64,000 nt of DNA from Acetofilamentum sp. (GTDB lineage: Bacteria > Bacteroidota > Bacteroidia > Bacteroidales > DYOH01): assembly GCA_020720625.1 (NCBI GenBank), contig DYOH01000001.1:1-64000 (forward strand). The letters are read 5' to 3'. Each line of letters opens with the position of its first letter. Position 1 is the stretch's first letter. Positions 1 through 64,000 of this stretch are shown here, one piece after another. The notes below the pieces were generated by a model. The model was given only the letters and a program-made list of their open reading frames with translations. It was not told where the DNA came from and did no database searches. The translations under genes were made by a program, and so were the position numbers.

Positions 1-389
1 GAAAGGGCGTAGGAAAAAGATATTCAATTGTTTATCCATTGCCCTTTCAGGGCGACCAAAAAGGTTGTAGCATCAATAAACCTGGGGCTTTGCCCGCAGG
101 CTATTGCTTTTGCACCTTCGGTGCGGCAAGAAATAAGGTGTAATTTTTTGCGCTACAGACCAGTCTGGTTTCAAAAACCTGACAGGTCTAATTTGTTGTA
201 TATCTTATATTTAACTTTTCAAAAGTTCCAAAGCTTTTGAAAAGTTTTGTGCGACAGATTCTTTTCACTAGCAACGGCATTCATGCCGTTGTAAAAAGCG
301 CCGAATAAATTTGGCTTTAGCCCAAATTATTAGTGTTGGCTAAAGCCGAAAGACCCATTAATCGAAAAACCGTGGCATAAATGCCACGG
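1..389. repeat. Cluster of short palindromes, REP-like
   Basis: No gene is supported in 1-449. The stretch holds at least nine perfect or near-perfect inverted repeats: 1-8/41-48, 81-88/92-100 (one bulge), 112-116/120-124, 159-163/165-169, 177-181/183-187, 213-225/234-246 (13-bp arms), 272-280/283-291, 313-322/338-347 and 370-378/381-389. Loops are 1 to 32 bases, mostly very short. The density and the GC-richer arms in AT-rich DNA look like interspersed REP-type elements, which in other bacteria are mobilised by REP-associated tyrosine transposases. No transposase gene lies here, so the mobile origin is inference. The 70-codon open frame at 28-240 is not credible. Confidence 0.6.
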
Positions 390-449
390 CTAATGATATG
401 TGCGTGAGCCTATTGGCTTTGTGAGACGCTTAGTGCTGATATAAATGCA

Positions 450-980
450 TCATTCCTCTGCAGGTTCTTCACCTCTGTCTTTAAGGGCCTGATGAAGCAA
501 TTCAGTGTCGGATTTTAAAATATCTGAAATATCTTTTAAATTCTGCTTTGCCTGGTCTAGTGCTTTTACAGATTTATTCGTATTTCCGATGGCCCCAATG
601 GATTTTTGCTTGGGTGAAATATCCTTTGTTTTGGCTAAGAGCGCTTCACTTTGGGGGCTAATATTTTTTATATCATCTTCTAAGGCGGGTAATTGTTTTT
701 GAAGGCTTTTTAGTGCTTTATAATCTTTTTTGAGTTTTTCCAGCTCCACATTTTTAAAATCTGCTGCATAGGATTTAATATCTTTATCCAGCAATTTAAC
801 TTCGGCTTCTATTCTTTTCGTTTCAGAGTAAATAGAAAAAGAATTGTTTTTAAAAACATCAAATTCTGAAATTCCAATATCTTTGGGCTTTTCTAAAGGT
901 TTATTTTCATTTTGTGCAGAAATTAGCTGGGGCATAAGAAGCACAATAATCAGGCTCATTTTTTTTACAAATGTTTTCAT
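450..980 (-). CDS. Secreted coiled-coil protein of unknown function
   Basis: 176 residues starting at ATG 978-980. The first 22 residues form a signal peptide (MKTFVKKM, then a hydrophobic run ending ISAQ). The mature part is rich in Lys, Glu, Asp and Leu with heptad-like spacing from about residue 55 to 165, so a mostly helical periplasmic coiled coil is likely. It ends in an acidic tail. I recognise no family and no catalytic motif. It is transcribed alone, in the same direction as the beta-galactosidase upstream but separated from it by a terminator at 1128-1160. Confidence 0.65.
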   Translation of the reverse strand: MKTFVKKMSLIIVLLMPQLISAQNENKPLEKPKDIGISEFDVFKNNSFSIYSETKRIEAEVKLLDKDIKSYAADFKNVELEKLKKDYKALKSLQKQLPALEDDIKNISPQSEALLAKTKDISPKQKSIGAIGNTNKSVKALDQAKQNLKDISDILKSDTELLHQALKDRGEEPAEE

Positions 981-1127
981 TTTGGTAAGGTTTTAGATTA
1001 AACATTAAAAATACAAAAAAGTAACACATAAGTCAAGAGCCTAGGCTTACTAAAAAGGTAGATTTTATCAATAAAAATTAAATAACTATTTGATTATAAG
1101 TATTCCGAAAGTTTTAAAATTGAAGCA

Positions 1128-1160
1128 ACAAAGTGTCTCTCTCAAAGTGAGACACTTTGT
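1128..1160 (-). terminator. Rho-independent terminator of the GH2 gene
   Basis: Perfect 12-bp inverted repeat (1128-1139 and 1149-1160, nine-base loop) starting 12 bases past the beta-galactosidase stop. Reading the minus strand, the stem is followed by a modest T-rich stretch. Confidence 0.65.
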
Positions 1161-1172
1161 AAGGGCTAAAAT

Positions 1173-5119
<3,947 letters not shown>

Positions 5120-5128
5120 TATTTACAC

Positions 5129-7258
5129 ATGAACCGAAAAATTGCCGCCGAGCTGAACATTCAGCTATGGCAAGTTGAAAATACGCTAAAACTGTCGGAA
5201 GAATCATGCACCATTCCATTTATAAGCCGTTACCGTAAAGAAGCAACCGGAGGCTTGAACGAAGTGGAGATAGCCCGGATTTTGGATTTGCATCAAAAAG
5301 CAATCGATTTGGAAGCCCGCAAAGAATTTGTGCTCAAGTCGATTGAGGAGCAAGGCAAACTTAGCGATGAGCTAAAAGAAAAAATCAGGCAGGCCGAAAC
5401 ACTTATTCAGGTTGAAGATATCTATTTACCTTATAAACAAACACGCAAAACAAAGGCATCTATAGCTCGCGAAAAGGGTTTGGAGCCATTGGCAAAGCGT
5501 ATAATGCTGCAAAATTATGGAGCGCTTGATCCCATTCTCGAAAAATTTGTAAATAAGGATGTTGCTGATAATCAAGAAGCTTTGCAAGGCGCTTTGGCAA
5601 TAATTTCGGAGTGGGTAAGTACCAACGAATCTACGCGAAATGCAATTCGCCGGAAGTTTGAGCACGAAGCGGTAATCTCGGCCAAATTGGTAAAAGACAA
5701 AGAAGAAGAAGGAGCGAAGTACCGCGATTATTTCGATTGGTCGGAGCCTTTGAAACGATGTCCTTCGCATAGATTATTGGCCATACGCAGAGCCGAGCAA
5801 GAAGGCATTCTACGTGTGGGTATCGACATTGATAAAGAAGAAGCGCTCGAAATTTTGCACAAAAAATGGGTGAAAAACGATTCCGATGCTGCAAATCAAG
5901 TGGCTTTGGCCTGTAAAGACGCATATAACCGTTTGTTAAAATCGTCAATAGAAACAGAGTTTGCCAATCTTACAAAAGAAAAGGCCGATTTGGAAGCCAT
6001 ACAGGTATTTAGTCAGAATTTAAAGCAATTGCTGCTTTCTTCGCCACTGGGCGAAAAACGCATTCTGGCTTTAGATCCGGGTTTCAGAACCGGTTGTAAG
6101 GTGGTTTGTCTCGACGAAAAAGGCGATTTAAAGCATAATGCCACCATTTATCCGCATCCCCCCAAAAACGATAAAAAACTGGCTTGGGCAAAAATAAGGG
6201 AATTGCTCGAAATATATAAAATACAGGCTATAAGTGTGGGTAATGGAACTGCCGGACGCGAAACACTCGAATTTATTGAAGCCATGAAATTGCCCGATAC
6301 AATAAAAGTTTACTCGGTTGACGAAAGTGGCGCATCAATATATTCGGCATCGGAAGTGGCCCGAAAAGAATTTCCGGAATACGATGTAACGGTGCGTGGC
6401 GCCGTTTCTATTGGTCGCAGATTAATGGATCCGCTAGCCGAGCTTGTAAAAATCGATCCAAAATCAATTGGAGTTGGTCAGTATCAGCACGATGTAGATC
6501 AAGCCGAGCTTAAGAAGAGTTTGGGCCGTGTGGTGGAAAATGCGGTGAATTTTGTGGGTGTGGATTTGAACACTGCCAGCAAAGAGCTGCTCTCTTATGT
6601 TTCGGGTTTGGGCGAGCAAATGGCACAAAATATTGTGGATTTTCGCCGCGAAAACGGTTTGTTTCTGAACAGAAAACAATTGCTAAAAGTGAAACGATTA
6701 GGGCCAAAGGCTTTTGAGCAGGCAGCAGGATTTCTAAGAATTCGCAATGCCGAATATATTCTCGATAATACGGCAGTGCATCCCGAAAATTATGTCTTGG
6801 TCGAAAAAATGGCCAAAGATTTAAACATCACCTTAAAACAATTGGTTTCCGAACCTGAATGGGTAAAAAAAATAGAAATTCAGAATTATGTAACTGATAA
6901 AGTGGGCATTCCTACTTTGCAGGATATTCTTTCTGAATTATCGAAACCCGGTAGGGACCCGCGAAAAAAGATGGCCGAATTTGTTTTTGATACGCGCATC
7001 AAAGATATTTCCGATTTGGAAGTGGGCATGATTCTCAGCGGCAAAGTTTCCAACATTACAAAATTTGGCGTTTTCGTAGATTTGGGTATCAAGCAAAATG
7101 GCCTAATTCATATATCAAATCTGGTAAACGAATTTGTGAGCAATCCATTTGATGTAGTGGATTTGAATCAGGAAATAAGCGTGAAAGTATTGGATGTGGA
7201 CAAAGTGCGTCAGCGCATTCAATTAAGCAGTAAAGGGTATTTAGTGAAAAAAAGTTGA
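5129..7258 (+). CDS. tex: Tex-family RNA-binding transcription accessory protein
   Basis: 709 residues, slightly shorter than the usual 720-780. The order is that of Tex: N-terminal helical region opening with IPFISRYRKEATGGL, a YqgF/RNase H-like domain from about residue 305 (RILALDPGFRTGCK), helix-hairpin-helix repeats at about 475-550, and an S1 RNA-binding domain at about 632-705 (GMILSGKVSNITKFGVFVDLG). Tex binds nucleic acid and is linked to transcription and stress tolerance in other bacteria. The S1 domain follows the canonical form. It sits between the HD gene (nine-base gap) and the SDR gene (three-base gap) in an apparent three-gene operon ending at the terminator near 7917. Confidence 0.95.
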   Translation: MNRKIAAELNIQLWQVENTLKLSEESCTIPFISRYRKEATGGLNEVEIARILDLHQKAIDLEARKEFVLKSIEEQGKLSDELKEKIRQAETLIQVEDIYLPYKQTRKTKASIAREKGLEPLAKRIMLQNYGALDPILEKFVNKDVADNQEALQGALAIISEWVSTNESTRNAIRRKFEHEAVISAKLVKDKEEEGAKYRDYFDWSEPLKRCPSHRLLAIRRAEQEGILRVGIDIDKEEALEILHKKWVKNDSDAANQVALACKDAYNRLLKSSIETEFANLTKEKADLEAIQVFSQNLKQLLLSSPLGEKRILALDPGFRTGCKVVCLDEKGDLKHNATIYPHPPKNDKKLAWAKIRELLEIYKIQAISVGNGTAGRETLEFIEAMKLPDTIKVYSVDESGASIYSASEVARKEFPEYDVTVRGAVSIGRRLMDPLAELVKIDPKSIGVGQYQHDVDQAELKKSLGRVVENAVNFVGVDLNTASKELLSYVSGLGEQMAQNIVDFRRENGLFLNRKQLLKVKRLGPKAFEQAAGFLRIRNAEYILDNTAVHPENYVLVEKMAKDLNITLKQLVSEPEWVKKIEIQNYVTDKVGIPTLQDILSELSKPGRDPRKKMAEFVFDTRIKDISDLEVGMILSGKVSNITKFGVFVDLGIKQNGLIHISNLVNEFVSNPFDVVDLNQEISVKVLDVDKVRQRIQLSSKGYLVKKS

Positions 7259-7261
7259 AAA

Positions 7262-7912
7262 ATGAAAAAAGCATTGGTTTTTGGGGCAAGTGGTTTGGTG
7301 GGCTCCCATTTGATTAAGTATTTGATTAATAATGAAGATTATAGCAAGATAATTGTTGTTAACCGCCGGAGTTTAGCCTACAATTCGACTAAAGTACAAG
7401 AAATAATCAGTACGCCCGACGAATTTCAAGTTCATCGCACAGGAATGCAGGCAGATATTGTATTTTGTGCCTTGGGAACTACCATAAAGAAGGCCGGCTC
7501 GATAAGCGCATTTCGCAAAATTGATTTCGATTATGTGGTAAATGCGGCTAAATTGGCCAAAACATTGGGGATAGAGTCGTTTGTGGTGGTTTCGAGCATC
7601 GGTACAAAAAAATCGGCCAACTATTATCTGCAAACCAAATACGAAATGGAACAGGCCTTGATATTATTGAATTTTAAGCAATTAGCAATATTACGTCCTT
7701 CGTTATTATTGGGCGAACGCAGCGAAACCAGATGGATGGAGAGCTTTGCGGCAAAGATTTATCCGACTTTTGATGTACTTTTGCAGGGAGGAATGAAAAA
7801 GTACCGTGCCATAAAGGCCGGAACTGTGGCAAAGGCGATGATAAAAATTGCAGAAAATAAGGAGCTTAACGGCATATTTCAATCAGATAAAGTAGAAGAA
7901 TTAGGACAATAA
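7262..7912 (+). CDS. Short NAD(P)-binding Rossmann protein, SDR/HTATIP2-like
   Basis: 216 residues. The N-terminus GASGLVGSHL is a glycine-rich NAD(P)-binding loop; ALGTTIKKAGS and VVSSIGTKKSANYY follow, the latter with a YLQTK that could be the YxxxK catalytic pair. ILRPSLLLGER is typical of atypical/extended SDRs of the HTATIP2/TIP30 and YwnB-like group. The substrate is unknown. It begins three bases after the tex stop, is last in that operon and is followed by a strong terminator. Confidence 0.75.
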   Translation: MKKALVFGASGLVGSHLIKYLINNEDYSKIIVVNRRSLAYNSTKVQEIISTPDEFQVHRTGMQADIVFCALGTTIKKAGSISAFRKIDFDYVVNAAKLAKTLGIESFVVVSSIGTKKSANYYLQTKYEMEQALILLNFKQLAILRPSLLLGERSETRWMESFAAKIYPTFDVLLQGGMKKYRAIKAGTVAKAMIKIAENKELNGIFQSDKVEELGQ

Positions 7913-7916
7913 AAAA

Positions 7917-7942
7917 AAACGGCGGAAAAAGTTCCGCCGTTT
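7917..7942. terminator. Bidirectional rho-independent terminator
   Basis: Perfect 11-bp stem (7917-7927 / 7932-7942) with a four-base loop and GC-rich core, preceded by an A run and followed by T residues. It sits between two convergent genes and can serve both. Confidence 0.85.
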
Positions 7943-7953
7943 GGTTTCCAAAC

Positions 7954-9030
7954 CTAGTTATTAATCTCAATATTAGCGTATTTTGCTTCCACTTTGATTA
8001 GCTTCTCCGTAGCCGCATTTTTTCCGGCATAACCTTTCATGTACAGAGAATTATTTTCGCGACGGTACTCGCATGTTTTGGTTAAATTAACCTCAATTTC
8101 GCCATAGCTTGCCGTTCCTTCAAACTGAAATTCAGTATTTTCGGGCATTGAGACTTCAAATTTGCCATAAGTGGTGGCAACATTAATGACTTCAAATTGC
8201 GGACTAAGTTCTTCAATTTCGCAACTGCTGTATTTGAGATCAATTTCGGCATATCTACCAAGTTTTTCGATGGTATACTGTGCGTATTTGCCTTCGGTAA
8301 TTACCAGATTATTTACCTCTTCGACGCTAAACTGACTATCGTATTTTGATGTTGCAACTATAGAGCGGGCAGTGCCAATATCCCATTTGGAGTATTTGCT
8401 AAGAATCATTAAAGCGTAGGCATTTTCTACATCTACTTTCGAATAGGAAACATCGAGTTTCAGCCAGTTGGCTTCACCGATTCGGGCACTGGAATAGGCC
8501 ATTAAAATGGTATTCTTTTCCTCTTCTTTGCCTCTGGTAAGCTTGTTTACTTGTATGCTTCCATATTTTAGGTCGATGTATACTAAATTGGATAGTTCGT
8601 TTATAAAAATACCGCCATATTTGTTGTAAAGTTTTGTGCGCAAGTCTTTTGGCATGTTTACTTCGTAATTGATTCGAAATTTTGCGGCCCTATTGTTACA
8701 CAAACTGCCGATATTAATGCTCGAATTGATTTCGGTAGTTCCCAAAATTTTATTTTCGAGCTGAACAAGTTTAATGTCAATTTTTTCGAATACTTCTTGT
8801 GCACATTTTTCAGTTCCATTTTCTACCGTAATTACGGCTTTAATGTATACTTCGTTTTTGCTCCACTCTTTAATGGTGATGTCGCCGTATTTATTGCTTA
8901 TTTCTACAACGCTGCTATTGTTGCTCGAAAAAGTTTTCTCAAATTGCTTGGTAAACTCTGTTTGCGCCTTAACCAGGTTTTGGTGAGCTACCAAAAAGAG
9001 AAATCCGATGATAAGATGTAAGGTTTTCAT
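7954..9030 (-). CDS. Secreted DUF4097-like beta-strand-repeat protein
   Basis: 358 residues with a signal peptide (MKTLHLIIGFLFLVAHQ, cut near VKAQ). The mature protein is a ladder of short strand repeats with the pattern [KTS]-Y-[GAS]-x-[IFV]-x-[IV]: KYGDITI, KYGGIFI, KYGSIQV, SYSKVDV, KYSKWDI, KYDSQFSV, KYAQYTI, KYSSCEI, TYGKFEV, SYGEIEV and KYANIEI, spaced about 20-30 residues. This predicts a right-handed beta-helix like the DUF4097/DUF2807 adhesin-type families. No C-terminal sorting domain or lipobox is visible, so a periplasmic location is as likely as a surface one. It stands alone. Confidence 0.75.
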   Translation of the reverse strand: MKTLHLIIGFLFLVAHQNLVKAQTEFTKQFEKTFSSNNSSVVEISNKYGDITIKEWSKNEVYIKAVITVENGTEKCAQEVFEKIDIKLVQLENKILGTTEINSSINIGSLCNNRAAKFRINYEVNMPKDLRTKLYNKYGGIFINELSNLVYIDLKYGSIQVNKLTRGKEEEKNTILMAYSSARIGEANWLKLDVSYSKVDVENAYALMILSKYSKWDIGTARSIVATSKYDSQFSVEEVNNLVITEGKYAQYTIEKLGRYAEIDLKYSSCEIEELSPQFEVINVATTYGKFEVSMPENTEFQFEGTASYGEIEVNLTKTCEYRRENNSLYMKGYAGKNAATEKLIKVEAKYANIEINN

Positions 9031-9111
9031 ATTTTTGCTTTTTTATAATTACTTATTTTATCTCTAAGACGATAAAAAAAAAGTAGCGCTGCATGTATGG
9101 CAAAAATATTT

Positions 9112-11130
9112 TTATACTTTTGAATTAATTTTTAAAAGAATGTTATCCAAATCCAATTCCGGCAAATTACAGGCATTGTTGCGGCACAACCAAAAGTTAG
9201 TTTTTTCGCTTAGAAAGCGTCCTTGCATCAATGGAATATGACTCTCTTTTTGGCTGTGTACCGAAATAACATTTGGAAAATGGTTTTGAACAAAATTCTG
9301 ATGAAACGATACTGCTTCAGGCCCGGTAATTGCTAATTCGTAGTAATCGTGTGTAAATTTTAAAGCCAAAGAAGCCCAGTTTCCATAGAATCTTAAATTT
9401 TCCGGAATACTTTGTGCAATATTTTTAAGCATTTGTAAGGCAATATCGAAGTAACTTGATTGCAAAAGAATTTTCGATAAAATATGTAAATTGTGCGCCA
9501 TTACCGAGTTCGACGATGGAATAACATTGTCGGGCAGTTCCATTTTTCGGGCCACCGGCACAATTTGAGATTTTTCGGTGTAGAAAAACATACCCGATTC
9601 CGGATCAAAAAAATGTTCAAGACAATAGTTTGTAAGATTTTGTGCCATTTCAAGGTAGTTTTCGTTAGCAGTAGCTTGATATAGCTTAATAAAGGCACTA
9701 ATACTAAAAGCATAATCATCGAGTAATCCGTTAATTGCACTTTTGCCATTTTTAAAATTTCTAAAAACAGAGAAATGGGTCGTAATACAATTTTGGAAAA
9801 GGTGTTGGGCCGATTTTTGAGCTTCGTGAAGATATTTCTCGTTGCGAAAAGCCTCGTATGCTTCTAAAAGACTAAAAATGGCCAATGCACTCCATGAAGT
9901 AAGCGATTTATCGTCTAATGCGGGTTTATTTCGCCTATTTCGAATATTTATTAGCTCATGCCTGATTGTTTTCCATCTATTTAGTAATTCGTTTAAATTA
10001 AGTTGATTATTCTCGGCATATTCTTCAAAAGAGGTATGTTGATGTAGAATAATTTTGGTTTCCCAATTTCCTTGAGGCATTATTTCAAAAATATCCGTTA
10101 ACCAATTATTTTGTTTAAGGATTTCGGCTAATTCTTCAAAAGTCCAAACATAATATTTTCCCTCTGCACCGTCGGAATCAGCATCTAGGGAAGCATAAAA
10201 CACACCGTTACCATTACTTAATTCCTTTAGCATAAAATCAATACTCTCCTCAGCCACACGCTTATATATAGGAATTTTATACTTTTTGTAAGCCCTTGCG
10301 AAAAGCGTAATTAGCTGAGCATTATCGTAAAGCATTTTTTCGAAATGGGGTACACGCCAAAATTGGTCAACCGAATATCTTGCAAATCCGCCGCCGGCAT
10401 GGTCGAAAATACCGCCTTGAGCCATTTTTTTTAAACTAAGCTTGAGATGTTTTTCTATTTTAATATCATTGTTAAAATGCAGAAAATCAATGTAAAACAA
10501 GATTTCGGAAGGCATCGGAAATTTAGGAGCACCCTGCTGGCCACCATTTATCGGGTCAAAGCTCATTTTTACTCGTTCAACGGCATTTTCCACTAATTGA
10601 ATATCAATTTTATCAGCCTCAATTTTTACGAAAATTCTTTCGGCATTTGCCACCCCTTCTTTGAGATGCTGTGCCGCATTTTCTATTTTTCTAACTTCGT
10701 TTAGCCAAGAATATTGTAGCGATTTAAGCACTTGAATCCATTGCTTTGGGCGAAAATAGGTACCACCGTAAAAGGGCGTTCCATCGGGCATCGCAAAGCA
10801 GTTCAAAGGCCAACCGCCACTGCCGGTCATAATTTGTACCGCAGTCATATAAATTTGGTCTATATCGGGCCTTTCTTCTCTATCCACCTTAATACAAACA
10901 AAATGCTCGTTCATAATATCGGCAATTTCAAGGTTTTCAAAGGATTCGTGCTCCATAACGTGGCACCAATGGCAGGCAGCATATCCGACACTGATAATGA
11001 GCATTTTATTTTCGGATTTTGCCTTTTCCAAAGCTTCGTTGCACCAAGGATACCAGTTTACCGGATTATGAGCATGTTGCAATAAATAGGGGCTCGATTC
11101 GTGAATTAATTTATTGGTATGTGTATTCAT
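9112..11130 (-). CDS. YyaL/DUF255 thioredoxin-like domain protein
   Basis: 672 residues, the family's normal length. The N-terminal thioredoxin-like domain (about 1-165) carries [14 protein letters not shown], a CHWCHVM motif near residue 54 in place of the CxxC active site, and [23 protein letters not shown]. The rest is an (alpha/alpha)6-barrel-like region with [27 protein letters not shown], as in the spermatogenesis-associated protein 20/YyaL family. No signal peptide, so it is cytoplasmic. The biochemical role of the family is not settled. It appears monocistronic; a -7-like box lies upstream at 11151-11158. Confidence 0.9.
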
Positions 11131-11150
11131 TTTTTCAGTTATTAAAACGT

Positions 11151-11158
11151 CAAATCTA
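11151..11158 (-). promoter_or_regulatory. Candidate -7 box for the yyaL-like gene
   Basis: The minus strand reads TAGATTTG, matching TAnnTTTG, 20 bases upstream of the ATG at 11130. No convincing TTTG lies 19-21 bp further upstream. Confidence 0.4.
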
Positions 11159-11370
11159 TACTTTGCCGCAAATTATTAAAGTACTTATTTGAAAAAAGGT
11201 GCGAAGAATTGTGTTTTAAAAATTTAAATCCGAAAGTAAAATTCACATAATGATGCGATTAAAAATATTTTGGGATAAAAGCCTTATCTATAATTTGATT
11301 AAAATAAAATTTTGAGTTAACTTTAAAGCTACAAATATTGGCCTCTAATAAATTTTTTTCTTGCAAATAT

Positions 11371-12465
11371 ATGAAAAACAAAGGTTTAGAATGGATAATT
11401 ATAGGTGTATTAGCCGCGGCTCTGATAGGAAGCTTTGCATTTTATTTTTTTGCCATGAGAAAAAATACCCAGCTGATGGAGAATCCGGAGGCCAATAAGG
11501 ATGTAGAAAAAATAATGGTGAATTATGCCGAATTGGAAGCATCGTACAACAAGGCAATACAAGAAATAGAAAGCCAGGTTGGAGAAGGCGATGTTGGAAT
11601 AGAGATTCTGAAAGAAAATCTTACCCAAATTTTGGGCGAAATAAAGGCAGAAAAAGAGCAAATTGCCAGCAAAAGATATTCAAAAAATGCCGATTCATTG
11701 GCCTACCTTTACGAACAGGCCGACCAGATGAAAGAAATGCTAAAGATGTCGAAAGAAGTACTTGTAGAACGCCTTGCCGAGATGCAGCAGGAGAACATGC
11801 AATTACAAACTTCGAACGAGCGATTACTTACCCGAAACGAAAAGTTAGTAGAAAAAATAGTGCAAGTGAACGAATGGGTTGAAAAGGAGAAAGTAAAGAA
11901 TCAGGGCTTACAGTCGGAAATTTTACGTGTTGAATCGCACATACAAAAACTCGAATTATCAGGCGATTCAGCAAAAGAATTTGTTGCCCAGCTAAAAGCA
12001 GAGAAGGAATATTTTTCTGAGAAATTAGAAGAGAGCAATAGTATAATCGAAGTACAATCTGAGAAAATATCGGAGTTAGGAATTATTGTCAAAAAGGTAA
12101 ATGTTGAGTGTTTTTTTAAGTATATGGAGGGCAATTCGGAGGACGAAGCTAAAATATATCTAACCAAAAGCGGGGTTGCCAAGCGATATTTATCTCATTT
12201 CGCAGATAAAAAGCCAGATGTTTTTTTTGAGTTTAATATCAACGATTATATGTTCGAAGAAGGTAGCGAAAGAGTTGATTTCAAATTATTTACGGAAGAA
12301 GGTATTGAAGTTTATTCTACATCAAAGGCTGTAAGTAAAGGGATTTTGCGGTTTGTGGTACCCAACAAAAATTTTCAGTTGGGTAAATCTTATTTTATTA
12401 CGCTTTTTTCCGGACCAGATAATTTGTTAATAAACGATATGTATGAATTTAGTATTTCCAAATAA
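11371..12465 (+). CDS. Membrane-anchored coiled-coil protein of unknown function
   Basis: 364 residues from ATG 11371; an upstream in-frame TTG at 11338 has poor context. One membrane segment near residues 5-27 (GLEWIIIGVLAAALIG...) is followed by a long, Glu/Lys-rich coiled coil at about 35-250, then a compact C-terminal beta-rich domain (about 265-364: DVFFEFNINDYMFE, RVDFKLFTEEGIEVY, SYFITLFSG). The last domain resembles an Ig-like or ligand-binding sandwich, but I do not recognise the family. The 3' end overlaps the next gene by 23 bases, so translation is probably coupled; the partner is a secreted propeller, suggesting a shared envelope function. Confidence 0.7.
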   Translation: MKNKGLEWIIIGVLAAALIGSFAFYFFAMRKNTQLMENPEANKDVEKIMVNYAELEASYNKAIQEIESQVGEGDVGIEILKENLTQILGEIKAEKEQIASKRYSKNADSLAYLYEQADQMKEMLKMSKEVLVERLAEMQQENMQLQTSNERLLTRNEKLVEKIVQVNEWVEKEKVKNQGLQSEILRVESHIQKLELSGDSAKEFVAQLKAEKEYFSEKLEESNSIIEVQSEKISELGIIVKKVNVECFFKYMEGNSEDEAKIYLTKSGVAKRYLSHFADKKPDVFFEFNINDYMFEEGSERVDFKLFTEEGIEVYSTSKAVSKGILRFVVPNKNFQLGKSYFITLFSGPDNLLINDMYEFSISK

Positions 12466-13453
12466 ATGCAATTATTGTTTAGCTATTTTGATAATATTTT
12501 TTTGGGGGATAATTTCGGCAGGCGCTCAGGAACCCGATTTTGTAAAACTTAGTTTGCCCGACAGCGTTTCTGCTGTAAATGATATCTTTAAAACAAGTAA
12601 GGATGAAGTAATTCTGGCTACAAATGTGGGTGTATACAGGTATTTTGCCGGAATAGACCAGTTCTGTCTTTTATATTCTTCTAAGGATGCCGGACAGCTA
12701 AAAATTAATGTAATTGCGCAAGGAAATTCTGATGCCTTTTTTTTTGGCACTTATCGTAGTTCAGTTATTTTATACAGGTCAAATGAAGACCTTAAGGAAT
12801 ACAGTTTTCGCGATATGATTGGCCTGGAAGCTTTGGTTACCGATATTAACTGTATTGATTCTGTTTTATATATAGGTACTTCCGAAGGCAATATTCTAAG
12901 GTTTGATGTATACTCTAAAAAATTTTTTCATCATAGCAGCCCGGTAAAGGCCGAAATAAACGCCATTTGGAAAGAAGAAAATAATGCTTTGTGGATAAGC
13001 TCCATAAATGGTGTTTATTCCTATAAAAACAATACATGGACACAATTAAACGATTTTTTTCAGGCTTATGGTTTGCGTATAAAGCAGGATGAATACTGGG
13101 TTATTGGTAGAGATGCAGCGTTTAATGCCAAAATTATGTACCTCTATAATTACGAAACAGATTTGTTTAAAAAGCGAAAACAAAAATGGGCTACCTTGGT
13201 ATTTAATAATTTACCAAATAATTTTGCGCGTTTTAACGATATAGATTTCGATAGCCAAGGTTTAATTTGGCTTGCCAGTAATATTGGCGTATTAAAATAT
13301 GATCCTTTTACAGGCTACAGTATATGGTATTCCAAAGAGAAGTACGAAAATTTCGAACTAAGCGAAACCATACGTGTTTTGGTTATCGACGACCAAAATA
13401 TTCTGGTGTCGTACCAGAATAAGCTCATGCGTCTGGGTTTTCCAATTGAGTAA
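12443..13453 (+). CDS. Secreted beta-propeller protein (two-component-regulator propeller type)
   Basis: 336 residues with a signal peptide (CLAILIIFFWGIISAGAQ). Propeller repeats of the Reg_prop type are visible: VNDIFKTSKDEVILATNVGVYRY, INCIDSVLYIGTSEGNILRF, INAIWKEENNALWISSINGVYSY and FDSQGLIWLASNIGVLKYDP. It has no membrane segment, Y_Y_Y domain or kinase/phosphatase output, unlike most proteins with this propeller. ATG 12443 lies inside the coiled-coil gene (23-base overlap). Its 3' end overlaps the class II aldolase gene tail-to-tail by 29 bases. It could be the detached sensor of a split signalling protein, or an extracytoplasmic binding protein. Confidence 0.75.
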   Translation: MNLVFPNKCNYCLAILIIFFWGIISAGAQEPDFVKLSLPDSVSAVNDIFKTSKDEVILATNVGVYRYFAGIDQFCLLYSSKDAGQLKINVIAQGNSDAFFFGTYRSSVILYRSNEDLKEYSFRDMIGLEALVTDINCIDSVLYIGTSEGNILRFDVYSKKFFHHSSPVKAEINAIWKEENNALWISSINGVYSYKNNTWTQLNDFFQAYGLRIKQDEYWVIGRDAAFNAKIMYLYNYETDLFKKRKQKWATLVFNNLPNNFARFNDIDFDSQGLIWLASNIGVLKYDPFTGYSIWYSKEKYENFELSETIRVLVIDDQNILVSYQNKLMRLGFPIE

Positions 13454-14036
13454 TTGTGCTCAATTTAATACTTTGTATAATCACGCCGGCTTGTGCTATT
13501 GATTTTGCCATGGACAAAAATCCATGATTCTTCATAATTATAAAGTTGTTATTATCAATCACTTCAAGAACTTCATTCACCAAAGCTAAGCTACCATATT
13601 CTTGTTCGTTTTTGGTCTGTACAAAACCAAATTGCGTTGCCAGAGATATTAAATCTGGCCAATGGCCATGAAAAATAGCCATTACATCTGGTCGTTGAGC
13701 ATAAATGCTAAAATGCAGCATGCTTTCCGAAGATGGTTCCTTTTTTCCAAAAACCACAATTTTTTTTTCGGCCAGAAACACATTTTCAACCAGAACGAAA
13801 TCATCCGATTTTAAATTTTCCAAATCGGTACTTGTTGCCGTAATGATAAACTGTTTGCCCATTTCAGAAAGGCGAAAGCTTATATTTCCACTCGAACCAC
13901 CGGGGTATTTGGGCGCCATCCGATGCTCAGACAAATATTTTCCCCAATAGATAAGCTCGTCTGTGCGTTTAATATATTCAAAACGCTCACCCAAAAATTT
14001 GGTCTCAAACTTGGTTCCGCTGTATATTTCAGACAT
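13425..14036 (-). CDS. Class II aldolase/adducin family protein, MtnB- or Ald2-like
   Basis: 203 residues from ATG 14034-14036; a longer frame would add 12 residues but overlap mtnA further. Visible motifs: GGSSGNISFR (phosphate-binding loop), SSESMLHF (catalytic Glu region), AIFHGHW (two zinc His) and MKNHGFLSM (third His). Overlapping mtnA by eight bases, it probably acts on the MtnA product. Two known roles fit: MtnB dehydratase of methionine salvage, or the aldolase of the DHAP shunt that splits the ketose phosphate to dihydroxyacetone phosphate and an aldehyde. No mtnC, D or E lies nearby, which leans towards the aldolase; the sequence alone does not decide. Confidence 0.8.
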   Translation of the reverse strand: MSEIYSGTKFETKFLGERFEYIKRTDELIYWGKYLSEHRMAPKYPGGSSGNISFRLSEMGKQFIITATSTDLENLKSDDFVLVENVFLAEKKIVVFGKKEPSSESMLHFSIYAQRPDVMAIFHGHWPDLISLATQFGFVQTKNEQEYGSLALVNEVLEVIDNNNFIIMKNHGFLSMAKSIAQAGVIIQSIKLSTITQLENPDA

Positions 14037-15069
14037 TCTTAAATAGCTTATTAATAGATTGATAATCTGCATTAATGATGCCCACTTCGGTAATAATTCC
14101 GCTAATTAATTCGGCCGGACTAACATCAAAAGCCGGATTCAGCGCGGGAGAACCTGGGTTGGCAAGCAAAATGGTTTCGCTAATATTTTTTTCGTTTGGT
14201 CCGGTGGCATATAGTACCTCATTCTGATTTCTAAATTCAATGGGAATATCCTTGCCTGTAGCACAGTGAATATCGAAAGTTGCTTTTGGAGCTGCCACAT
14301 AGAAAGGAATACCGAAATGCCTGGCTAAAATAGCCTTTTCGAGCGTTCCGATTTTGTTGGCTACATCGCCGTTGGCCGCAATTCGGTCGGCACCCACAAT
14401 CATTATATCAATATTGCCCTTCTGCATGAAAAATGCAGTTGCGTTATCGGCAATAATGTAATGCTCAATTCCTTCGTTATATAATTCCCAGGCAGTTAAT
14501 CTCGCTCCCTGACTCCTTGGCCTGGTTTCGTCTACAAACACTTTTAGCTTTTTGCCTTGTCGGGATGCTTCGTAAATAGGGGCAAGCGCAGTTCCGTAAT
14601 CTGTAAAAGCCAGCCAACCGGCGTTGCAATGGGTAGCTACCGAATAATTGTTTAATATTAATTCAGCACCATATTCGCCGATGGCTTTAGACGCATTACT
14701 ATCTTGACTACAAATTAATTGAGCCAATTCAAGAGCATCAATATGATTTTGTGCATTCTCGGCAACAAATTTTGTGGCGTAAAATAAATTTTGTGCTGTT
14801 GGGCGCATAGATTCAATAAATCTGCGGGCATTATCTATTTGGTTCCAATCCGGAAAATGCTCAATAAAAGCCTGTGCCATGGCCAGTGCAGCAGTGCAAC
14901 CAATGGCTCCTGCACCTCGCACTATCATATCTCTAATGGCATAAGCAGTTTCAACATAGTTATGGCATGTATGTATTTTAAAATCAAAGGGAAGTAAATT
15001 TTGGTGAATCATTTTTACGTGCTTTCCTTCGCTCCAAACCGTTTTAAAATGTTTTCCGTTTACCAGCAT
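14029..15069 (-). CDS. mtnA: S-methyl-5-thioribose-1-phosphate isomerase
   Basis: 346 residues from ATG 15067-15069, the usual MtnA length. The frame extends 14 codons upstream without family similarity. Signature segments: IRDMIVRGAGAIGCTAA near the N-terminus, THCNAGWLAF with the catalytic Cys, VDETRPRSQGARLTAWELY, and VGADRIAANGDVANKIGT with the catalytic Asp. The enzyme converts 5-methylthioribose-1-phosphate (and the 5-deoxyribose analogue in some organisms) to the ribulose form, consuming SAM by-products. The downstream gene overlaps by eight bases and encodes a class II aldolase-family enzyme. Confidence 0.95.
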   Translation of the reverse strand: MLVNGKHFKTVWSEGKHVKMIHQNLLPFDFKIHTCHNYVETAYAIRDMIVRGAGAIGCTAALAMAQAFIEHFPDWNQIDNARRFIESMRPTAQNLFYATKFVAENAQNHIDALELAQLICSQDSNASKAIGEYGAELILNNYSVATHCNAGWLAFTDYGTALAPIYEASRQGKKLKVFVDETRPRSQGARLTAWELYNEGIEHYIIADNATAFFMQKGNIDIMIVGADRIAANGDVANKIGTLEKAILARHFGIPFYVAAPKATFDIHCATGKDIPIEFRNQNEVLYATGPNEKNISETILLANPGSPALNPAFDVSPAELISGIITEVGIINADYQSINKLFKNV

Positions 15070-15085
15070 TGTATTTGTTTTAGTC

Positions 15086-15093
15086 CAAAAATA
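15086..15093 (-). promoter_or_regulatory. Candidate -7 box for mtnA
   Basis: The minus strand reads TATTTTTG, matching TAnnTTTG, 16 bases upstream of the mtnA ATG. A TTTG at 15109-15112 gives a 15-base spacer, shorter than the consensus. Confidence 0.4.
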
Positions 15094-15212
15094 GTAAAAA
15101 TATTCTATCAAATAAAACTCCAGTCTGCAAGGATTTTTATACTAAAGTTATTAAATTGGCCACTTAAATTTTTTCGAATATTTAGCCCAAATATCAATAT
15201 AATTAATTCAAA

Positions 15213-15944
15213 ATGGAAAAATCACAGGTAGCAGTAGCTTTTTCGCCTGCTTTGTTTGATGCTTATTACACCGAAAATGTGGTAATTGTAGTAATAGATG
15301 CCATAAGAATGAGTGCCAGCATAATAACTGCTTTGGCAAATGGCGCAGAAGAAATATTGCCAGTTGCAGGCCTGGAAGAAACGCTTAAATATAAACCACA
15401 AGGATATCTTATTGGTGGCGAGAGAGATACTTATAAGGTGGAAGGATTTGATTTTGGGAACTCTCCGGAATCATTTAAAACCGAAAAGGTAAACGGACAG
15501 AAAATAGCATTATCTACCACAAATGGTACCCAAGTTCTTGATTTGATTATGAGTAAGAAAAGTTCAAATGACCGGGTTTTTATCGGAAGTTTTTTAAATG
15601 CAAGGTATTTAGCCCAATATATAGGCGATTTAAATCAAAACGTACTTATTCAGTGTTCCGGTTGGAAAAATACAATTTGCACCGAAGATGTGCTTGCAGC
15701 AGGCTACATAACCGAATTGTTGGTGGCCGCCGGAAACCATTATGTTTGGCGCGATTCTGCATTTTTGGCCAATGCGCTATACAAGGCTGCATCTTTAGAT
15801 TTAGTGCAATATGTTTATGATGCATCGCCGCGTTTATTGTCGAAAAAGGATTATTTACACAATGATATCCTTTATTGTCTTGAAAAAGATAAATTTTCTG
15901 TTTTGCCGGAACTGATTGGGCGTAAAATTAAATTAACTAAATAA
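15213..15944 (+). CDS. comB: 2-phosphosulfolactate phosphatase family protein (ComB)
   Basis: 243 residues. ComB family segments: VVIDAIRMSASIITALANGA near residues 26-45, YLIGGERD, ALSTTNGTQVLDL near 90-100, and CSGW...CTEDVLAAGYI near 147-165. The characterised reaction is dephosphorylation of 2-phosphosulfolactate to sulfolactate in archaeal coenzyme M synthesis. No other coenzyme M gene is nearby, so the role here is open; bacterial homologues may feed sulfonate metabolism. The gene stands alone, divergent from mtnA. Confidence 0.85.
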   Translation: MEKSQVAVAFSPALFDAYYTENVVIVVIDAIRMSASIITALANGAEEILPVAGLEETLKYKPQGYLIGGERDTYKVEGFDFGNSPESFKTEKVNGQKIALSTTNGTQVLDLIMSKKSSNDRVFIGSFLNARYLAQYIGDLNQNVLIQCSGWKNTICTEDVLAAGYITELLVAAGNHYVWRDSAFLANALYKAASLDLVQYVYDASPRLLSKKDYLHNDILYCLEKDKFSVLPELIGRKIKLTK

Positions 15945-16298
15945 AAAATCTGATATTTTTTATTTAAAATTTGTGCGGACAAATTAGCTGCAAAACAAGC
16001 GAATAGCATTGATTGATAAGTTATTCGGTTATTTTTTAGTACATTATATGCATGTTGATAATTTCATCAAAATGGTGGAAACATTGTGGATAAATTGTGG
16101 ATAAGCTGGCATAATATTTTGTTTTTAATTGCCAAGTAATTGAATAATAAATATTTATTTTTGCTTTATATAATGCAAACAAGTACTGCAAACGATGTTT
16201 ATTATTTTTTGGGAAAATACGATATTAAAAGATAAGAATTATACTATCTTTGCTGAACAAAAGGAAAATTATAATCATAACAAATAAACTGATATCGA
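15945..16298. other. AT-rich intergenic region with DnaA boxes upstream of dnaN
   Basis: No gene in these 354 bases. Two perfect DnaA boxes, TGTGGATAA, lie in the same orientation at 16085-16093 and 16096-16104 (11-base period), with a one-mismatch copy at 16053-16061. A very AT-rich run follows at about 16135-16175, as in a DNA-unwinding element. This is compatible with a replication origin or with DnaA control of dnaN. dnaA is not in the window. Confidence 0.5.
16245..16252 (+). promoter_or_regulatory. Candidate -7 box of the dnaN promoter
   Basis: TATCTTTG matches the Bacteroidota -7 consensus and lies 46 bases before the dnaN ATG. No clear TTTG is present 19-21 bp upstream. Confidence 0.5.
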
Positions 16299-17426
16299 AT
16301 GAAATTCATTGTTTCAAGTACCGAGTTGTTAAAACATCTGCAAGCAGCTGGAAAAGCCATTTCCAGCCGCAATACTTTGCCTATTTTGGATAATTACCTG
16401 TTTAAGCTTTCAGCTAACGAATTGGTTATTACAGCTTCCGATCTGGAATCTACCATTATCACCAAAATGATACTCGAAAATGTAGATGGAGAAGGAATTA
16501 TTGCGATAGAGGCCAAGCGATTGAATGATATTCTGAAAGAATTTCCTGAACAACCGCTTACCTTTGATATAAATCTGGAAAATTTGGCCGTGGATATTAT
16601 TTCTGAAAATGGTAAATATTCGGTTGTTGGTCTTCCTGGCGAAGATTATCCTAAAGTGCAGGATGTTAGTCCCGAAAATGCTACAAAAATCGATCTCGAC
16701 GGATTGGTTATGTACAAAGGGATTACCAAGACTTTGTTTGCAGCCTCTACCGACGAGTTACGCCCGGTTATGACAGGCGTTTTTATTAAAATAAATCAGG
16801 CCGGATTAACCTTTGTCGCCTCCGATTCTCATAAATTGGTTCGCTATTTGCGCCGCGATGTAAATTCATCTACCGAGGCATCATTTATACTCCCATCAAA
16901 ACCTGGAAATTTACTCAAAGGCTTATTACCAAAAGCCGATGGTAACATGCACATAGAGTTTGATAAAAAAAATGCCATATTTAGTTTCGAAAACTTTACC
17001 TTGGTAGCGCGATTAATAGAAGGTGAATATCCTAATTATGAGTCTGTTATTCCTCAGAATAATGATAAGGTGTTACTGGTAGATCGCGTAGATTTATATA
17101 ATTCACTGCGCAGGGTTTCAGTTTTCTCAAATCAGGCGAGCAATTTGGTAAGGTTAAAACTTGCCGGAAACCAAATGATTGTTACCGCTCAGGATATTGA
17201 TTTTGCAATTTCGGCATACGAAAGGTTAAATTGCCAATTTGATGGTGAAGATATGGAGATAGGGTTTAAATCGGCCTTTTTAATTGAGATACTCAACAAT
17301 CTTAATTCAGTAGAGATAAAAGCAGAGTTATCGGAGCCAGGAAAAGCCGGATTATTTTTCCCTTATGAAAAAGATTCGGAAGACGAAGATATCTTGATGC
17401 TATTAATGCCAATAATGGTGAAATAG
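16299..17426 (+). CDS. dnaN: DNA polymerase III beta subunit (sliding clamp)
   Basis: 375 residues, the standard DnaN length. MKFIVSSTELLKHLQAAGKAISSRNTLPILDNYLF and the three repeated clamp domains are recognisable, with VASDSHKLVRY in the middle domain and the C-terminal LLMPIMVK matching the usual protein-binding tail. It forms the ring that holds polymerase III on DNA. It is monocistronic between DnaA boxes upstream and a strong terminator downstream; dnaA and recF are absent from its neighbourhood. Confidence 0.97.
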   Translation: MKFIVSSTELLKHLQAAGKAISSRNTLPILDNYLFKLSANELVITASDLESTIITKMILENVDGEGIIAIEAKRLNDILKEFPEQPLTFDINLENLAVDIISENGKYSVVGLPGEDYPKVQDVSPENATKIDLDGLVMYKGITKTLFAASTDELRPVMTGVFIKINQAGLTFVASDSHKLVRYLRRDVNSSTEASFILPSKPGNLLKGLLPKADGNMHIEFDKKNAIFSFENFTLVARLIEGEYPNYESVIPQNNDKVLLVDRVDLYNSLRRVSVFSNQASNLVRLKLAGNQMIVTAQDIDFAISAYERLNCQFDGEDMEIGFKSAFLIEILNNLNSVEIKAELSEPGKAGLFFPYEKDSEDEDILMLLMPIMVK

Positions 17427-17450
17427 AACATATTGAAAAATAAAATAGTT

Positions 17451-17479
17451 AAAAGGCCGGATACAAATCCGGCCTTTTT
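17451..17479 (+). terminator. Rho-independent terminator of dnaN
   Basis: Perfect 12-bp stem (17451-17462 / 17467-17478) with a GC core (GGCCGG), four-base loop and T run, 24 bases after the dnaN stop. Confidence 0.9.
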
Positions 17480-17485
17480 GCTTAA

Positions 17486-17568
17486 TTGATAGCAATATGT
17501 TTTATAAACTATCAAATTGTAAGAAGAAAACGTTTTCGGTATTTTAAATTTACTCGAAATTGAGTAAA
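17486..17568. promoter_or_regulatory. Two inverted repeats upstream of the dehydrogenase gene
   Basis: TTGATAG/CTATCAA arms at 17486-17492 and 17509-17515, and TTTACTC/GAGTAAA arms at 17549-17555 and 17562-17568. The second pair has operator-like spacing and ends 35 bases before the next start codon. Regulator unknown. Confidence 0.3.
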
Positions 17569-17603
17569 ATTGTAACAAAATTAACCAAACAAAATATTAT
17601 AAT

Positions 17604-18803
17604 ATGGCTAAAAGAACAATTGTAACCCTGCCCGGCGACGGTATCGGAAAAGCGGTACTCGACGAAACGCTTCGCGTATTGGATGCTGCCGGCTTTGAAG
17701 CCGAATATGTAGAAGGCGATATAGGATGGGAATTTTGGTGTAAGGAAGGAAATCCGCTGCCTCAGAGAACAATAGATTTAATCGAAAAACATAAAATTGC
17801 CCTTTTCGGAGCCATCACATCAAAACCCAAAGACGAAGCTTATTCGGAGTTAGCTCCTGAATTAAAAGACAAAGCTTTGGTATATAGCAGCCCGATTGTT
17901 GGCCTCCGTCAGCATTTTGGTTTGGATATTTGTGCTCGTCCATGTAAAACTTATAAAGGAAATCCGCTGAATTTTATTCGTCGCAGTGCTGAAAACGAAA
18001 TAGAAGAGCCATTGGTTGATGTTGTAATTTATCGTCAGAATACCGAGGGCTTATACGGTGGAGTAGAGTGGGCGAGTCCCAAAGGAATAGTCTACGATGC
18101 TCTGATGTCGCACCCCAAGTTTAAACAAAATTTTGGAAAAGTTCCTTCAGAAGAGATTGCCGTATCGACCCGTATTTTTACTAAAAACGCTACAGAGCGA
18201 ATATTAAAAGCCGCCTTTGAACATGCCCGCAAATATGGCTATAAATCGGTAACAGTTTGCGAAAAACCCAACGTTATACGCGAAACATCTGGTATGATGT
18301 ACAAAATGGCCAAGGAAATGCAAAAAACAGCGTATGCAGAAATTGAGCTTTGGAATACCAATATTGATGCACAAATGATGTGGCTAACAAAAAATCCGGA
18401 GGATTATGGTGTAATTGTGGCCGGAAATATGTTTGGAGATATTGCCTCCGACGGATTTGCCGGATTAATCGGTGGACTTGGATTTGCGTGTAGCGCCCAA
18501 TACAATCCAGATTCCGGAATTGGCGTTTTTGAACCTACACACGGTTCTGCACCTAAATATGCCGAATTTGAAACATCGATTGTAAATCCGATAGCCATGA
18601 TAGAATCTGCCTGTATGATGCTCGATTATATTGATGAGCATGATATGGCTTCAAAAATTCGCAATGCAGTAGCCGATGTAATAATAGAGGGAAAAGTACG
18701 CACGTATGATATGCTTAAAATGCGTGGAAAGCAAGATGTTATTCATCAGGGAGCTGCATCTACCAAACAAATGGCCGATGCCGTAATCGCAAAACTGAAA
18801 TAA
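17604..18803 (+). CDS. Isocitrate/isopropylmalate dehydrogenase family enzyme, probably isocitrate dehydrogenase
   Basis: 399 residues. Family motifs: TLPGDGIGKAV at the N-terminus, VGLRQHFGLDICARPCK (substrate arginines), VIYRQNTEGLYGGVEW, VTVCEKPNV, the Asp-rich DAQMMWLTKNPEDYGVIVAGNMFGDIASD metal site and EPTHGSAPKYA. It performs NAD(P)-linked oxidative decarboxylation of a beta-hydroxyacid. No leu genes flank it, so a TCA-cycle isocitrate dehydrogenase is preferred to isopropylmalate dehydrogenase. Coenzyme preference cannot be read safely. One base separates it from the HD-domain gene downstream. Confidence 0.8.
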   Translation: MAKRTIVTLPGDGIGKAVLDETLRVLDAAGFEAEYVEGDIGWEFWCKEGNPLPQRTIDLIEKHKIALFGAITSKPKDEAYSELAPELKDKALVYSSPIVGLRQHFGLDICARPCKTYKGNPLNFIRRSAENEIEEPLVDVVIYRQNTEGLYGGVEWASPKGIVYDALMSHPKFKQNFGKVPSEEIAVSTRIFTKNATERILKAAFEHARKYGYKSVTVCEKPNVIRETSGMMYKMAKEMQKTAYAEIELWNTNIDAQMMWLTKNPEDYGVIVAGNMFGDIASDGFAGLIGGLGFACSAQYNPDSGIGVFEPTHGSAPKYAEFETSIVNPIAMIESACMMLDYIDEHDMASKIRNAVADVIIEGKVRTYDMLKMRGKQDVIHQGAASTKQMADAVIAKLK

Positions 18804-18804
18804 A

Positions 18805-19353
18805 ATGAATCAGGATGTATTAATGCTGTGGGGTGAAGAGCTTGGCTGGATTCAGAACAATGAATTGAGGCAACAAGTACATGATACATGGCTACTTGCC
18901 CTGGAAAAAAGTGTACTCAAAGCCGAAGATTTAGTTAGGATACCCTTTAGCTTGCTAGTACCCGGTTTAAAAGTAAGCTTTATGGACCACAAAAGAGCAG
19001 TGGTGCATATTGCAAAAGATGCCGGATTACAGATGAATAAATTCTTTGAGAAAGATTTGCCTGTAAATATGGATGTGCTTATTGCCGGAGCTATATTGGC
19101 CGATGTGGGCAAACTGCTCGAATACGAGCTAAACGAAAAGGGCGAAGCCGTGCAGGGTATGTATGGAAAGTACCTTCGACATCCGTTCTCGGGAGTATCA
19201 TTGGCTGAGCAATGCGGGGTGCCGGCTCAAGTGTGCCATATTATTGCAGCCCATGCACACGAAGGCGACCTGGTGGTGCGTTCTACAGAGGCTTATGTGG
19301 TGCACCATATTGATTTTATGACATTTTTACCTTTCAAAAGCAGATTAAAATAA
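18805..19353 (+). CDS. HD-domain (HDIG-like) phosphohydrolase
   Basis: 182 residues, starting one base after the dehydrogenase stop, so almost certainly cotranscribed. HD ligands: FMDHKRAVVHI near residue 60, GAILADVGKLLEYE near 98-111 (Ala-Asp replaces the canonical His-Asp pair), LRHPFSGVSLAEQ near 125-137, and IIAAHAHEGD near 148-157. The changed His-Asp pair may alter metal binding. Substrate unknown. The link to the dehydrogenase is only positional. A strong terminator follows at 19360. Confidence 0.75.
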   Translation: MNQDVLMLWGEELGWIQNNELRQQVHDTWLLALEKSVLKAEDLVRIPFSLLVPGLKVSFMDHKRAVVHIAKDAGLQMNKFFEKDLPVNMDVLIAGAILADVGKLLEYELNEKGEAVQGMYGKYLRHPFSGVSLAEQCGVPAQVCHIIAAHAHEGDLVVRSTEAYVVHHIDFMTFLPFKSRLK

Positions 19354-19359
19354 AATACT

Positions 19360-19389
19360 AAGGCAGCATTCTATCCGGAATGCTGCCTT
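19360..19389 (+). terminator. Rho-independent terminator after the HD-domain gene
   Basis: Perfect 12-bp stem (19360-19371 / 19378-19389), six-base loop, followed by a T-rich tail; begins seven bases past the stop. Confidence 0.88.
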
Positions 19390-19428
19390 TCTTTTGTAAA
19401 CTCCGTTTACCTGCTCTACAAACTAAGC

Positions 19429-19833
19429 TTAGTTTTGCATTTTTGTCAAAGTAATTTTTACTCTGGTTTCGCCCTCTTCAATCGAAAAAACCATTGTTGT
19501 ATTGTCAATTTGTTCAATAAAGAGTGTTCCTGCTTGATTTTCGCTTTTCAGATTGAGTAAAGTACCTTCGTTATTTATAAACCATTCGCCGGTTTCGGTT
19601 GTTGCGGCAAATCCATCTCTGAGAAATGTTTTGTCTTCGAGCAAAATTAACCGGAATCTCGATTTTAGATTACTGATATCGGTATTATATTCGGGCGAAA
19701 TCACTTCGTTGGTTTCGTAGTTTTGCATTCGCCAGTTTCCAACAAATAATGCTTCTTTTTCGCTCAACCCATTTTTGCAAGCACCAAAACCTGCTAAAAT
19801 GCTAATTAATAGATAAAAATATAAATTTTTCAT
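19429..19833 (-). CDS. Small lipoprotein, lipocalin-like
   Basis: 134 residues from ATG 19831-19833. The N-terminus MKNLYFYLLISILAGFGACKNG has a lipobox with Cys near residue 19. The mature part, FVGNWRMQNYETNE...LLEDKTFLRDG...GEWFINNEGTLLNLKS...VKITLTK, has the strand pattern of lipocalin-like domains in Bacteroidota lipoproteins. Ligand unknown. It lies 21 bases after rfbD and is probably the last gene of that operon. Confidence 0.7.
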   Translation of the reverse strand: MKNLYFYLLISILAGFGACKNGLSEKEALFVGNWRMQNYETNEVISPEYNTDISNLKSRFRLILLEDKTFLRDGFAATTETGEWFINNEGTLLNLKSENQAGTLFIEQIDNTTMVFSIEEGETRVKITLTKMQN

Positions 19834-19854
19834 TTTCAAATATTTGTTAATTAT

Positions 19855-20724
19855 TTAAACTAATTCATTTAAGCAAAGAAGCAAACTATCTTTCCAATGC
19901 GGAATTTTTATGTCAAAAGTTTTTTTTACTTTAGATTTGTCGAGTACACTGAAGTATGGCCTTGGTGCTTTGGCCGGATAATCGGCACTAAGAATAGGTT
20001 CTACCTGGCAACTCAACTTGGCATAATCCATTATTTCTTTGGCAAAGTCGTACCACGAACAAAGCCCTTCGTTGCTGTAGTGATACAATCCTTTTTTGAA
20101 GAAGGATTCATTTTCCGTGGCTTTTTGAATGATATGTAAAATAGCATTTGCTAAATCACGCGCATTTGTTGGAGTTCCAATTTGGTCGAAAACCACATTT
20201 AGTTTGCTGCGTTCTTTTCCTAAGCGAAGCATTGTTTTTACAAAATTGTTTCCAAAAACAGAATAGAGCCAACTTGTTCTAATAATTAAATATTCAGTAG
20301 CAAACTGTTGCACAGCTTCTTCGCCTTCTAGTTTTGTGCATCCATAAGCCGATTTTGGATTTTCGCTATCAAATTCGGTATATGGTCTGTAATGCATACC
20401 ATCGAAAACATAATCAGTAGAAATATGTACTAGTATAGCGTGATATTCGCTAGCCATCTTGGCAAGATTTTCGACTGCTTCAAAATTTATTTTATCGGCC
20501 ATATCCCTGTCATCCTCTGCTTTATCTACGGCAGTATAGGCCGCACAATTAATAATCCATTGGGGTTTATTTTGGCTAAAAAAGAGATTCAGAGCGTTTT
20601 TATCGGTAATATCCAATTCGTTTATATCAGTAAAAATAAAATTGAATTGATTAAACTGATGTGAAAGAAATTGTATTTCACTTCCTAATTGACCCTTACT
20701 ACCCGTAATTAAAATACTTTGCAT
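19855..20724 (-). CDS. rfbD: dTDP-4-dehydrorhamnose reductase
   Basis: 289 residues. NAD(P)-binding loop ITGSKGQLGSEI at the N-terminus, INCAAYTAVDKAEDD, HISTDYVFDG near residue 103, YGCTKLEGE with the catalytic Tyr and Lys, RTSWLYSVFGNNFV and DQIGTPTNARDLA. It performs the last step of dTDP-L-rhamnose synthesis for surface polysaccharide. rfbA, B and C are not beside it. Its ATG overlaps the last base of the upstream stop, so expression is coupled to the decarboxylase. Confidence 0.92.
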   Translation of the reverse strand: MQSILITGSKGQLGSEIQFLSHQFNQFNFIFTDINELDITDKNALNLFFSQNKPQWIINCAAYTAVDKAEDDRDMADKINFEAVENLAKMASEYHAILVHISTDYVFDGMHYRPYTEFDSENPKSAYGCTKLEGEEAVQQFATEYLIIRTSWLYSVFGNNFVKTMLRLGKERSKLNVVFDQIGTPTNARDLANAILHIIQKATENESFFKKGLYHYSNEGLCSWYDFAKEIMDYAKLSCQVEPILSADYPAKAPRPYFSVLDKSKVKKTFDIKIPHWKDSLLLCLNELV

Positions 20725-21665
20725 TATTTATAGAGTTTTTCGGTAAAATAGTTAATCGTTTTGAGCAAACCTTCTTCCAGTTGAACAGATGGTTGCCAAT
20801 TATTAAGCAGCTTTTTAGCCAGCGAAATATCCGGTTGCCTTTGCGTTGGGTCATCCTGTGGTAAAGGTAAAAAAATTAATTTAGATTTTGAATCCGTTAG
20901 TTCAATCACTTTCTGCGCCAACTCAAGAATCGAAAATTCTTCGGGGTTTCCGATATTTACGGGGCCCAAAATGCTATCGTCTGTGTTCATCATTCTAATC
21001 AAGCCTTCAACCAAATCGTCTACATACTGAAAACTACGGGTTTGTGAACCATCTCCATATATGGTAATATCTTTGTTTTCAAGAGCTTGAATAATAAAGT
21101 TTGAAACCACCCGCCCGTCGTTTGGATGCATTCTTGGTCCGTAAGTATTGAAAATGCGCACAATCTTAATTCTTACTTTATTTTGCCAATAATAATTCAT
21201 AAATAGTGATTCAGCCACACGCTTACCTTCGTCGTAGCAGGAGCGCACACCCAGCGGATTTACATGCCCCCAGTAGGATTCCGGTTGCGGATGCACTTCG
21301 GGGTCTCCATATACTTCGCTAGTGGATGCCTGCAAAATTTTGGCTTTGGTTCTTTTAGCCAGTCCGAGCATATTTATAGCGCCCATGACCGATGTTTTTA
21401 TGGTTTTTATAGCATTATACTGATAATGAATGGGAGATGCAGGGCATGCAAGATTGTATATTTCGTCAACTTCGGCATAGTATGGCTGAATAACATCGTG
21501 TCGTACCAATTCGAAAAATGGGTGTTTAAACAGATGACTTACATTTTCTTTGCTACCGGTAAAGTAGTTATCCAGGCAAATTACTTCATTACCATCCATA
21601 AGCAGCCTCTCGGATAAATGAGATCCAATAAATCCTGCTCCGCCGGTGATTAAAATTCTTTTCAT
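20724..21665 (-). CDS. UDP-glucuronate decarboxylase (UDP-xylose synthase type)
   Basis: 313 residues. [17 protein letters not shown] (NAD loop), [65 protein letters not shown] (Tyr-Lys pair), [21 protein letters not shown] and [11 protein letters not shown] are all hallmarks of the UXS family, which converts UDP-glucuronate to UDP-xylose. Related epimerases are less likely given SPIHYQ and the [12 protein letters not shown] segment. It sits between a PorE-like protein (23-base gap) and rfbD (one-base overlap), a small nucleotide-sugar operon. Confidence 0.9.
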
Positions 21666-21688
21666 GCCCTATTTGATAAGTGATTTGT

Positions 21689-23227
21689 TTATTTCTGCTT
21701 CAATAAATATTCGGTAAAAATAATGTCTTTTTTATAAGTTTGTTCATTTACAGTAATATTTTGTTTAAGTGTTTCAAAAAATTGGTTTTCTATGGTAAGC
21801 ACATAATCTCCGGGCATGAGCGCTAAAACAATTTTCGATGATTTTTTATTTAAAGCGTAAGTACCAACTAATTCGTTAGTTTTTTTCTCATAAAGATTAA
21901 TAGCAAAATCAGTTGAAACAAGATTTACTGGTTTCTTATAGTTTTTGTCGCCAAAATATATATTGGCAATGTAGGTAAGAAATTGAGGATCGCGTTGTTT
22001 AAAAATAATCTTATATAAATCGTTGCTTCCAAGTCCGCTGAATGGCTTTACATAACTTGTGTAGGCATATCTGTTGTTTTCGGGCAAACTAATTGTTTTA
22101 TTATCATAAACATCATTAACCGGAAATCCAAGGTTAACAGGAAAAGCCCATTGTCCGTTGCTTTCTTTTTCAGAAACAAACAAATCGTAACCGCCCATAC
22201 TATTAAAACCAGTTGAGCTAAAATATAGTTTTTGCCCGTCGTTTGAGATAAATGGATAGTTTTCGTCCATCTCGGAATTAACTTTTTCTCCAAGATTAAT
22301 AGGAATACCCCATTCACCATCGGGCAGTTTGATGCTGTAATACAAATCGAAGCCACCAAACCCCATTACTAGATTACTGGCAAAGTAAAGTGTATCTCCA
22401 CTTGCCGAAAGTGTTGCTCCTTCTGCTTTTTGCACCGAGCTTATTAGTTTTCCTGCCATCATGGGTTCGGCATAATTGCTGTTTACTTTTTTGCTGCTGA
22501 ATAAATCCAGAATAGGGCTATCATCTGCAAAATGGATAAAAATCTCGTTTTCAAATCTGTCAACGCCAGCAATAATGTCTTCGTAGTTCGACGAAATGGA
22601 TTCCATTTTTTGTGGTTTCTTCCAGTAATTATTAATTGAATCGTATTCAGAATAAAAAATGTGATAGGCGTTTTTTTCGCGGCGCGAAGAGAAGAATATT
22701 CTATTTTCGTAGTTATTAATAAAAGGATTTATATCGGAGCGAGTACTATTGATACTGTCACCAAGATAAACAATTTCGGCTTCAACCGAATCGGCAAAGA
22801 GGGTTTCGGCCGATAAAATGGTTTGCAAAAAACTTCCGGCTCTTTTTTTTGTTTCAATATCTTTGGCTTGAATGCTATACTCGCTAAGATAAGAAATGGC
22901 TTTTTCGAAACTATAGTCGTAATAATATGCTTTTGCAAGGCTAAAAAGCAAATCGGGGTTGGGTTTTTCCGTTAGTATTTTGGCTCTTAGAAGGTAAATC
23001 ATTGCTTTAGACTTATCAATATCTGTCAATAAATACAAATCTCCTATTTTAAAATTTAAGTCAAAAGATAAACTATCCTTTGGATAATACTTTAAGTAGT
23101 ATTTTAAAGCATATTCGTATTTTTGGTAACTAAGGTATTTTTCTGCTTTGGCAAGGTCGTCGTCTTGTGCTTGCGTTAAATTAAATATCAACAGAAAAAG
23201 GGAAAACAGGATAATTTTTTTCATCAT
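21689..23227 (-). CDS. PorE-like TPR/PD40 protein without an OmpA domain
   Basis: 512 residues from ATG 23225-23227 (a second ATG follows directly). Signal peptide MMKKIILFSLFLLIFNLTQAQ. TPR-like helices at about 22-150, then a PD40/WD40-like propeller (FFSSRREKNAYHIFYSEY, LYFASNLVMGFGGFDLYYS, LYFSSTGFNSMGGYDLFVSE) to about 410, then a carboxypeptidase-regulatory-like beta domain. PorE and its relatives normally end with an OmpA-like peptidoglycan-binding domain; this one stops before it, so it may not be anchored to the wall. It heads the nucleotide-sugar operon. Confidence 0.8.
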   Translation of the reverse strand: MMKKIILFSLFLLIFNLTQAQDDDLAKAEKYLSYQKYEYALKYYLKYYPKDSLSFDLNFKIGDLYLLTDIDKSKAMIYLLRAKILTEKPNPDLLFSLAKAYYYDYSFEKAISYLSEYSIQAKDIETKKRAGSFLQTILSAETLFADSVEAEIVYLGDSINSTRSDINPFINNYENRIFFSSRREKNAYHIFYSEYDSINNYWKKPQKMESISSNYEDIIAGVDRFENEIFIHFADDSPILDLFSSKKVNSNYAEPMMAGKLISSVQKAEGATLSASGDTLYFASNLVMGFGGFDLYYSIKLPDGEWGIPINLGEKVNSEMDENYPFISNDGQKLYFSSTGFNSMGGYDLFVSEKESNGQWAFPVNLGFPVNDVYDNKTISLPENNRYAYTSYVKPFSGLGSNDLYKIIFKQRDPQFLTYIANIYFGDKNYKKPVNLVSTDFAINLYEKKTNELVGTYALNKKSSKIVLALMPGDYVLTIENQFFETLKQNITVNEQTYKKDIIFTEYLLKQK

Positions 23228-23581
23228 AATATTATGAACTATTCTATATTTATGCATAATCTTTAAGGCTCAAAATTAATATTCAAAAAGAATTCTCCAA
23301 AAACTGTGCTGAAAATTTGTTGATAGGCTTATTTTTTTTTGAAATAGGTAAATTTTCTATAGCGTAATATTTAATATGCTTAATTACTGATATTTATGTA
23401 TTGGCTCGCTATCAAATTTATTTTGTAATAATATGGGTATATAAAATCCGGCGCAATTCAAATTGCGTTTAAATTGTCCTTTTTACAAAAATTGCACAAA
23501 TTTTTGCAGAATATGAAGATGTTGTGCTTGTATATTTGTAGCTTTGTAAGCATTGAAAATATTGCGAAAAAAATTATTGGT
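23228..23581. other. Divergent intergenic region with a palindrome and promoter-like box
   Basis: This stretch separates two divergent genes and contains no convincing gene. A perfect inverted repeat CGCAATT/AATTGCG with a two-base gap lies at 23452-23467. TATATTTG at 23531-23538 matches the -7 consensus for the plus-strand gene. TAATTTTG on the minus strand (23271-23278) could serve the PorE-like gene. Confidence 0.4.
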
Positions 23582-26500
23582 ATGCGTTGGCAAAAAACAT
23601 TACTTTTGTACTATTCAGCACTTTCTATTCTATTATTATCTTGTAGTCCAACAGAATTTACAGATTTGGCATTAAATCAAAATAGCAGACTTTTACTGGG
23701 AGCAAATGAATGGACAAAAAATAATGTTGCTATTAAAATAAGATTAGAAAAAGATTTGCTGCCCATGTTTACTGATTTTGATATTCAGGCGCAAAAAATT
23801 AAAAAAGCCCGTGAACTTTCTGACGGCAGAATTTTATTGCTTAGCGAAGGAGTTCTTTATTTGTTTGATGGACATGATGAAGTAAATTTACTCGAAAATG
23901 AATTAATCAACGATTTTGAGCTTGATAGTATTTCGCAAATAATTTATGTTTCTACAAACCAATACATAGCCACCTTAAGTAAATCGGAGAAAGGTTTATA
24001 CGATGTAAATATTATTTCTCTGGATAGCAGTATTGCCCAAAAATTTCAACGAATTGAGCAAACATCCAGACATATATACTTTTTGAACGAGAAAAGCATT
24101 CTTGAGCTAAACAGAAGCACAAAAAAAGCAGAGAATTTTTTTCTGTTTCCCATTGGTTATAGTAATATCGAATCTTTTGTTTTAAAAGATTCCTTATATG
24201 TAAATATTTTTCCCAAGGGAATTTTTAAGTTCGAAGGTTCAAAATTTCCGGAATCTTATATCGAATGGGGAAAATATAATAAGTATGAACAAAAAATTAT
24301 AAAAAATGCCTACGCTTATACAGGCGAAACAGAACCACAGGACTTAAAATACCTTGGATTATTTACCCCAAATTTAGCCTTATTTTATTCCAATAAAGGA
24401 TTTGTGGTTTTTGATGGCCATTTATTTGCCATATTTGATTGGTCCAACGAATATGATTTTAAAAGCCTCATACCTCAGAATGGAATTAGTTTCAATGATT
24501 CGGTATTTGCCTTAGCCACCTTAAATCGCGGTACAATGCTGATGCATAAAACCAAGGGCAAAGTATACATGAGTTTACAAACGGAGAAAGAAGGACTTGT
24601 TAGTTTTTCTAAGGTGCTTACTTTAGATAAGAATTATGGACTTTGGATATCACAGAACAATATATTGCAGCGGTGGCATTTCGATTTGCCCTTAAGACTA
24701 ATGCATGCCGAAATTAAAACAGGCGAAATTGTAAGTTTATTTCAAGACAGTAATATACTTTATATTGGTACAAATCAAGGTGCATATTCGCTTAATCTTG
24801 ATACTTCTAATTATTTGCATTATTACGATGAAATTGATTTCAACGTGTTTCAGTTTATCAAATATCAGAATAAAATATTGGCTGCCGGAAATAATGCTGT
24901 TTATGAATTATCCGGAAAAAGTGCAAAACCCTTGCTAAATTTGCAGGTAATACGAAAACTTGCGGTTTCCGAAAAGCTTAAATCTTTGTTTATAGCAACC
25001 AATCAAGGATTGTATTATTTGAATGACAGTATTAAAGTGCCTAAAAAACTTGGCGTTAATCTCCAAATGGATATTTTTTCAATGGCAGTGCATCACGATT
25101 CGGTACTTTGGCTTGGTTTGGCAGATAAAGTTCTCTACTCTCAATTGCCCCAAAATGGCGTTTTAGAACGTTTTTATAGCATCGAAATGCCACTTCAGTT
25201 AAAATCTGCCGTAACTATTTATAGTGGAGCCGATTACTTTCTTCTCAAGCATGCAAATGTTATTTATCACCTGAAAAACAACGACTTATTGGCCGACAGT
25301 AATTCATTGGCATCCAAAAATTATCGCATTTATGAAGGAAATGATTTGCTTAAAGTTTCTGAATATCAATGGACTTTAAAGAATTACGAATTTTCTCAAG
25401 CTGAGTTTCTTAATCAGTTGAATTTGATTTCTTCGCTCAAATATTTTTGGCTATCCGATAGCGTGCTTATTCTGGCAGCTCAAAACAAATTGTATAAAGC
25501 TAATTTGATCGACTCTATACAAAATAATTTTTCAAAAGTAATTGTATCTAAAATCGAAAATAACGATAATATGGCGCTTAATAAAATAAATACAAGCGTA
25601 AAGGCCTATTCCGAAGGAATACGATTGTATTTAAGCCATCCGTTTTATTTTCAGGAATCTGCAGCACAGTACCAATATTTTATCGATGGGGTTTCATCCC
25701 ATTGGTCGGTTTGGAATCGCAGTGCTATTGTTGAGATACCATTTTTGCCCACCGGTACTTTTAAAATTTATTTTAGAGCCAAAGACATTTTGGGCAGAAA
25801 AAGCGTTATGTTTTATCACCAGATTAATGCTTATGCACCATTTTATGCTCAAAAATGGTTCTTTGTTATTATTTTTAGCGTATTGGCTTCAATTGTGGCA
25901 CTTTTGGTATATTGGATTATGCGCATGCGAAGTGAGCAAATTATGGAAGAAAACCGTGTTTTGGAAAAGCGAATTGCTGAGAGAACTTTTGAATTGCGAA
26001 AAAAGCAAGACGAAATAACCGATAGCATACGGTATGCATCGCGTATTCAAAAGGCAGTATTGCCCCAATTATCAGCCTTCACTGATTTTGGTATTGAGTA
26101 TTTTATTATCAATAAACCCAAAAATGTGGTTAGTGGCGATTTTTATTGGATTGAGGCAAGAGATTCTCAATTATACTTTGCTGTAGCCGATAGCACAGGG
26201 CATGGGGTACCAGGAGCATTTATGTCGATATTGGGTATTTCTTTGCTAAATCATTTAAGAGTAATAGAAAGACAACTTCCTGTAAACGAAGTTCTTAATG
26301 AATTACGAGGGGAGCTTATCGCGGCACTTAATCAAATTGATCAGGATTATCAGGTGCACGATGGAATTGATATGGCGTTGATATGTTTGGATACCAGCCA
26401 AAGAAAGCTATATTTTTCGGGAGCCTACAGACCGTTGTATTTGCTCCATGAATCAGAATTGATAGAAATTAAGGCGCAGCGCATGCCAATAGGCTGGTAT

Positions 26501-26761
26501 GTAAAGCAGAAAAAGTTTGAGATGCAAGAGATTGATTACAAAAATGGAGATATCGTATATTTGTTTACCGATGGTTTTATCGATCAAACCGGCATGGAAA
26601 GCGAACAGAAATTTTCTTCGGGACGTTTTAAAGACATACTTATACGTATTGCCGATAAGCCATTGCATATACAAAAAAATATTTTAGAAGAAGAATTTAG
26701 AAATTGGAAGAAAAAAGCGGTACAAGTAGATGATATTCTTTTGGCTGCTTTAAAACTTTAA
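23582..26761 (+). CDS. Sensor phosphatase: propeller, Y_Y_Y, membrane segment, SpoIIE/PP2C
   Basis: 1,059 residues from ATG 23582; 36 upstream in-frame codons overlap a promoter-like box. The N-terminus MRWQKTLLLYYSALSILLLSCSP is a signal sequence with a possible lipobox Cys. Then a Reg_prop-type propeller (about 45-640), a Y_Y_Y Ig-like domain (about 660-745: SSHWSVWNRSAIVEIPFLPTG), one membrane helix (about 757-780), a coiled coil, and a SpoIIE PP2C domain (about 825-1059) with VVSGDFYWIE, VADSTGHGVPGAFMS, HDGIDMALI and VDDILLAAL metal-binding segments. It should dephosphorylate a Ser/Thr phosphoprotein in response to a periplasmic signal. The SiaB-SiaC pair 7 kb away offers a candidate substrate (inference). 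Confidence 0.88.
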   Translation: MRWQKTLLLYYSALSILLLSCSPTEFTDLALNQNSRLLLGANEWTKNNVAIKIRLEKDLLPMFTDFDIQAQKIKKARELSDGRILLLSEGVLYLFDGHDEVNLLENELINDFELDSISQIIYVSTNQYIATLSKSEKGLYDVNIISLDSSIAQKFQRIEQTSRHIYFLNEKSILELNRSTKKAENFFLFPIGYSNIESFVLKDSLYVNIFPKGIFKFEGSKFPESYIEWGKYNKYEQKIIKNAYAYTGETEPQDLKYLGLFTPNLALFYSNKGFVVFDGHLFAIFDWSNEYDFKSLIPQNGISFNDSVFALATLNRGTMLMHKTKGKVYMSLQTEKEGLVSFSKVLTLDKNYGLWISQNNILQRWHFDLPLRLMHAEIKTGEIVSLFQDSNILYIGTNQGAYSLNLDTSNYLHYYDEIDFNVFQFIKYQNKILAAGNNAVYELSGKSAKPLLNLQVIRKLAVSEKLKSLFIATNQGLYYLNDSIKVPKKLGVNLQMDIFSMAVHHDSVLWLGLADKVLYSQLPQNGVLERFYSIEMPLQLKSAVTIYSGADYFLLKHANVIYHLKNNDLLADSNSLASKNYRIYEGNDLLKVSEYQWTLKNYEFSQAEFLNQLNLISSLKYFWLSDSVLILAAQNKLYKANLIDSIQNNFSKVIVSKIENNDNMALNKINTSVKAYSEGIRLYLSHPFYFQESAAQYQYFIDGVSSHWSVWNRSAIVEIPFLPTGTFKIYFRAKDILGRKSVMFYHQINAYAPFYAQKWFFVIIFSVLASIVALLVYWIMRMRSEQIMEENRVLEKRIAERTFELRKKQDEITDSIRYASRIQKAVLPQLSAFTDFGIEYFIINKPKNVVSGDFYWIEARDSQLYFAVADSTGHGVPGAFMSILGISLLNHLRVIERQLPVNEVLNELRGELIAALNQIDQDYQVHDGIDMALICLDTSQRKLYFSGAYRPLYLLHESELIEIKAQRMPIGWYVKQKKFEMQEIDYKNGDIVYLFTDGFIDQTGMESEQKFSSGRFKDILIRIADKPLHIQKNILEEEFRNWKKKAVQVDDILLAALKL

Positions 26762-26775
26762 AATTGGTATTATAA

Positions 26776-26827
26776 AAAGTCATCTGTTGAATGTAAATTC
26801 AGATTTTTTTTTTCAACAGATGACTTT
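26776..26827. terminator. Long inverted repeat between convergent genes
   Basis: Perfect 16-bp arms (26776-26791 and 26812-26827) with a 20-base loop containing nine T residues. It lies between the SpoIIE-type gene and the convergent peptidase gene, and probably terminates one or both; the minus-strand side has the better T run. Confidence 0.6.
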
Positions 26828-26874
26828 CAAAAAAGCTTTAAATTATTATAAACCAACAAAACGATGCAATTACT

Positions 26875-29031
26875 TTATTTTAAATTCTCGAAGAAATAGT
26901 TCGAAATCATATCCAAAAGATGAACTCTATCCATTCCACGCACATTATGCTCGTGGTCGCCATAGAAGAATAATTTTGGATATTTCATGGTTTTTACACA
27001 TTCGTTCTGAAACTCAAGCGAATGCTGTGGAACCACCACCGGGTCTACCAAACCATGAATTAGAAATAAATCGCCCTTGAGCGAATCAGTTTTATTTAAA
27101 CAGCTCGTTAGTTCATAACCTTCCGGATTCTCTTCGGGGGTATCCATATACCTTTCGCCATACATAATTTCGTAATATTTCCAATCCATAACAGGGCCTC
27201 CGGCAACACCAACTTTAAAAGTACCGGCATAATTAAGCATTAAACTTGTGGTCATAAATCCACCAAAACTCCAACCGTGTATACCGATTTTTTCCATATC
27301 AACAAAACCCGTATTTTTTAAGAAATCAATACCTTTCATTTGGTCAAGCATTTCATTCTGACCAACTTTTCGGTGAATAACACTTTCGAAAGCGAAACCA
27401 CGATTTGCAGAACCACGATTATCCACAGTAAAAACCACATAACCATTCTGGGCCATATAAAAATCCCATAGTCTGGCACCACCCAGCCAATTATTAGTAA
27501 CTAACTGGGCATGTGGTCCTCCATAAACATAAACGATTGCCGGATATTTTTTTGTTGCATCGAAGTTAATTGGTTTTATTAATCTATAATGTAAATCGGT
27601 TTTACCATCAGCGGCTTTAATAGTTCCCAATTCCATTTTAGGCATATTATAATCTATCAGTGGATTAGCTGCTAAAAGTACATCTTTGAGTTTTTTAGCG
27701 TTATTATCAGCTATTATAATACTATTAGGCTCATTGATATTAGAATACACATCAATAAATTTATTTTTTGTTTCGTTTAGCACCACCTGATGAACACCAA
27801 TATTCGGTGTTAAGTGCGTAATTTTGTTGTTGCCAATGTTTACGGAGTATAAATGATTTTCTAAAGGCGATTCTTTTGTGGCATAAAAATAAACATTTTG
27901 TCCTTTTGGGTCAAAACCCAAAAATTCTGTAACCATCCAGTTTCCCGAAGTAAGCTGAGCTAATTGTTTTCCGCTTGTATCGTAGAGGTACAGATGGTTA
28001 AAGCCATCTTTTTCGCTTAGCCATACAAATTGCTCTTTTGCCACAGGATTAAAAAACATAGGATTTTCGGGTTCAACATAAATCGGATTTTTTTCTTCAA
28101 AAAGTAGTTTAACTTCTTGGCCGTTAATAGCATTATATGCCCTCAAAGATAAATGATTTTGCTCACGGTTTAAAAGGCCAATGTAAATAACAGCTTGTGC
28201 AGGATGCCATGTAATAGCCGTAAGATATTGTTCTTTAGGGCTACCTGTTTGCATAAAAACAGTGTTTTTTGTACTTAGCTCATACACACCGAGAGTAACT
28301 TCTTCACTTTTGGCACCAGCCATCGGATATTTTATCATTTGCACATCTGCCGGGGTATGATGCAATTTAATAATGGGATATTCGGTAACCATTGTTTCAT
28401 CTTTTCTGTAAAATGCAACAAATTTTTCATCCGGCGACCAGAAAATACCTTTGTTTATTCCAAATTCCTGACGATGCACATAAGCATCACCATTCACAAT
28501 GCCTTTATTCTGGTCGGCAGTAATCTGCACAATTTCGTTACCCTTGCTCACAAAAAGGTTATTCTCAATGGTAAATGCCACAGCATTATTCAACGGACCA
28601 ATAGTAACGTTAGCTGCATTTTCGTCGAGTCGAAAGTTTTTTTCCAGTTTTTTTTGCGTAATATTGTAGAAAATAATGAAATTCTCAGATTGAAATCGAA
28701 TTACATCCTTGTTTACCCAAGTGTAATCATAATAAGGAAAAAAACTAATTTCGGGAATACCTGCAATTTTTAATGCCGAATTTATTTCAGAAGCATTAAT
28801 TAAAGTAGTTTCCTGGTTTTTAGCAAAATGGTTTTGCGACAGTGCAGTTCCATCGGAATAGGTGTAAAAATCGGTTTCGGTGCGCCATTGTAGACCATAC
28901 AAATTTTCGGGAGCCAAGTGGCGAAATTGTCCAATTGTGGCATCTTTTATGCTAAATAATTTTTGTTGTGCAAAAATTGGCGAAAAAGCGAAAAAAATGC
29001 AAAGCACGCTAATCAATAATTTTTTTTTCAT
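26875..29031 (-). CDS. Dipeptidyl peptidase IV family serine peptidase (S9B)
   Basis: 718 residues with a signal peptide (LLISVLCIFFAFSPIFAQ), the normal size for bacterial DPP IV. An N-terminal eight-bladed propeller (about 30-480) leads into an alpha/beta hydrolase domain: AIVYVYGGPHAQ, IHGWSFGGFM with the nucleophile Ser near 588, GLVDPVVV with the Asp near 662, and GDHEHN with the His near 694. The propeller region includes RQEFG-IN (HRQEFGINKG), in place of the Glu-Glu pair that binds the substrate N-terminus. It removes Xaa-Pro dipeptides in the periplasm. Monocistronic, with a palindrome just upstream. Confidence 0.92.
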   Translation of the reverse strand: MKKKLLISVLCIFFAFSPIFAQQKLFSIKDATIGQFRHLAPENLYGLQWRTETDFYTYSDGTALSQNHFAKNQETTLINASEINSALKIAGIPEISFFPYYDYTWVNKDVIRFQSENFIIFYNITQKKLEKNFRLDENAANVTIGPLNNAVAFTIENNLFVSKGNEIVQITADQNKGIVNGDAYVHRQEFGINKGIFWSPDEKFVAFYRKDETMVTEYPIIKLHHTPADVQMIKYPMAGAKSEEVTLGVYELSTKNTVFMQTGSPKEQYLTAITWHPAQAVIYIGLLNREQNHLSLRAYNAINGQEVKLLFEEKNPIYVEPENPMFFNPVAKEQFVWLSEKDGFNHLYLYDTSGKQLAQLTSGNWMVTEFLGFDPKGQNVYFYATKESPLENHLYSVNIGNNKITHLTPNIGVHQVVLNETKNKFIDVYSNINEPNSIIIADNNAKKLKDVLLAANPLIDYNMPKMELGTIKAADGKTDLHYRLIKPINFDATKKYPAIVYVYGGPHAQLVTNNWLGGARLWDFYMAQNGYVVFTVDNRGSANRGFAFESVIHRKVGQNEMLDQMKGIDFLKNTGFVDMEKIGIHGWSFGGFMTTSLMLNYAGTFKVGVAGGPVMDWKYYEIMYGERYMDTPEENPEGYELTSCLNKTDSLKGDLFLIHGLVDPVVVPQHSLEFQNECVKTMKYPKLFFYGDHEHNVRGMDRVHLLDMISNYFFENLK

Positions 29032-29069
29032 AACTTTGGTACTTAATTAATTAAATTTTAATTCGTAAA

Positions 29070-29089
29070 TATTTAGTAGATACTAAATA
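29070..29089. promoter_or_regulatory. Palindrome upstream of the dipeptidyl peptidase gene
   Basis: Perfect 9-bp arms TATTTAGTA/TACTAAATA around two bases, 39 bases upstream of the peptidase ATG on the minus strand. Operator-like, in the spacer between divergent genes; the regulator is unknown. Confidence 0.35.
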
Positions 29090-29207
29090 ACAATAATATG
29101 AGAGTGCAAACTAAAAAAAAAATACGAAAACCTAATAATCATTTACGAATATTGAAAAATATCTTTATTTTAGAGTTCAAATTCTAACCCTTTAGAAAAT
29201 ATAACTG

Positions 29208-30110
29208 ATGACAAAAAATGCAATCGCAGTTTTTCTGCTAATGGCGCTGATAATCATAGGCTATAGCTGCAAAAATGATAATAAAAATGCAGATAATAAG
29301 CAAGTTACCGACCTCGACGAAGAGTTTAAAACCAGCGGAGGTTTGATAAAGTTGAATGATCGATTATTCTCCATTCCGGCACCCATGCAAATAAGTAAAA
29401 TGGTAAAAGAAGCGGGAATAGCTTACAATAGAAATTACCTAAATCCTACCGAATCGTTAAGTAAGTATAGCTCAACATTTAAGCAAGCATTAAATTTGGG
29501 TGTTTACGGAGCCGATTTAGGATATTTGAATACTTACGATCAATTACCCGATGCAGCCATGTATTTTGGCGTTGTAAAAGTGCTATCCAAAGAATTGGGC
29601 ATACTTGCATCTATCAACCAGGATATGATAAGCCGGTTTGAAGCTAACAAAGAAAATAGAGATTCGGTAATGAGCATAGTATCAAGTATGTATAGAGATG
29701 CCGATTCATATTTAATGAATAATGAGCGCAATGAAATAGGCATCATTATTTTAGCAGGCGGATGGATAGAAAGTTTACATTTTCTCACAAAAATAGCCTC
29801 CGAAAGCAAATCCGATTTAATAATCAACCGTATTGCCGAGCAAAAATATCCGCTCGACAATCTGATAGAACTAATGCGCCCTTATTACGGCAAACAATCT
29901 GATGAATTTGACGAGCTTTTGGCCGCTTTGGTAGATTTAGCTACAATTTTCGATGGAATTACCGTAAGTTACACCTACGAAGAACCGGTAACTTATGCGG
30001 AAAAGAAACTTACAGTAATAAACAGCACAACCAAAGCCATTATTCAGGATGTTCATTTAGATATGATTACCAAACAATTGCAACTAATTAGAGATCTAAC
30101 AATTAAATAA
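29208..30110 (+). CDS. Lipoprotein of unknown function
   Basis: 300 residues. The N-terminus AVFLLMALIIIGYSCKND carries a lipobox with Cys near residue 21. The rest is largely helical (LNPTESLSKYSSTFKQALNLGVYGADLGYLNTYDQ, EIGIIILAGGWIESLHFL). It resembles conserved Bacteroidota lipoproteins without known function. It heads an apparent operon with a small secreted protein (27-base gap) and a large ABC transporter (12-base gap), which suggests a role in that export or envelope system. Confidence 0.75.
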   Translation: MTKNAIAVFLLMALIIIGYSCKNDNKNADNKQVTDLDEEFKTSGGLIKLNDRLFSIPAPMQISKMVKEAGIAYNRNYLNPTESLSKYSSTFKQALNLGVYGADLGYLNTYDQLPDAAMYFGVVKVLSKELGILASINQDMISRFEANKENRDSVMSIVSSMYRDADSYLMNNERNEIGIIILAGGWIESLHFLTKIASESKSDLIINRIAEQKYPLDNLIELMRPYYGKQSDEFDELLAALVDLATIFDGITVSYTYEEPVTYAEKKLTVINSTTKAIIQDVHLDMITKQLQLIRDLTIK

Positions 30111-30137
30111 TAAAAGCACTAGTAAAACTATAGCATA

Positions 30138-30563
30138 ATGATAAAGAAGTACATAAAAAATGGTTTTTTTCTACTAATTCTAATTTTTGTGGCCAATCAA
30201 ACCATTGCTCAGGAAGATGTAACGCTAAGTTTGTGCGATAAGCATCTTAGCATGCCATTTGTTTCGGATGGTCAGCAATATCGTGCCTTACTAAACGAAG
30301 AGGAAGTAGCTGAATTCAGAGTAACTTTTTACGGCGGTTCCACATATCGTATTGTTAGTTGCAGTGGTAAAAAAGACGGACAACTTATTTTTACCCTTTA
30401 CGATAAAGAAAGAAATGTGTTATTCTCAAATCGTGATTATAATAACTCACCATACTGGGATTTTCAGTTTAAAAGCACAGTTGATTGTATAATAGAAGCA
30501 CAATTAGCGCCCACGGCACCTGGTTCGGGGTTTGCTATTTTGCAAATTGGATTTGAAAAATAG
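30138..30563 (+). CDS. Small secreted protein of unknown function
   Basis: 141 residues with a signal peptide (GFFLLILIFVANQTIAQ). The mature 115 residues look like one all-beta domain (YRALLNEEEVAEFRVTFYGGSTYRIV, LIFTLYDKERNVLFS, FAILQIGFEK) with three cysteines, similar in strand order to C-terminal beta-sandwich domains. Family not recognised. Its place between a lipoprotein and an ABC transporter suggests a shared envelope function. Confidence 0.65.
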   Translation: MIKKYIKNGFFLLILIFVANQTIAQEDVTLSLCDKHLSMPFVSDGQQYRALLNEEEVAEFRVTFYGGSTYRIVSCSGKKDGQLIFTLYDKERNVLFSNRDYNNSPYWDFQFKSTVDCIIEAQLAPTAPGSGFAILQIGFEK

Positions 30564-30575
30564 CCCATATTTTAA

Positions 30576-33500
30576 ATGAGCGAAAGGATACTAAAGGCCT
30601 TAATGCAATTATTTGCCATTGTTGCAGATCCGAACTCTAATGCAGAGGAAAGACGCGATGTGGTACGCTCATTTTTGATGCAACAACTCAACTCTGAGTT
30701 GATTGAAGAATATTTGCGCTTATTCGACGATTTTTTTAACGAATACCAGCGAAAAAGAGAACGTTCCACCCGACAAAAACAGCAAATTTCGGCTAGTTCG
30801 GTAAAGGTTATCATGATAGCCACAGTTATTAATGAAGAACTTAGCCAAAAAGAAAAAATAATTGTACTTATTCGCTTACTCGAGTTTATTAAGAATGATG
30901 AAAAAATTTCGGAACAGGAGAGCGAATTTGTAACTACCATTTCCGATACCTTTAATATTCCGCGCTGGCAATACGACGAAATTAAATCATTTGTTGTTAA
31001 TTCTTTTGCACAGTTGAGCGATTCAGAAAATATTCTGGTGGCCGATTCGAACACCCTTTTCCCTCAGGCTAAAATTCGTAAACTACAAATAGATAATCTA
31101 AAGGGCCAAATTCGTGTGTTGAGAATAAGTTTGGCCAATCTCTATATTATGAGATTTATTAGTGAAAACGAAATTTACTTGAACAGCCAATTGCTGCAAC
31201 CCGGCAAAGTATATATTATTTCCACCGGAAACTCTATCAGAAGTTCACACATCAAACCAATCTATTATAGCGATATTGTAAGCAGTTTTGCACTAGATAT
31301 TACCAAGCCAAAAGTAGTTTTGGAAGCGATTAATGTGCACTATAAGTTTAAAGGTGGAAAAGTTGGGCTTTATAATGTAAATTTTCTCGAAAAATCGGGA
31401 AATCTGATTGGCATTATGGGTGCTAGCGGCACAGGTAAATCAACCTTGCTAAACGTATTAAACGGAATGGAGGCCCCCACCAAAGGTGAAGTAGTTATTA
31501 ATGGAATAAACATACACAAAGAAGCAGATAAAATAGAAGGCATAATAGGCTATGTTTCTCAAGACGATTTATTGATGGAAGACCTTACTGTATTTGAGAA
31601 CCTCTACTTTAATGCGAAATTATGTTTTAGCGAACTTACTAATTTTCAGATAATACGTATAGTACTTAAAACACTAAAAAGTTTGGGCCTTTACGAAGCC
31701 AGAAAACTGAAAGTGGGCAGTCCATTGGATAAGAAAATAAGTGGTGGACAAAGAAAACGCTTAAATATAGCCTTAGAGCTAATACGCGAACCAGCTGTTT
31801 TATTTTTAGACGAGCCCACATCAGGGCTTTCGTCGCGCGATTCGCAAAACATTCTGGATTTGCTCAAAGAACTGGCGCTTAAGGGAAAAATGGTTTTTGT
31901 AGTGATACATCAACCTTCGTCCGAAATTTTTAAAATGTTCGACCGACTTCTGATACTCGATCAGGGCGGTTATTTGATATATAACGGAGATCCGGTAGAT
32001 TCAATAGTATACTTTAAATCGCGCATACATCAGGCCAATTGGAACGAGAGCGAGTGTACAAGTTGCGGTAATGTAAATGTTGAACAAATTTTTAATATCG
32101 TTGAATCTAATGTAATCGACGAATACGGAAGTTTTACGCAAACCCGTAAAATTTCGCCATCGGAATGGTATACTTTTTTTCGGGAATATAAGAGTAAGGA
32201 GCGTAAACGCTCTGTTTTAGTGCGCGATTTGCCCGAACTTTCGTTTAAAATTCCGAATTGGTTTAAACAGCTTAAAGTATTCATACAGAGAGATGTACTT
32301 TCGAAACTCGCCAACAGACAATACATGATAATTAATTTGGCAGAGGCACCTCTCTTGGCATTTCTTTTGGCATATATTATTAAGTACTATAGTGTTGATG
32401 TAGCCAATGTATACGGCTATACCATGGGCGATAACATGAATTTACCGGTTTATCTTTTTATGTCGGTAATTGTAGGTCTGTTTATTGGGCTTACGGTAAG
32501 TGCACAAGAGATAATAAAAGATCAACGCATTTTGCGGCGCGAACGATTTCTAAATCTCAGCCGGTCTAGCTATCTGAGCTCCAAAATTTTTATACTTTTT
32601 GTCATATCGGCTTATCAATCACTTGTTTTTGTGTTGGTTGGAAACTCTATTATGGAAATTAACGATATGTATGCGGAGTATTGGTTAATGCTATTTTCCA
32701 CTTGGGCCTTCGCAAATTTGCTTGGTTTAAATATTTCAGATAGTTTTACAACATCGGTAACCATTCATATTTTAATACCGTTTTTGCTCATTCCTCAGCT
32801 TATTCTAAGTGGTATAATTGTTAAGTACGATAATCTAAATCCACGGATAAGCGGGCCTAGTACCATTCCATGGTACGGAGAGCTTATTACAGCTCGTTGG
32901 GCCTACGAAGGTCTTGCTGTTTACCAGTTTACACACAACAAATACGAAAAGCTTTTTTACGATTTTAATAAGCAAATGAGCCAAGCTGAGTACAAGAAAA
33001 ATTATTGGCTTAAAACTCTGGAAAATAAGCTTTTAGATATTAAGCGAAATTATCCATTGGTACAAGACAAAAGGTTGGTAGAAAAAGATTTAGAAGTATT
33101 GCGCAATGAAATAGCCAATGAACTTAAAGAGAATTATAGTAAAAAAATTAGGCCAGAAGATATTTATTACGATAATTATACGCCACTATTAGAGGCTCAA
33201 ATAAAGAGTTATTTTGAATTGCTCAAAAAGCATTACATCAATTTAAATAATGATGCTCGTAGGAAAAAGGATAATATTGTAAATGCCAGGGAGGCTACAC
33301 CGGAAAGCAGAGAAGAATTTGTGCTGCTTAAGAAACAAAATTTCAATAGTCGTTTGGCCGATTTCCTTACCAATAGCGACGATATTCGTAATGTAATAGA
33401 ATATAATGGTCATTTATATCAAAAAAGCGACCCAATATACCAAGATCCAACCCGAAAATTTATAAAGGCACATTTTTATACTCCCGAGAAAAGAATATTT

Positions 33501-33656
33501 ACCTTGCGTGTACATACTTTCTGGATGAACATCATTGTAATTTGGATTTCAATCCTTACTCTTTATGTTGCACTGTATTACGGATGGTTAAAAAGGATGA
33601 TAAATATGGGTGGTTATCTGATTGCAAGAATAAAAGAAAAGTTTAACCTGAATTAA
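30576..33656 (+). CDS. Large ABC transporter: TerB-like, FHA-like, ATPase, ABC-2 permease
   Basis: 1,026 residues. N-terminal helical TerB-like domain (about 1-150), then a degenerate FHA-like segment (about 165-245: ENEIYLNSQLLQPGKVYII, NSIRSSHIKPIYYSDI). The ATPase has Walker A GASGTGKST near 281, signature SGGQRKR near 388 and Walker B AVLFLDEPTSGLSS near 408; with the fused permease it matches the ABCG-type half-transporter order. Membrane helices cluster at about 585-790, followed by a hydrophilic, Lys/Glu-rich insertion of roughly 180 residues before the last helix at about 985-1008. Substrate unknown. Last of a three-gene operon; the next genes are convergent. Confidence 0.82.
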   Translation: MSERILKALMQLFAIVADPNSNAEERRDVVRSFLMQQLNSELIEEYLRLFDDFFNEYQRKRERSTRQKQQISASSVKVIMIATVINEELSQKEKIIVLIRLLEFIKNDEKISEQESEFVTTISDTFNIPRWQYDEIKSFVVNSFAQLSDSENILVADSNTLFPQAKIRKLQIDNLKGQIRVLRISLANLYIMRFISENEIYLNSQLLQPGKVYIISTGNSIRSSHIKPIYYSDIVSSFALDITKPKVVLEAINVHYKFKGGKVGLYNVNFLEKSGNLIGIMGASGTGKSTLLNVLNGMEAPTKGEVVINGINIHKEADKIEGIIGYVSQDDLLMEDLTVFENLYFNAKLCFSELTNFQIIRIVLKTLKSLGLYEARKLKVGSPLDKKISGGQRKRLNIALELIREPAVLFLDEPTSGLSSRDSQNILDLLKELALKGKMVFVVIHQPSSEIFKMFDRLLILDQGGYLIYNGDPVDSIVYFKSRIHQANWNESECTSCGNVNVEQIFNIVESNVIDEYGSFTQTRKISPSEWYTFFREYKSKERKRSVLVRDLPELSFKIPNWFKQLKVFIQRDVLSKLANRQYMIINLAEAPLLAFLLAYIIKYYSVDVANVYGYTMGDNMNLPVYLFMSVIVGLFIGLTVSAQEIIKDQRILRRERFLNLSRSSYLSSKIFILFVISAYQSLVFVLVGNSIMEINDMYAEYWLMLFSTWAFANLLGLNISDSFTTSVTIHILIPFLLIPQLILSGIIVKYDNLNPRISGPSTIPWYGELITARWAYEGLAVYQFTHNKYEKLFYDFNKQMSQAEYKKNYWLKTLENKLLDIKRNYPLVQDKRLVEKDLEVLRNEIANELKENYSKKIRPEDIYYDNYTPLLEAQIKSYFELLKKHYINLNNDARRKKDNIVNAREATPESREEFVLLKKQNFNSRLADFLTNSDDIRNVIEYNGHLYQKSDPIYQDPTRKFIKAHFYTPEKRIFTLRVHTFWMNIIVIWISILTLYVALYYGWLKRMINMGGYLIARIKEKFNLN

Positions 33657-33701
33657 ATCAGATTAAACTAATAAAGAAAATAATTTATTTATTGAAAGAA
33701 T

Positions 33702-34085
33702 TTAATCGTTAATTTCAATCATTTTGAACGGAATGTGCAAAATCGACTGATAATCTTCGCCGGCTTCGAGCATGTCTTCATCATCTTCTTCGTAATACCA
33801 GTTTATTGTAACCTGACTTTTTTCAGATTTGCTGATACTCTCTAGTTTTTTAAAAACATCAAGAATACACTTAGAAGAACTGGTATTAAAGTACTCTAAT
33901 TGAATATTTACTTCAGTTTTATCAGATGGACTCTTTCCATATTCTTCCAACCAATCAACCATCGGCTTATAAAACTCAATTGAGTTTTCCGGAATTGAGC
34001 GACCCTTAATTTCTAACTTGCCGGATTCGGCATTAAAAGTAATAGTCGGGGTTTTGGGTGTTCCTTCAATTAATATTGGCTCCAT
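33702..34085 (-). CDS. SiaC-family regulatory phosphoprotein (DUF1987)
   Basis: 127 residues, full length for the family. Typical segments: the opening IEGTPKTPTITFNAESGKLEIKG, SIEFYKPMVDWLEEYG, and QLEYFNTSSSKCILDVFKKL. Thr68 in this last segment sits at the number of the phosphorylated threonine of Pseudomonas SiaC. In that system SiaC unphosphorylated binds and activates the diguanylate cyclase SiaD; SiaB phosphorylates it and SiaA dephosphorylates it. No SiaD homologue is in the window. It lies 42 bases after the siaB-like gene. Confidence 0.9.
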   Translation of the reverse strand: MEPILIEGTPKTPTITFNAESGKLEIKGRSIPENSIEFYKPMVDWLEEYGKSPSDKTEVNIQLEYFNTSSSKCILDVFKKLESISKSEKSQVTINWYYEEDDEDMLEAGEDYQSILHIPFKMIEIND

Positions 34086-34127
34086 TATTATTTATTTTAA
34101 AAAGCTTTACTTATAAATTTTACATAT

Positions 34128-34670
34128 TTAATCTGCAATCAAAACACTTAGACTAAAAAAAGAGTATTCCTGATTGTAATTAATAAATTCGTATTCAAGT
34201 TTATTACCTGATTTACGCGCAATGTCTATCATTCCTAAACCACCACCACCTTTGGGCGAAAATTCCTCGTTATTAAGAATCATTTTATAGAGTGATTTTA
34301 GTTCTTCTTTGTTTAAGTAATTTATTTGGTCTAATCGGTCTTTAATCATTTTTACCCTGCTTCTTCTTACAAAGTTTCCGGTATTTATTTTATAACCTTC
34401 ACCATATCTTGAGACTACAAATATAGCAAAATTTTTATCCAAATTTATATCCGAGGGTGCTTCATCAATATGATGATAAAGATTTTGCAAGGATTCTACT
34501 AAAACATTATAAACCTTCTTTTTTACCTTACTATCTTCATTGGTTTGTTCTAGCCTGTCTTCCAGCGAAGAGAGAACGTTTGTAATGAGCTCAGCAGTTA
34601 TTTCTCCCTGATAAGTCATTATTACATTTCCTTTTGTAGCCTTAGTAAACCAAGTGTTTAAATCAAACAT
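34128..34670 (-). CDS. SiaB-family protein kinase (DUF6272)
   Basis: 180 residues from ATG 34668-34670; an in-frame start 17 codons upstream would overlap the promoter. The fold is HATPase-like, related to anti-sigma kinases: YNVLVESLQNLYHHID carries the N-box-like Glu/Asn, and GGGGLGMIDIARKSG is the glycine-rich ATP-lid segment near the C-terminus. It should phosphorylate the adjacent SiaC-like protein on Thr68. The gene has the best-matching promoter in the window (34692-34722), so the pair is likely an independent operon despite being downstream of the methyltransferase gene. Confidence 0.85.
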   Translation of the reverse strand: MFDLNTWFTKATKGNVIMTYQGEITAELITNVLSSLEDRLEQTNEDSKVKKKVYNVLVESLQNLYHHIDEAPSDINLDKNFAIFVVSRYGEGYKINTGNFVRRSRVKMIKDRLDQINYLNKEELKSLYKMILNNEEFSPKGGGGLGMIDIARKSGNKLEYEFINYNQEYSFFSLSVLIAD

Positions 34671-34691
34671 GATTGCTCTCTTCTTATTAAA

Positions 34692-34722
34692 CAAATTTAT
34701 ACTAAAATTTTCAAAAATCAAA
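34692..34722 (-). promoter_or_regulatory. Bacteroidota-type promoter of the siaB-siaC pair
   Basis: On the minus strand TTTG (34719-34722), a 19-base spacer and TAAATTTG (34692-34699) match the consensus TTTG-N19-21-TAnnTTTG. Expected transcription start is about 15 bases before the siaB ATG. Confidence 0.65.
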
Positions 34723-34739
34723 CCATATTTACTAAAACC

Positions 34740-35870
34740 TTAATATAAATCGTAATTATTAAAACTACATTCAATAGATGCGTTTAATAAATTTATTTTA
34801 CGAACCGGTTTAAGCGCAAAACTTTTAAATGATTTTGATTTTGGAGCTAATACCCAAGCATTAAATTGTTTAAAATTATTTTTCAGCACATCGCTCACTG
34901 TTTTGTAAAATTCTTCTGCCTCATTTATTTCCACCCTTATATCGTAAGGTAAATTCATTACAATTAATCCGGGTTCCGATGGTGTTTCAATTTTTTCAAA
35001 TTTTTGCTTGCTAAGTGTAATAAAATCGCTTAAACCTGCGGCATAAATATTTGTTGAAGCTTCTGAAATGGCTACAGGCGATTGGTCTGATGCCCATATA
35101 GATTTTAAGGGTTTATGTCTTTTACTATTGGCTTTTTGTACTATTTCCTGCCACAATTTTTTGTCGAAATTTGGCCAATGGAAAAACCCAAAATCCTTGC
35201 GGAAAGCCCCTGGTGGTGTTTCGGTGGCAATAAGGCCGGCCTCGATGGCTAGTGTTCCTGAGCCACTCATAAAGTCGTAAAATGCTTGTTTGCCGGTATA
35301 GCCTGCCATTATGAGCATGGCGGCAGCAAGTGTTTCGTTTAGCGGGGCTATACCTTGTTTGTGTCTGTAATTTCTTTTATTTAAGGTTTCGCCCGAAGAA
35401 TTTAGCGATAAGGTAACACTTTTATTTTTTATATGCACATTAAATTCAAAATCAGGTTTCTCCGTATTTACGTCGGGTCTTTTTCCGGTATTTTTCCTAA
35501 TTCTATCCACAATAGCATCTTTCACTTTTAGGGCTGCATATTGCGAATGATTAAAATATACGCTATAGCTTGTGGCATGTACTGAAATGGTGTTGCTGGG
35601 CAGAATTAAATCCTCCCATGCGTATTCTAATATCTTATTATAGAGTGTGTTTACATTGTCTGCTTCGAACTCCAGTATAGGAATAATGATACTTAGCGCT
35701 GTTCTTAACTCCAGATTTGCTTTATAGAGCAATGCCAAATCTGCTTCGAAACTTACGGCCCTTTTTAATATTTCGGTTTCTACCCCCAATGTTGTTTTCA
35801 TCTCCGAGGAGAGCGTATTTTCTAAACCCTGAAGGGTTTTTACAATACATTTAAATTTCGATGCAAGCAC
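34740..35870 (-). CDS. THUMP-domain class I SAM-dependent RNA methyltransferase, RlmL-like
   Basis: 376 residues. The start appears to be GTG 35868-35870: it is the first codon after the upstream stop, and KFKCIVKTLQGLENTLSSEM is the expected family N-terminus. THUMP domain at about 45-155, then a methyltransferase domain: YNYRHKQG-like NYRHKQGIAPLNETLAA, FYDFMSGSGTLAIEAG (SAM loop), WASDQSP and VMNLPYDIR (NPPY-type catalytic motif). The likely reaction is N2-methylation of a guanine in 23S rRNA. It lies one base after a T9SS cargo gene. Confidence 0.88.
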   Translation of the reverse strand: MLASKFKCIVKTLQGLENTLSSEMKTTLGVETEILKRAVSFEADLALLYKANLELRTALSIIIPILEFEADNVNTLYNKILEYAWEDLILPSNTISVHATSYSVYFNHSQYAALKVKDAIVDRIRKNTGKRPDVNTEKPDFEFNVHIKNKSVTLSLNSSGETLNKRNYRHKQGIAPLNETLAAAMLIMAGYTGKQAFYDFMSGSGTLAIEAGLIATETPPGAFRKDFGFFHWPNFDKKLWQEIVQKANSKRHKPLKSIWASDQSPVAISEASTNIYAAGLSDFITLSKQKFEKIETPSEPGLIVMNLPYDIRVEINEAEEFYKTVSDVLKNNFKQFNAWVLAPKSKSFKSFALKPVRKINLLNASIECSFNNYDLY

Positions 35871-35871
35871 T

Positions 35872-37797
35872 TTAGTCTAATTTTATAAATTTTCGTCTAT
35901 ATTGTTTTTCTTTGCTTCTGATGTTTATGATATAGATACCAGTTTTCAGATTGCTAATATCGATATTTTGCTCGTTATTTACAAAATTAGCTTGATGTAT
36001 TTGTGTTATCTTGCCACTTTGATTTATTATCTCGATACTTTCAACCATTATATTTTTATCTAATATATTTAAATACAATAATTTGTTTGTTGGGTTTGGG
36101 TATAAATTGAATTCATTGTAATACTGTTCCTTGTGCTGAAAGATGTTGTTTGACGTTATTGGAATATTGGTTTTTGTGGTGTTATTTTGGCAAAATGGGT
36201 TTGACACCGTTAGCGACACTTCATAAGTACCATTGCTTGTATATTGATGGTTTGGATTTTTTTCAATAGAAAACATACCGTCGCCAAAACTCCATGAATA
36301 GCTATTTAGCATAAGCTCCGGAAAACTTTTGTTTTGAAAGTTTACTACGTTGGCATCGGTGGTATAACTAAAATCGGCGTAAAGACTTTCTTTTAGCGAG
36401 ATAATTAATGAATCGGAACTTGGACCGTTGCCACAGCTATTCACTGCTCTTACGGCAAGACGCACTGTGCCCATATAATCATCTGTCCAGTTTACTGTGG
36501 TAAAATAATTATCGCTAAGCACAAGGCCCGCATTGGCTGGTACCATTATCCATTGATAATAATTAGCATTTTGTACCTCAGCACTTTCGTAATCGGTATT
36601 TATTGCATTTATACACATTTCGCTTACGCCGGCAGGCTGGGGCATTTTTTCTGGTTTGCGTATGTATAATACTTTTAGAGAATCGCTTAAAGGGCTTATG
36701 CCACAAATATTTGATGCAGAAACGTAAATGGATGAAAATCCTTGGTTTGCACTATTCCAATAGGCGTTTCCGCTTTTGCTTATGCCTTCCATTGTGGCTG
36801 CTGTATCGGGAGATATATACCATTGATAGCGGGTTGCTTCATCACTTTCTCCAACGGTATAAACCGAATAGTCTTTACCTTCGCAAATTACAGTATCGCC
36901 TATAATTTTTCCGGGTTTGGGTGGAATTATGTTTAGGTAGGCTTTCAAGGGTGATGATTTTTCGCTTATTCCGCATATATTTCCTGCTTGCACGAAAACT
37001 TCAAATTCTTTTCGAAAATCTTTTTTCCATTTGATTTTTAGGCTATCGTTATGATTTGTCAATATTCCTGCATCCAAGGGTTCGAGTGTCCAATTGTAAT
37101 ATGTTGCATTATAAGAACCTCCGGTAAAAAATGAATGCACAGAATCATTCAGGCAATAGTAGTCTTCTCCCGAAGGTATGGGGGGCGCGAATGGAATGTC
37201 AATCATTCTTAATACTTTAATTGGCGAACTGTTGCTCGAGCCACAGGTATTGGACGCAGTTACATTTATGGTGATATCACCGTCATAGTCGGTATAAATG
37301 TGCAAAATGGCAGTGGTATCGCTGGCGCTAATATAAGATGAATTTACAGGACTGATGCTCCATTGGTAAGTTTCGGCATTTTCCTGGCTATTAATGTAAA
37401 AATTGGCTGTTGTTGCTCCAATGCATAACAGCGAATCGCCAATGGGCATAATAGGGGTATTTGGCAAACCTATTATGCTGATAAACAGGGTGTCGGATGA
37501 ATTGCTTGAACCAAAACTATTCGTTGCTGTAACGCTAAGTTTGGCTATTCCGCTGTATTCTTCGGAGAAATCGATGTAAACTGAAGTATCTTGTGCGCGT
37601 AAACTCCCCGCTTCTGATGGAATAAGGCTCCAGATATAAGATGTAGCATTCAAAACGCTTCTTGTTGTATAGCGCGTATCTGCATTAATGTTGCATAAAC
37701 TCGATTTACCGATTGGTTGACTTGGTTTTGCCGGAACCTGCGCTTTTATTTGTATTGTCCAAACTACCAATAATATACTCATAAAAAATTTTGTCAT
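35872..37797 (-). CDS. T9SS-secreted protein: five Ig-like repeats, PKD domain, type A sorting domain
   Basis: 641 residues with signal peptide (FFMSILLVVWTIQIKAQ). Five repeats of about 88-92 residues run from 23 to about 475, each with a G-x(4)-C start, N-A-x-x-Y-x-W core and A-x-N-x-C-G-x-S end (the first has Phe for Cys). A PKD domain follows (NSYSWSFGDGMFS, HQYTSNGTYEVSLTV), then a C-terminal T9SS type A domain (FNLYPNPTNKLLYL, NLKTGIYIINI, RKFIKLD). The protein should cross the outer membrane by T9SS and be attached to the surface or released. The repeats look like adhesin modules; the ligand is unknown. Confidence 0.9.
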   Translation of the reverse strand: MTKFFMSILLVVWTIQIKAQVPAKPSQPIGKSSLCNINADTRYTTRSVLNATSYIWSLIPSEAGSLRAQDTSVYIDFSEEYSGIAKLSVTATNSFGSSNSSDTLFISIIGLPNTPIMPIGDSLLCIGATTANFYINSQENAETYQWSISPVNSSYISASDTTAILHIYTDYDGDITINVTASNTCGSSNSSPIKVLRMIDIPFAPPIPSGEDYYCLNDSVHSFFTGGSYNATYYNWTLEPLDAGILTNHNDSLKIKWKKDFRKEFEVFVQAGNICGISEKSSPLKAYLNIIPPKPGKIIGDTVICEGKDYSVYTVGESDEATRYQWYISPDTAATMEGISKSGNAYWNSANQGFSSIYVSASNICGISPLSDSLKVLYIRKPEKMPQPAGVSEMCINAINTDYESAEVQNANYYQWIMVPANAGLVLSDNYFTTVNWTDDYMGTVRLAVRAVNSCGNGPSSDSLIISLKESLYADFSYTTDANVVNFQNKSFPELMLNSYSWSFGDGMFSIEKNPNHQYTSNGTYEVSLTVSNPFCQNNTTKTNIPITSNNIFQHKEQYYNEFNLYPNPTNKLLYLNILDKNIMVESIEIINQSGKITQIHQANFVNNEQNIDISNLKTGIYIINIRSKEKQYRRKFIKLD

Positions 37798-37918
37798 CTG
37801 TTTGTCATTTTTTTTGATAAGCTAAATATATACTTTGCGATACTATTCTGAACTAACTATGATTTATTTTTTTTCAATTGGCTGATTTTGTGTTTTTTCT
37901 ATTTTTGCGGCTAGATAC

Positions 37919-38494
37919 CTAATGTTGGTTTAATATATATTTATTTATTACTGCGTAAGATACCGAAATATTTTGAAGAATGCTTTCAAATAAGCAAAAA
38001 TGATTGATATGCACTTGCCCGAAAACTTCATTTTTATGATAATCCAAAGTTTTCTTTAAAGATAATGAATCTGGAGGTGAATAAAAGCGTGCTATGGTTA
38101 AATGTGCCTTAAAATCTGGCGGAAATGGAATATTTCCGGATATGGCCAAAACCTTATGAATATTTGTTGCTAATTCAGCTAAAGTTTCGCTAGCACTAAT
38201 TCCAAGCCAAAGAACTTTGGCATTTCTGATATTTGGAAAAATGCCCAAGCCACTAATTATTAGGTCGAATTCGGCAATATGCAAATGGCTTGTTTGAAGT
38301 AGCTCAGCAATTTTATTTACTTCATTTATGGGAGTTTCTCCAATAAATGAAATCGTTAGATGATAATTTGCTTGAGCTACCCACTTTGCTTTAAAATGTG
38401 CTGTTTCTAGCTTGATTCGTTCAATATGCTCAAGCGTATTTTCATCAAGAATTAAAGGTATGCCAACAAATATTCTTTTAACTATTTGATCCAT
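37919..38494 (-). CDS. thpR: RNA 2',3'-cyclic phosphodiesterase (2'-5' RNA ligase family)
   Basis: 191 residues. Both HxTx motifs of the 2H phosphoesterase fold are present: HLTISF near residue 45 and HLTIAR near 131. The N-terminus VKRIFVGIPL is typical of ThpR. It hydrolyses 2',3'-cyclic phosphates to 2'-phosphate, with a ligase activity in vitro. The start ATG (38492-38494) overlaps the upstream radical SAM gene by 17 bases, so the two are translated from one message. Confidence 0.9.
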   Translation of the reverse strand: MDQIVKRIFVGIPLILDENTLEHIERIKLETAHFKAKWVAQANYHLTISFIGETPINEVNKIAELLQTSHLHIAEFDLIISGLGIFPNIRNAKVLWLGISASETLAELATNIHKVLAISGNIPFPPDFKAHLTIARFYSPPDSLSLKKTLDYHKNEVFGQVHINHFCLFESILQNISVSYAVINKYILNQH

Positions 38495-39419
38495 AGGTGT
38501 TATAAAATTTTCCCTGAAAAAGTCCTTGTCTAATCATTTCATTCTCAATTAAATGAACTATTTGATAGTTTTTCAATCTACCCCATTTGGGGGCAATGAG
38601 CAAATTTCCTGGCGATTCTGATGTAAACCTTTCAATTACAATATCTTCTCTTAGAAATGAAACAAATCTGGCCACAAATTCCACATATTCTTCCATTCCG
38701 AATAATTGATATTCAGATTTGTTTAGCAGATAATCTTGCGCCATTTTAGTGCCCCTAATAATTTGTAATTGATGAATTTTTAAAAAATAAATAGGCAGTT
38801 GTGCAATTTTTTTAGCATGTTCGAGCATTTCGGCTCTCGATTCGCCGGGGAGACCGAGAATAATATGCCCGCCCGTTTTTATTCCGTATTTCTTTGCTAA
38901 TTCAAAGGCTTCAATAGTTTCGGCAAAAGTTTGCGCTCTGTTTATTCGTTCTAAGGTTTTATCGGAAGTAGATTCAATACCAAACTCAAGTACCAGATGG
39001 TTTTTTTGGCTAAGTTCGGCTAAGTATTCCATAATTTCAAGGCTCACACAATCGGGGCGAGTGCCAATAATTAATCCGCTTATTTTGGGGTGGGCAAGTG
39101 CTTCTCCGTATTTTTCCCGAAGAATATTCAAAGGTGCATAGGTATTTGAATATGCTTGAAAATAAGCTAGGTATTGCTGATTCGGATATTTTTGTTCGAA
39201 AAATGCGATACCTTCATTTAGTTGTTGAGTTATGCTTTTACTCGAGTTGCAATAAAAGGGATTAAACGAATTATTGTTGCAATAGGTGCAACCTCCGCGT
39301 GCTTTAAATCCATCTCTGTTAGGGCATGTAAATCCTGCATCGAGCGATATTTTCTGATATCTTTCAGCAAAATTGTTTTTAATATAATTGGTATAAGAAT
39401 TATAAATGACTTTTTGCAT
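38478..39419 (-). CDS. Radical SAM protein, YhcC/TIGR01212 family
   Basis: 313 residues. Family N-terminus YNSYTNYIKNNFAERYQKIS followed by the iron-sulfur cluster cysteines in FTCPNRDG and GGCTYCNNNSF (near residues 31, 43 and 46). Also YLAYFQAYSNTYAPL, LIIGTRPDCVS, LEFGIESTSDKTLERINR and HIILGLPGES, all typical of the family. Its substrate is not established. It is first in a two-gene unit with thpR (17-base overlap). Confidence 0.9.
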   Translation of the reverse strand: MQKVIYNSYTNYIKNNFAERYQKISLDAGFTCPNRDGFKARGGCTYCNNNSFNPFYCNSSKSITQQLNEGIAFFEQKYPNQQYLAYFQAYSNTYAPLNILREKYGEALAHPKISGLIIGTRPDCVSLEIMEYLAELSQKNHLVLEFGIESTSDKTLERINRAQTFAETIEAFELAKKYGIKTGGHIILGLPGESRAEMLEHAKKIAQLPIYFLKIHQLQIIRGTKMAQDYLLNKSEYQLFGMEEYVEFVARFVSFLREDIVIERFTSESPGNLLIAPKWGRLKNYQIVHLIENEMIRQGLFQGKFYNTYGSNS

Positions 39420-39433
39420 ACAAAAATTTTATG

Positions 39434-39441
39434 CAAAATTA
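39434..39441 (-). promoter_or_regulatory. Candidate -7 box for the radical SAM gene
   Basis: The minus strand reads TAATTTTG (TAnnTTTG), 14 bases upstream of the ATG; it would give a very short leader. No clear -33 element. Confidence 0.35.
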
Positions 39442-39558
39442 GTTTAAATATCTTGTCTGAGAATAGCTGATGCTAATTTTTAGTGAATATAAAATTTATC
39501 CTTCATCAAATACTTATATTGGCATTGCTGTTAATGTAATATACTGAAAGCCAATGAT

Positions 39559-40140
39559 TTACTTCATTGATTTTACTATTTGTCTTACTCTGGCCAATAT
39601 TTCTTTTTTTTCGCTGTTTTTGAGAAAGGGAATAGACCAAAAATACTCATGGCTTATTACTTCCATTCCACAAAATTCGAAAATACCGTAATCAACAATA
39701 TGGTTAAAATTTTCGATGAGATACATGGTATCGTAAAAATCTTTATGCAGGCCGGCTGTGGAAAAAAGATACACTTTTTTGTTTTCCAATTTTCCGTTTA
39801 CCAACTGACCTTCGAAATCGAAAGCAAAACCCTTGGTAAGGGTTCTGTCGAAATAGCCTTTTATAATTGCCGGCATGCTCATGTACCAAATGGGATAAAC
39901 CACCGAAATAATATCGGCTTTTGCAATAAATTCTTGTTCTACAATAATTTCTGGAGCTATATCTTTGTTTCTGATTCGTTTCAGATCATCATAACCCAAT
40001 ACCGGATTGAAATTTATTTCGAGTAAGTCTCTTAAAACTACCTGATGACCAATATTTTGAGCCTCAGTAATTAGTTCTTCCAGAATTTTTTTTACAAAAC
40101 TCTCTTTATCTGGATGTGCATAAATAATCAGATGATTCAT
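39559..40140 (-). CDS. Flavodoxin-fold NAD(P)H:quinone oxidoreductase
   Basis: 193 residues. The N-terminus MNHLIIYAHPDKESFVKKI is the flavodoxin-fold start; VYPIWYMSMPAIIKGYFDRTLTKGFAFDF is the FMN/FAD-binding signature of the NQO1/KefF/MdaB group. It probably reduces quinones or electrophiles with NAD(P)H. No kefC-like channel gene is nearby. It lies 22 bases after a small hypothetical gene and is probably cotranscribed with it. Confidence 0.88.
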   Translation of the reverse strand: MNHLIIYAHPDKESFVKKILEELITEAQNIGHQVVLRDLLEINFNPVLGYDDLKRIRNKDIAPEIIVEQEFIAKADIISVVYPIWYMSMPAIIKGYFDRTLTKGFAFDFEGQLVNGKLENKKVYLFSTAGLHKDFYDTMYLIENFNHIVDYGIFEFCGMEVISHEYFWSIPFLKNSEKKEILARVRQIVKSMK

Positions 40141-40162
40141 AGCGCAAGCATTTTAATATTAA

Positions 40163-40420
40163 TTATTTTGGTTCGGCATTATTATCGTCGAACATGCTAT
40201 CAATTATATCCATTTGAAGTTCGTAAAAACCTCTGGCCAAATCTATTAATGCATCTGCATCATCTTTGATTGCGGGTTGCTTGTCGAGCCAATGTATTTG
40301 CTGTTGCATATCAAACCCTTCGGTATCGCATTCTACAATAAAACGCGGACGATGTGTGTGCACCACGTATGTTTTGTCTGGTTCTTCGATGGTATCGGCT
40401 AATAGAAATTTTGGAAGCAT
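40163..40420 (-). CDS. Small acidic hypothetical protein
   Basis: 85 residues, no signal peptide, strongly acidic near the end (SMFDDNNAEPK). Visible features are LPKFLLADTI, TYVVHTHRPRFIVEC and a helical half with QQIHWLDKQPA. It looks like a conserved small Bacteroidota protein, but I do not recognise a function. It precedes the flavoprotein gene by 22 bases. Confidence 0.6.
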   Translation of the reverse strand: MLPKFLLADTIEEPDKTYVVHTHRPRFIVECDTEGFDMQQQIHWLDKQPAIKDDADALIDLARGFYELQMDIIDSMFDDNNAEPK

Positions 40421-40508
40421 ACTAAATATTTTAATTTTTACTAAATATATATTTTTTTATTGGTTTGTGAAAAATTAGCGTGTAATTTTACGAATAAATT
40501 ATGTTATT

Positions 40509-40516
40509 TAGATTTG
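40509..40516 (+). promoter_or_regulatory. Candidate -7 box for nfeD
   Basis: TAGATTTG matches TAnnTTTG and lies 43 bases before the nfeD-like ATG. No TTTG at the right distance. Confidence 0.4.
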
Positions 40517-40559
40517 ATATAAAATAGCAATTTTTTTTAAAGGTATAAATGATAAAACC

Positions 40560-41957
40560 ATGAATAGAAAAGTACTTTTGATAGTAATTAGTGTGATATT
40601 TCTTTTTCAGTCTAGAATTTTATTTGCGCAGGAAAAACCTGTTGTCTTTAAAATGGAGATGAAGGATATGGTTGGACCTGCCATGTGGCGAAATACGCAA
40701 TTAGCAATTGAAAAAGCAAGGCAGTTAAATGCCATTTTGTTTGTAGTAGATATGAATACTTATGGGGGTTTGGTAGAATCGGCCGATTCAATAAGAACAG
40801 CCTTATTGAACTTAGAAATACCGAGCGTTTGCTTTATCAATAATAATGCAGCCTCGGCTGGTGCGCTTATAGCCATTGCTTGCGATAGCATTTATATGCG
40901 TCCGGGGGCAAGCTTTGGAGCTGCTACAGTAGTAAACGAAACCGGCCAGGCTATGCCCGACAAATATCAAAGTTATATGCGCTCTACGATGCGGGCCACA
41001 GCCGAAGCGCATGGCAAAAGTGCTCACCTAAAAGATGGCGACACCATTTGGGTATGGCACCGCGACCCCAAAATTGCAGAGGCCATGGTAGATTCGCGTA
41101 TTGTTGTAGAGGGTCTTATAGATTCTACAAAAGTGCTCAGTTTTACACCGGGCGAAGCTATCGACAATAATTATTGCGAAGGAACAGTAGAGTCTTTGGA
41201 TGAATTGCTCCTAATTTATGGTTTTCAGGATTATGACTTGCAAGATTATGAGCTTTCAAAATTAGATAAGCTTATTGCATGGCTAATGAATCCTTATTTG
41301 CAGAGTGTTTTAATTATGATAATGATTGGTGGTATATATTTCGAGCTACAAACTCCTGGAATTGGATTTCCTATTGCAGCATCTTTGGTATCTGCTTTAC
41401 TGTATTTTGCCCCCTTGTATCTCGAAGGATTAGCATCTCATTGGGAAATATTAATTTTTATTATCGGATTAATTTTGCTTGCGATTGAAGTTTTTGCTAT
41501 TCCGGGCTTTGGTGTTACTGGTATTTCCGGAATTGTACTGCTTTTTACCGGTATGGCAATGGCCATGGTACAAAACGCCGATTTTGAGTTTTCGGTTGCC
41601 TATTTTACGCCTGTTTTTAGAGCCTTTACAATTGTTGTAGGTTCCGGATTGCTAGCCTTTTTGGTAATGCTTTTTACTGCCGACCGCTTGTTTAATAGCC
41701 CTCTGCTAAAATTTATGACTTTGCAAACCAAAGAGGATAAAGAATTGGGATATATGAGCTTTGATAGCGCTTTGGGTGATTTGATAGGCGAAAAAGCTGT
41801 CGCAGTTACAGTGTTAAGACCGTCGGGAAGAATCAGCATAAAAAATAAATTATATGATGCTGTTTCAGATTTTGGATTTATCGAAAAAGGCACAGCCGTT
41901 AAAGTAGTCCGTTTCGAACATGGTCAACTCTATGTAGTTGTGGACGAAAAAGTTTAG
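40560..41957 (+). CDS. Long-form NfeD membrane serine protease family protein
   Basis: 465 residues. Signal sequence (LLIVISVIFLFQSRILFAQ), then a ClpP/SppA-like domain at about 25-230 with NTYGG, the Ser in NNAASAGALIAIACD near residue 97 and a possible Lys in the helical part that follows. Four membrane helices at about 240-370, and a C-terminal OB-fold domain (DLIGEKAVAVTVLRPSGRISIKNKLYDAVS). Long NfeD proteins degrade stomatin/membrane proteins and usually sit beside a slipin (SPFH) gene; none follows here. The next gene is an ECF sigma factor. Confidence 0.88.
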   Translation: MNRKVLLIVISVIFLFQSRILFAQEKPVVFKMEMKDMVGPAMWRNTQLAIEKARQLNAILFVVDMNTYGGLVESADSIRTALLNLEIPSVCFINNNAASAGALIAIACDSIYMRPGASFGAATVVNETGQAMPDKYQSYMRSTMRATAEAHGKSAHLKDGDTIWVWHRDPKIAEAMVDSRIVVEGLIDSTKVLSFTPGEAIDNNYCEGTVESLDELLLIYGFQDYDLQDYELSKLDKLIAWLMNPYLQSVLIMIMIGGIYFELQTPGIGFPIAASLVSALLYFAPLYLEGLASHWEILIFIIGLILLAIEVFAIPGFGVTGISGIVLLFTGMAMAMVQNADFEFSVAYFTPVFRAFTIVVGSGLLAFLVMLFTADRLFNSPLLKFMTLQTKEDKELGYMSFDSALGDLIGEKAVAVTVLRPSGRISIKNKLYDAVSDFGFIEKGTAVKVVRFEHGQLYVVVDEKV

Positions 41958-42038
41958 TCAGATAAATTTTATTAAAAAAATTAGGTTTTTCATGCAGCAA
42001 TATAAAAACTATATCGTCTCTATAATAAAAAGATAAAA

Positions 42039-42629
42039 GTGAAAGAAGTGTTATTGCATAATCAATTGATTGAAAAATGCAGAAAGGGCGATAAAAATGC
42101 ACAATTTCGTATTTACGAATTGTATTATAAAGCCATTTACAATACTTGTTTCCGTTTTGTAAGAAATCATCAGTTATCTGAGGAAATCATGCAGGATACA
42201 TTTCTTTCTGCTTTCGATAAAATTGATCAATTTATGGGCATTGTAGCTTTCGGAGCCTGGTTAAAAAAAATTGCCGTAAATAAAAGTCTGGATAGAATAA
42301 AAGGTCAAAAAATAATTTATAGCGATTTACAGTTAAACGAATATGCGCCTGCCGAATTTACCGACGATGATTTTGAACAGCAGTATTCAATAGAAACTAT
42401 GCAAATAGTAAGGCTGGCCATAGAAATAATGCCGGAAGGATATAGAATAATATTATCGCTTTATCTTATAGAAGGATACGATCACGAGGAAATAGCCGAA
42501 CTTTTGCAAATAAAGCCGGCAAGTTCGCGTTCACAGTTGGCAAGAGCCAAAAAATATCTGATTGAACAACTTCAGTTACAAAATTACTTTTATAATCATG
42601 GAAAACTTAAAAAAACAAATTCAGAATAA
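42039..42629 (+). CDS. ECF-type RNA polymerase sigma factor
   Basis: 196 residues. The start is GTG 42039, giving KEVLLHNQLIEKCRKGDKNAQ, the normal ECF N-terminus. Region 2 includes FRIYELYYKAIYNTCFRFV...EEIMQDTFLSAF and FGAWLKKIAVNKSLDRI; region 4 includes MPEGYRIILSLYLIEGYDHEEIAELL...SSRSQLARAKKYL. It should direct polymerase to a stress regulon. Its 3' end overlaps the next gene by 32 bases, a typical sigma/anti-sigma layout. Confidence 0.92.
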   Translation: MKEVLLHNQLIEKCRKGDKNAQFRIYELYYKAIYNTCFRFVRNHQLSEEIMQDTFLSAFDKIDQFMGIVAFGAWLKKIAVNKSLDRIKGQKIIYSDLQLNEYAPAEFTDDDFEQQYSIETMQIVRLAIEIMPEGYRIILSLYLIEGYDHEEIAELLQIKPASSRSQLARAKKYLIEQLQLQNYFYNHGKLKKTNSE

Positions 42630-43098
42630 TACACATTTATTCGATATTTACGAACCCGAAGCTGGACATTTAGACCGCTTTAAGAGTAAGTTGCATAAAC
42701 CAAAAAGCAAAAAATCTATCTATTGGATTATTTCGGCTGCAGCAATGGTATTGCTGTTTTTTTCATTGAGTTTTCTTTTTACCAATAATCCGGAATGGCG
42801 AAATTTACCACAACTTAGCGATATTTCAAAAGAGTATAAAGAAGCAGAATATTTTTATCAGGTAGAAATAAACGATAAACTAACTCAGCTGGAGACTTTA
42901 AATTGTACTCTTATTACAGCAGATAGCAGTATTTATAAGGAGCTTAACGTTTTAGACCAAGAATACATAAATCTTAGACGCGATTTGGTTATCACAAACT
43001 ACGACGAACGAATTGTTAGCGCAATGATTCATAATTATCAAATCAGAATATCATTACTTGAGTCGGTTATTAAAGGTGCCAGAGAGTTTTGCTACTAG
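42598..43098 (+). CDS. Putative anti-sigma factor, single membrane segment
   Basis: 166 residues from ATG 42598. A short cytoplasmic part (ENLKKQIQNNTHLFDIYEPEAGHLDRFKSKL) resembles the anti-sigma N-terminus seen in Bacteroidota; a membrane helix follows at about 40-60 (IYWIISAAAMVLLFFSLSFLF), then a periplasmic helical domain to the end. No zinc-finger HxxxCxxC motif. The function is inferred from the overlap with the sigma factor gene and the topology. Confidence 0.75.
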   Translation: MENLKKQIQNNTHLFDIYEPEAGHLDRFKSKLHKPKSKKSIYWIISAAAMVLLFFSLSFLFTNNPEWRNLPQLSDISKEYKEAEYFYQVEINDKLTQLETLNCTLITADSSIYKELNVLDQEYINLRRDLVITNYDERIVSAMIHNYQIRISLLESVIKGAREFCY

Positions 43099-43260
43099 CT
43101 TTTTTTGGAAATACATAAAATATGTCTAATTTAATGCTGTGAAACGAATCGTTTTGTTATAAAGACTAATCTATTTGGCTATTGCCGGAGAAATTAGGCA
43201 TATTGGAAAACATGAAGTTCCATTCGACCATAAAAAAATCAGACCAAATTTCTATTTTGA

Positions 43261-45951
43261 ATGGATATATCAGCGCAACTATTACAATCATATTCAGTCA
43301 ATTTCGACAAACTCATTTATCCTGTTATACTATTGGATGGAGAATATATTATCTATTCGAATAGAGAAGCAATTCGGCTGTTTAATTGTGATTTACCAGA
43401 GCGCCAGAAAAATTCTTTAATCTATTATGTGGATGATTCTTATATGGATTTAATGAGAAATCGATTTGAGAATCTTAAAAATGGTTTGCAAGTACCTGCG
43501 CAATTTACATTGGGAATGAAAATTAGTAATAGCATATTAGTTTTTATAGCTATTTCGTTGGATATCAGTTTAGATGGAATCAAGTATACCCACTTGGTTT
43601 TTTATCCATCGCCCGAGAAGGAAGAGATGGAGCAAAGTACTTCAGAACCTAAAACAATTGGGGCAAACCTAAACTTTTTAAATAAACTTATAGATACAAT
43701 TCCAAATCCAATTTATTATAAAAATCTTGATGGCGTATACATTGGATGTAATCAGGCTTTTGTTGAGTTTATGGGCGTTGGTAAAGAAAAACTTTTAGGA
43801 AAAAAACCGCACGACATGCCATCCATAATTTTAGCCAATATTTATCACGATGGCGATATGAATCTGATTACCAATAAAAAATCAGAAATATATGAAGGTA
43901 AGGCCAGAGATGCTAAAGGAGAAATAAGGGATGTAATGTATTATAAAACTGTTTTCCACGATTCTAAAGGAATTCTTGGCGGAATGGTTTGCACCATGAT
44001 AGATATTACTCGGCAGAAAGAAGCCAGAAGAGAATTAAAAGAAAGCGAGGTACGTGTAAAACTTGCACTCGAAGCATCTATGCTCGGTTTGTGGGATTTA
44101 AATTTATCGCGGCATACAATCTATTTAAGCCCGGAATATCATATTATTTTAGGATACAGTCCAAACGAATTTCAACCTAAATTAGAAGAATGGCTTTCTA
44201 GTTTTTATGATTATAATAACAACAAAATTGAACTATTAAGCGGTTCGTTGCATACCATTAGGGAGAAAATAGATGAAAAGCAATACAAAGTAAAAACCAA
44301 AGATGGAAGTTTTAAATGGGTTTTGCTAAAGGGGAAAATAATTGAACAAGCTTATTCTAAATACGAATATCGAATAACTGGCACTATTCGCGATATTTCG
44401 GCACAAAAAGAAGCAGAATTAGCTGTTCAGGAGAGCGAGATGCGCTTTAGGTCGGTTTTGGAGGCATCTAACGATGCAATTGCCATATTGCTCAATGATA
44501 TTACCTTGGTTTACTGGAATAAAAAGGCCACAGCACTTTTTGGTTATGCACAAGACGAATTATTTAAAGTTGGAGGGTTTACCCAATTATTTGCTCCCGA
44601 CGACTGGCATAAATTCTACCAGATTCTATCTGGCGCAATGCTCAACTCCGAACAAACAACCGTGGAAATCAGCATGAAAAATGCCAATAATATGATTATT
44701 CCAGCATTGGTTACCATTACACCAATTCTTATTAAACGCGAAGTAAATCTTGTTCTTACAATAAAAGACCTAAGCACCGAAATTAAAGCCATGGAGGAAA
44801 AAAAGAAACTCGAAGAACAATTACGCCATGCCCAAAAAATGGAAACTATTGGAACTTTGGCCGGTGGAATTGCGCACGATTTTAATAATATACTTACTCC
44901 TATACTCGGATATACACAAATGGCCATGTCTGATTTGCCAGACCAAAGTCCATTGCTCGAAGATTTGCAGCATGTTTATAAAGCTGCCGGCAGAGCACGC
45001 GATTTGGTAAAACAAATCCTCACTTTTAGCCGTAGATTAGAAACAGAAAAGCTCGTAATTTTTGCACATTTAATTATTAATGAGGTTGTGGGATTAATTA
45101 CCGCTACAATACCAACCAATATAAGAATTAATAAAAAGATACACGCCAAAAACGACCAGGTTTTTATTGCCCCTACACAGCTGCATCAGGTAATTATGAA
45201 TATTTGTACCAATGCCTACCAGGCAATGAAAGAGGATGGAGGCGTGCTTACCATTGAACTCGATGTATTAGACCAACTCTCCATCGAAGAAACAAGTTCA
45301 ACCGGTTTGGCAAGTGGCCAATACGTTAGAATGAAAATTGGAGATACCGGAAAGGGAATAGACCCATCCATTATGAGCAGAATATTTGAACCATTTTTTA
45401 CAACCAAATCAGTAGGAGAGGGCACAGGGCTTGGATTGTCTGTTGCTCACGGAATAATAAAAGACTCAAATGGTTCTATTCAAGTAAAAAGCACAATCAA
45501 TTTTGGAACAGAATTTACTGTCTATTTGCCCAAAAGCAAAGAGGAAACAACCGAGATTAAGACTTCGAAATCTGGATTTGATGCAAAAAAATACAAGGCT
45601 ATTTTAGTCGACGATGATAATGATGTATTATCGCTACTTAAGAAGGTGATGCTCTCCATGGGATTTTATGTGAGCGATTTCATCAAGTCCGAAAATGCAC
45701 GTCAATTTATTCAGAAGGATATACACTCGTTTGATTTGCTTATAACCGATCAGATAATGCCCGATGTACAAGGAATTGACCTTGTAAAATTGGCTAAGGA
45801 GCTTAAACCCGGAATAAAAACAATACTTATCACCGGATACAGCGCCGGTTTAACCGACGAAAATGCAAAGAAAAGCGGAGTTGACAAATTTTTATTAAAA
45901 CCAATAATTATTGATAATTTTGCTGAAACCTTAGCGCAAATATTTAGTTAA
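43261..45951 (+). CDS. Cytoplasmic hybrid histidine kinase: four PAS, HisKA, HATPase, receiver
   Basis: 896 residues without membrane segments. PAS-like domains at about 1-110 (weak), 140-260, 270-385 and 395-505. HisKA has the phospho-His in GGIAHDFNNILTP near 538; HATPase ends with GEGTGLGLSVAHGII near 725. A C-terminal receiver (about 780-896) holds the Asp in LLITDQIMPD near 833 and Lys in FLLKPI. HDFNN-type HisKA and terminal receiver are typical of soluble hybrid kinases. It is followed five bases later by a single-domain receiver, its probable partner. Confidence 0.9.
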   Translation: MDISAQLLQSYSVNFDKLIYPVILLDGEYIIYSNREAIRLFNCDLPERQKNSLIYYVDDSYMDLMRNRFENLKNGLQVPAQFTLGMKISNSILVFIAISLDISLDGIKYTHLVFYPSPEKEEMEQSTSEPKTIGANLNFLNKLIDTIPNPIYYKNLDGVYIGCNQAFVEFMGVGKEKLLGKKPHDMPSIILANIYHDGDMNLITNKKSEIYEGKARDAKGEIRDVMYYKTVFHDSKGILGGMVCTMIDITRQKEARRELKESEVRVKLALEASMLGLWDLNLSRHTIYLSPEYHIILGYSPNEFQPKLEEWLSSFYDYNNNKIELLSGSLHTIREKIDEKQYKVKTKDGSFKWVLLKGKIIEQAYSKYEYRITGTIRDISAQKEAELAVQESEMRFRSVLEASNDAIAILLNDITLVYWNKKATALFGYAQDELFKVGGFTQLFAPDDWHKFYQILSGAMLNSEQTTVEISMKNANNMIIPALVTITPILIKREVNLVLTIKDLSTEIKAMEEKKKLEEQLRHAQKMETIGTLAGGIAHDFNNILTPILGYTQMAMSDLPDQSPLLEDLQHVYKAAGRARDLVKQILTFSRRLETEKLVIFAHLIINEVVGLITATIPTNIRINKKIHAKNDQVFIAPTQLHQVIMNICTNAYQAMKEDGGVLTIELDVLDQLSIEETSSTGLASGQYVRMKIGDTGKGIDPSIMSRIFEPFFTTKSVGEGTGLGLSVAHGIIKDSNGSIQVKSTINFGTEFTVYLPKSKEETTEIKTSKSGFDAKKYKAILVDDDNDVLSLLKKVMLSMGFYVSDFIKSENARQFIQKDIHSFDLLITDQIMPDVQGIDLVKLAKELKPGIKTILITGYSAGLTDENAKKSGVDKFLLKPIIIDNFAETLAQIFS

Positions 45952-45956
45952 ATATT

Positions 45957-46322
45957 ATGAGTAAAATATTAATCGTCGACGACGACCTGGAGATTTCGGG
46001 CTTACTTTTGAAACTGCTTAGCAGGAAAAATTATGAGGTGTTTATTGCTTCATCGGGAGCCGATGCCATACAAATTTTTAACTCCAATCAAATTGATTTA
46101 ATTGTAACAGACATTGTAATGCCCGAAATCGGTGGCCTGGAAGTAATTCGCATTGTAAGAGGAATAAATGAGTCGCTGCCCATAATTGCAATGTCGGGGG
46201 GCGCACTAATAAATTCGGGAACTTATTTAACTATGGCAAAGCAATTAGGGGCAAAATATGCTTTTCAGAAACCCTTTGATTTGAACGAGTTTTCGCTTGC
46301 AGTGCAAAGTTTGATAGGATAA
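45957..46322 (+). CDS. Single-domain response regulator receiver
   Basis: 121 residues. Complete receiver: acidic pair in ILIVDDDLE, phospho-acceptor Asp in LIVTDIVMPE near residue 53, Ser in IAMSGGAL and Lys in FQKPF near 107. No output domain, so it works as a shuttle or by protein contact. It starts five bases after the hybrid kinase stop and is probably phosphorylated by it. Its stop is 16 bases from the convergent kinase gene. Confidence 0.92.
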   Translation: MSKILIVDDDLEISGLLLKLLSRKNYEVFIASSGADAIQIFNSNQIDLIVTDIVMPEIGGLEVIRIVRGINESLPIIAMSGGALINSGTYLTMAKQLGAKYAFQKPFDLNEFSLAVQSLIG

Positions 46323-46338
46323 GCTAAGTGGGCAAATA

Positions 46339-48627
46339 TTAACTAAGTAGCTCAATTTTATTTTCTAATTCTATAATTCCGGTATTTACGGCAGCAATCA
46401 AATTACTCAGATATTCCGGATAGCTATCGGGTTCTTCTGATTCCTTTGCTTTTAACTCAAGGGTTTTCATTTCTGTGGCCATTTCGTTCATACCCACAAT
46501 GGTAAGCGATGATTTTGTTTTATGTGCTATTTCGCTAAGCTGCTTATAATCTTTGTTTTGCAATGCAGTTTCCAATTCTTTTATGTAGATAGGAATTTGC
46601 TCTTTAAAAAGAATTACCATTTCTTTTATAATTTTTATATTACCCCCCGACATGGTTTGCAGGTAGCTAAGATTGGTTATAGAGACTTGGTTTTTTGTGC
46701 TATTTATCATATTACTATTATCATCACTTTTATAGTTTGAAAGGATTGCCGAAATAAGTTCCTCCTCGGAAAATGGTTTTGAAACAAATTTATTCATTCC
46801 CACGGCAAAAGATTTATCGATTTCCGCTTTTGTTGCAGCGGCGGTTAAGGCAATAATTAATGTGTCTTTATTTTCCGGCGAATATTCTCTAATGTGTTTG
46901 GCAACTTCAAATCCATCCTTCACGGGCATGTGCAAATCCAGCAGAATAGCGTTAAATTTTAGCGAATCGGAGGCCACAATTGCTTCGCCGCCATCGTTGG
47001 CGACTGTAAGCTTAACTTTATATTTTTTTAATATCTCTTTGGCCACTAGTTGGTTTAGTTTGTTGTCTTCGGCCAATAATATATTCATTTGTTGCATTTG
47101 ATTGAGCAAGCTTTCGGTTAATATAAATTCATTTTTTTCAATCACAGGTTCATCAGATAGCTCAAAAGGTAATTCAATGGTAAAAACCGATCCGGCATCA
47201 ACTTTGCTTTTCAGGTATATTTTGCCTTTCTGCAATTCTACCAGTTGTTTCGATATAGATAAGCCTAGTCCGGTTCCACCATATTTTCGGGTGGTTTCGG
47301 TACTTTCTTGCTGAAAACTTTCAAATATGGTTTGCTGTTTTTCGGGTTTAATACCTATACCGGTATCACTAATAATGAACTGAAGCAAGGTATAATCTGT
47401 TTCGGCATAGCTAGAAATTACATCTAAACTTACGCTTCCTTTTTCAGTAAATTTAATTCCATTTCCAATAATATTTAACAAAATCTGATTCAAACGAATA
47501 GGATCTCCCAGCAAATGATTATTCACATTGTCATGTATCAGGTATTTTAGTTTAAGGCCTTTTTTATCGGCGCTGTATTTTAAAGTATTAAAAACCTGTT
47601 TCACAATTTTGTTTAGTTGGAAAGGAATATGCTCAATTTGAATATTCCCGCTTTGAATCTTCGAAAAATCGAGAATATCGTTTATGATAACCAATAGATT
47701 TTCGGCAGATACTTTGATATTTTTCAAGTATTTTAATTGCTCAACTGTTAAGTTGCTATCCATTAGTATATTGGTCATTCCTAAAATCGCATTCATCGGA
47801 GTTCTTATTTCATGACTCATGTTGGCCACAAACTGTTCTTTAATTTTAACCAGCTCTAAGGCTTCTTCTTTGGCAGAAACCAATTCGTTATTTTGTATTT
47901 CGATATGCTCGAGCAAATTATTTACATCTGTGGCTAATTTACCCACTTCGTCGTTAGTCTCAATTAATGCTCTTAATTTAAAATTGTTGTCGTTTTTTAC
48001 TTTACTAACAAGTGTTTGAAGGTTTAGCAATGGACTTGTTATAAATCCCTGAAGCTTAAGAGTTAATAAGAATGCAATTAACGAACTGCTAAATATTACA
48101 ATGAGAATAATTTTGATGTATTGCCAGAGTCTTATTTTTATTGGCAAATGCGATTGTATATAAATTGCTCCAATAATATCTTCAGAGAAATGATTAATAT
48201 CGCGAAATTTAATCGATTGAAATACGTTTATTGTATTTCCGTCTACCCAACTGGTATCAATGTTTCTTACTGTGAAATCAAAATTTTTGATATTGTTTTC
48301 TTCTATTGCATAATCGGCAAAGAACTTAAATTTATTGTATTCAGCGTTAATACTAAAAATGGTAACATTTTTTATTACAGGGCTATTTTTTATAGAAGAG
48401 AGATAGGCTTGTGCATTAAAAATGTCTTCAAAAAATATGACCGCCGAGTTACTTTCTCCAAACACTTTTGCAAAAACGCTCAATTCCGAAATCTGATTTT
48501 TTATAAAATTACGATAATCTATGGTGAGAAAAGCAAATGTGGCAGTGATAAGTGTGAAACCGCCAATAAAAGTAATTAGCAGAATTATTTTTAGTCTGAT
48601 GGATAAATCTTTAAAAAGCTTTTTCAT
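46339..48627 (-). CDS. Membrane hybrid histidine kinase with YfiN-like (CHASE8-HAMP) input
   Basis: 762 residues. Two membrane helices (about 12-32 and 169-190) bracket a periplasmic sensor with SELSVFAKVFGESNSAVIFFEDIFNAQAYLSSI and a later VIKNVTIFSINAE, the CHASE8 pattern known from YfiN/DgcN. HAMP at about 190-245, HisKA with His in NMSHEIRTPMNAILG near 275, HATPase ending GTGLGLSISKQLV, a receiver with Asp in AILLDLHMPV near 562 and an HPt domain with His in EIAHKTKSSL near 702. So it is a complete His-Asp-His phosphorelay with a YfiN-type input in place of GGDEF. A yfiR-like gene lies 121 bases upstream in the same orientation. Confidence 0.9.
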   Translation of the reverse strand: MKKLFKDLSIRLKIILLITFIGGFTLITATFAFLTIDYRNFIKNQISELSVFAKVFGESNSAVIFFEDIFNAQAYLSSIKNSPVIKNVTIFSINAEYNKFKFFADYAIEENNIKNFDFTVRNIDTSWVDGNTINVFQSIKFRDINHFSEDIIGAIYIQSHLPIKIRLWQYIKIILIVIFSSSLIAFLLTLKLQGFITSPLLNLQTLVSKVKNDNNFKLRALIETNDEVGKLATDVNNLLEHIEIQNNELVSAKEEALELVKIKEQFVANMSHEIRTPMNAILGMTNILMDSNLTVEQLKYLKNIKVSAENLLVIINDILDFSKIQSGNIQIEHIPFQLNKIVKQVFNTLKYSADKKGLKLKYLIHDNVNNHLLGDPIRLNQILLNIIGNGIKFTEKGSVSLDVISSYAETDYTLLQFIISDTGIGIKPEKQQTIFESFQQESTETTRKYGGTGLGLSISKQLVELQKGKIYLKSKVDAGSVFTIELPFELSDEPVIEKNEFILTESLLNQMQQMNILLAEDNKLNQLVAKEILKKYKVKLTVANDGGEAIVASDSLKFNAILLDLHMPVKDGFEVAKHIREYSPENKDTLIIALTAAATKAEIDKSFAVGMNKFVSKPFSEEELISAILSNYKSDDNSNMINSTKNQVSITNLSYLQTMSGGNIKIIKEMVILFKEQIPIYIKELETALQNKDYKQLSEIAHKTKSSLTIVGMNEMATEMKTLELKAKESEEPDSYPEYLSNLIAAVNTGIIELENKIELLS

Positions 48628-48748
48628 CCGTATATCATTTTTTGTTGAAGCAAATTTGAAATGCCATGCAATTATTTTTTTATAGTTATTCCCTTTTATT
48701 CAGGCACATATTTCTACTTTCTGAAATCATTTAATTTTCATCCTTTTC

Positions 48749-49291
48749 TTATTTATTTGTTGAAATAACTTTTGCTACCGATAGTAGTCTGCTATCAATG
48801 ATTAAGCCATTTTCGCGAGCCTGCACATAGTTTATTTCAAATTTTTTATCTGTCGCATTCTCGTTAAAGTTAATAATTCCTCCATTCTCGCAAAAATTTT
48901 TGATATTATTACCAATAGTAAGTATGGGGTGATTTTGGCTAATTTTTAAGACTTGAGCAATTATTTCAGCATCTAAGGTATTAATAAAAACGATGTTGCA
49001 ACTTAGAATTTCCTCAGGTTTTTTTATATTTGTGATTATCCAATTATTGGGAACTTTGCTTCGGGCTTCAAGCATTTGTTTTAGTACATCTCCAAAAATA
49101 TCTTCTCCTATAATTCCCATCACAACATTTTGATTTTGTACTTGATTTGGCCATACTATAAATTTGGTGAAATTTATGATGTAACCAGCTTTAACCTGCT
49201 CATTGGTAAAAGTTTGCGCTCTGGCATTTTCTGCCAAGGCGCAAAAAATGAAGATAAGAAATACCAAATATATTTTATTCAATTTTTTCAC
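48749..49291 (-). CDS. YfiR-family periplasmic protein (DUF4154)
   Basis: 180 residues starting at GTG 49289-49291, overlapping the upstream stop by three bases. Signal peptide IYLVFLIFIFCALAENARAQ. Family segments: QVKAGYIINFTKFIVWP, MGIIGEDIFGDVL, SCNIVFINTLDAE, HPILTIGN and FCENGGIINFNE...KFEINYVQARENGLIIDSRLLSVAK. In P. aeruginosa YfiR is a periplasmic repressor of YfiN that is sequestered by the OmpA-type lipoprotein YfiB. The mature part has two cysteines (in LSCNIVF and NFCENGG). The kinase downstream carries the YfiN-like sensor, so YfiR probably represses it. Confidence 0.92.
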   Translation of the reverse strand: MKKLNKIYLVFLIFIFCALAENARAQTFTNEQVKAGYIINFTKFIVWPNQVQNQNVVMGIIGEDIFGDVLKQMLEARSKVPNNWIITNIKKPEEILSCNIVFINTLDAEIIAQVLKISQNHPILTIGNNIKNFCENGGIINFNENATDKKFEINYVQARENGLIIDSRLLSVAKVISTNK

Positions 49292-51744
49292 TTTCTGATA
49301 TCAAAAATCTTGATGATTATAAAATAATATTTATTGTTGTTTTCCGCTGTGAGCAAATCCGGCTTAAATGTGGTTTGCAGTATAGAATTTTGGCAATCGC
49401 AGCCGTTTTTTTGCAGAAATTCATGTACCATCATCGATTTTGATTTTAGGGCATTAATTTCCTTTATTCTATCTACTTCGGCATTAAACGAAATTGCCTC
49501 AATGCTTATGTATAAATATGGGTTTTCGTTAATTAGCTGTATTACATCAAACAATAAATTAAAATATTCCGGTGAAACGCTTGTTTGATTTACATCAATT
49601 TTCATTTCGTATTGAAAAACAAGGGTATTTGTCGATTTAGTAGAATCTGCATCAATAAGCGATTGAATTTGATTTGCACCTGTAATATCTGTAATTCTTT
49701 GTGCACTGATGTTTTTAAATGCTTTTAAAGGTGGTGCCGTGAAAATGGTGTCTCCTTCAATTACTATGAAATGTTTTTTTGTGGCAAGGGAAGAATGATA
49801 GCTGTGCGAGTAAATTTCGGTTTTCTCGCTTTTCTCAAATAATTGATTAATGGTAGCTGTATCTGTATTAATGATGCTGTTTTCGATTAATAATAATAAA
49901 TCGTTCAATTGCGATTCTGCTCCAATAGTACCATTGCTCTCTTCTGTTTCTTGATTTAATGATTGTTTTACATAGCTGTTTATGGAATCTATTTTGCCAC
50001 TTACGTCATAAAACAGATTTTGCATTTCGCTTAAGTATCCTGTGATGGAATCGTTGGCCAATTTTCCTAAATCGTAGAAATTGTTTTTTACCGTAATTTC
50101 GGCTGCTTCTAATTGAGTACTGTCTGTAAATGGTTGTAAGCTTATGCTTTGAAATATTTGATAGAAATATTCCTGTTTAGGAACTTCAATGGTAATTTTT
50201 TGCGGTTTATATCCTTCGGCTTCAAAGAGTAAATCATATACCTTTCCGGGCTCAAATATGATAAAATATTTTCCAAGTGCTTTTTGCGATGTAAAACTGT
50301 ATTTTATTTTCTCCTTTGTAGATGTTTCAATTACAGATAGCTTTAGGTTTACAGGTTTTGGCGGATTGCCTGCCTGAAAAGTGCCGTTGAGTAGCGTTAG
50401 TGGAATGCTCTCATTTAGTTTTACGCTATATAAATCGTGCAGACGAATATTTCTTTTCTGATTACTTGAGTAGAATGCCAGGTTATTGGTGGTTGATGTT
50501 GTAAATGAGCGGTTGTTACCAACAGTATTTATTGCGAATCCTATGTTTTGTGCATTTCCGGTTTTGTTTTTTACCATCGGGCTCATAAAAATATCGAATC
50601 CGCCCATACTTTGGTACGACGATGAGCTAAAATAAAGCATCATGTTTTTGCGGTTAAAAAATGGATCAATTTCGTCGAGGGCTGTATTTATTACTTCCAG
50701 ATTTACAATAGAATCCCATGTTCCGTTATGTTTTTGGTCTATTTTATATATATCATACCCTCCTTTGCCGCCGGCTCTGGAGCTGCTGAAATATATTTCT
50801 TTATTGTTTTTTCCAAAAGAAATTCTTCCGTCGCCTTTTTGTAAAAAACTATAATTAAGTGGTTGTAGCTCAATTACTTTGTCTCCACTAATTTTGCATA
50901 GATATACAGAACTTTCATTGGGTGTGTCTTTATAAATGAGCAAATTTTCCTGCTCAAAATCCATTCCTGCAATTCTAATATTTTGTACATTTTGCATAAA
51001 ACTATTCGGAAACTCCAGAATTTTAGATTTTGTCCAGATTCCAAATTCATTCCTGCTCAGCATTATTTGGTTTCGGTTTTTCTTTAGGGAATCTTTTTCG
51101 AAATATAGAATAGTGCCATCAAAATTTACTACAACATTAATTTCGTCGTGGGCTTCGTTATTTATATTGCCTCTTAGACCACTTATTTCCGAGTATATTG
51201 TATCTTTTATTATTGACTGAGCATTTAAGGATGCATTTATCATCATTTTTGTATAGCCATAGAACTCGTCTTTGTTGCTAACCTTTTCAAGGTATTTATT
51301 AAAGTAATATATTGCTTTAGCAAATTGATAATCTAAATAATATAGCCTGCCTAAATCTTTATATATAATGGTAGGAGTATTGGAATATCCCGACTCCAGA
51401 ACGTATTCAATATAGGGTAGGGCGGTTTGCGGATCGCCATTTTTTTCGAGATGACATACAGCAATCAGATACTTTACATAAACTTGCTCTATATTAATAA
51501 ATTGAGAATCAATAAAGAACTGAAAGTTTTCGGAATTTTTCAAAAATTGAGGGGCTTTTAAAGAATCGAGTTCATATAAAATAGCCAAAGCTTTATCATA
51601 GTTTTCTTCGTAAATATAGTCAAGGCTTCTGTAAAAGTTTTTTTCATAAAGCTTTTTGTCAACCTGTTGAGCGTTTAAAAGCGTTTGGGTAAACAAAAAT
51701 AGTAATAAAGTAAGCAGCTGAAAAAGATTTTTATTTGGTCCCAT
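49288..51744 (-). CDS. PorE-like TPR/PD40 protein with a degenerate OmpA-like C-terminus
   Basis: 818 residues with signal peptide (LLTLLLFLFTQTLLNAQQ). TPR-like helices at about 25-190, PD40 propeller strands at about 200-440 (EIYFSSSRAGGKGGYDIY, LYFSSSSYQSMGGFDIFMS), a carboxypeptidase-regulatory beta domain at about 455-550, a helical linker, then about 735-818 with the OmpA spacing: LLFDVIQLINENPYLYISIE, then LKSKSMMVHEFLQKNG. The usual HTD before the loop and the RA pair are replaced (AIS, SK), so peptidoglycan binding is doubtful. It overlaps the yfiR-like gene, in the place YfiB holds in YfiBNR systems. Confidence 0.82.
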   Translation of the reverse strand: MGPNKNLFQLLTLLLFLFTQTLLNAQQVDKKLYEKNFYRSLDYIYEENYDKALAILYELDSLKAPQFLKNSENFQFFIDSQFINIEQVYVKYLIAVCHLEKNGDPQTALPYIEYVLESGYSNTPTIIYKDLGRLYYLDYQFAKAIYYFNKYLEKVSNKDEFYGYTKMMINASLNAQSIIKDTIYSEISGLRGNINNEAHDEINVVVNFDGTILYFEKDSLKKNRNQIMLSRNEFGIWTKSKILEFPNSFMQNVQNIRIAGMDFEQENLLIYKDTPNESSVYLCKISGDKVIELQPLNYSFLQKGDGRISFGKNNKEIYFSSSRAGGKGGYDIYKIDQKHNGTWDSIVNLEVINTALDEIDPFFNRKNMMLYFSSSSYQSMGGFDIFMSPMVKNKTGNAQNIGFAINTVGNNRSFTTSTTNNLAFYSSNQKRNIRLHDLYSVKLNESIPLTLLNGTFQAGNPPKPVNLKLSVIETSTKEKIKYSFTSQKALGKYFIIFEPGKVYDLLFEAEGYKPQKITIEVPKQEYFYQIFQSISLQPFTDSTQLEAAEITVKNNFYDLGKLANDSITGYLSEMQNLFYDVSGKIDSINSYVKQSLNQETEESNGTIGAESQLNDLLLLIENSIINTDTATINQLFEKSEKTEIYSHSYHSSLATKKHFIVIEGDTIFTAPPLKAFKNISAQRITDITGANQIQSLIDADSTKSTNTLVFQYEMKIDVNQTSVSPEYFNLLFDVIQLINENPYLYISIEAISFNAEVDRIKEINALKSKSMMVHEFLQKNGCDCQNSILQTTFKPDLLTAENNNKYYFIIIKIFDIRK

Positions 51745-51746
51745 TT

Positions 51747-52829
51747 TTATTTTTTAGAATCTTCTTGTTTTAAGTTGGTTTTTAGAATTGTACTAATGAT
51801 ATTGTCGAAAAGTTTAAAAATAAACTCTACACTGTAACCTGCTAGAAATGCCACTGCCAGAGGCGATAAATTGGCGATAAAACTTTGGCTTAATTCAGAG
51901 CGATCACCCCAGAATAATCCTACCATTAATCCCAGTAGTGCTCCCAAATTAATTCGTAAAGTATAATTTATGCGTGATTCATGTGAGAATAGCATTTTTT
52001 CGATTTCGGTTGTAAGATTTCTGAGCACAAAAGCAAATCCGCCCAATAACCCATATAGCAAAGGTAGAATATAAATATTGAGAATAAGGTTTGTATTGTT
52101 GGCCGATTGAAGCACATCCACCCGTTCCATATATGCTGGGTTTTGCCCAGGCATCATCATCATGTCGCCGGAGGCAATACCTCCTTGTTCTATTTGTGTT
52201 TCTGGAGTGTCTTTTCTAAATCTGAGAAATTCAAGATTATGCAAGGATTCCAATAATTTGATGCTACTATTTTTTTCGTTTTCGAGTTCTTCAAATTCGC
52301 TTTGCAGGATTCCAATTTGCAAACTTGTTCTTTTATTGGTCGATTTATCTATCAGGTTAAGATCGGAAACCTGAACCTCTATTTCCTTCATTCGAATGCT
52401 GGCTTTTTCAATGCTTTTGAGCAAAGTGGTGCCAATTACACTATAAATTTGCAAAATAAGCATTACAGCCATTGATAACAAGGCAAATGTTGTATAGAGT
52501 TTTACTGCGGAATGGGCAAGTGCAGGTTTAATTTTTTGTTTTATGAGTTTTTGCCATAGCGTAGGTGAGTTTATTGGTTGTTCGATGGTTGCTAAAAGGC
52601 TGTTGATGGTAACTGGATGAATCAATTTTACCATTTTTTGATAAGTATGCCAGAATTTAGCTTCCTCTTCGGGAGTCCATTTGTTTTCGCTGTTCAATTG
52701 TTTGGCTTTGGTCAGGATATTAATCTGATCTTCACTAATATCAATACCATGTTCTGCAATGTAGGAGAGTAAAAGCTGGGAATGTTGCACTGCTTCGCTT
52801 AAAAGCTGATTATTCACTGTGTTTGCCAT
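51747..52829 (-). CDS. Multi-pass membrane protein of unknown function
   Basis: 360 residues from ATG 52827-52829. A soluble N-terminal part (about 1-105, with EEEAKFWHTYQKMVKLIHPVT), a membrane helix at about 110-135 (LYTTFALLSMAVMLILQIYSVI), a coiled coil (about 140-215), a Met-rich spot (GDMMMMPG), then helices at about 250-275, 295-315 and 325-345. I recognise no family. It lies two bases upstream of the PorE-like gene and is almost certainly in the same operon as the YfiR-like protein. Confidence 0.7.
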   Translation of the reverse strand: MANTVNNQLLSEAVQHSQLLLSYIAEHGIDISEDQINILTKAKQLNSENKWTPEEEAKFWHTYQKMVKLIHPVTINSLLATIEQPINSPTLWQKLIKQKIKPALAHSAVKLYTTFALLSMAVMLILQIYSVIGTTLLKSIEKASIRMKEIEVQVSDLNLIDKSTNKRTSLQIGILQSEFEELENEKNSSIKLLESLHNLEFLRFRKDTPETQIEQGGIASGDMMMMPGQNPAYMERVDVLQSANNTNLILNIYILPLLYGLLGGFAFVLRNLTTEIEKMLFSHESRINYTLRINLGALLGLMVGLFWGDRSELSQSFIANLSPLAVAFLAGYSVEFIFKLFDNIISTILKTNLKQEDSKK

Positions 52830-52913
52830 CGGCCTTTGATTAAATAAAACAATCACTACCCAGATGCACTAAGTAGCGTTGATAAGATATAATTTTTTTT
52901 GCGAATTTAAGCA

Positions 52914-53366
52914 TTATTTTATGAGAATTTGAAATTTTTTCAGCTCATTAAATTCTACCAAGCCATTATCTTCGTATGATATTACTTGTACTTCCCACCA
53001 TCCGGGTTTTAAATCGCTAATTTTGGATTCTATAGAAACATAATATTTTCCATCCCTAATAGTTGATTTTGCAATCCCTTTTATGCTTTGAACAAAAAAT
53101 CTTTTGGTGCTGGCATACCTGTACCATTGAAACTCAAATTCGGGCAATTTATTTTGATTAAATTGACTAAAATCGTTTTTTTCAAAGAAAAGCACTAAGG
53201 CAAGGGTATCTGGTTTTGCAATACCATTTCTGAAGGCTGTTGGTAAAAATATGTTTTGATCGTCGGCTTTCCATACTACGTGCGCGGGTTTTAACAAACT
53301 GGATGGTTGCGCTGCCGTTACCAGATAGCATACTAAAATACTGAATACTAATATAATCTTTTTCAT
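52914..53366 (-). CDS. Small secreted protein of unknown function
   Basis: 150 residues with signal peptide (IILVFSILVCYLVTAAQ). The mature part is all-beta in appearance and holds FEFQWYRYASTKRFF, KYYVSIESKI and GWWEVQVISYEDNGLVEF, which resembles Ig-like domains such as DUF2914 only loosely. It precedes the membrane protein by 84 bases on the same strand and may belong to the YfiR-containing cluster. Confidence 0.6.
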   Translation of the reverse strand: MKKIILVFSILVCYLVTAAQPSSLLKPAHVVWKADDQNIFLPTAFRNGIAKPDTLALVLFFEKNDFSQFNQNKLPEFEFQWYRYASTKRFFVQSIKGIAKSTIRDGKYYVSIESKISDLKPGWWEVQVISYEDNGLVEFNELKKFQILIK

Positions 53367-53533
53367 GTGGCAATTTTTTTTCGTTTAATGCAATAGTATC
53401 TTATAAATTAAGCCGTTTACAAAAAAATATTTTTTTTATAGAATACGCTGACCCGTTTTGTAAAAAGTACTCTTGCGGATAATTTTTTGGTTTATCTTTA
53501 TATTTAAATTTGCAAAATTCGTACCATATCACA

Positions 53534-55060
53534 TTATTCCCATTCAATTGTAGCCGGAGGCTTTGAACTGATGTCGTAAACTACTCTGTTTACACCTTTT
53601 ACCCTATTTATAATTTGGTTCGAAATCCGGGCTAAAAACTCGTATGGTAAATGCGACCAATCTGCAGTCATTCCATCAGTAGAGTCCACGGCCCTGAGTG
53701 CCACAACTTTTTCGTAGGTTCTTTCATCGCCCATTACGCCAACAGATTGTATGGGGAGCAGAATAGCCCCAGCCTGCCATACTTTGTCGTACAAATTTTC
53801 GTCTTTTAGTCCTTGAATGTATATTGCATCAACTTCTTGTAGTAGTTGCACTTTTTCTGGGGTAATATCACCCAGTATTCTTATGGCCAATCCGGGTCCC
53901 GGAAACGGATGTCTATTTATCAGATTTAGTGGTATTCCAAGTTTTGCCCCAACGCGGCGCACTTCGTCTTTAAACAAAAGGCGTAAAGGTTCAACAATTT
54001 TTAGTTTCATATACTCAGGTAATCCTCCCACATTGTGGTGCGATTTTATGGTTGCCGATGGCCCTTTTACCGAAACAGATTCAATTACATCGGGGTAAAT
54101 AGTACCCTGTGCGAGCCATTTGGCATTTTCAATTTTATGCGATTCGGTATCAAAAACATCTATGAATGTTTTGCCAATGGCTTTTCTTTTTTCTTCCGGA
54201 TTGGTAATATTGGCAAGCGCATTGTAAAATAAATCCTTTGCATCAACTCCAATCACATTTAGCCCCATGCCTTTGTATGATTCCAAAACTTCGGGATATT
54301 CATTTTTTCGGAGCAATCCGTTGTCAACAAAAATACAGGTAAGATTTTCACCAATGGCTTTTTGCAGCAAAACTGCGGCCACCGAACTGTCTACACCGCC
54401 CGAAAGGCCAAGTATCACTTTTTCGTTTCCAATTTTGTTTTGAAGCTCGGCAATTGTAGATTCTATGAAAGAAGCAGGTGTCCAGTCGGGTTTGCATTGG
54501 CAAATATTGAGCACATAGTTCTCTAGCATTTTTTTTCCTTCGTTTGTATGATATACCTCAGGATGAAACTGAATGCCATAGGTAGATTCGCCTTTTATTT
54601 TGTAAGCACCAATTTTTACATCTTTTGTGCTTGCAATTATCTCATAGTTATCTGGTATTTTAGCTATTGTATCTCCATGCGACATCCAAACCTGTGTGTT
54701 TAACTGAACCGAGTGAAACAATTCGTTCGACTGATCTACAAATTCAAGGTTTGCCCTTCCGTATTCGCGATGCGCCGAAGGTAGCACTTCGCCACCAAAA
54801 TGATGCGCCAAATGTTGTGCACCATAACAAATACCCAAAAGTGGTTTCACTTTTTTGATATTTGATAAATCGGGCATTGGGGCTTCTTTATCGCGCACCG
54901 AGAAAGGACTCCCCGATAATATTACGCCTTTTGTAAATTCATCAACCTGAAAATGATTATAGGGTTGTATTTCACAGTAAACATTTAGTTCTCTGATTTT
55001 TCGAGCAATAAGTTGCGTATATTGCGAACCAAAGTCGAGAATTAGAATTTTATCGTGCAT
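53534..55060 (-). CDS. guaA: GMP synthase (glutamine-hydrolysing)
   Basis: 508 residues, full length. GATase domain with [18 protein letters not shown] and nucleophile Cys in [15 protein letters not shown] near residue 77; [11 protein letters not shown] supplies His and Glu. ATP-pyrophosphatase domain with P-loop [14 protein letters not shown] near 222, and the C-terminal dimerisation domain ending [16 protein letters not shown]. It converts XMP to GMP. It starts one base after the FAA-family gene stop and is last in a three-gene unit. Confidence 0.98.
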
Positions 55061-55061
55061 T

Positions 55062-55673
55062 TTATTTTATATCAATTTTTAAACATTCCATTCCTTCTAT
55101 CTTAGCAAGCAGGCCATCTCCAATGGCAATGGGACCAACACCGGCAGGTGTTCCTGTAAAGATTAAATCACCAATTTTTAGAGTGTAAAATTTTGATAAA
55201 TAGCTGATTAAATAGTCAATATCAAAAATCATATCGCCTGTGTTTCCTTTCTGAACATTTTTGCCATTAATATCAAGACTAAAATGAATATTTTTTATAT
55301 CAGGAAATTTATTTTTTGGAAAAAAATCGCCGATAGGTGCCGAATAATCAAAAGCTTTGGCTATTTCCCAAGGCAAACCTTTCTTTTTTGCTTCGTTTTG
55401 CAAATCTCTGGCGGTAAAATCTATACCAATACCTATTTCGTTGTAATATCTGTGGGCAAACTGCGGTTCAATATTTTTTCCAATCCGATTAATTTTTATT
55501 ACAATCTCGGTTTCGTAATGTATATCTTTCGAAAAATCGGGGTAAAAGAAAGTTGCACCATTTCTCAAAATTGCATTTTCGGCTTTAGCAAAAAACACGG
55601 GAGCTTCCGGAACGGGATTATTTAATTCTTTGGCATGATCTATATAATTTCGGCCAATACATAAAATTTTCAT
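55062..55673 (-). CDS. Fumarylacetoacetate hydrolase family protein
   Basis: 203 residues, the short single-domain form. [25 protein letters not shown], the metal-binding YETEIVIKI near residue 53, [19 protein letters not shown] and [15 protein letters not shown] are family signatures. Relatives hydrolyse acylpyruvates or decarboxylate oxaloacetate; the substrate here is unknown. It lies between a DnaQ-like gene (seven-base gap) and guaA (one-base gap). Confidence 0.9.
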
Positions 55674-55680
55674 ATAATTA

Positions 55681-56457
55681 TTATTTTACATTTCCAAAAC
55701 CTGATCTTAATTTAATGGCGGTAAGCACTTTTTTTGTGTAAAGTGGAAAATCGCTATTCATCATCCATGCATAATAGCCTGGTTCCTGATTAAATACGTC
55801 TGTAACTTTTTTACCCTTGTGTTTTCCAAAATTAAATAATTCTTCGTCGTCGTTGCCATAAATAATTCGTCCGGCAAAATCAACATATTTCGATTGTGTG
55901 GTAAAAGTGGCCAATTTATCTACTTTTGTGGGTAAATCCTCGTACATATCTAATTGAGATTGAAGAATTTCCCAGGTAGCACGTATATCGGCTTCTGCTG
56001 AGTGCGCATTTTCAAGTGGTTTTTTGCAATAAAACTCATAAGCAGCTGCAAGTGTTCTCTGTTCTTTCTTAAAAAAGATTACCTGCACATCTATGAATTT
56101 GCTTTTTTTAATATCATAATCTGTTTCTGCTCTAAGTAACTCTTCTGCGAGTAGCGGTATATCAAACTTATTCGAATTGTATCCGCCAATATCTGATGCT
56201 TTAAAAATATCTACAATTTCGGTGGCAATTTCCTTAAATGTGGGTTTATTGGCCACATCTTTATCTGTAAAGCCGTGTATTTTGGAAGCTTGCGGGTTAA
56301 TTGGCATTTCCGGATTTATTACCCATGTTTTGGTAAATTCTTTTCCATCGGGAAAAATTTTTAAAATCGAAATTTCAACTATTCTGTCTTTGGCAACATC
56401 TAATCCTGTGGTTTCTAAATCGAAGAAGACAATTGGTTTTGTAAGTTCAAGCTTCAT
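55681..56457 (-). CDS. DnaQ-like 3'-5' exonuclease with ExoX-like C-terminal domain
   Basis: 258 residues. DEDDh exonuclease: IVFFDLETTGLD (Exo I), GGYNSNKFDIPLL (Exo II) and HSAEADIRATWEIL (Exo III). The C-terminal 60 residues, FNFGKHKGKKVTDVFNQEP and YYAWMMNSDFP, match the small domain found after the exonuclease in ExoX-like proteins. It lacks polymerase-clamp motifs I can point to; a role in repair or RNA/DNA trimming is likely rather than replicative proofreading. First gene of the unit ending with guaA. Confidence 0.85.
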   Translation of the reverse strand: MKLELTKPIVFFDLETTGLDVAKDRIVEISILKIFPDGKEFTKTWVINPEMPINPQASKIHGFTDKDVANKPTFKEIATEIVDIFKASDIGGYNSNKFDIPLLAEELLRAETDYDIKKSKFIDVQVIFFKKEQRTLAAAYEFYCKKPLENAHSAEADIRATWEILQSQLDMYEDLPTKVDKLATFTTQSKYVDFAGRIIYGNDDEELFNFGKHKGKKVTDVFNQEPGYYAWMMNSDFPLYTKKVLTAIKLRSGFGNVK

Positions 56458-56488
56458 TTATGTTTATTTTTTGATATTGATATGGATG

Positions 56489-56496
56489 CAAAGTTA
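56489..56496 (-). promoter_or_regulatory. Candidate -7 box of the exonuclease-FAA-guaA unit
   Basis: The minus strand reads TAACTTTG followed by C, a perfect TAnnTTTGC, 31 bases upstream of the first ATG. No TTTG at 19-21 bp. Confidence 0.5.
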
Positions 56497-56540
56497 TCTT
56501 TTTTTTTAGAATTTTTTAGCTTGAGATGGATTTGGCAAAA

Positions 56541-56572
56541 AAAAAGAGAAACAAATTCTTGTTTCTCTTTTT
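56541..56572 (-). terminator. Rho-independent terminator after the DUF2807 gene
   Basis: Perfect 14-bp stem (56541-56554 / 56559-56572), four-base loop; on the minus strand it is followed by a run of T residues. Confidence 0.85.
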
Positions 56573-56601
56573 GTAAACTGTTTCCTTTTCTGATGTTTGT
56601 T

Positions 56602-57291
56602 CTATTCTCCGTTTTCTAAAACACCCAATAAGGATATATCAGAATGAATATTTGTAGGATTTCCGTAGTAGGTTACAATTCCAATGCCGCTAATATTGGC
56701 CGACAAACTCTCGTTAGCGTATACTTTTGCATTTCCGGCACCTGATAAATCGATTTCAAACTTTTTGGTAATAAAGTCTTTCGCATCTAATGCACCAGCT
56801 CCTGAGATTGATACACTTGCTTTTTGTGCATTTCCGCTCAAATCTACTTTGCTGGCTCCGCTTAAATCCATTGTAAAATCCTGACAGTTTACATCCCACT
56901 CCATACTCGATGCTCCATTTACTTCTATGTTTATTGCTGATAGATTCCAGGTGTTTTCGCACTCCAAATCCACGGCTCCGTTTATTTCTATTTCTTCTAA
57001 TACTGGACTTGAAATCCAGATTTCAATTTCGTTGTTGATGCTAATATGTTCATTTTCTTTGAATTTGATAATAAGCTTATTCCCATTTTTGCTTACCTCT
57101 ATAAATTCAAAATCTTCTTCATCTGCTTCAATTTTAAGAGCATAGTTGGCTCCCTGGGTGAGCTTTACCGAGTAAGCACCATTTATCTCAAGGTTTGTAA
57201 ACGCTGAAACAGTGTAATTTTTCGTCTTTTGTGCAAATAATATTGGCGCTCCGGCAAACATTATTACTAATAGAATAAAATATTTTCTCAT
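56602..57291 (-). CDS. Head-GIN/DUF2807 adhesin-like secreted protein
   Basis: 229 residues with signal peptide (YFILLVIMFAGAPILFAQ). Typical DUF2807 pattern: LEINGAYSVKLTQGANYALKIEADEED near residues 34-60, then repeated Gly-Ala strand turns INGAVDLE, VNGASSMEW, LSGASKVDLSG, ISGAGALDA and LSGAGNAKVY. It folds as a right-handed beta helix, probably periplasmic or surface-exposed; function unknown. It is monocistronic with its own terminator, and divergent from a sigma-54 regulator. Confidence 0.88.
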   Translation of the reverse strand: MRKYFILLVIMFAGAPILFAQKTKNYTVSAFTNLEINGAYSVKLTQGANYALKIEADEEDFEFIEVSKNGNKLIIKFKENEHISINNEIEIWISSPVLEEIEINGAVDLECENTWNLSAINIEVNGASSMEWDVNCQDFTMDLSGASKVDLSGNAQKASVSISGAGALDAKDFITKKFEIDLSGAGNAKVYANESLSANISGIGIVTYYGNPTNIHSDISLLGVLENGE

Positions 57292-57354
57292 GGCTTTGTA
57301 ATTTTATCTTAATATATCATTTTTTGTGCCAATACATTTAAGTAATTGTTTTAT

Positions 57355-57414
57355 AATTATTTAAATAATTATTTAAACGAGGTTTTTTGACCAAAAAATG
57401 AACAAAAGTGTTCA
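57355..57414. promoter_or_regulatory. Palindromes upstream of the sigma-54 regulator gene
   Basis: A perfect 16-base palindrome AATTATTTAAATAATT at 57355-57370 and an inverted repeat TGAACA/TGTTCA with a four-base gap at 57399-57414, between divergent genes and 66-125 bases before the regulator's ATG. Operator-like; possibly autoregulatory. Confidence 0.4.
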
Positions 57415-57479
57415 AAAGTGGACATAATAGGATGAAAAGTCAGAAAAGTTTACTATTTTTAAAACAAAATTATTACACT

Positions 57480-58859
57480 ATGCCTAAGAAGAAAATTGGT
57501 AAAATTTTGGCTGTCGATGATAATACCGATATTTTGTTTGCATTAAAATTGTTGCTCAAAACAGAAGTCGAACTTATAGATACACTCGACGATCCTAATC
57601 GATTGGTTTCTAAACTTCAGGAAGATGAATATGACGTAATACTCCTGGATATGAATTTTACAAAGGATGCTTCGAGTGGACAAGAAGGCTTTTATTGGTT
57701 AAATAAAATATTAGAGTTTGATCCGGCGGCAATTGTAATTTTTATTACTGCATATTCTGATGTAAATAATGCAGTTAAGGCTATAAAAGATGGTGCATCC
57801 GATTTTATTATCAAACCGTGGCAAAACGAAAAACTTATTGCTACTATTATGTCGGGTATTAAACTTCGACGTTCGCGCATCGAAATAAATTCGCTAAAGC
57901 AAAAGCAGTCGAGTTTAAATACAATAATAAATCAGCCATTTGAAGATTTTTTGGGTGTATCTCCTTCAATGCAAAAAGTTTTTGAAACAATTAAAAAAGT
58001 AGCAAAAACAGATGCCTCAGTTCTAATTCTTGGAGAAAATGGTACAGGTAAGGAGCTTGTTGCTAGGGCATTGCATACAGAATCTATTCGTTACAACGAA
58101 ATTTTTGTGAATGTGGATTTAGGTGCCATTACCGAAACTTTGTTCGAAAGCGAACTATTCGGACATATTAAGGGCGCATTTACCGATGCCCGTAATGAGC
58201 GCATCGGACGTTTTGAATTGGCATCCGGCGGTACAATTTTTTTAGATGAGATCGCCAATATTAGTTTACCTGCTCAGGCTAAGTTACTTACAGTATTAGA
58301 GCGTAGAGAAATTGTTCGAGTTGGCTCAAACAAACCGGTTCCTATTGATATTAGGCTAATTAGTGCTACTAACGGAAATTTGCCTGAAATGATTTCTTCG
58401 CAGGCTTTTAGAGAAGATTTATTGTATAGATTAAACACTGTAGAAATTCATTTGCCTCCGCTTAGAGAGCGAATGGACGATATTGCATTGTTGGCAAACC
58501 ATTATTTATCCAAATTTGCCAAAAAATATAATAAGCGCATAAGAGAACTTAGTGCTCCAACAATCAAACATTTGCAATCTTATAGCTGGCCAGGAAATGT
58601 GCGCGAATTGAGACACACCATTGAGAGGGCAGTTATTTTGGCTGAATCGTCGGTGTTGCAACCATCAGATTTTCAGTTAAACTATGAGAAAAAGGCGGTA
58701 GACGAACTTGAATTGGAAAACTACGATTTAGATCATGTGGAAAAAACCATCATCGAAAAAGTGCTCAAAAAGCATGGCGGAAATATTTCCTTGGCAGCTA
58801 AAGAATTAGGTCTTACACGTACATCTCTTTACCGTAGACTAGAAAAGCATGGCCTTTAA
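57480..58859 (+). CDS. Sigma-54-dependent response regulator (NtrC family)
   Basis: 459 residues from ATG 57480; 24 upstream in-frame codons look unlike the family. Receiver at about 8-125 with Asp in VILLDMNFTKD; AAA+ domain with Walker A GENGTGKELVARA and Walker B GGTIFLDEIANI; C-terminal Fis-type helix-turn-helix (GNISLAAKELGLTRTSLYRRLEKHGL). The sigma-54 contact loop reads GAFTDA, a known variant of GAFTGA. It should activate sigma-54 promoters when phosphorylated by the kinase encoded directly downstream (11-base overlap). Confidence 0.92.
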   Translation: MPKKKIGKILAVDDNTDILFALKLLLKTEVELIDTLDDPNRLVSKLQEDEYDVILLDMNFTKDASSGQEGFYWLNKILEFDPAAIVIFITAYSDVNNAVKAIKDGASDFIIKPWQNEKLIATIMSGIKLRRSRIEINSLKQKQSSLNTIINQPFEDFLGVSPSMQKVFETIKKVAKTDASVLILGENGTGKELVARALHTESIRYNEIFVNVDLGAITETLFESELFGHIKGAFTDARNERIGRFELASGGTIFLDEIANISLPAQAKLLTVLERREIVRVGSNKPVPIDIRLISATNGNLPEMISSQAFREDLLYRLNTVEIHLPPLRERMDDIALLANHYLSKFAKKYNKRIRELSAPTIKHLQSYSWPGNVRELRHTIERAVILAESSVLQPSDFQLNYEKKAVDELELENYDLDHVEKTIIEKVLKKHGGNISLAAKELGLTRTSLYRRLEKHGL

Positions 58860-60204
58860 AAATTATCAGTGGGAAACCATTCTGCTTAGTCTGTTTATTG
58901 GATTACTTGCCATTTTGGGAGCTTATGCTCTCATTGCAAAATGGTGGATTAGTACCATCTTTTTTTACACTTTGGTGATTATTTTGATATTTAGATTAGT
59001 CAGCATTTCTCAAAAACTCGTAACCAAATTGGAGCATTTCTTTAATAGTCTCAAATTTGAAGACTATACAGTAAGTGTAAGCGAAGATTTTCAGACAAAG
59101 GAATTTATGCAATTGAACAAATCGCTCTCGCAAATTGCAGATAATTTTAGAGAAATGAATTTTCAAAAGGAACGAAACTTGTTCTATTTACAACATATTA
59201 TCGAGCATATAGATATAGGTATACTCGCCTTTAATCTCGAAGGAAAAATTGTTTTAATTAATAAAGCATTAAAAACCAGTTTAGGAATAAAGTCTATCGA
59301 CGATGTATTTGCTTTTCAGGTAATTAATGCCGATTTGTTTCAAGCAATCGAAAAAATTACTCCTTTCGAACGTTTGCTAATTCACTTTGTATATAACGAA
59401 AATACCTACAAATTGGCTCTTTATGCTACTAGTTTTAGCTTTGATAATGAGATAGTTAAATTGGTATCGTTTAAAAATATTCGTTCTGAACTCGAAAGGC
59501 AGGAATTAGATTCCTGGCAGAAATTAATTAGTGTGCTTACACACGAAATAATGAATTCAATTGCACCCATATCATCTTTATCGCAAACACTCGATATGAT
59601 GCTTTCTCAAGTTGACATTAGGACAGATAATGACGAAATTTCGATGGATAAAGAAATATATCTGGACACAAAAGAGGCTCTTAAAACGATACATAAACGC
59701 AGCGACGGATTAATTCATTTTGTTCAAACGTATAGAAATATTACCAAAATTCCGATGCCTGTTTATAAACTTTTCGCTATAGAAGAGCTTTTTCAAAATG
59801 TTACTGGCATATTTAAAACTCAAACTGAAAAACAAAGCATAAATATTGAGTCATCTATTCAACCTCTTGATTTAGAGATATCAGCAGATATCAGTCTGAT
59901 TGAACAGGTATTGATAAACTTACTTAAAAATGCCATTCAGGCAACTAGAAGTATTGAAAATCCGCAGATTAAACTTAGTGCTTTAATAAATACAACTGGC
60001 AATATAGAGATACAAGTAGAAGACAACGGGCCCGGAATTTTGCCCGAAGTTCTGGATAAAATATTTATTCCATTTTTTACAACAAAAACAGATGGTTCTG
60101 GTATTGGTTTAAGTTTGTCGCGTCAGATTGTAAATTATCATGGTGGTTCGCTTACCGTTTTTTCAGAGCCTAATGTAAAAACTATATTTAAAATAATCAT
60201 TTAA
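58849..60204 (+). CDS. NtrY-like membrane sensor histidine kinase
   Basis: 451 residues. Two membrane helices close together near the N-terminus (about 10-30 and 33-52) with almost no periplasmic loop, a PAS-like domain at about 115-215 (HIIEHIDIGILAFNLEGKIVLINKA), HisKA with His in SVLTHEIMNSIAPISSLS near 230, and HATPase ending GSGIGLSLSRQIVNYHGG. The layout matches NtrY-type partners of sigma-54 regulators. It overlaps the regulator gene by 11 bases. The signal is probably cytoplasmic or membrane-based. Confidence 0.9.
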   Translation: MAFKNYQWETILLSLFIGLLAILGAYALIAKWWISTIFFYTLVIILIFRLVSISQKLVTKLEHFFNSLKFEDYTVSVSEDFQTKEFMQLNKSLSQIADNFREMNFQKERNLFYLQHIIEHIDIGILAFNLEGKIVLINKALKTSLGIKSIDDVFAFQVINADLFQAIEKITPFERLLIHFVYNENTYKLALYATSFSFDNEIVKLVSFKNIRSELERQELDSWQKLISVLTHEIMNSIAPISSLSQTLDMMLSQVDIRTDNDEISMDKEIYLDTKEALKTIHKRSDGLIHFVQTYRNITKIPMPVYKLFAIEELFQNVTGIFKTQTEKQSINIESSIQPLDLEISADISLIEQVLINLLKNAIQATRSIENPQIKLSALINTTGNIEIQVEDNGPGILPEVLDKIFIPFFTTKTDGSGIGLSLSRQIVNYHGGSLTVFSEPNVKTIFKIII

Positions 60205-60216
60205 TCAAATACTATT

Positions 60217-60594
60217 ATGAAGAATATTATTCACACAGAATTGGCTCCCAAAGCATTAGGGCCATATAGCCAAGGAGTAGAAATCAATGGAATGCTTTTT
60301 GTTTCCGGTCAAGTAGCAATAAACCCCGAAACAGGTAAACTAGTGGAAGGCGGCATACAAGAACAAACAAAGCAAGTACTCCAAAATATTGCAGCAATTC
60401 TTGATGCAGCAGGTTATCAATTTTCTGATGTTGTAAAATCAACTGTTTTATTAAACGATATGTCGGATTTTGCAGCCATGAACGAAATTTATGCGCAGTT
60501 TTATACCGAAAATCAGCCTGCCAGAGCGGCATACTCCGTAAAAGGGTTACCAATTAATGCCTTGGTAGAAATTGAGACCATTGCAGTTAAATGA
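60217..60594 (+). CDS. RidA family enamine/imine deaminase
   Basis: 125 residues, full length. APKALGPYSQGVEINGMLFVSGQVAINPETG, IAAILDAAGYQFSDVVKSTVLLNDMSDF and the conserved Arg in QPARAAYSVKGLPINALVEIE near residue 104 are the hallmarks of the RidA archetype, which hydrolyses reactive 2-aminoacrylate to pyruvate. It starts 12 bases after the kinase and may share its message. Confidence 0.94.
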   Translation: MKNIIHTELAPKALGPYSQGVEINGMLFVSGQVAINPETGKLVEGGIQEQTKQVLQNIAAILDAAGYQFSDVVKSTVLLNDMSDFAAMNEIYAQFYTENQPARAAYSVKGLPINALVEIETIAVK

Positions 60595-60853
60595 TAAAAA
60601 ATCTATAAATCGGACAATTTGGCTTTTTAAAATCAACTTTTATTCTTAAATTTACAGAATGAATAAAAATATATCATCGTAAGGTATTTTTTTGAATATC
60701 ATCAAGAATAAAAAAATAGATAGCGTATACTTGTATTTTTTCTGATTCTTATTGAAATATTTTACTGATGAAATGAGCATGAATCGATTAAGTAATTGAA
60801 ATTTGATTTTTTTTTGGCCAGTTTCATGCAACTTTAATATAAATTATGTACGG

Positions 60854-61393
60854 ATGAAAATAGAGTTTATTTTAGATGCCAAATTGTCTAACGACTTAAA
60901 AACAAAACTGTATAATCACCTGAAATCTAAAAAACTAAATGGTGTTGAAAGTATTGATTGGGTTACTAGCCCTGCAAAACCTGGCGAAATGGGAAATGGA
61001 GCCGGTATACAGGCTATTGGCTCATTAATTAGTAATTCGCAAACCGGTATAGTTGAGCTTTTTAAAACCTTACAGACCTGGATAAACCTATATAAGCAAG
61101 AAATTACCATCAAGAGCGATAGTGGATTAACTTTCGCAATTACCACTAGGCAGTTAGATGATAGTACTTTAAAGGATTTGGTGGAGAAGTTTTTAGCCAC
61201 AACTCAGGTTGTTGACAAAAAAAAGCCAAAATCCTTGCCAGCTAAAACTGAGAAGCCCAAGAAGGAACTTCCTCCTGAAAGCAATGCAAAAGAAGTAAAA
61301 GAAGAAAAAGACAAAAAATCTAATGTCGAAATAACTCCACTACCAAATACGGAAATAGTTGAAGATAAAAAGAATAAAACACGCAAAAACTAA
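60854..61393 (+). CDS. EACC1-like protein with a charged C-terminal tail
   Basis: 179 residues from ATG 60854; an upstream in-frame TTG-type start is less likely. Residues 1-115 resemble effector-associated constant component 1 (EACC1) domains: KLYNHLKSKKLNGVESIDWV, the turn PAKPGEMGNGAGIQAIGSLI, LFKTLQTWINLYKQEITIKS, and a final DSTLKDLVEKFLA. EACC1 domains occur in bacterial conflict systems beside peptidases or caspase-like effectors. No such effector is adjacent: RidA lies 259 bases upstream and rarA is convergent with a four-base overlap. The last 65 residues are Lys/Glu-rich and probably disordered. Family call by eye only. Confidence 0.55.
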   Translation: MKIEFILDAKLSNDLKTKLYNHLKSKKLNGVESIDWVTSPAKPGEMGNGAGIQAIGSLISNSQTGIVELFKTLQTWINLYKQEITIKSDSGLTFAITTRQLDDSTLKDLVEKFLATTQVVDKKKPKSLPAKTEKPKKELPPESNAKEVKEEKDKKSNVEITPLPNTEIVEDKKNKTRKN

Positions 61394-62661
61394 ACATATT
61401 TTTTCCACCACATTTTTAAGCGCTCCAAAATTTTAGCTTCATGGGCATTTTTCCCCGGATTATAAAAGATTTTGTCTTTTAACTTATCTGGTAAATAGTT
61501 TTGCATTACAAAGTTACTATCATAGTTGTGCGGATAGAGATATTCCACCCCATAATTCAAACTTTTCATCAGTGGGGTAGGCGCATTGCGCAATTGCAAG
61601 GGCACACTCAAATTCTCTGATGTTTTTATAAAATTTATTGCTTCGTCGATAGCTAGATAGGCCGAATTGCTTTTGGGCGATGTAGCTAAATAGATGCATA
61701 TTTCGGATAGTATAATTCTGGCTTCCGGATATCCGATTACATGTACTGCATCGAATGCACTCTGAGCAAGCATTAAAGCGTTTGGGTTTGCTAGTCCGAT
61801 ATCTTCGGCCGCAAGTATTAGCAATCTTCGGGCTATAAATTTTAAGTCTTCTCCTGCTTCAAGCATTCTTGCCAACCAATATATTGCGGCATTTGGGTCG
61901 CTTCCCCTAATGGATTTAATAAAGGCAGAAATAATATCGTAATGCATTTCACCATCTTTGTCGTAAGCAGCCATATTTTGCTGTAAACTGTTCTTTACTA
62001 ATTCATTTGTAATTACTAATTTATTCCCATCCGAAAGATTTTTAAGTAAATCTAAAATATTCAATGCTTTACGGGCATCACCGCCGGAATAATTTAAAAG
62101 TGCATCGGTCTCCAGAAAATCAACTTCGAGCATTTTTAATTCACTGTCTTTGGCAATCGCCGATTTTAATAAATCCAAAATCTCGCTATTTGATAAATAC
62201 TCAAGCACATAAACCTGGCATCGTGAGAGCAAGGGCTTTATTACTTCGAAAGATGGATTCTCGGTTGTAGCCCCAATAAGTGTTACAATACCTTGTTCTA
62301 CTGCTCCCAATAAACTATCTTGCTGTGATTTACTGAACCGGTGAATCTCATCAATGAACAATATAGCACCTTTCTGAAAATATTGTTGCTTTTTTGCCAG
62401 TTCTATTGTTTCTCTTACATCTTTTACTCCACTGTTTATGGCGCTTAAAGTATAAAAAGGCAAATCGGTAAGATTAGAAATAATTTTGGCCAGAGTGGTT
62501 TTTCCTGTTCCTGGAGGCCCCCAAAGTATCATGGAAGGCACTTTCCCATTTTCTACAGCTTTTCTTATGGGCCCATTTTCTCCAATTAAATGTTTTTGAC
62601 CAAAGTAGTTGTTAAAGTCTTTGGGTCTCAGGCGTTCAGCTAGCGGAATATTTGTGCTCAT
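61390..62661 (-). CDS. rarA: Replication-associated recombination protein A (RarA/MgsA)
   Basis: 423 residues from ATG 62659-62661; 30 upstream in-frame codons do not match the family. N-terminus PLAERLRPKDFNNYFGQKHLIG, Walker A WGPPGTGKTTLAKII near residue 50, Walker B ILFIDEIHRFSKSQQDSLL, sensor GATTENPSFEV and SGGDARKALNILD sensor 2, then the tetramerisation domain. RarA is a clamp-loader-like AAA+ ATPase acting at stalled replication forks. Its stop overlaps the convergent upstream gene. Confidence 0.95.
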   Translation of the reverse strand: MSTNIPLAERLRPKDFNNYFGQKHLIGENGPIRKAVENGKVPSMILWGPPGTGKTTLAKIISNLTDLPFYTLSAINSGVKDVRETIELAKKQQYFQKGAILFIDEIHRFSKSQQDSLLGAVEQGIVTLIGATTENPSFEVIKPLLSRCQVYVLEYLSNSEILDLLKSAIAKDSELKMLEVDFLETDALLNYSGGDARKALNILDLLKNLSDGNKLVITNELVKNSLQQNMAAYDKDGEMHYDIISAFIKSIRGSDPNAAIYWLARMLEAGEDLKFIARRLLILAAEDIGLANPNALMLAQSAFDAVHVIGYPEARIILSEICIYLATSPKSNSAYLAIDEAINFIKTSENLSVPLQLRNAPTPLMKSLNYGVEYLYPHNYDSNFVMQNYLPDKLKDKIFYNPGKNAHEAKILERLKMWWKKYV

Positions 62662-62700
62662 GGCAGAAAAAAATTTATTATGGTATAACAATTGTACTTT

Positions 62701-62708
62701 CAAAAGTA
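62701..62708 (-). promoter_or_regulatory. Candidate -7 box for rarA
   Basis: The minus strand reads TACTTTTG (TAnnTTTG), 40 bases upstream of the rarA ATG. It lies in a six-base-arm inverted repeat (62695-62708). Confidence 0.4.
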
Positions 62709-62742
62709 AAAATTTTATAGCAATTTTATAGAAAATTCTAAG

Positions 62743-64000
62743 ATGAACCACTTATTCCTATACAACTTAATTTTCTTAAGTTTTTTAGTTCCAACATTGC
62801 ATGCACAACATTCGAATTTAATCCCGAATTATAGTTTTGAAACTTTTTCGGTTTGTCCGCAGGATTACACTCATTGGAACTCCACTTACCGCACCTTAAC
62901 CGACGATTGGGTATATCCGACCAAAGGAACTCCAGATTATTTTAATCGTTGTAGTCATGGAATTGCTGGAGTACCAACTAATTTTGCCGGAATAACAGAA
63001 CCTTTCGAAGGGAATGCTTATGCCGGAGTAATTGCGAGAGGGAGCAGAGCAAATTATCGCGAATACATTGCCACTAAATTAAACGAACCATTGGTTAAGG
63101 GGGTAAAATATTGCCTCAAGTTTAAATTTAAACTTTCGAATTATTCGCGCTATGCTGTGCAGGATATGGGGGCATATATTTCTAAAACCACCTTGCGAAC
63201 CGAAGATGACGGTAGCTTTGGCATTAAGCCACAAATAACTAATCCGGAGAATAATTGGCTCGACAATAAAATTGACTGGGGAACATTTTGTGGTACATTT
63301 GTAGCCGAAGGTGGTGAAATACAGCTTATTCTTGGTAATTTTAATTTAGATGATTCTACACAAGTGGTTGAAACAGATATCTCTGATGTTCATCCCAAAA
63401 GAGTAAAGGATTATGCATATTATTATATTGATAATGTGGAATTAGTTGCCATTCGCGATTGCTATGTTTGTAGTTGCAGTTTTGATAATTTTGTAGACGC
63501 AACAATAGATGCCAAACCTGTGTCTGTTTTTGGTACAAACGATGGCGCCGCTGATTTAAATGTTCAAGTTGGAACGCCTCCTTTTAAATATTCCTGGTCG
63601 AATGGGGAAAATTCGGAGGATATTTCGGAGCTATATGCAGGCTACTATTTTGTGGAAGTGGCCGATGCTAATAATTGTAAATACTCTTTTGATATTACAA
63701 TAGAGCAGCCAGATACGGTATTTGCAGATATAGAAATGGGAATACCCAAAATTCTTAAGAGTATTTTTTTTGAATTTGACCAGGATGTTTTTATTACATC
63801 GTCGTATAAGCAGCTCAACGATTTGGTAAATTATATGAAATACAACTCCAGTATTGAGATACAGATTTCGGGACATACCGATGAAAAAGGTAAAACAGGA
63901 TATAATCAGGAACTTTCTGAAAAAAGAGCATTGGCGGTAGTCGATTATTTGGTACACAAGGGAATAGATGAAGAACGATTAAAATATAAAGGTTACGGCG
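62743..64000 (+). CDS. OmpA-family protein with a SprB-type repeat (partial)
   Basis: The open frame runs from ATG 62743 off the window end, 419 codons so far. Signal peptide (HLFLYNLIFLSFLVPTLHAQ). A carbohydrate-binding-like domain at about 22-240 (LIPNYSFETFSVCPQ, FEGNAYAGVIARG, YCLKFKFKLSN, YYYIDNVELVAI) precedes a SprB-type repeat at about 260-325 (GTPPFKYSWSNGENSEDI, YFVEVADANNC) and an OmpA-like domain (IFFEFDQDVF, ISGHTDEKGKTGYNQELSEKRALAVVDYLV). The canonical HTD and RA residues are present, so it should bind peptidoglycan. The end of the OmpA domain lies outside the window. Confidence 0.88.
   Translation, partial: MNHLFLYNLIFLSFLVPTLHAQHSNLIPNYSFETFSVCPQDYTHWNSTYRTLTDDWVYPTKGTPDYFNRCSHGIAGVPTNFAGITEPFEGNAYAGVIARGSRANYREYIATKLNEPLVKGVKYCLKFKFKLSNYSRYAVQDMGAYISKTTLRTEDDGSFGIKPQITNPENNWLDNKIDWGTFCGTFVAEGGEIQLILGNFNLDDSTQVVETDISDVHPKRVKDYAYYYIDNVELVAIRDCYVCSCSFDNFVDATIDAKPVSVFGTNDGAADLNVQVGTPPFKYSWSNGENSEDISELYAGYYFVEVADANNCKYSFDITIEQPDTVFADIEMGIPKILKSIFFEFDQDVFITSSYKQLNDLVNYMKYNSSIEIQISGHTDEKGKTGYNQELSEKRALAVVDYLVHKGIDEERLKYKGYG

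Follow-up and report, generated by a model that had tools for sequence, protein, structure and literature searches.

YfiR is described as a repressor, a brake on c-di-GMP synthesis, in passages of two accounts of YfiR systems (PMC3375315 and PMC4887326). A three-gene cluster of Acetofilamentum sp. (GCA_020720625.1, contig DYOH01000001.1) raises the question of what a YfiR homologue controls where its neighbour is a hybrid histidine kinase instead of a GGDEF enzyme, and whether a large PorE-like protein encoded upstream plays the part of YfiB. The cluster lies on the minus strand at 46339..51744 of the window, by which we mean the whole 64,000-nucleotide stretch analysed, and is transcribed in the order PorE-like gene, YfiR gene, kinase gene. 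The GTG start of the YfiR gene overlaps the TGA stop of the PorE-like gene by four bases (GTGA), and 121 bases separate the YfiR and kinase genes. These values reproduce the coordinates, strand, overlap and spacing of the original prediction, and its three-part anatomy is borne out by Pfam, by profile and structure matches and by the gene order of relatives. The features are as follows.

49288..51744, minus strand: PorE-like protein, 818 amino acids; signal-peptide-like N-terminus (hydrophobic residues 7-25) without a lipobox; proposed outer partner of YfiR
49291..49701, minus strand: predicted OmpA fold, PorE-like residues 682-818 (AlphaFold, Foldseek and alignment column counts)
48749..49291, minus strand: YfiR homologue (DUF4154), 180 amino acids; GTG start, signal-peptide-like N-terminus (hydrophobic residues 7-25)
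46339..48627, minus strand: hybrid histidine kinase, 762 amino acids, TM-CHASE8-TM-HAMP-HisKA-HATPase-REC-HPt
48292..48489, minus strand: CHASE8 match, kinase residues 47-112, below the Pfam cut-off (E 5.4e-4 for the sensor piece)
48430..48444, minus strand: AVIFF, kinase residues 62-66, counterpart of the proposed YfiR-binding motif AAVVF of YfiN (DgcN alignment, column counts)
47899..48045, minus strand: HAMP, kinase residues 195-243, slightly under the Pfam cut-off
47647..47841, minus strand: HisKA, kinase residues 263-327, with H272 (Pfam)
47161..47508, minus strand: HATPase_c, kinase residues 374-489 (Pfam)
46744..47082, minus strand: receiver, kinase residues 516-628, with D564 (Pfam)
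46387..46623, minus strand: HPt, kinase residues 669-747, with H702 (Pfam)

An upstream gene for a 369-residue protein (51747-52856), considered as a fourth part, is excluded from the system because only the same-genus relative, of four related clusters, has it.

The three proteins

The window YfiR is a member of DUF4154 (YfiR/HmsC-like; Pfam E 4.2e-33, above the cut-off) and scores 91.5 bits against NF053591, the NCBIfam family of TOL_0243-type YfiR-like proteins, which has a cut-off of 125. An alignment of five family members matches PDB structures of P. aeruginosa YfiR (E 9e-7) and also matches E. coli YfiR (E 1.6e-7). Judged by its N-terminus, the protein is probably periplasmic. In our own mapping of P. 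aeruginosa residue numbers, anchored on the cysteines named in PMC4887326, all 36 sequences have Phe at the position of F162, Leu at that of L181 and a hydrophobic residue at that of L183; at the position of V160, which belongs to the patch proposed to bind YfiN, most residues are polar. C134 is conserved in all 36.

Four domains of the kinase exceed their Pfam cut-offs (HisKA, HATPase_c, Response_reg and Hpt), with HAMP just short (21.6 of 25 bits). The relay residues H272, D564 and H702 are present in this one protein together with the N, G1 and G2 boxes, and hydrophobic segments at 14-32 and 171-189 flank the sensor. The original assignment of this sensor to CHASE8 (PF17152) stands for the family and not for the window sequence by itself, which reaches 18.7 bits as a whole protein (E 0.0022) and 20.6 bits as an isolated sensor piece against a cut-off of 27; we therefore discarded a secure single-sequence call. 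The assignment is made because every one of the 31 cassette sensors in our alignment has a CHASE8 match at E <= 0.01 (the best at 8e-16) and the alignment gives a profile match to E. coli DgcN (YfiN) at E 1.1e-10 over 217 columns. These 31 are the window and 30 of 33 Bacteroidota CHASE8 loci, and they collapse to 29 groups at 90% identity and 22 at 70%, some loci being near-copies. The three omitted loci (L088, L094 and L095) have no clean start, and all three match a CHASE8 kinase in the neighbourhood scan. Against NF053592 ('sensor histidine kinase, YfiR-like protein-associated') the window kinase aligns over profile positions 1-222 of 223 with 124.6 bits (cut-off 194).

The predicted sensor structure (mean pLDDT 82.9) has Foldseek matches that include sensor proteins such as WalK; CitA and a LapD-like output domain are matched weakly, at E 3e-3 or worse. 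A PDB sequence search gave HAMP-type matches and one weak unrelated match. AVIFF aligns to the AAVVF stretch of YfiN, which a passage of Malone et al. 2012 (PMC3375315) proposes to bind YfiR. The segment ends in Phe or Tyr in 31/31 sensors and begins with Ala (Ala62) in 29/31.

No Pfam domain exceeds its cut-off in the window PorE-like protein, where OmpA has no match and TPR, propeller and TTR-like matches are weak. The predicted OmpA fold at its C-terminus is instead supported by structure prediction and by the family. The last 137 residues are modelled with a mean pLDDT of 83.6, and Foldseek returns OmpA-like domains, among them YfiB and the C-terminal domain of PorE (6top); an alignment of PorE-like C-termini matches E. 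coli YfiB (E 4.8e-10); and 26 of 30 aligned members have an OmpA match in Pfam. PD40 propeller repeats are found at E <= 0.001 in 26/30 members, the window protein being without a match.

The peptidoglycan-binding pocket is mostly intact in the family, with the m-DAP-binding Asp kept in 26/30 aligned rows, a count drawn from a partly different set from the equal OmpA-match count, and the Arg in 27/30. The window protein has Phe for the Asp and Lys for the Arg, its same-genus relative has Glu and Lys, Gln (L071) and Asn (L098) also occur at the Asp position, and L123 has Lys at the Arg position. Since the peptidoglycan-binding residues are lost, the OmpA domain of the window lineage probably serves to bind YfiR or as an anchor, and not to sense the wall. 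The alignment of whole PorE-like proteins (A4) comprises the window and 29/33 loci, omitting three cut by contig ends (L086, L092 and L101) and L107, whose 435-residue OmpA protein is of a different kind; a second alignment (A5) also holds the window and 29 loci and omits L073, which has no OmpA match, L086, L095 and L107.

This protein is only in part the YfiB counterpart that had been proposed. It has the predicted OmpA fold, but YfiB is a small lipoprotein with an OmpA domain, whereas the window protein has 818 residues, no lipobox pattern at its N-terminus and a pocket missing both Asp and Arg; judged by size and lipobox, it is not a YfiB orthologue. A loose lipobox pattern is matched by the PorE-like proteins of L073 and L097. 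For YfiB, a passage of PMC3375315 describes outer-membrane anchoring and peptidoglycan binding as essential, and according to PMC4887326 its hold on YfiR depends mainly on an N-terminal segment (F48, W55 and F57). The type 9 secretion system (T9SS) protein PorE (PG1058) and CHU_0125 are likewise long with a C-terminal OmpA-like domain, the end of the window protein resembling 6top in its predicted structure. PG1058, however, is a predicted lipoprotein according to a passage of PMC5053529, whereas the window protein has no lipobox and sits with YfiR and a kinase. Membership of the T9SS was rejected, the window protein scoring far under the NCBIfam PorE cut-off (NF052230, 76.5 bits of 600); against CHU_0125 it reaches 75.4 bits of 620.

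Conservation of the cluster and its GGDEF-free setting

The window YfiR has a match in 17 of 41 genomes searched, its own included, and the four nearest YfiR genomes outside its own carry the same three genes in the same order (L055, L056, L057 and L058; contigs L067, L071, L096 and L098). We scanned named genome contigs, using phmmer and single reference sequences to recognize neighbours, and analysed the best 80 of 129 confirmed YfiR loci (35 Bacteroidota, 45 from other phyla), all picked by likeness to the window YfiR. Among the Bacteroidota loci, which include the four contigs above, 33/35 have a PorE/OmpA gene upstream, 33/35 a CHASE8 kinase downstream and 31/35 both, bearing out the predicted clustering of the three genes. 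The HisKA motif SHE.R is present in all 33 Bacteroidota kinases and the receiver motif in 31, the other two being cut by contig ends. On these neighbourhood counts, the adjacency of the genes is not chance.

The outer partner is not fixed across loci, because L076 and L077 combine YfiR with a kinase and have no PorE/OmpA match upstream, L107 and L123 have the outer protein and lack a CHASE8 kinase, and in other phyla a TonB-dependent-receptor-like match stands upstream in 29/45 loci (both of the two checked by Pfam are receptors). A sensor-or-HAMP match lies downstream in 40/45 of these loci and accompanies the TonB-type gene in 25/45. Pfam finds CHASE8 in 39/46 downstream proteins from L099-L146 (alignment A7, 46 of 48 loci, L120 and L139 having no room downstream), including a CHASE8 chemoreceptor at L105.

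For a check with less bias, we also drew on 295 genomes of the class, not chosen by the window YfiR, and examined the 26 strongest NF053592 matches (at least 106 bits). Compared by eye and among the matches listed, 18/26 of these sensors are preceded on the same strand by a YfiR match at a distance of 35-167 bases and 6 are not, the other 2 being not scorable. One of the 6 is L059, the third CHASE8 kinase of the window genome, with no YfiR near it. Most listed YfiR genes in this draw do not adjoin an NF053592-type kinase.

Controlled for the kinase core, partial distance correlations (26 of the 30 A4 rows) are 0.47 for YfiR-sensor, 0.59 for YfiR-PorE, 0.30 for YfiR-OmpA, 0.64 for sensor-PorE and 0.41 for sensor-OmpA; this co-divergence is weak evidence, because shared ancestry is removed only in part.

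GGDEF matches were found in none of the 41 genomes (own and relatives), positive controls being matched in 8/14. Thirty-six of these genomes are at least 90% complete and at most 5% contaminated, and the draft genome of the window is 98.5% complete, so that a GGDEF enzyme as the target of YfiR there is very unlikely. Across the 295 class genomes GGDEF occurs in 7 and YfiR in 119, of which 117 are without GGDEF; the only two with both (G236 and G287) have GGDEF frames of just 57 and 71 amino acids. The claim that a relay replaces the GGDEF output is thus supported, HisKA-HATPase-REC-HPt being present and GGDEF rare or absent in the group.

Explanations for the cluster and known relatives

We predict that the cluster is a YfiBNR-like envelope switch whose output is a His-Asp-His phosphorelay instead of c-di-GMP synthesis, a reading to which we give a probability of about 0.53. 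Secreted to the periplasm, YfiR would bind the CHASE8 domain of the kinase at AVIFF (62-66) and set kinase activity. The PorE-like protein, anchored in the outer envelope, would compete for YfiR, and envelope changes would thereby leave the kinase freed or loaded. The route proposed for phosphate runs from H272 through D564 and H702 to a response regulator. The contact between YfiR and CHASE8, capture by the PorE-like protein, the polarity, the relay route and its target are all projected from sequence and from the known systems, and repression and sequestration by YfiR and its outer partner are likewise putative here.

A less probable arrangement, though the one we take most seriously besides the envelope switch, is a two-part sensor in which a ligand or the redox state is sensed by YfiR alone and the PorE-like protein has a structural or transport-related role in the envelope, being merely co-transcribed or a target of the system. 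It draws on the loci in which YfiR stands by a CHASE8-type kinase with no PorE/OmpA match upstream (L011, L060 and L065 as well as L076 and L077), on the TonB-type genes upstream in other phyla, on the loss of wall-binding residues from the window OmpA domain and on the invariant C134; PMC3375315 considers that P. aeruginosa YfiR may sense redox state independently of YfiB. Such a marginal role sits poorly with a PorE/OmpA gene upstream in nearly all of the Bacteroidota loci, overlapping the YfiR gene in the window and adjoining it elsewhere, and with the fold that it shares with YfiB, the known YfiR-capturing protein; the YfiR-PorE co-divergence points weakly the same way.

It is improbable that the polarity is reversed, with YfiR a required, ligand-like co-activator that the PorE-like protein delivers or presents. 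The interface motif is conserved and the published passages cited at the outset describe a repressor, although fusions that place YfiR ahead of SpoIIE outputs (below) show that YfiR can be a built-in module for input and is not necessarily a repressor that can be removed. An ordinary hybrid kinase beside unrelated envelope genes could account for scores under the curated cut-offs of CHASE8 and NF053592, but the cluster is kept across families and phyla, and this explanation, to which we give very little weight, is already disfavoured by the conserved gene order.

The envelope switch that we favour resembles YfiBNR of P. aeruginosa and YfiR-DgcN-YfiB of E. coli in its YfiR family protein, in a CHASE8-HAMP receptor with a matching contact motif, in the grouping of the genes in one cluster and, by prediction, in an outer partner with an OmpA fold. 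It differs in its output, which is GGDEF in those systems and kinase-REC-HPt in the window, whose genome has no GGDEF match. The kinase shares the HisKA-HATPase-REC-HPt core with TorS, ArcB and BarA, but it lies under the NCBIfam cut-offs of all three and has a CHASE8 sensor and a YfiR neighbour.

The output swap from GGDEF to kinase is not new, contrary to the original prediction, which knew of no described example while allowing that YfiR-kinase neighbours may be catalogued. The in silico survey of Malone et al. 2012 (PMC3375315) lists YfiN homologues with the output replaced by GGDEF-EAL, HPt, sensor kinases or MCP; these divergent systems likewise pair YfiR with a YfiN-type sensor bearing a kinase, HPt or MCP output. 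NCBIfam NF053592 (HK_near_YfiR_like), with NF053591, describes the same N-terminal region of the kinase and a YfiR neighbour of the same kind, the window proteins scoring under both cut-offs. The operons of Malone et al. are reported to lack a yfiB homologue in almost all cases, whereas PorE/OmpA is the usual upstream gene in the Bacteroidota loci. Within the titles and abstract openings of open-licence literature, we found no description of a conserved PorE/OmpA partner, of a STAS gene after the kinase, of YfiR-SpoIIE fusions, of a setting free of GGDEF or of an OmpA-YfiR-MCP trio, and no experimentally studied YfiR-kinase pair. A search joining YfiR with Bacteroidetes and two-component found nothing, nor did the matches listed for loose terms combine YfiR with SpoIIE, a STAS domain, PorE or Bacteroidota names.

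Other possible outputs of YfiR

Beyond the kinase itself, the relay varies among 32 loci (L067-L098): the HPt domain is part of the kinase in 22, the product of a separate gene directly behind the kinase gene in 7 and undetected in 3, of which 2 are contig-cut (placement checked by Pfam at four loci). A STAS gene follows the kinase in 18/32 (two checked by Pfam), with the motif IDS(S/T)G in 17 of the 18 and cut off in the remaining one; we take this motif to be the phosphorylatable site of anti-sigma-factor antagonists. As a STAS gene often follows the kinase in relatives, the output there may reach a partner switch of the STAS/SpoIIE type as well. No STAS gene was found next to the kinase in L067, in L071 or in the window, and two STAS frames (113 and 126 amino acids) lie elsewhere in the window genome.

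That genome has nine YfiR matches. Besides the window copy, one adjoins a second CHASE8-type kinase (L011), another has neither a kinase nor an OmpA gene recognized nearby (L010), a third forms an OmpA-YfiR-MCP trio (L009), and five of the nine (L012-L016) are fused with a SpoIIE phosphatase domain in one protein. It is tempting, if a little short of an even bet, to see YfiR in Bacteroidota, where GGDEF enzymes are rare, as an adaptor of general use in the periplasm that is no longer coupled to c-di-GMP and is wired to a phosphorelay with a PorE/OmpA outer partner, to a chemoreceptor with an OmpA partner and, through fusion, to SpoIIE phosphatases, with STAS beside the relay. If so, one YfiR module would feed the state of the envelope into two-component, chemotaxis and partner-switch pathways. 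A general adaptor role for YfiR is already supposed in a passage of Malone et al. 2012 (PMC3375315), and a YfiR cassette without detectable GGDEF offers a clean test of YfiR as a general envelope-to-cytoplasm adaptor. The cluster would also be a candidate route for envelope stress in Bacteroidota whose sensor, outer partner and relay are defined, and the altered OmpA pocket of the window lineage could allow the capture of YfiR to be told apart from the binding of peptidoglycan.

The OmpA-YfiR-MCP trio, tried as a second widespread cassette, was rejected: when the best relatives of its OmpA protein were sought in the 295 class genomes and up to 1.5 kb on each side was inspected, 0/19 further loci had a YfiR or MCP match. 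The trio was seen in the window genome and in G002 only, the OmpA protein of G002 being judged by its end motif and not by Pfam. In the YfiR-SpoIIE fusions, the joint between the two parts resembles, by eye, a coiled coil with a membrane segment.

Genes adjoining the cassette

The kinase gene of the PorE-like/YfiR/CHASE8-kinase cassette converges with a gene pair that is possibly its relay partner:

window 43261-46322 (+), PAS hybrid kinase and single-domain receiver

A comparable pair adjoins the cassette in two of the compared genomes, G001 and G002. Close to the cassette in L096, one of the loci surveyed for genes beside the kinase, lies a further pair that is reminiscent of amino-sugar recycling:

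L096:5618-7774, phosphotransferase that carries a RapZ C-terminal domain, plus a nucleotidyltransferase

At 18 loci a STAS gene stands immediately 3' of the YfiR-associated kinase, and the IDS(S/T)G motif is present in 17 of these genes and cut off in the remaining one. Two examples are:

L069:10791-11126, STAS gene
L078:10795-11139, STAS gene

The PorE-like proteins of loci L073 and L080 carry an additional C-terminal stretch that appears SPOR-like by eye, for which Pfam gave no SPOR-like match.

Other settings of YfiR

Genes for an OmpA protein, for YfiR and for a methyl-accepting chemoreceptor were seen to follow one another in two genomes only, and the trio is adjoined by a putative ABC-transporter gene, as judged by eye:

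L009:5847-9674, trio in the genome from which the window derives
L066:14556-18671, trio in the second genome

This source genome also encodes five proteins (L012, L013, L014, L015 and L016) in which YfiR is combined with a SpoIIE phosphatase domain; PAS domains are additionally present in three of the five. Outside the Bacteroidota, 25 of the 45 loci (within L099-L146) have a TonB-dependent-receptor-like gene, YfiR and a CHASE8-type receptor in succession, in hosts that include Acidobacteria and Proteobacteria, among others.
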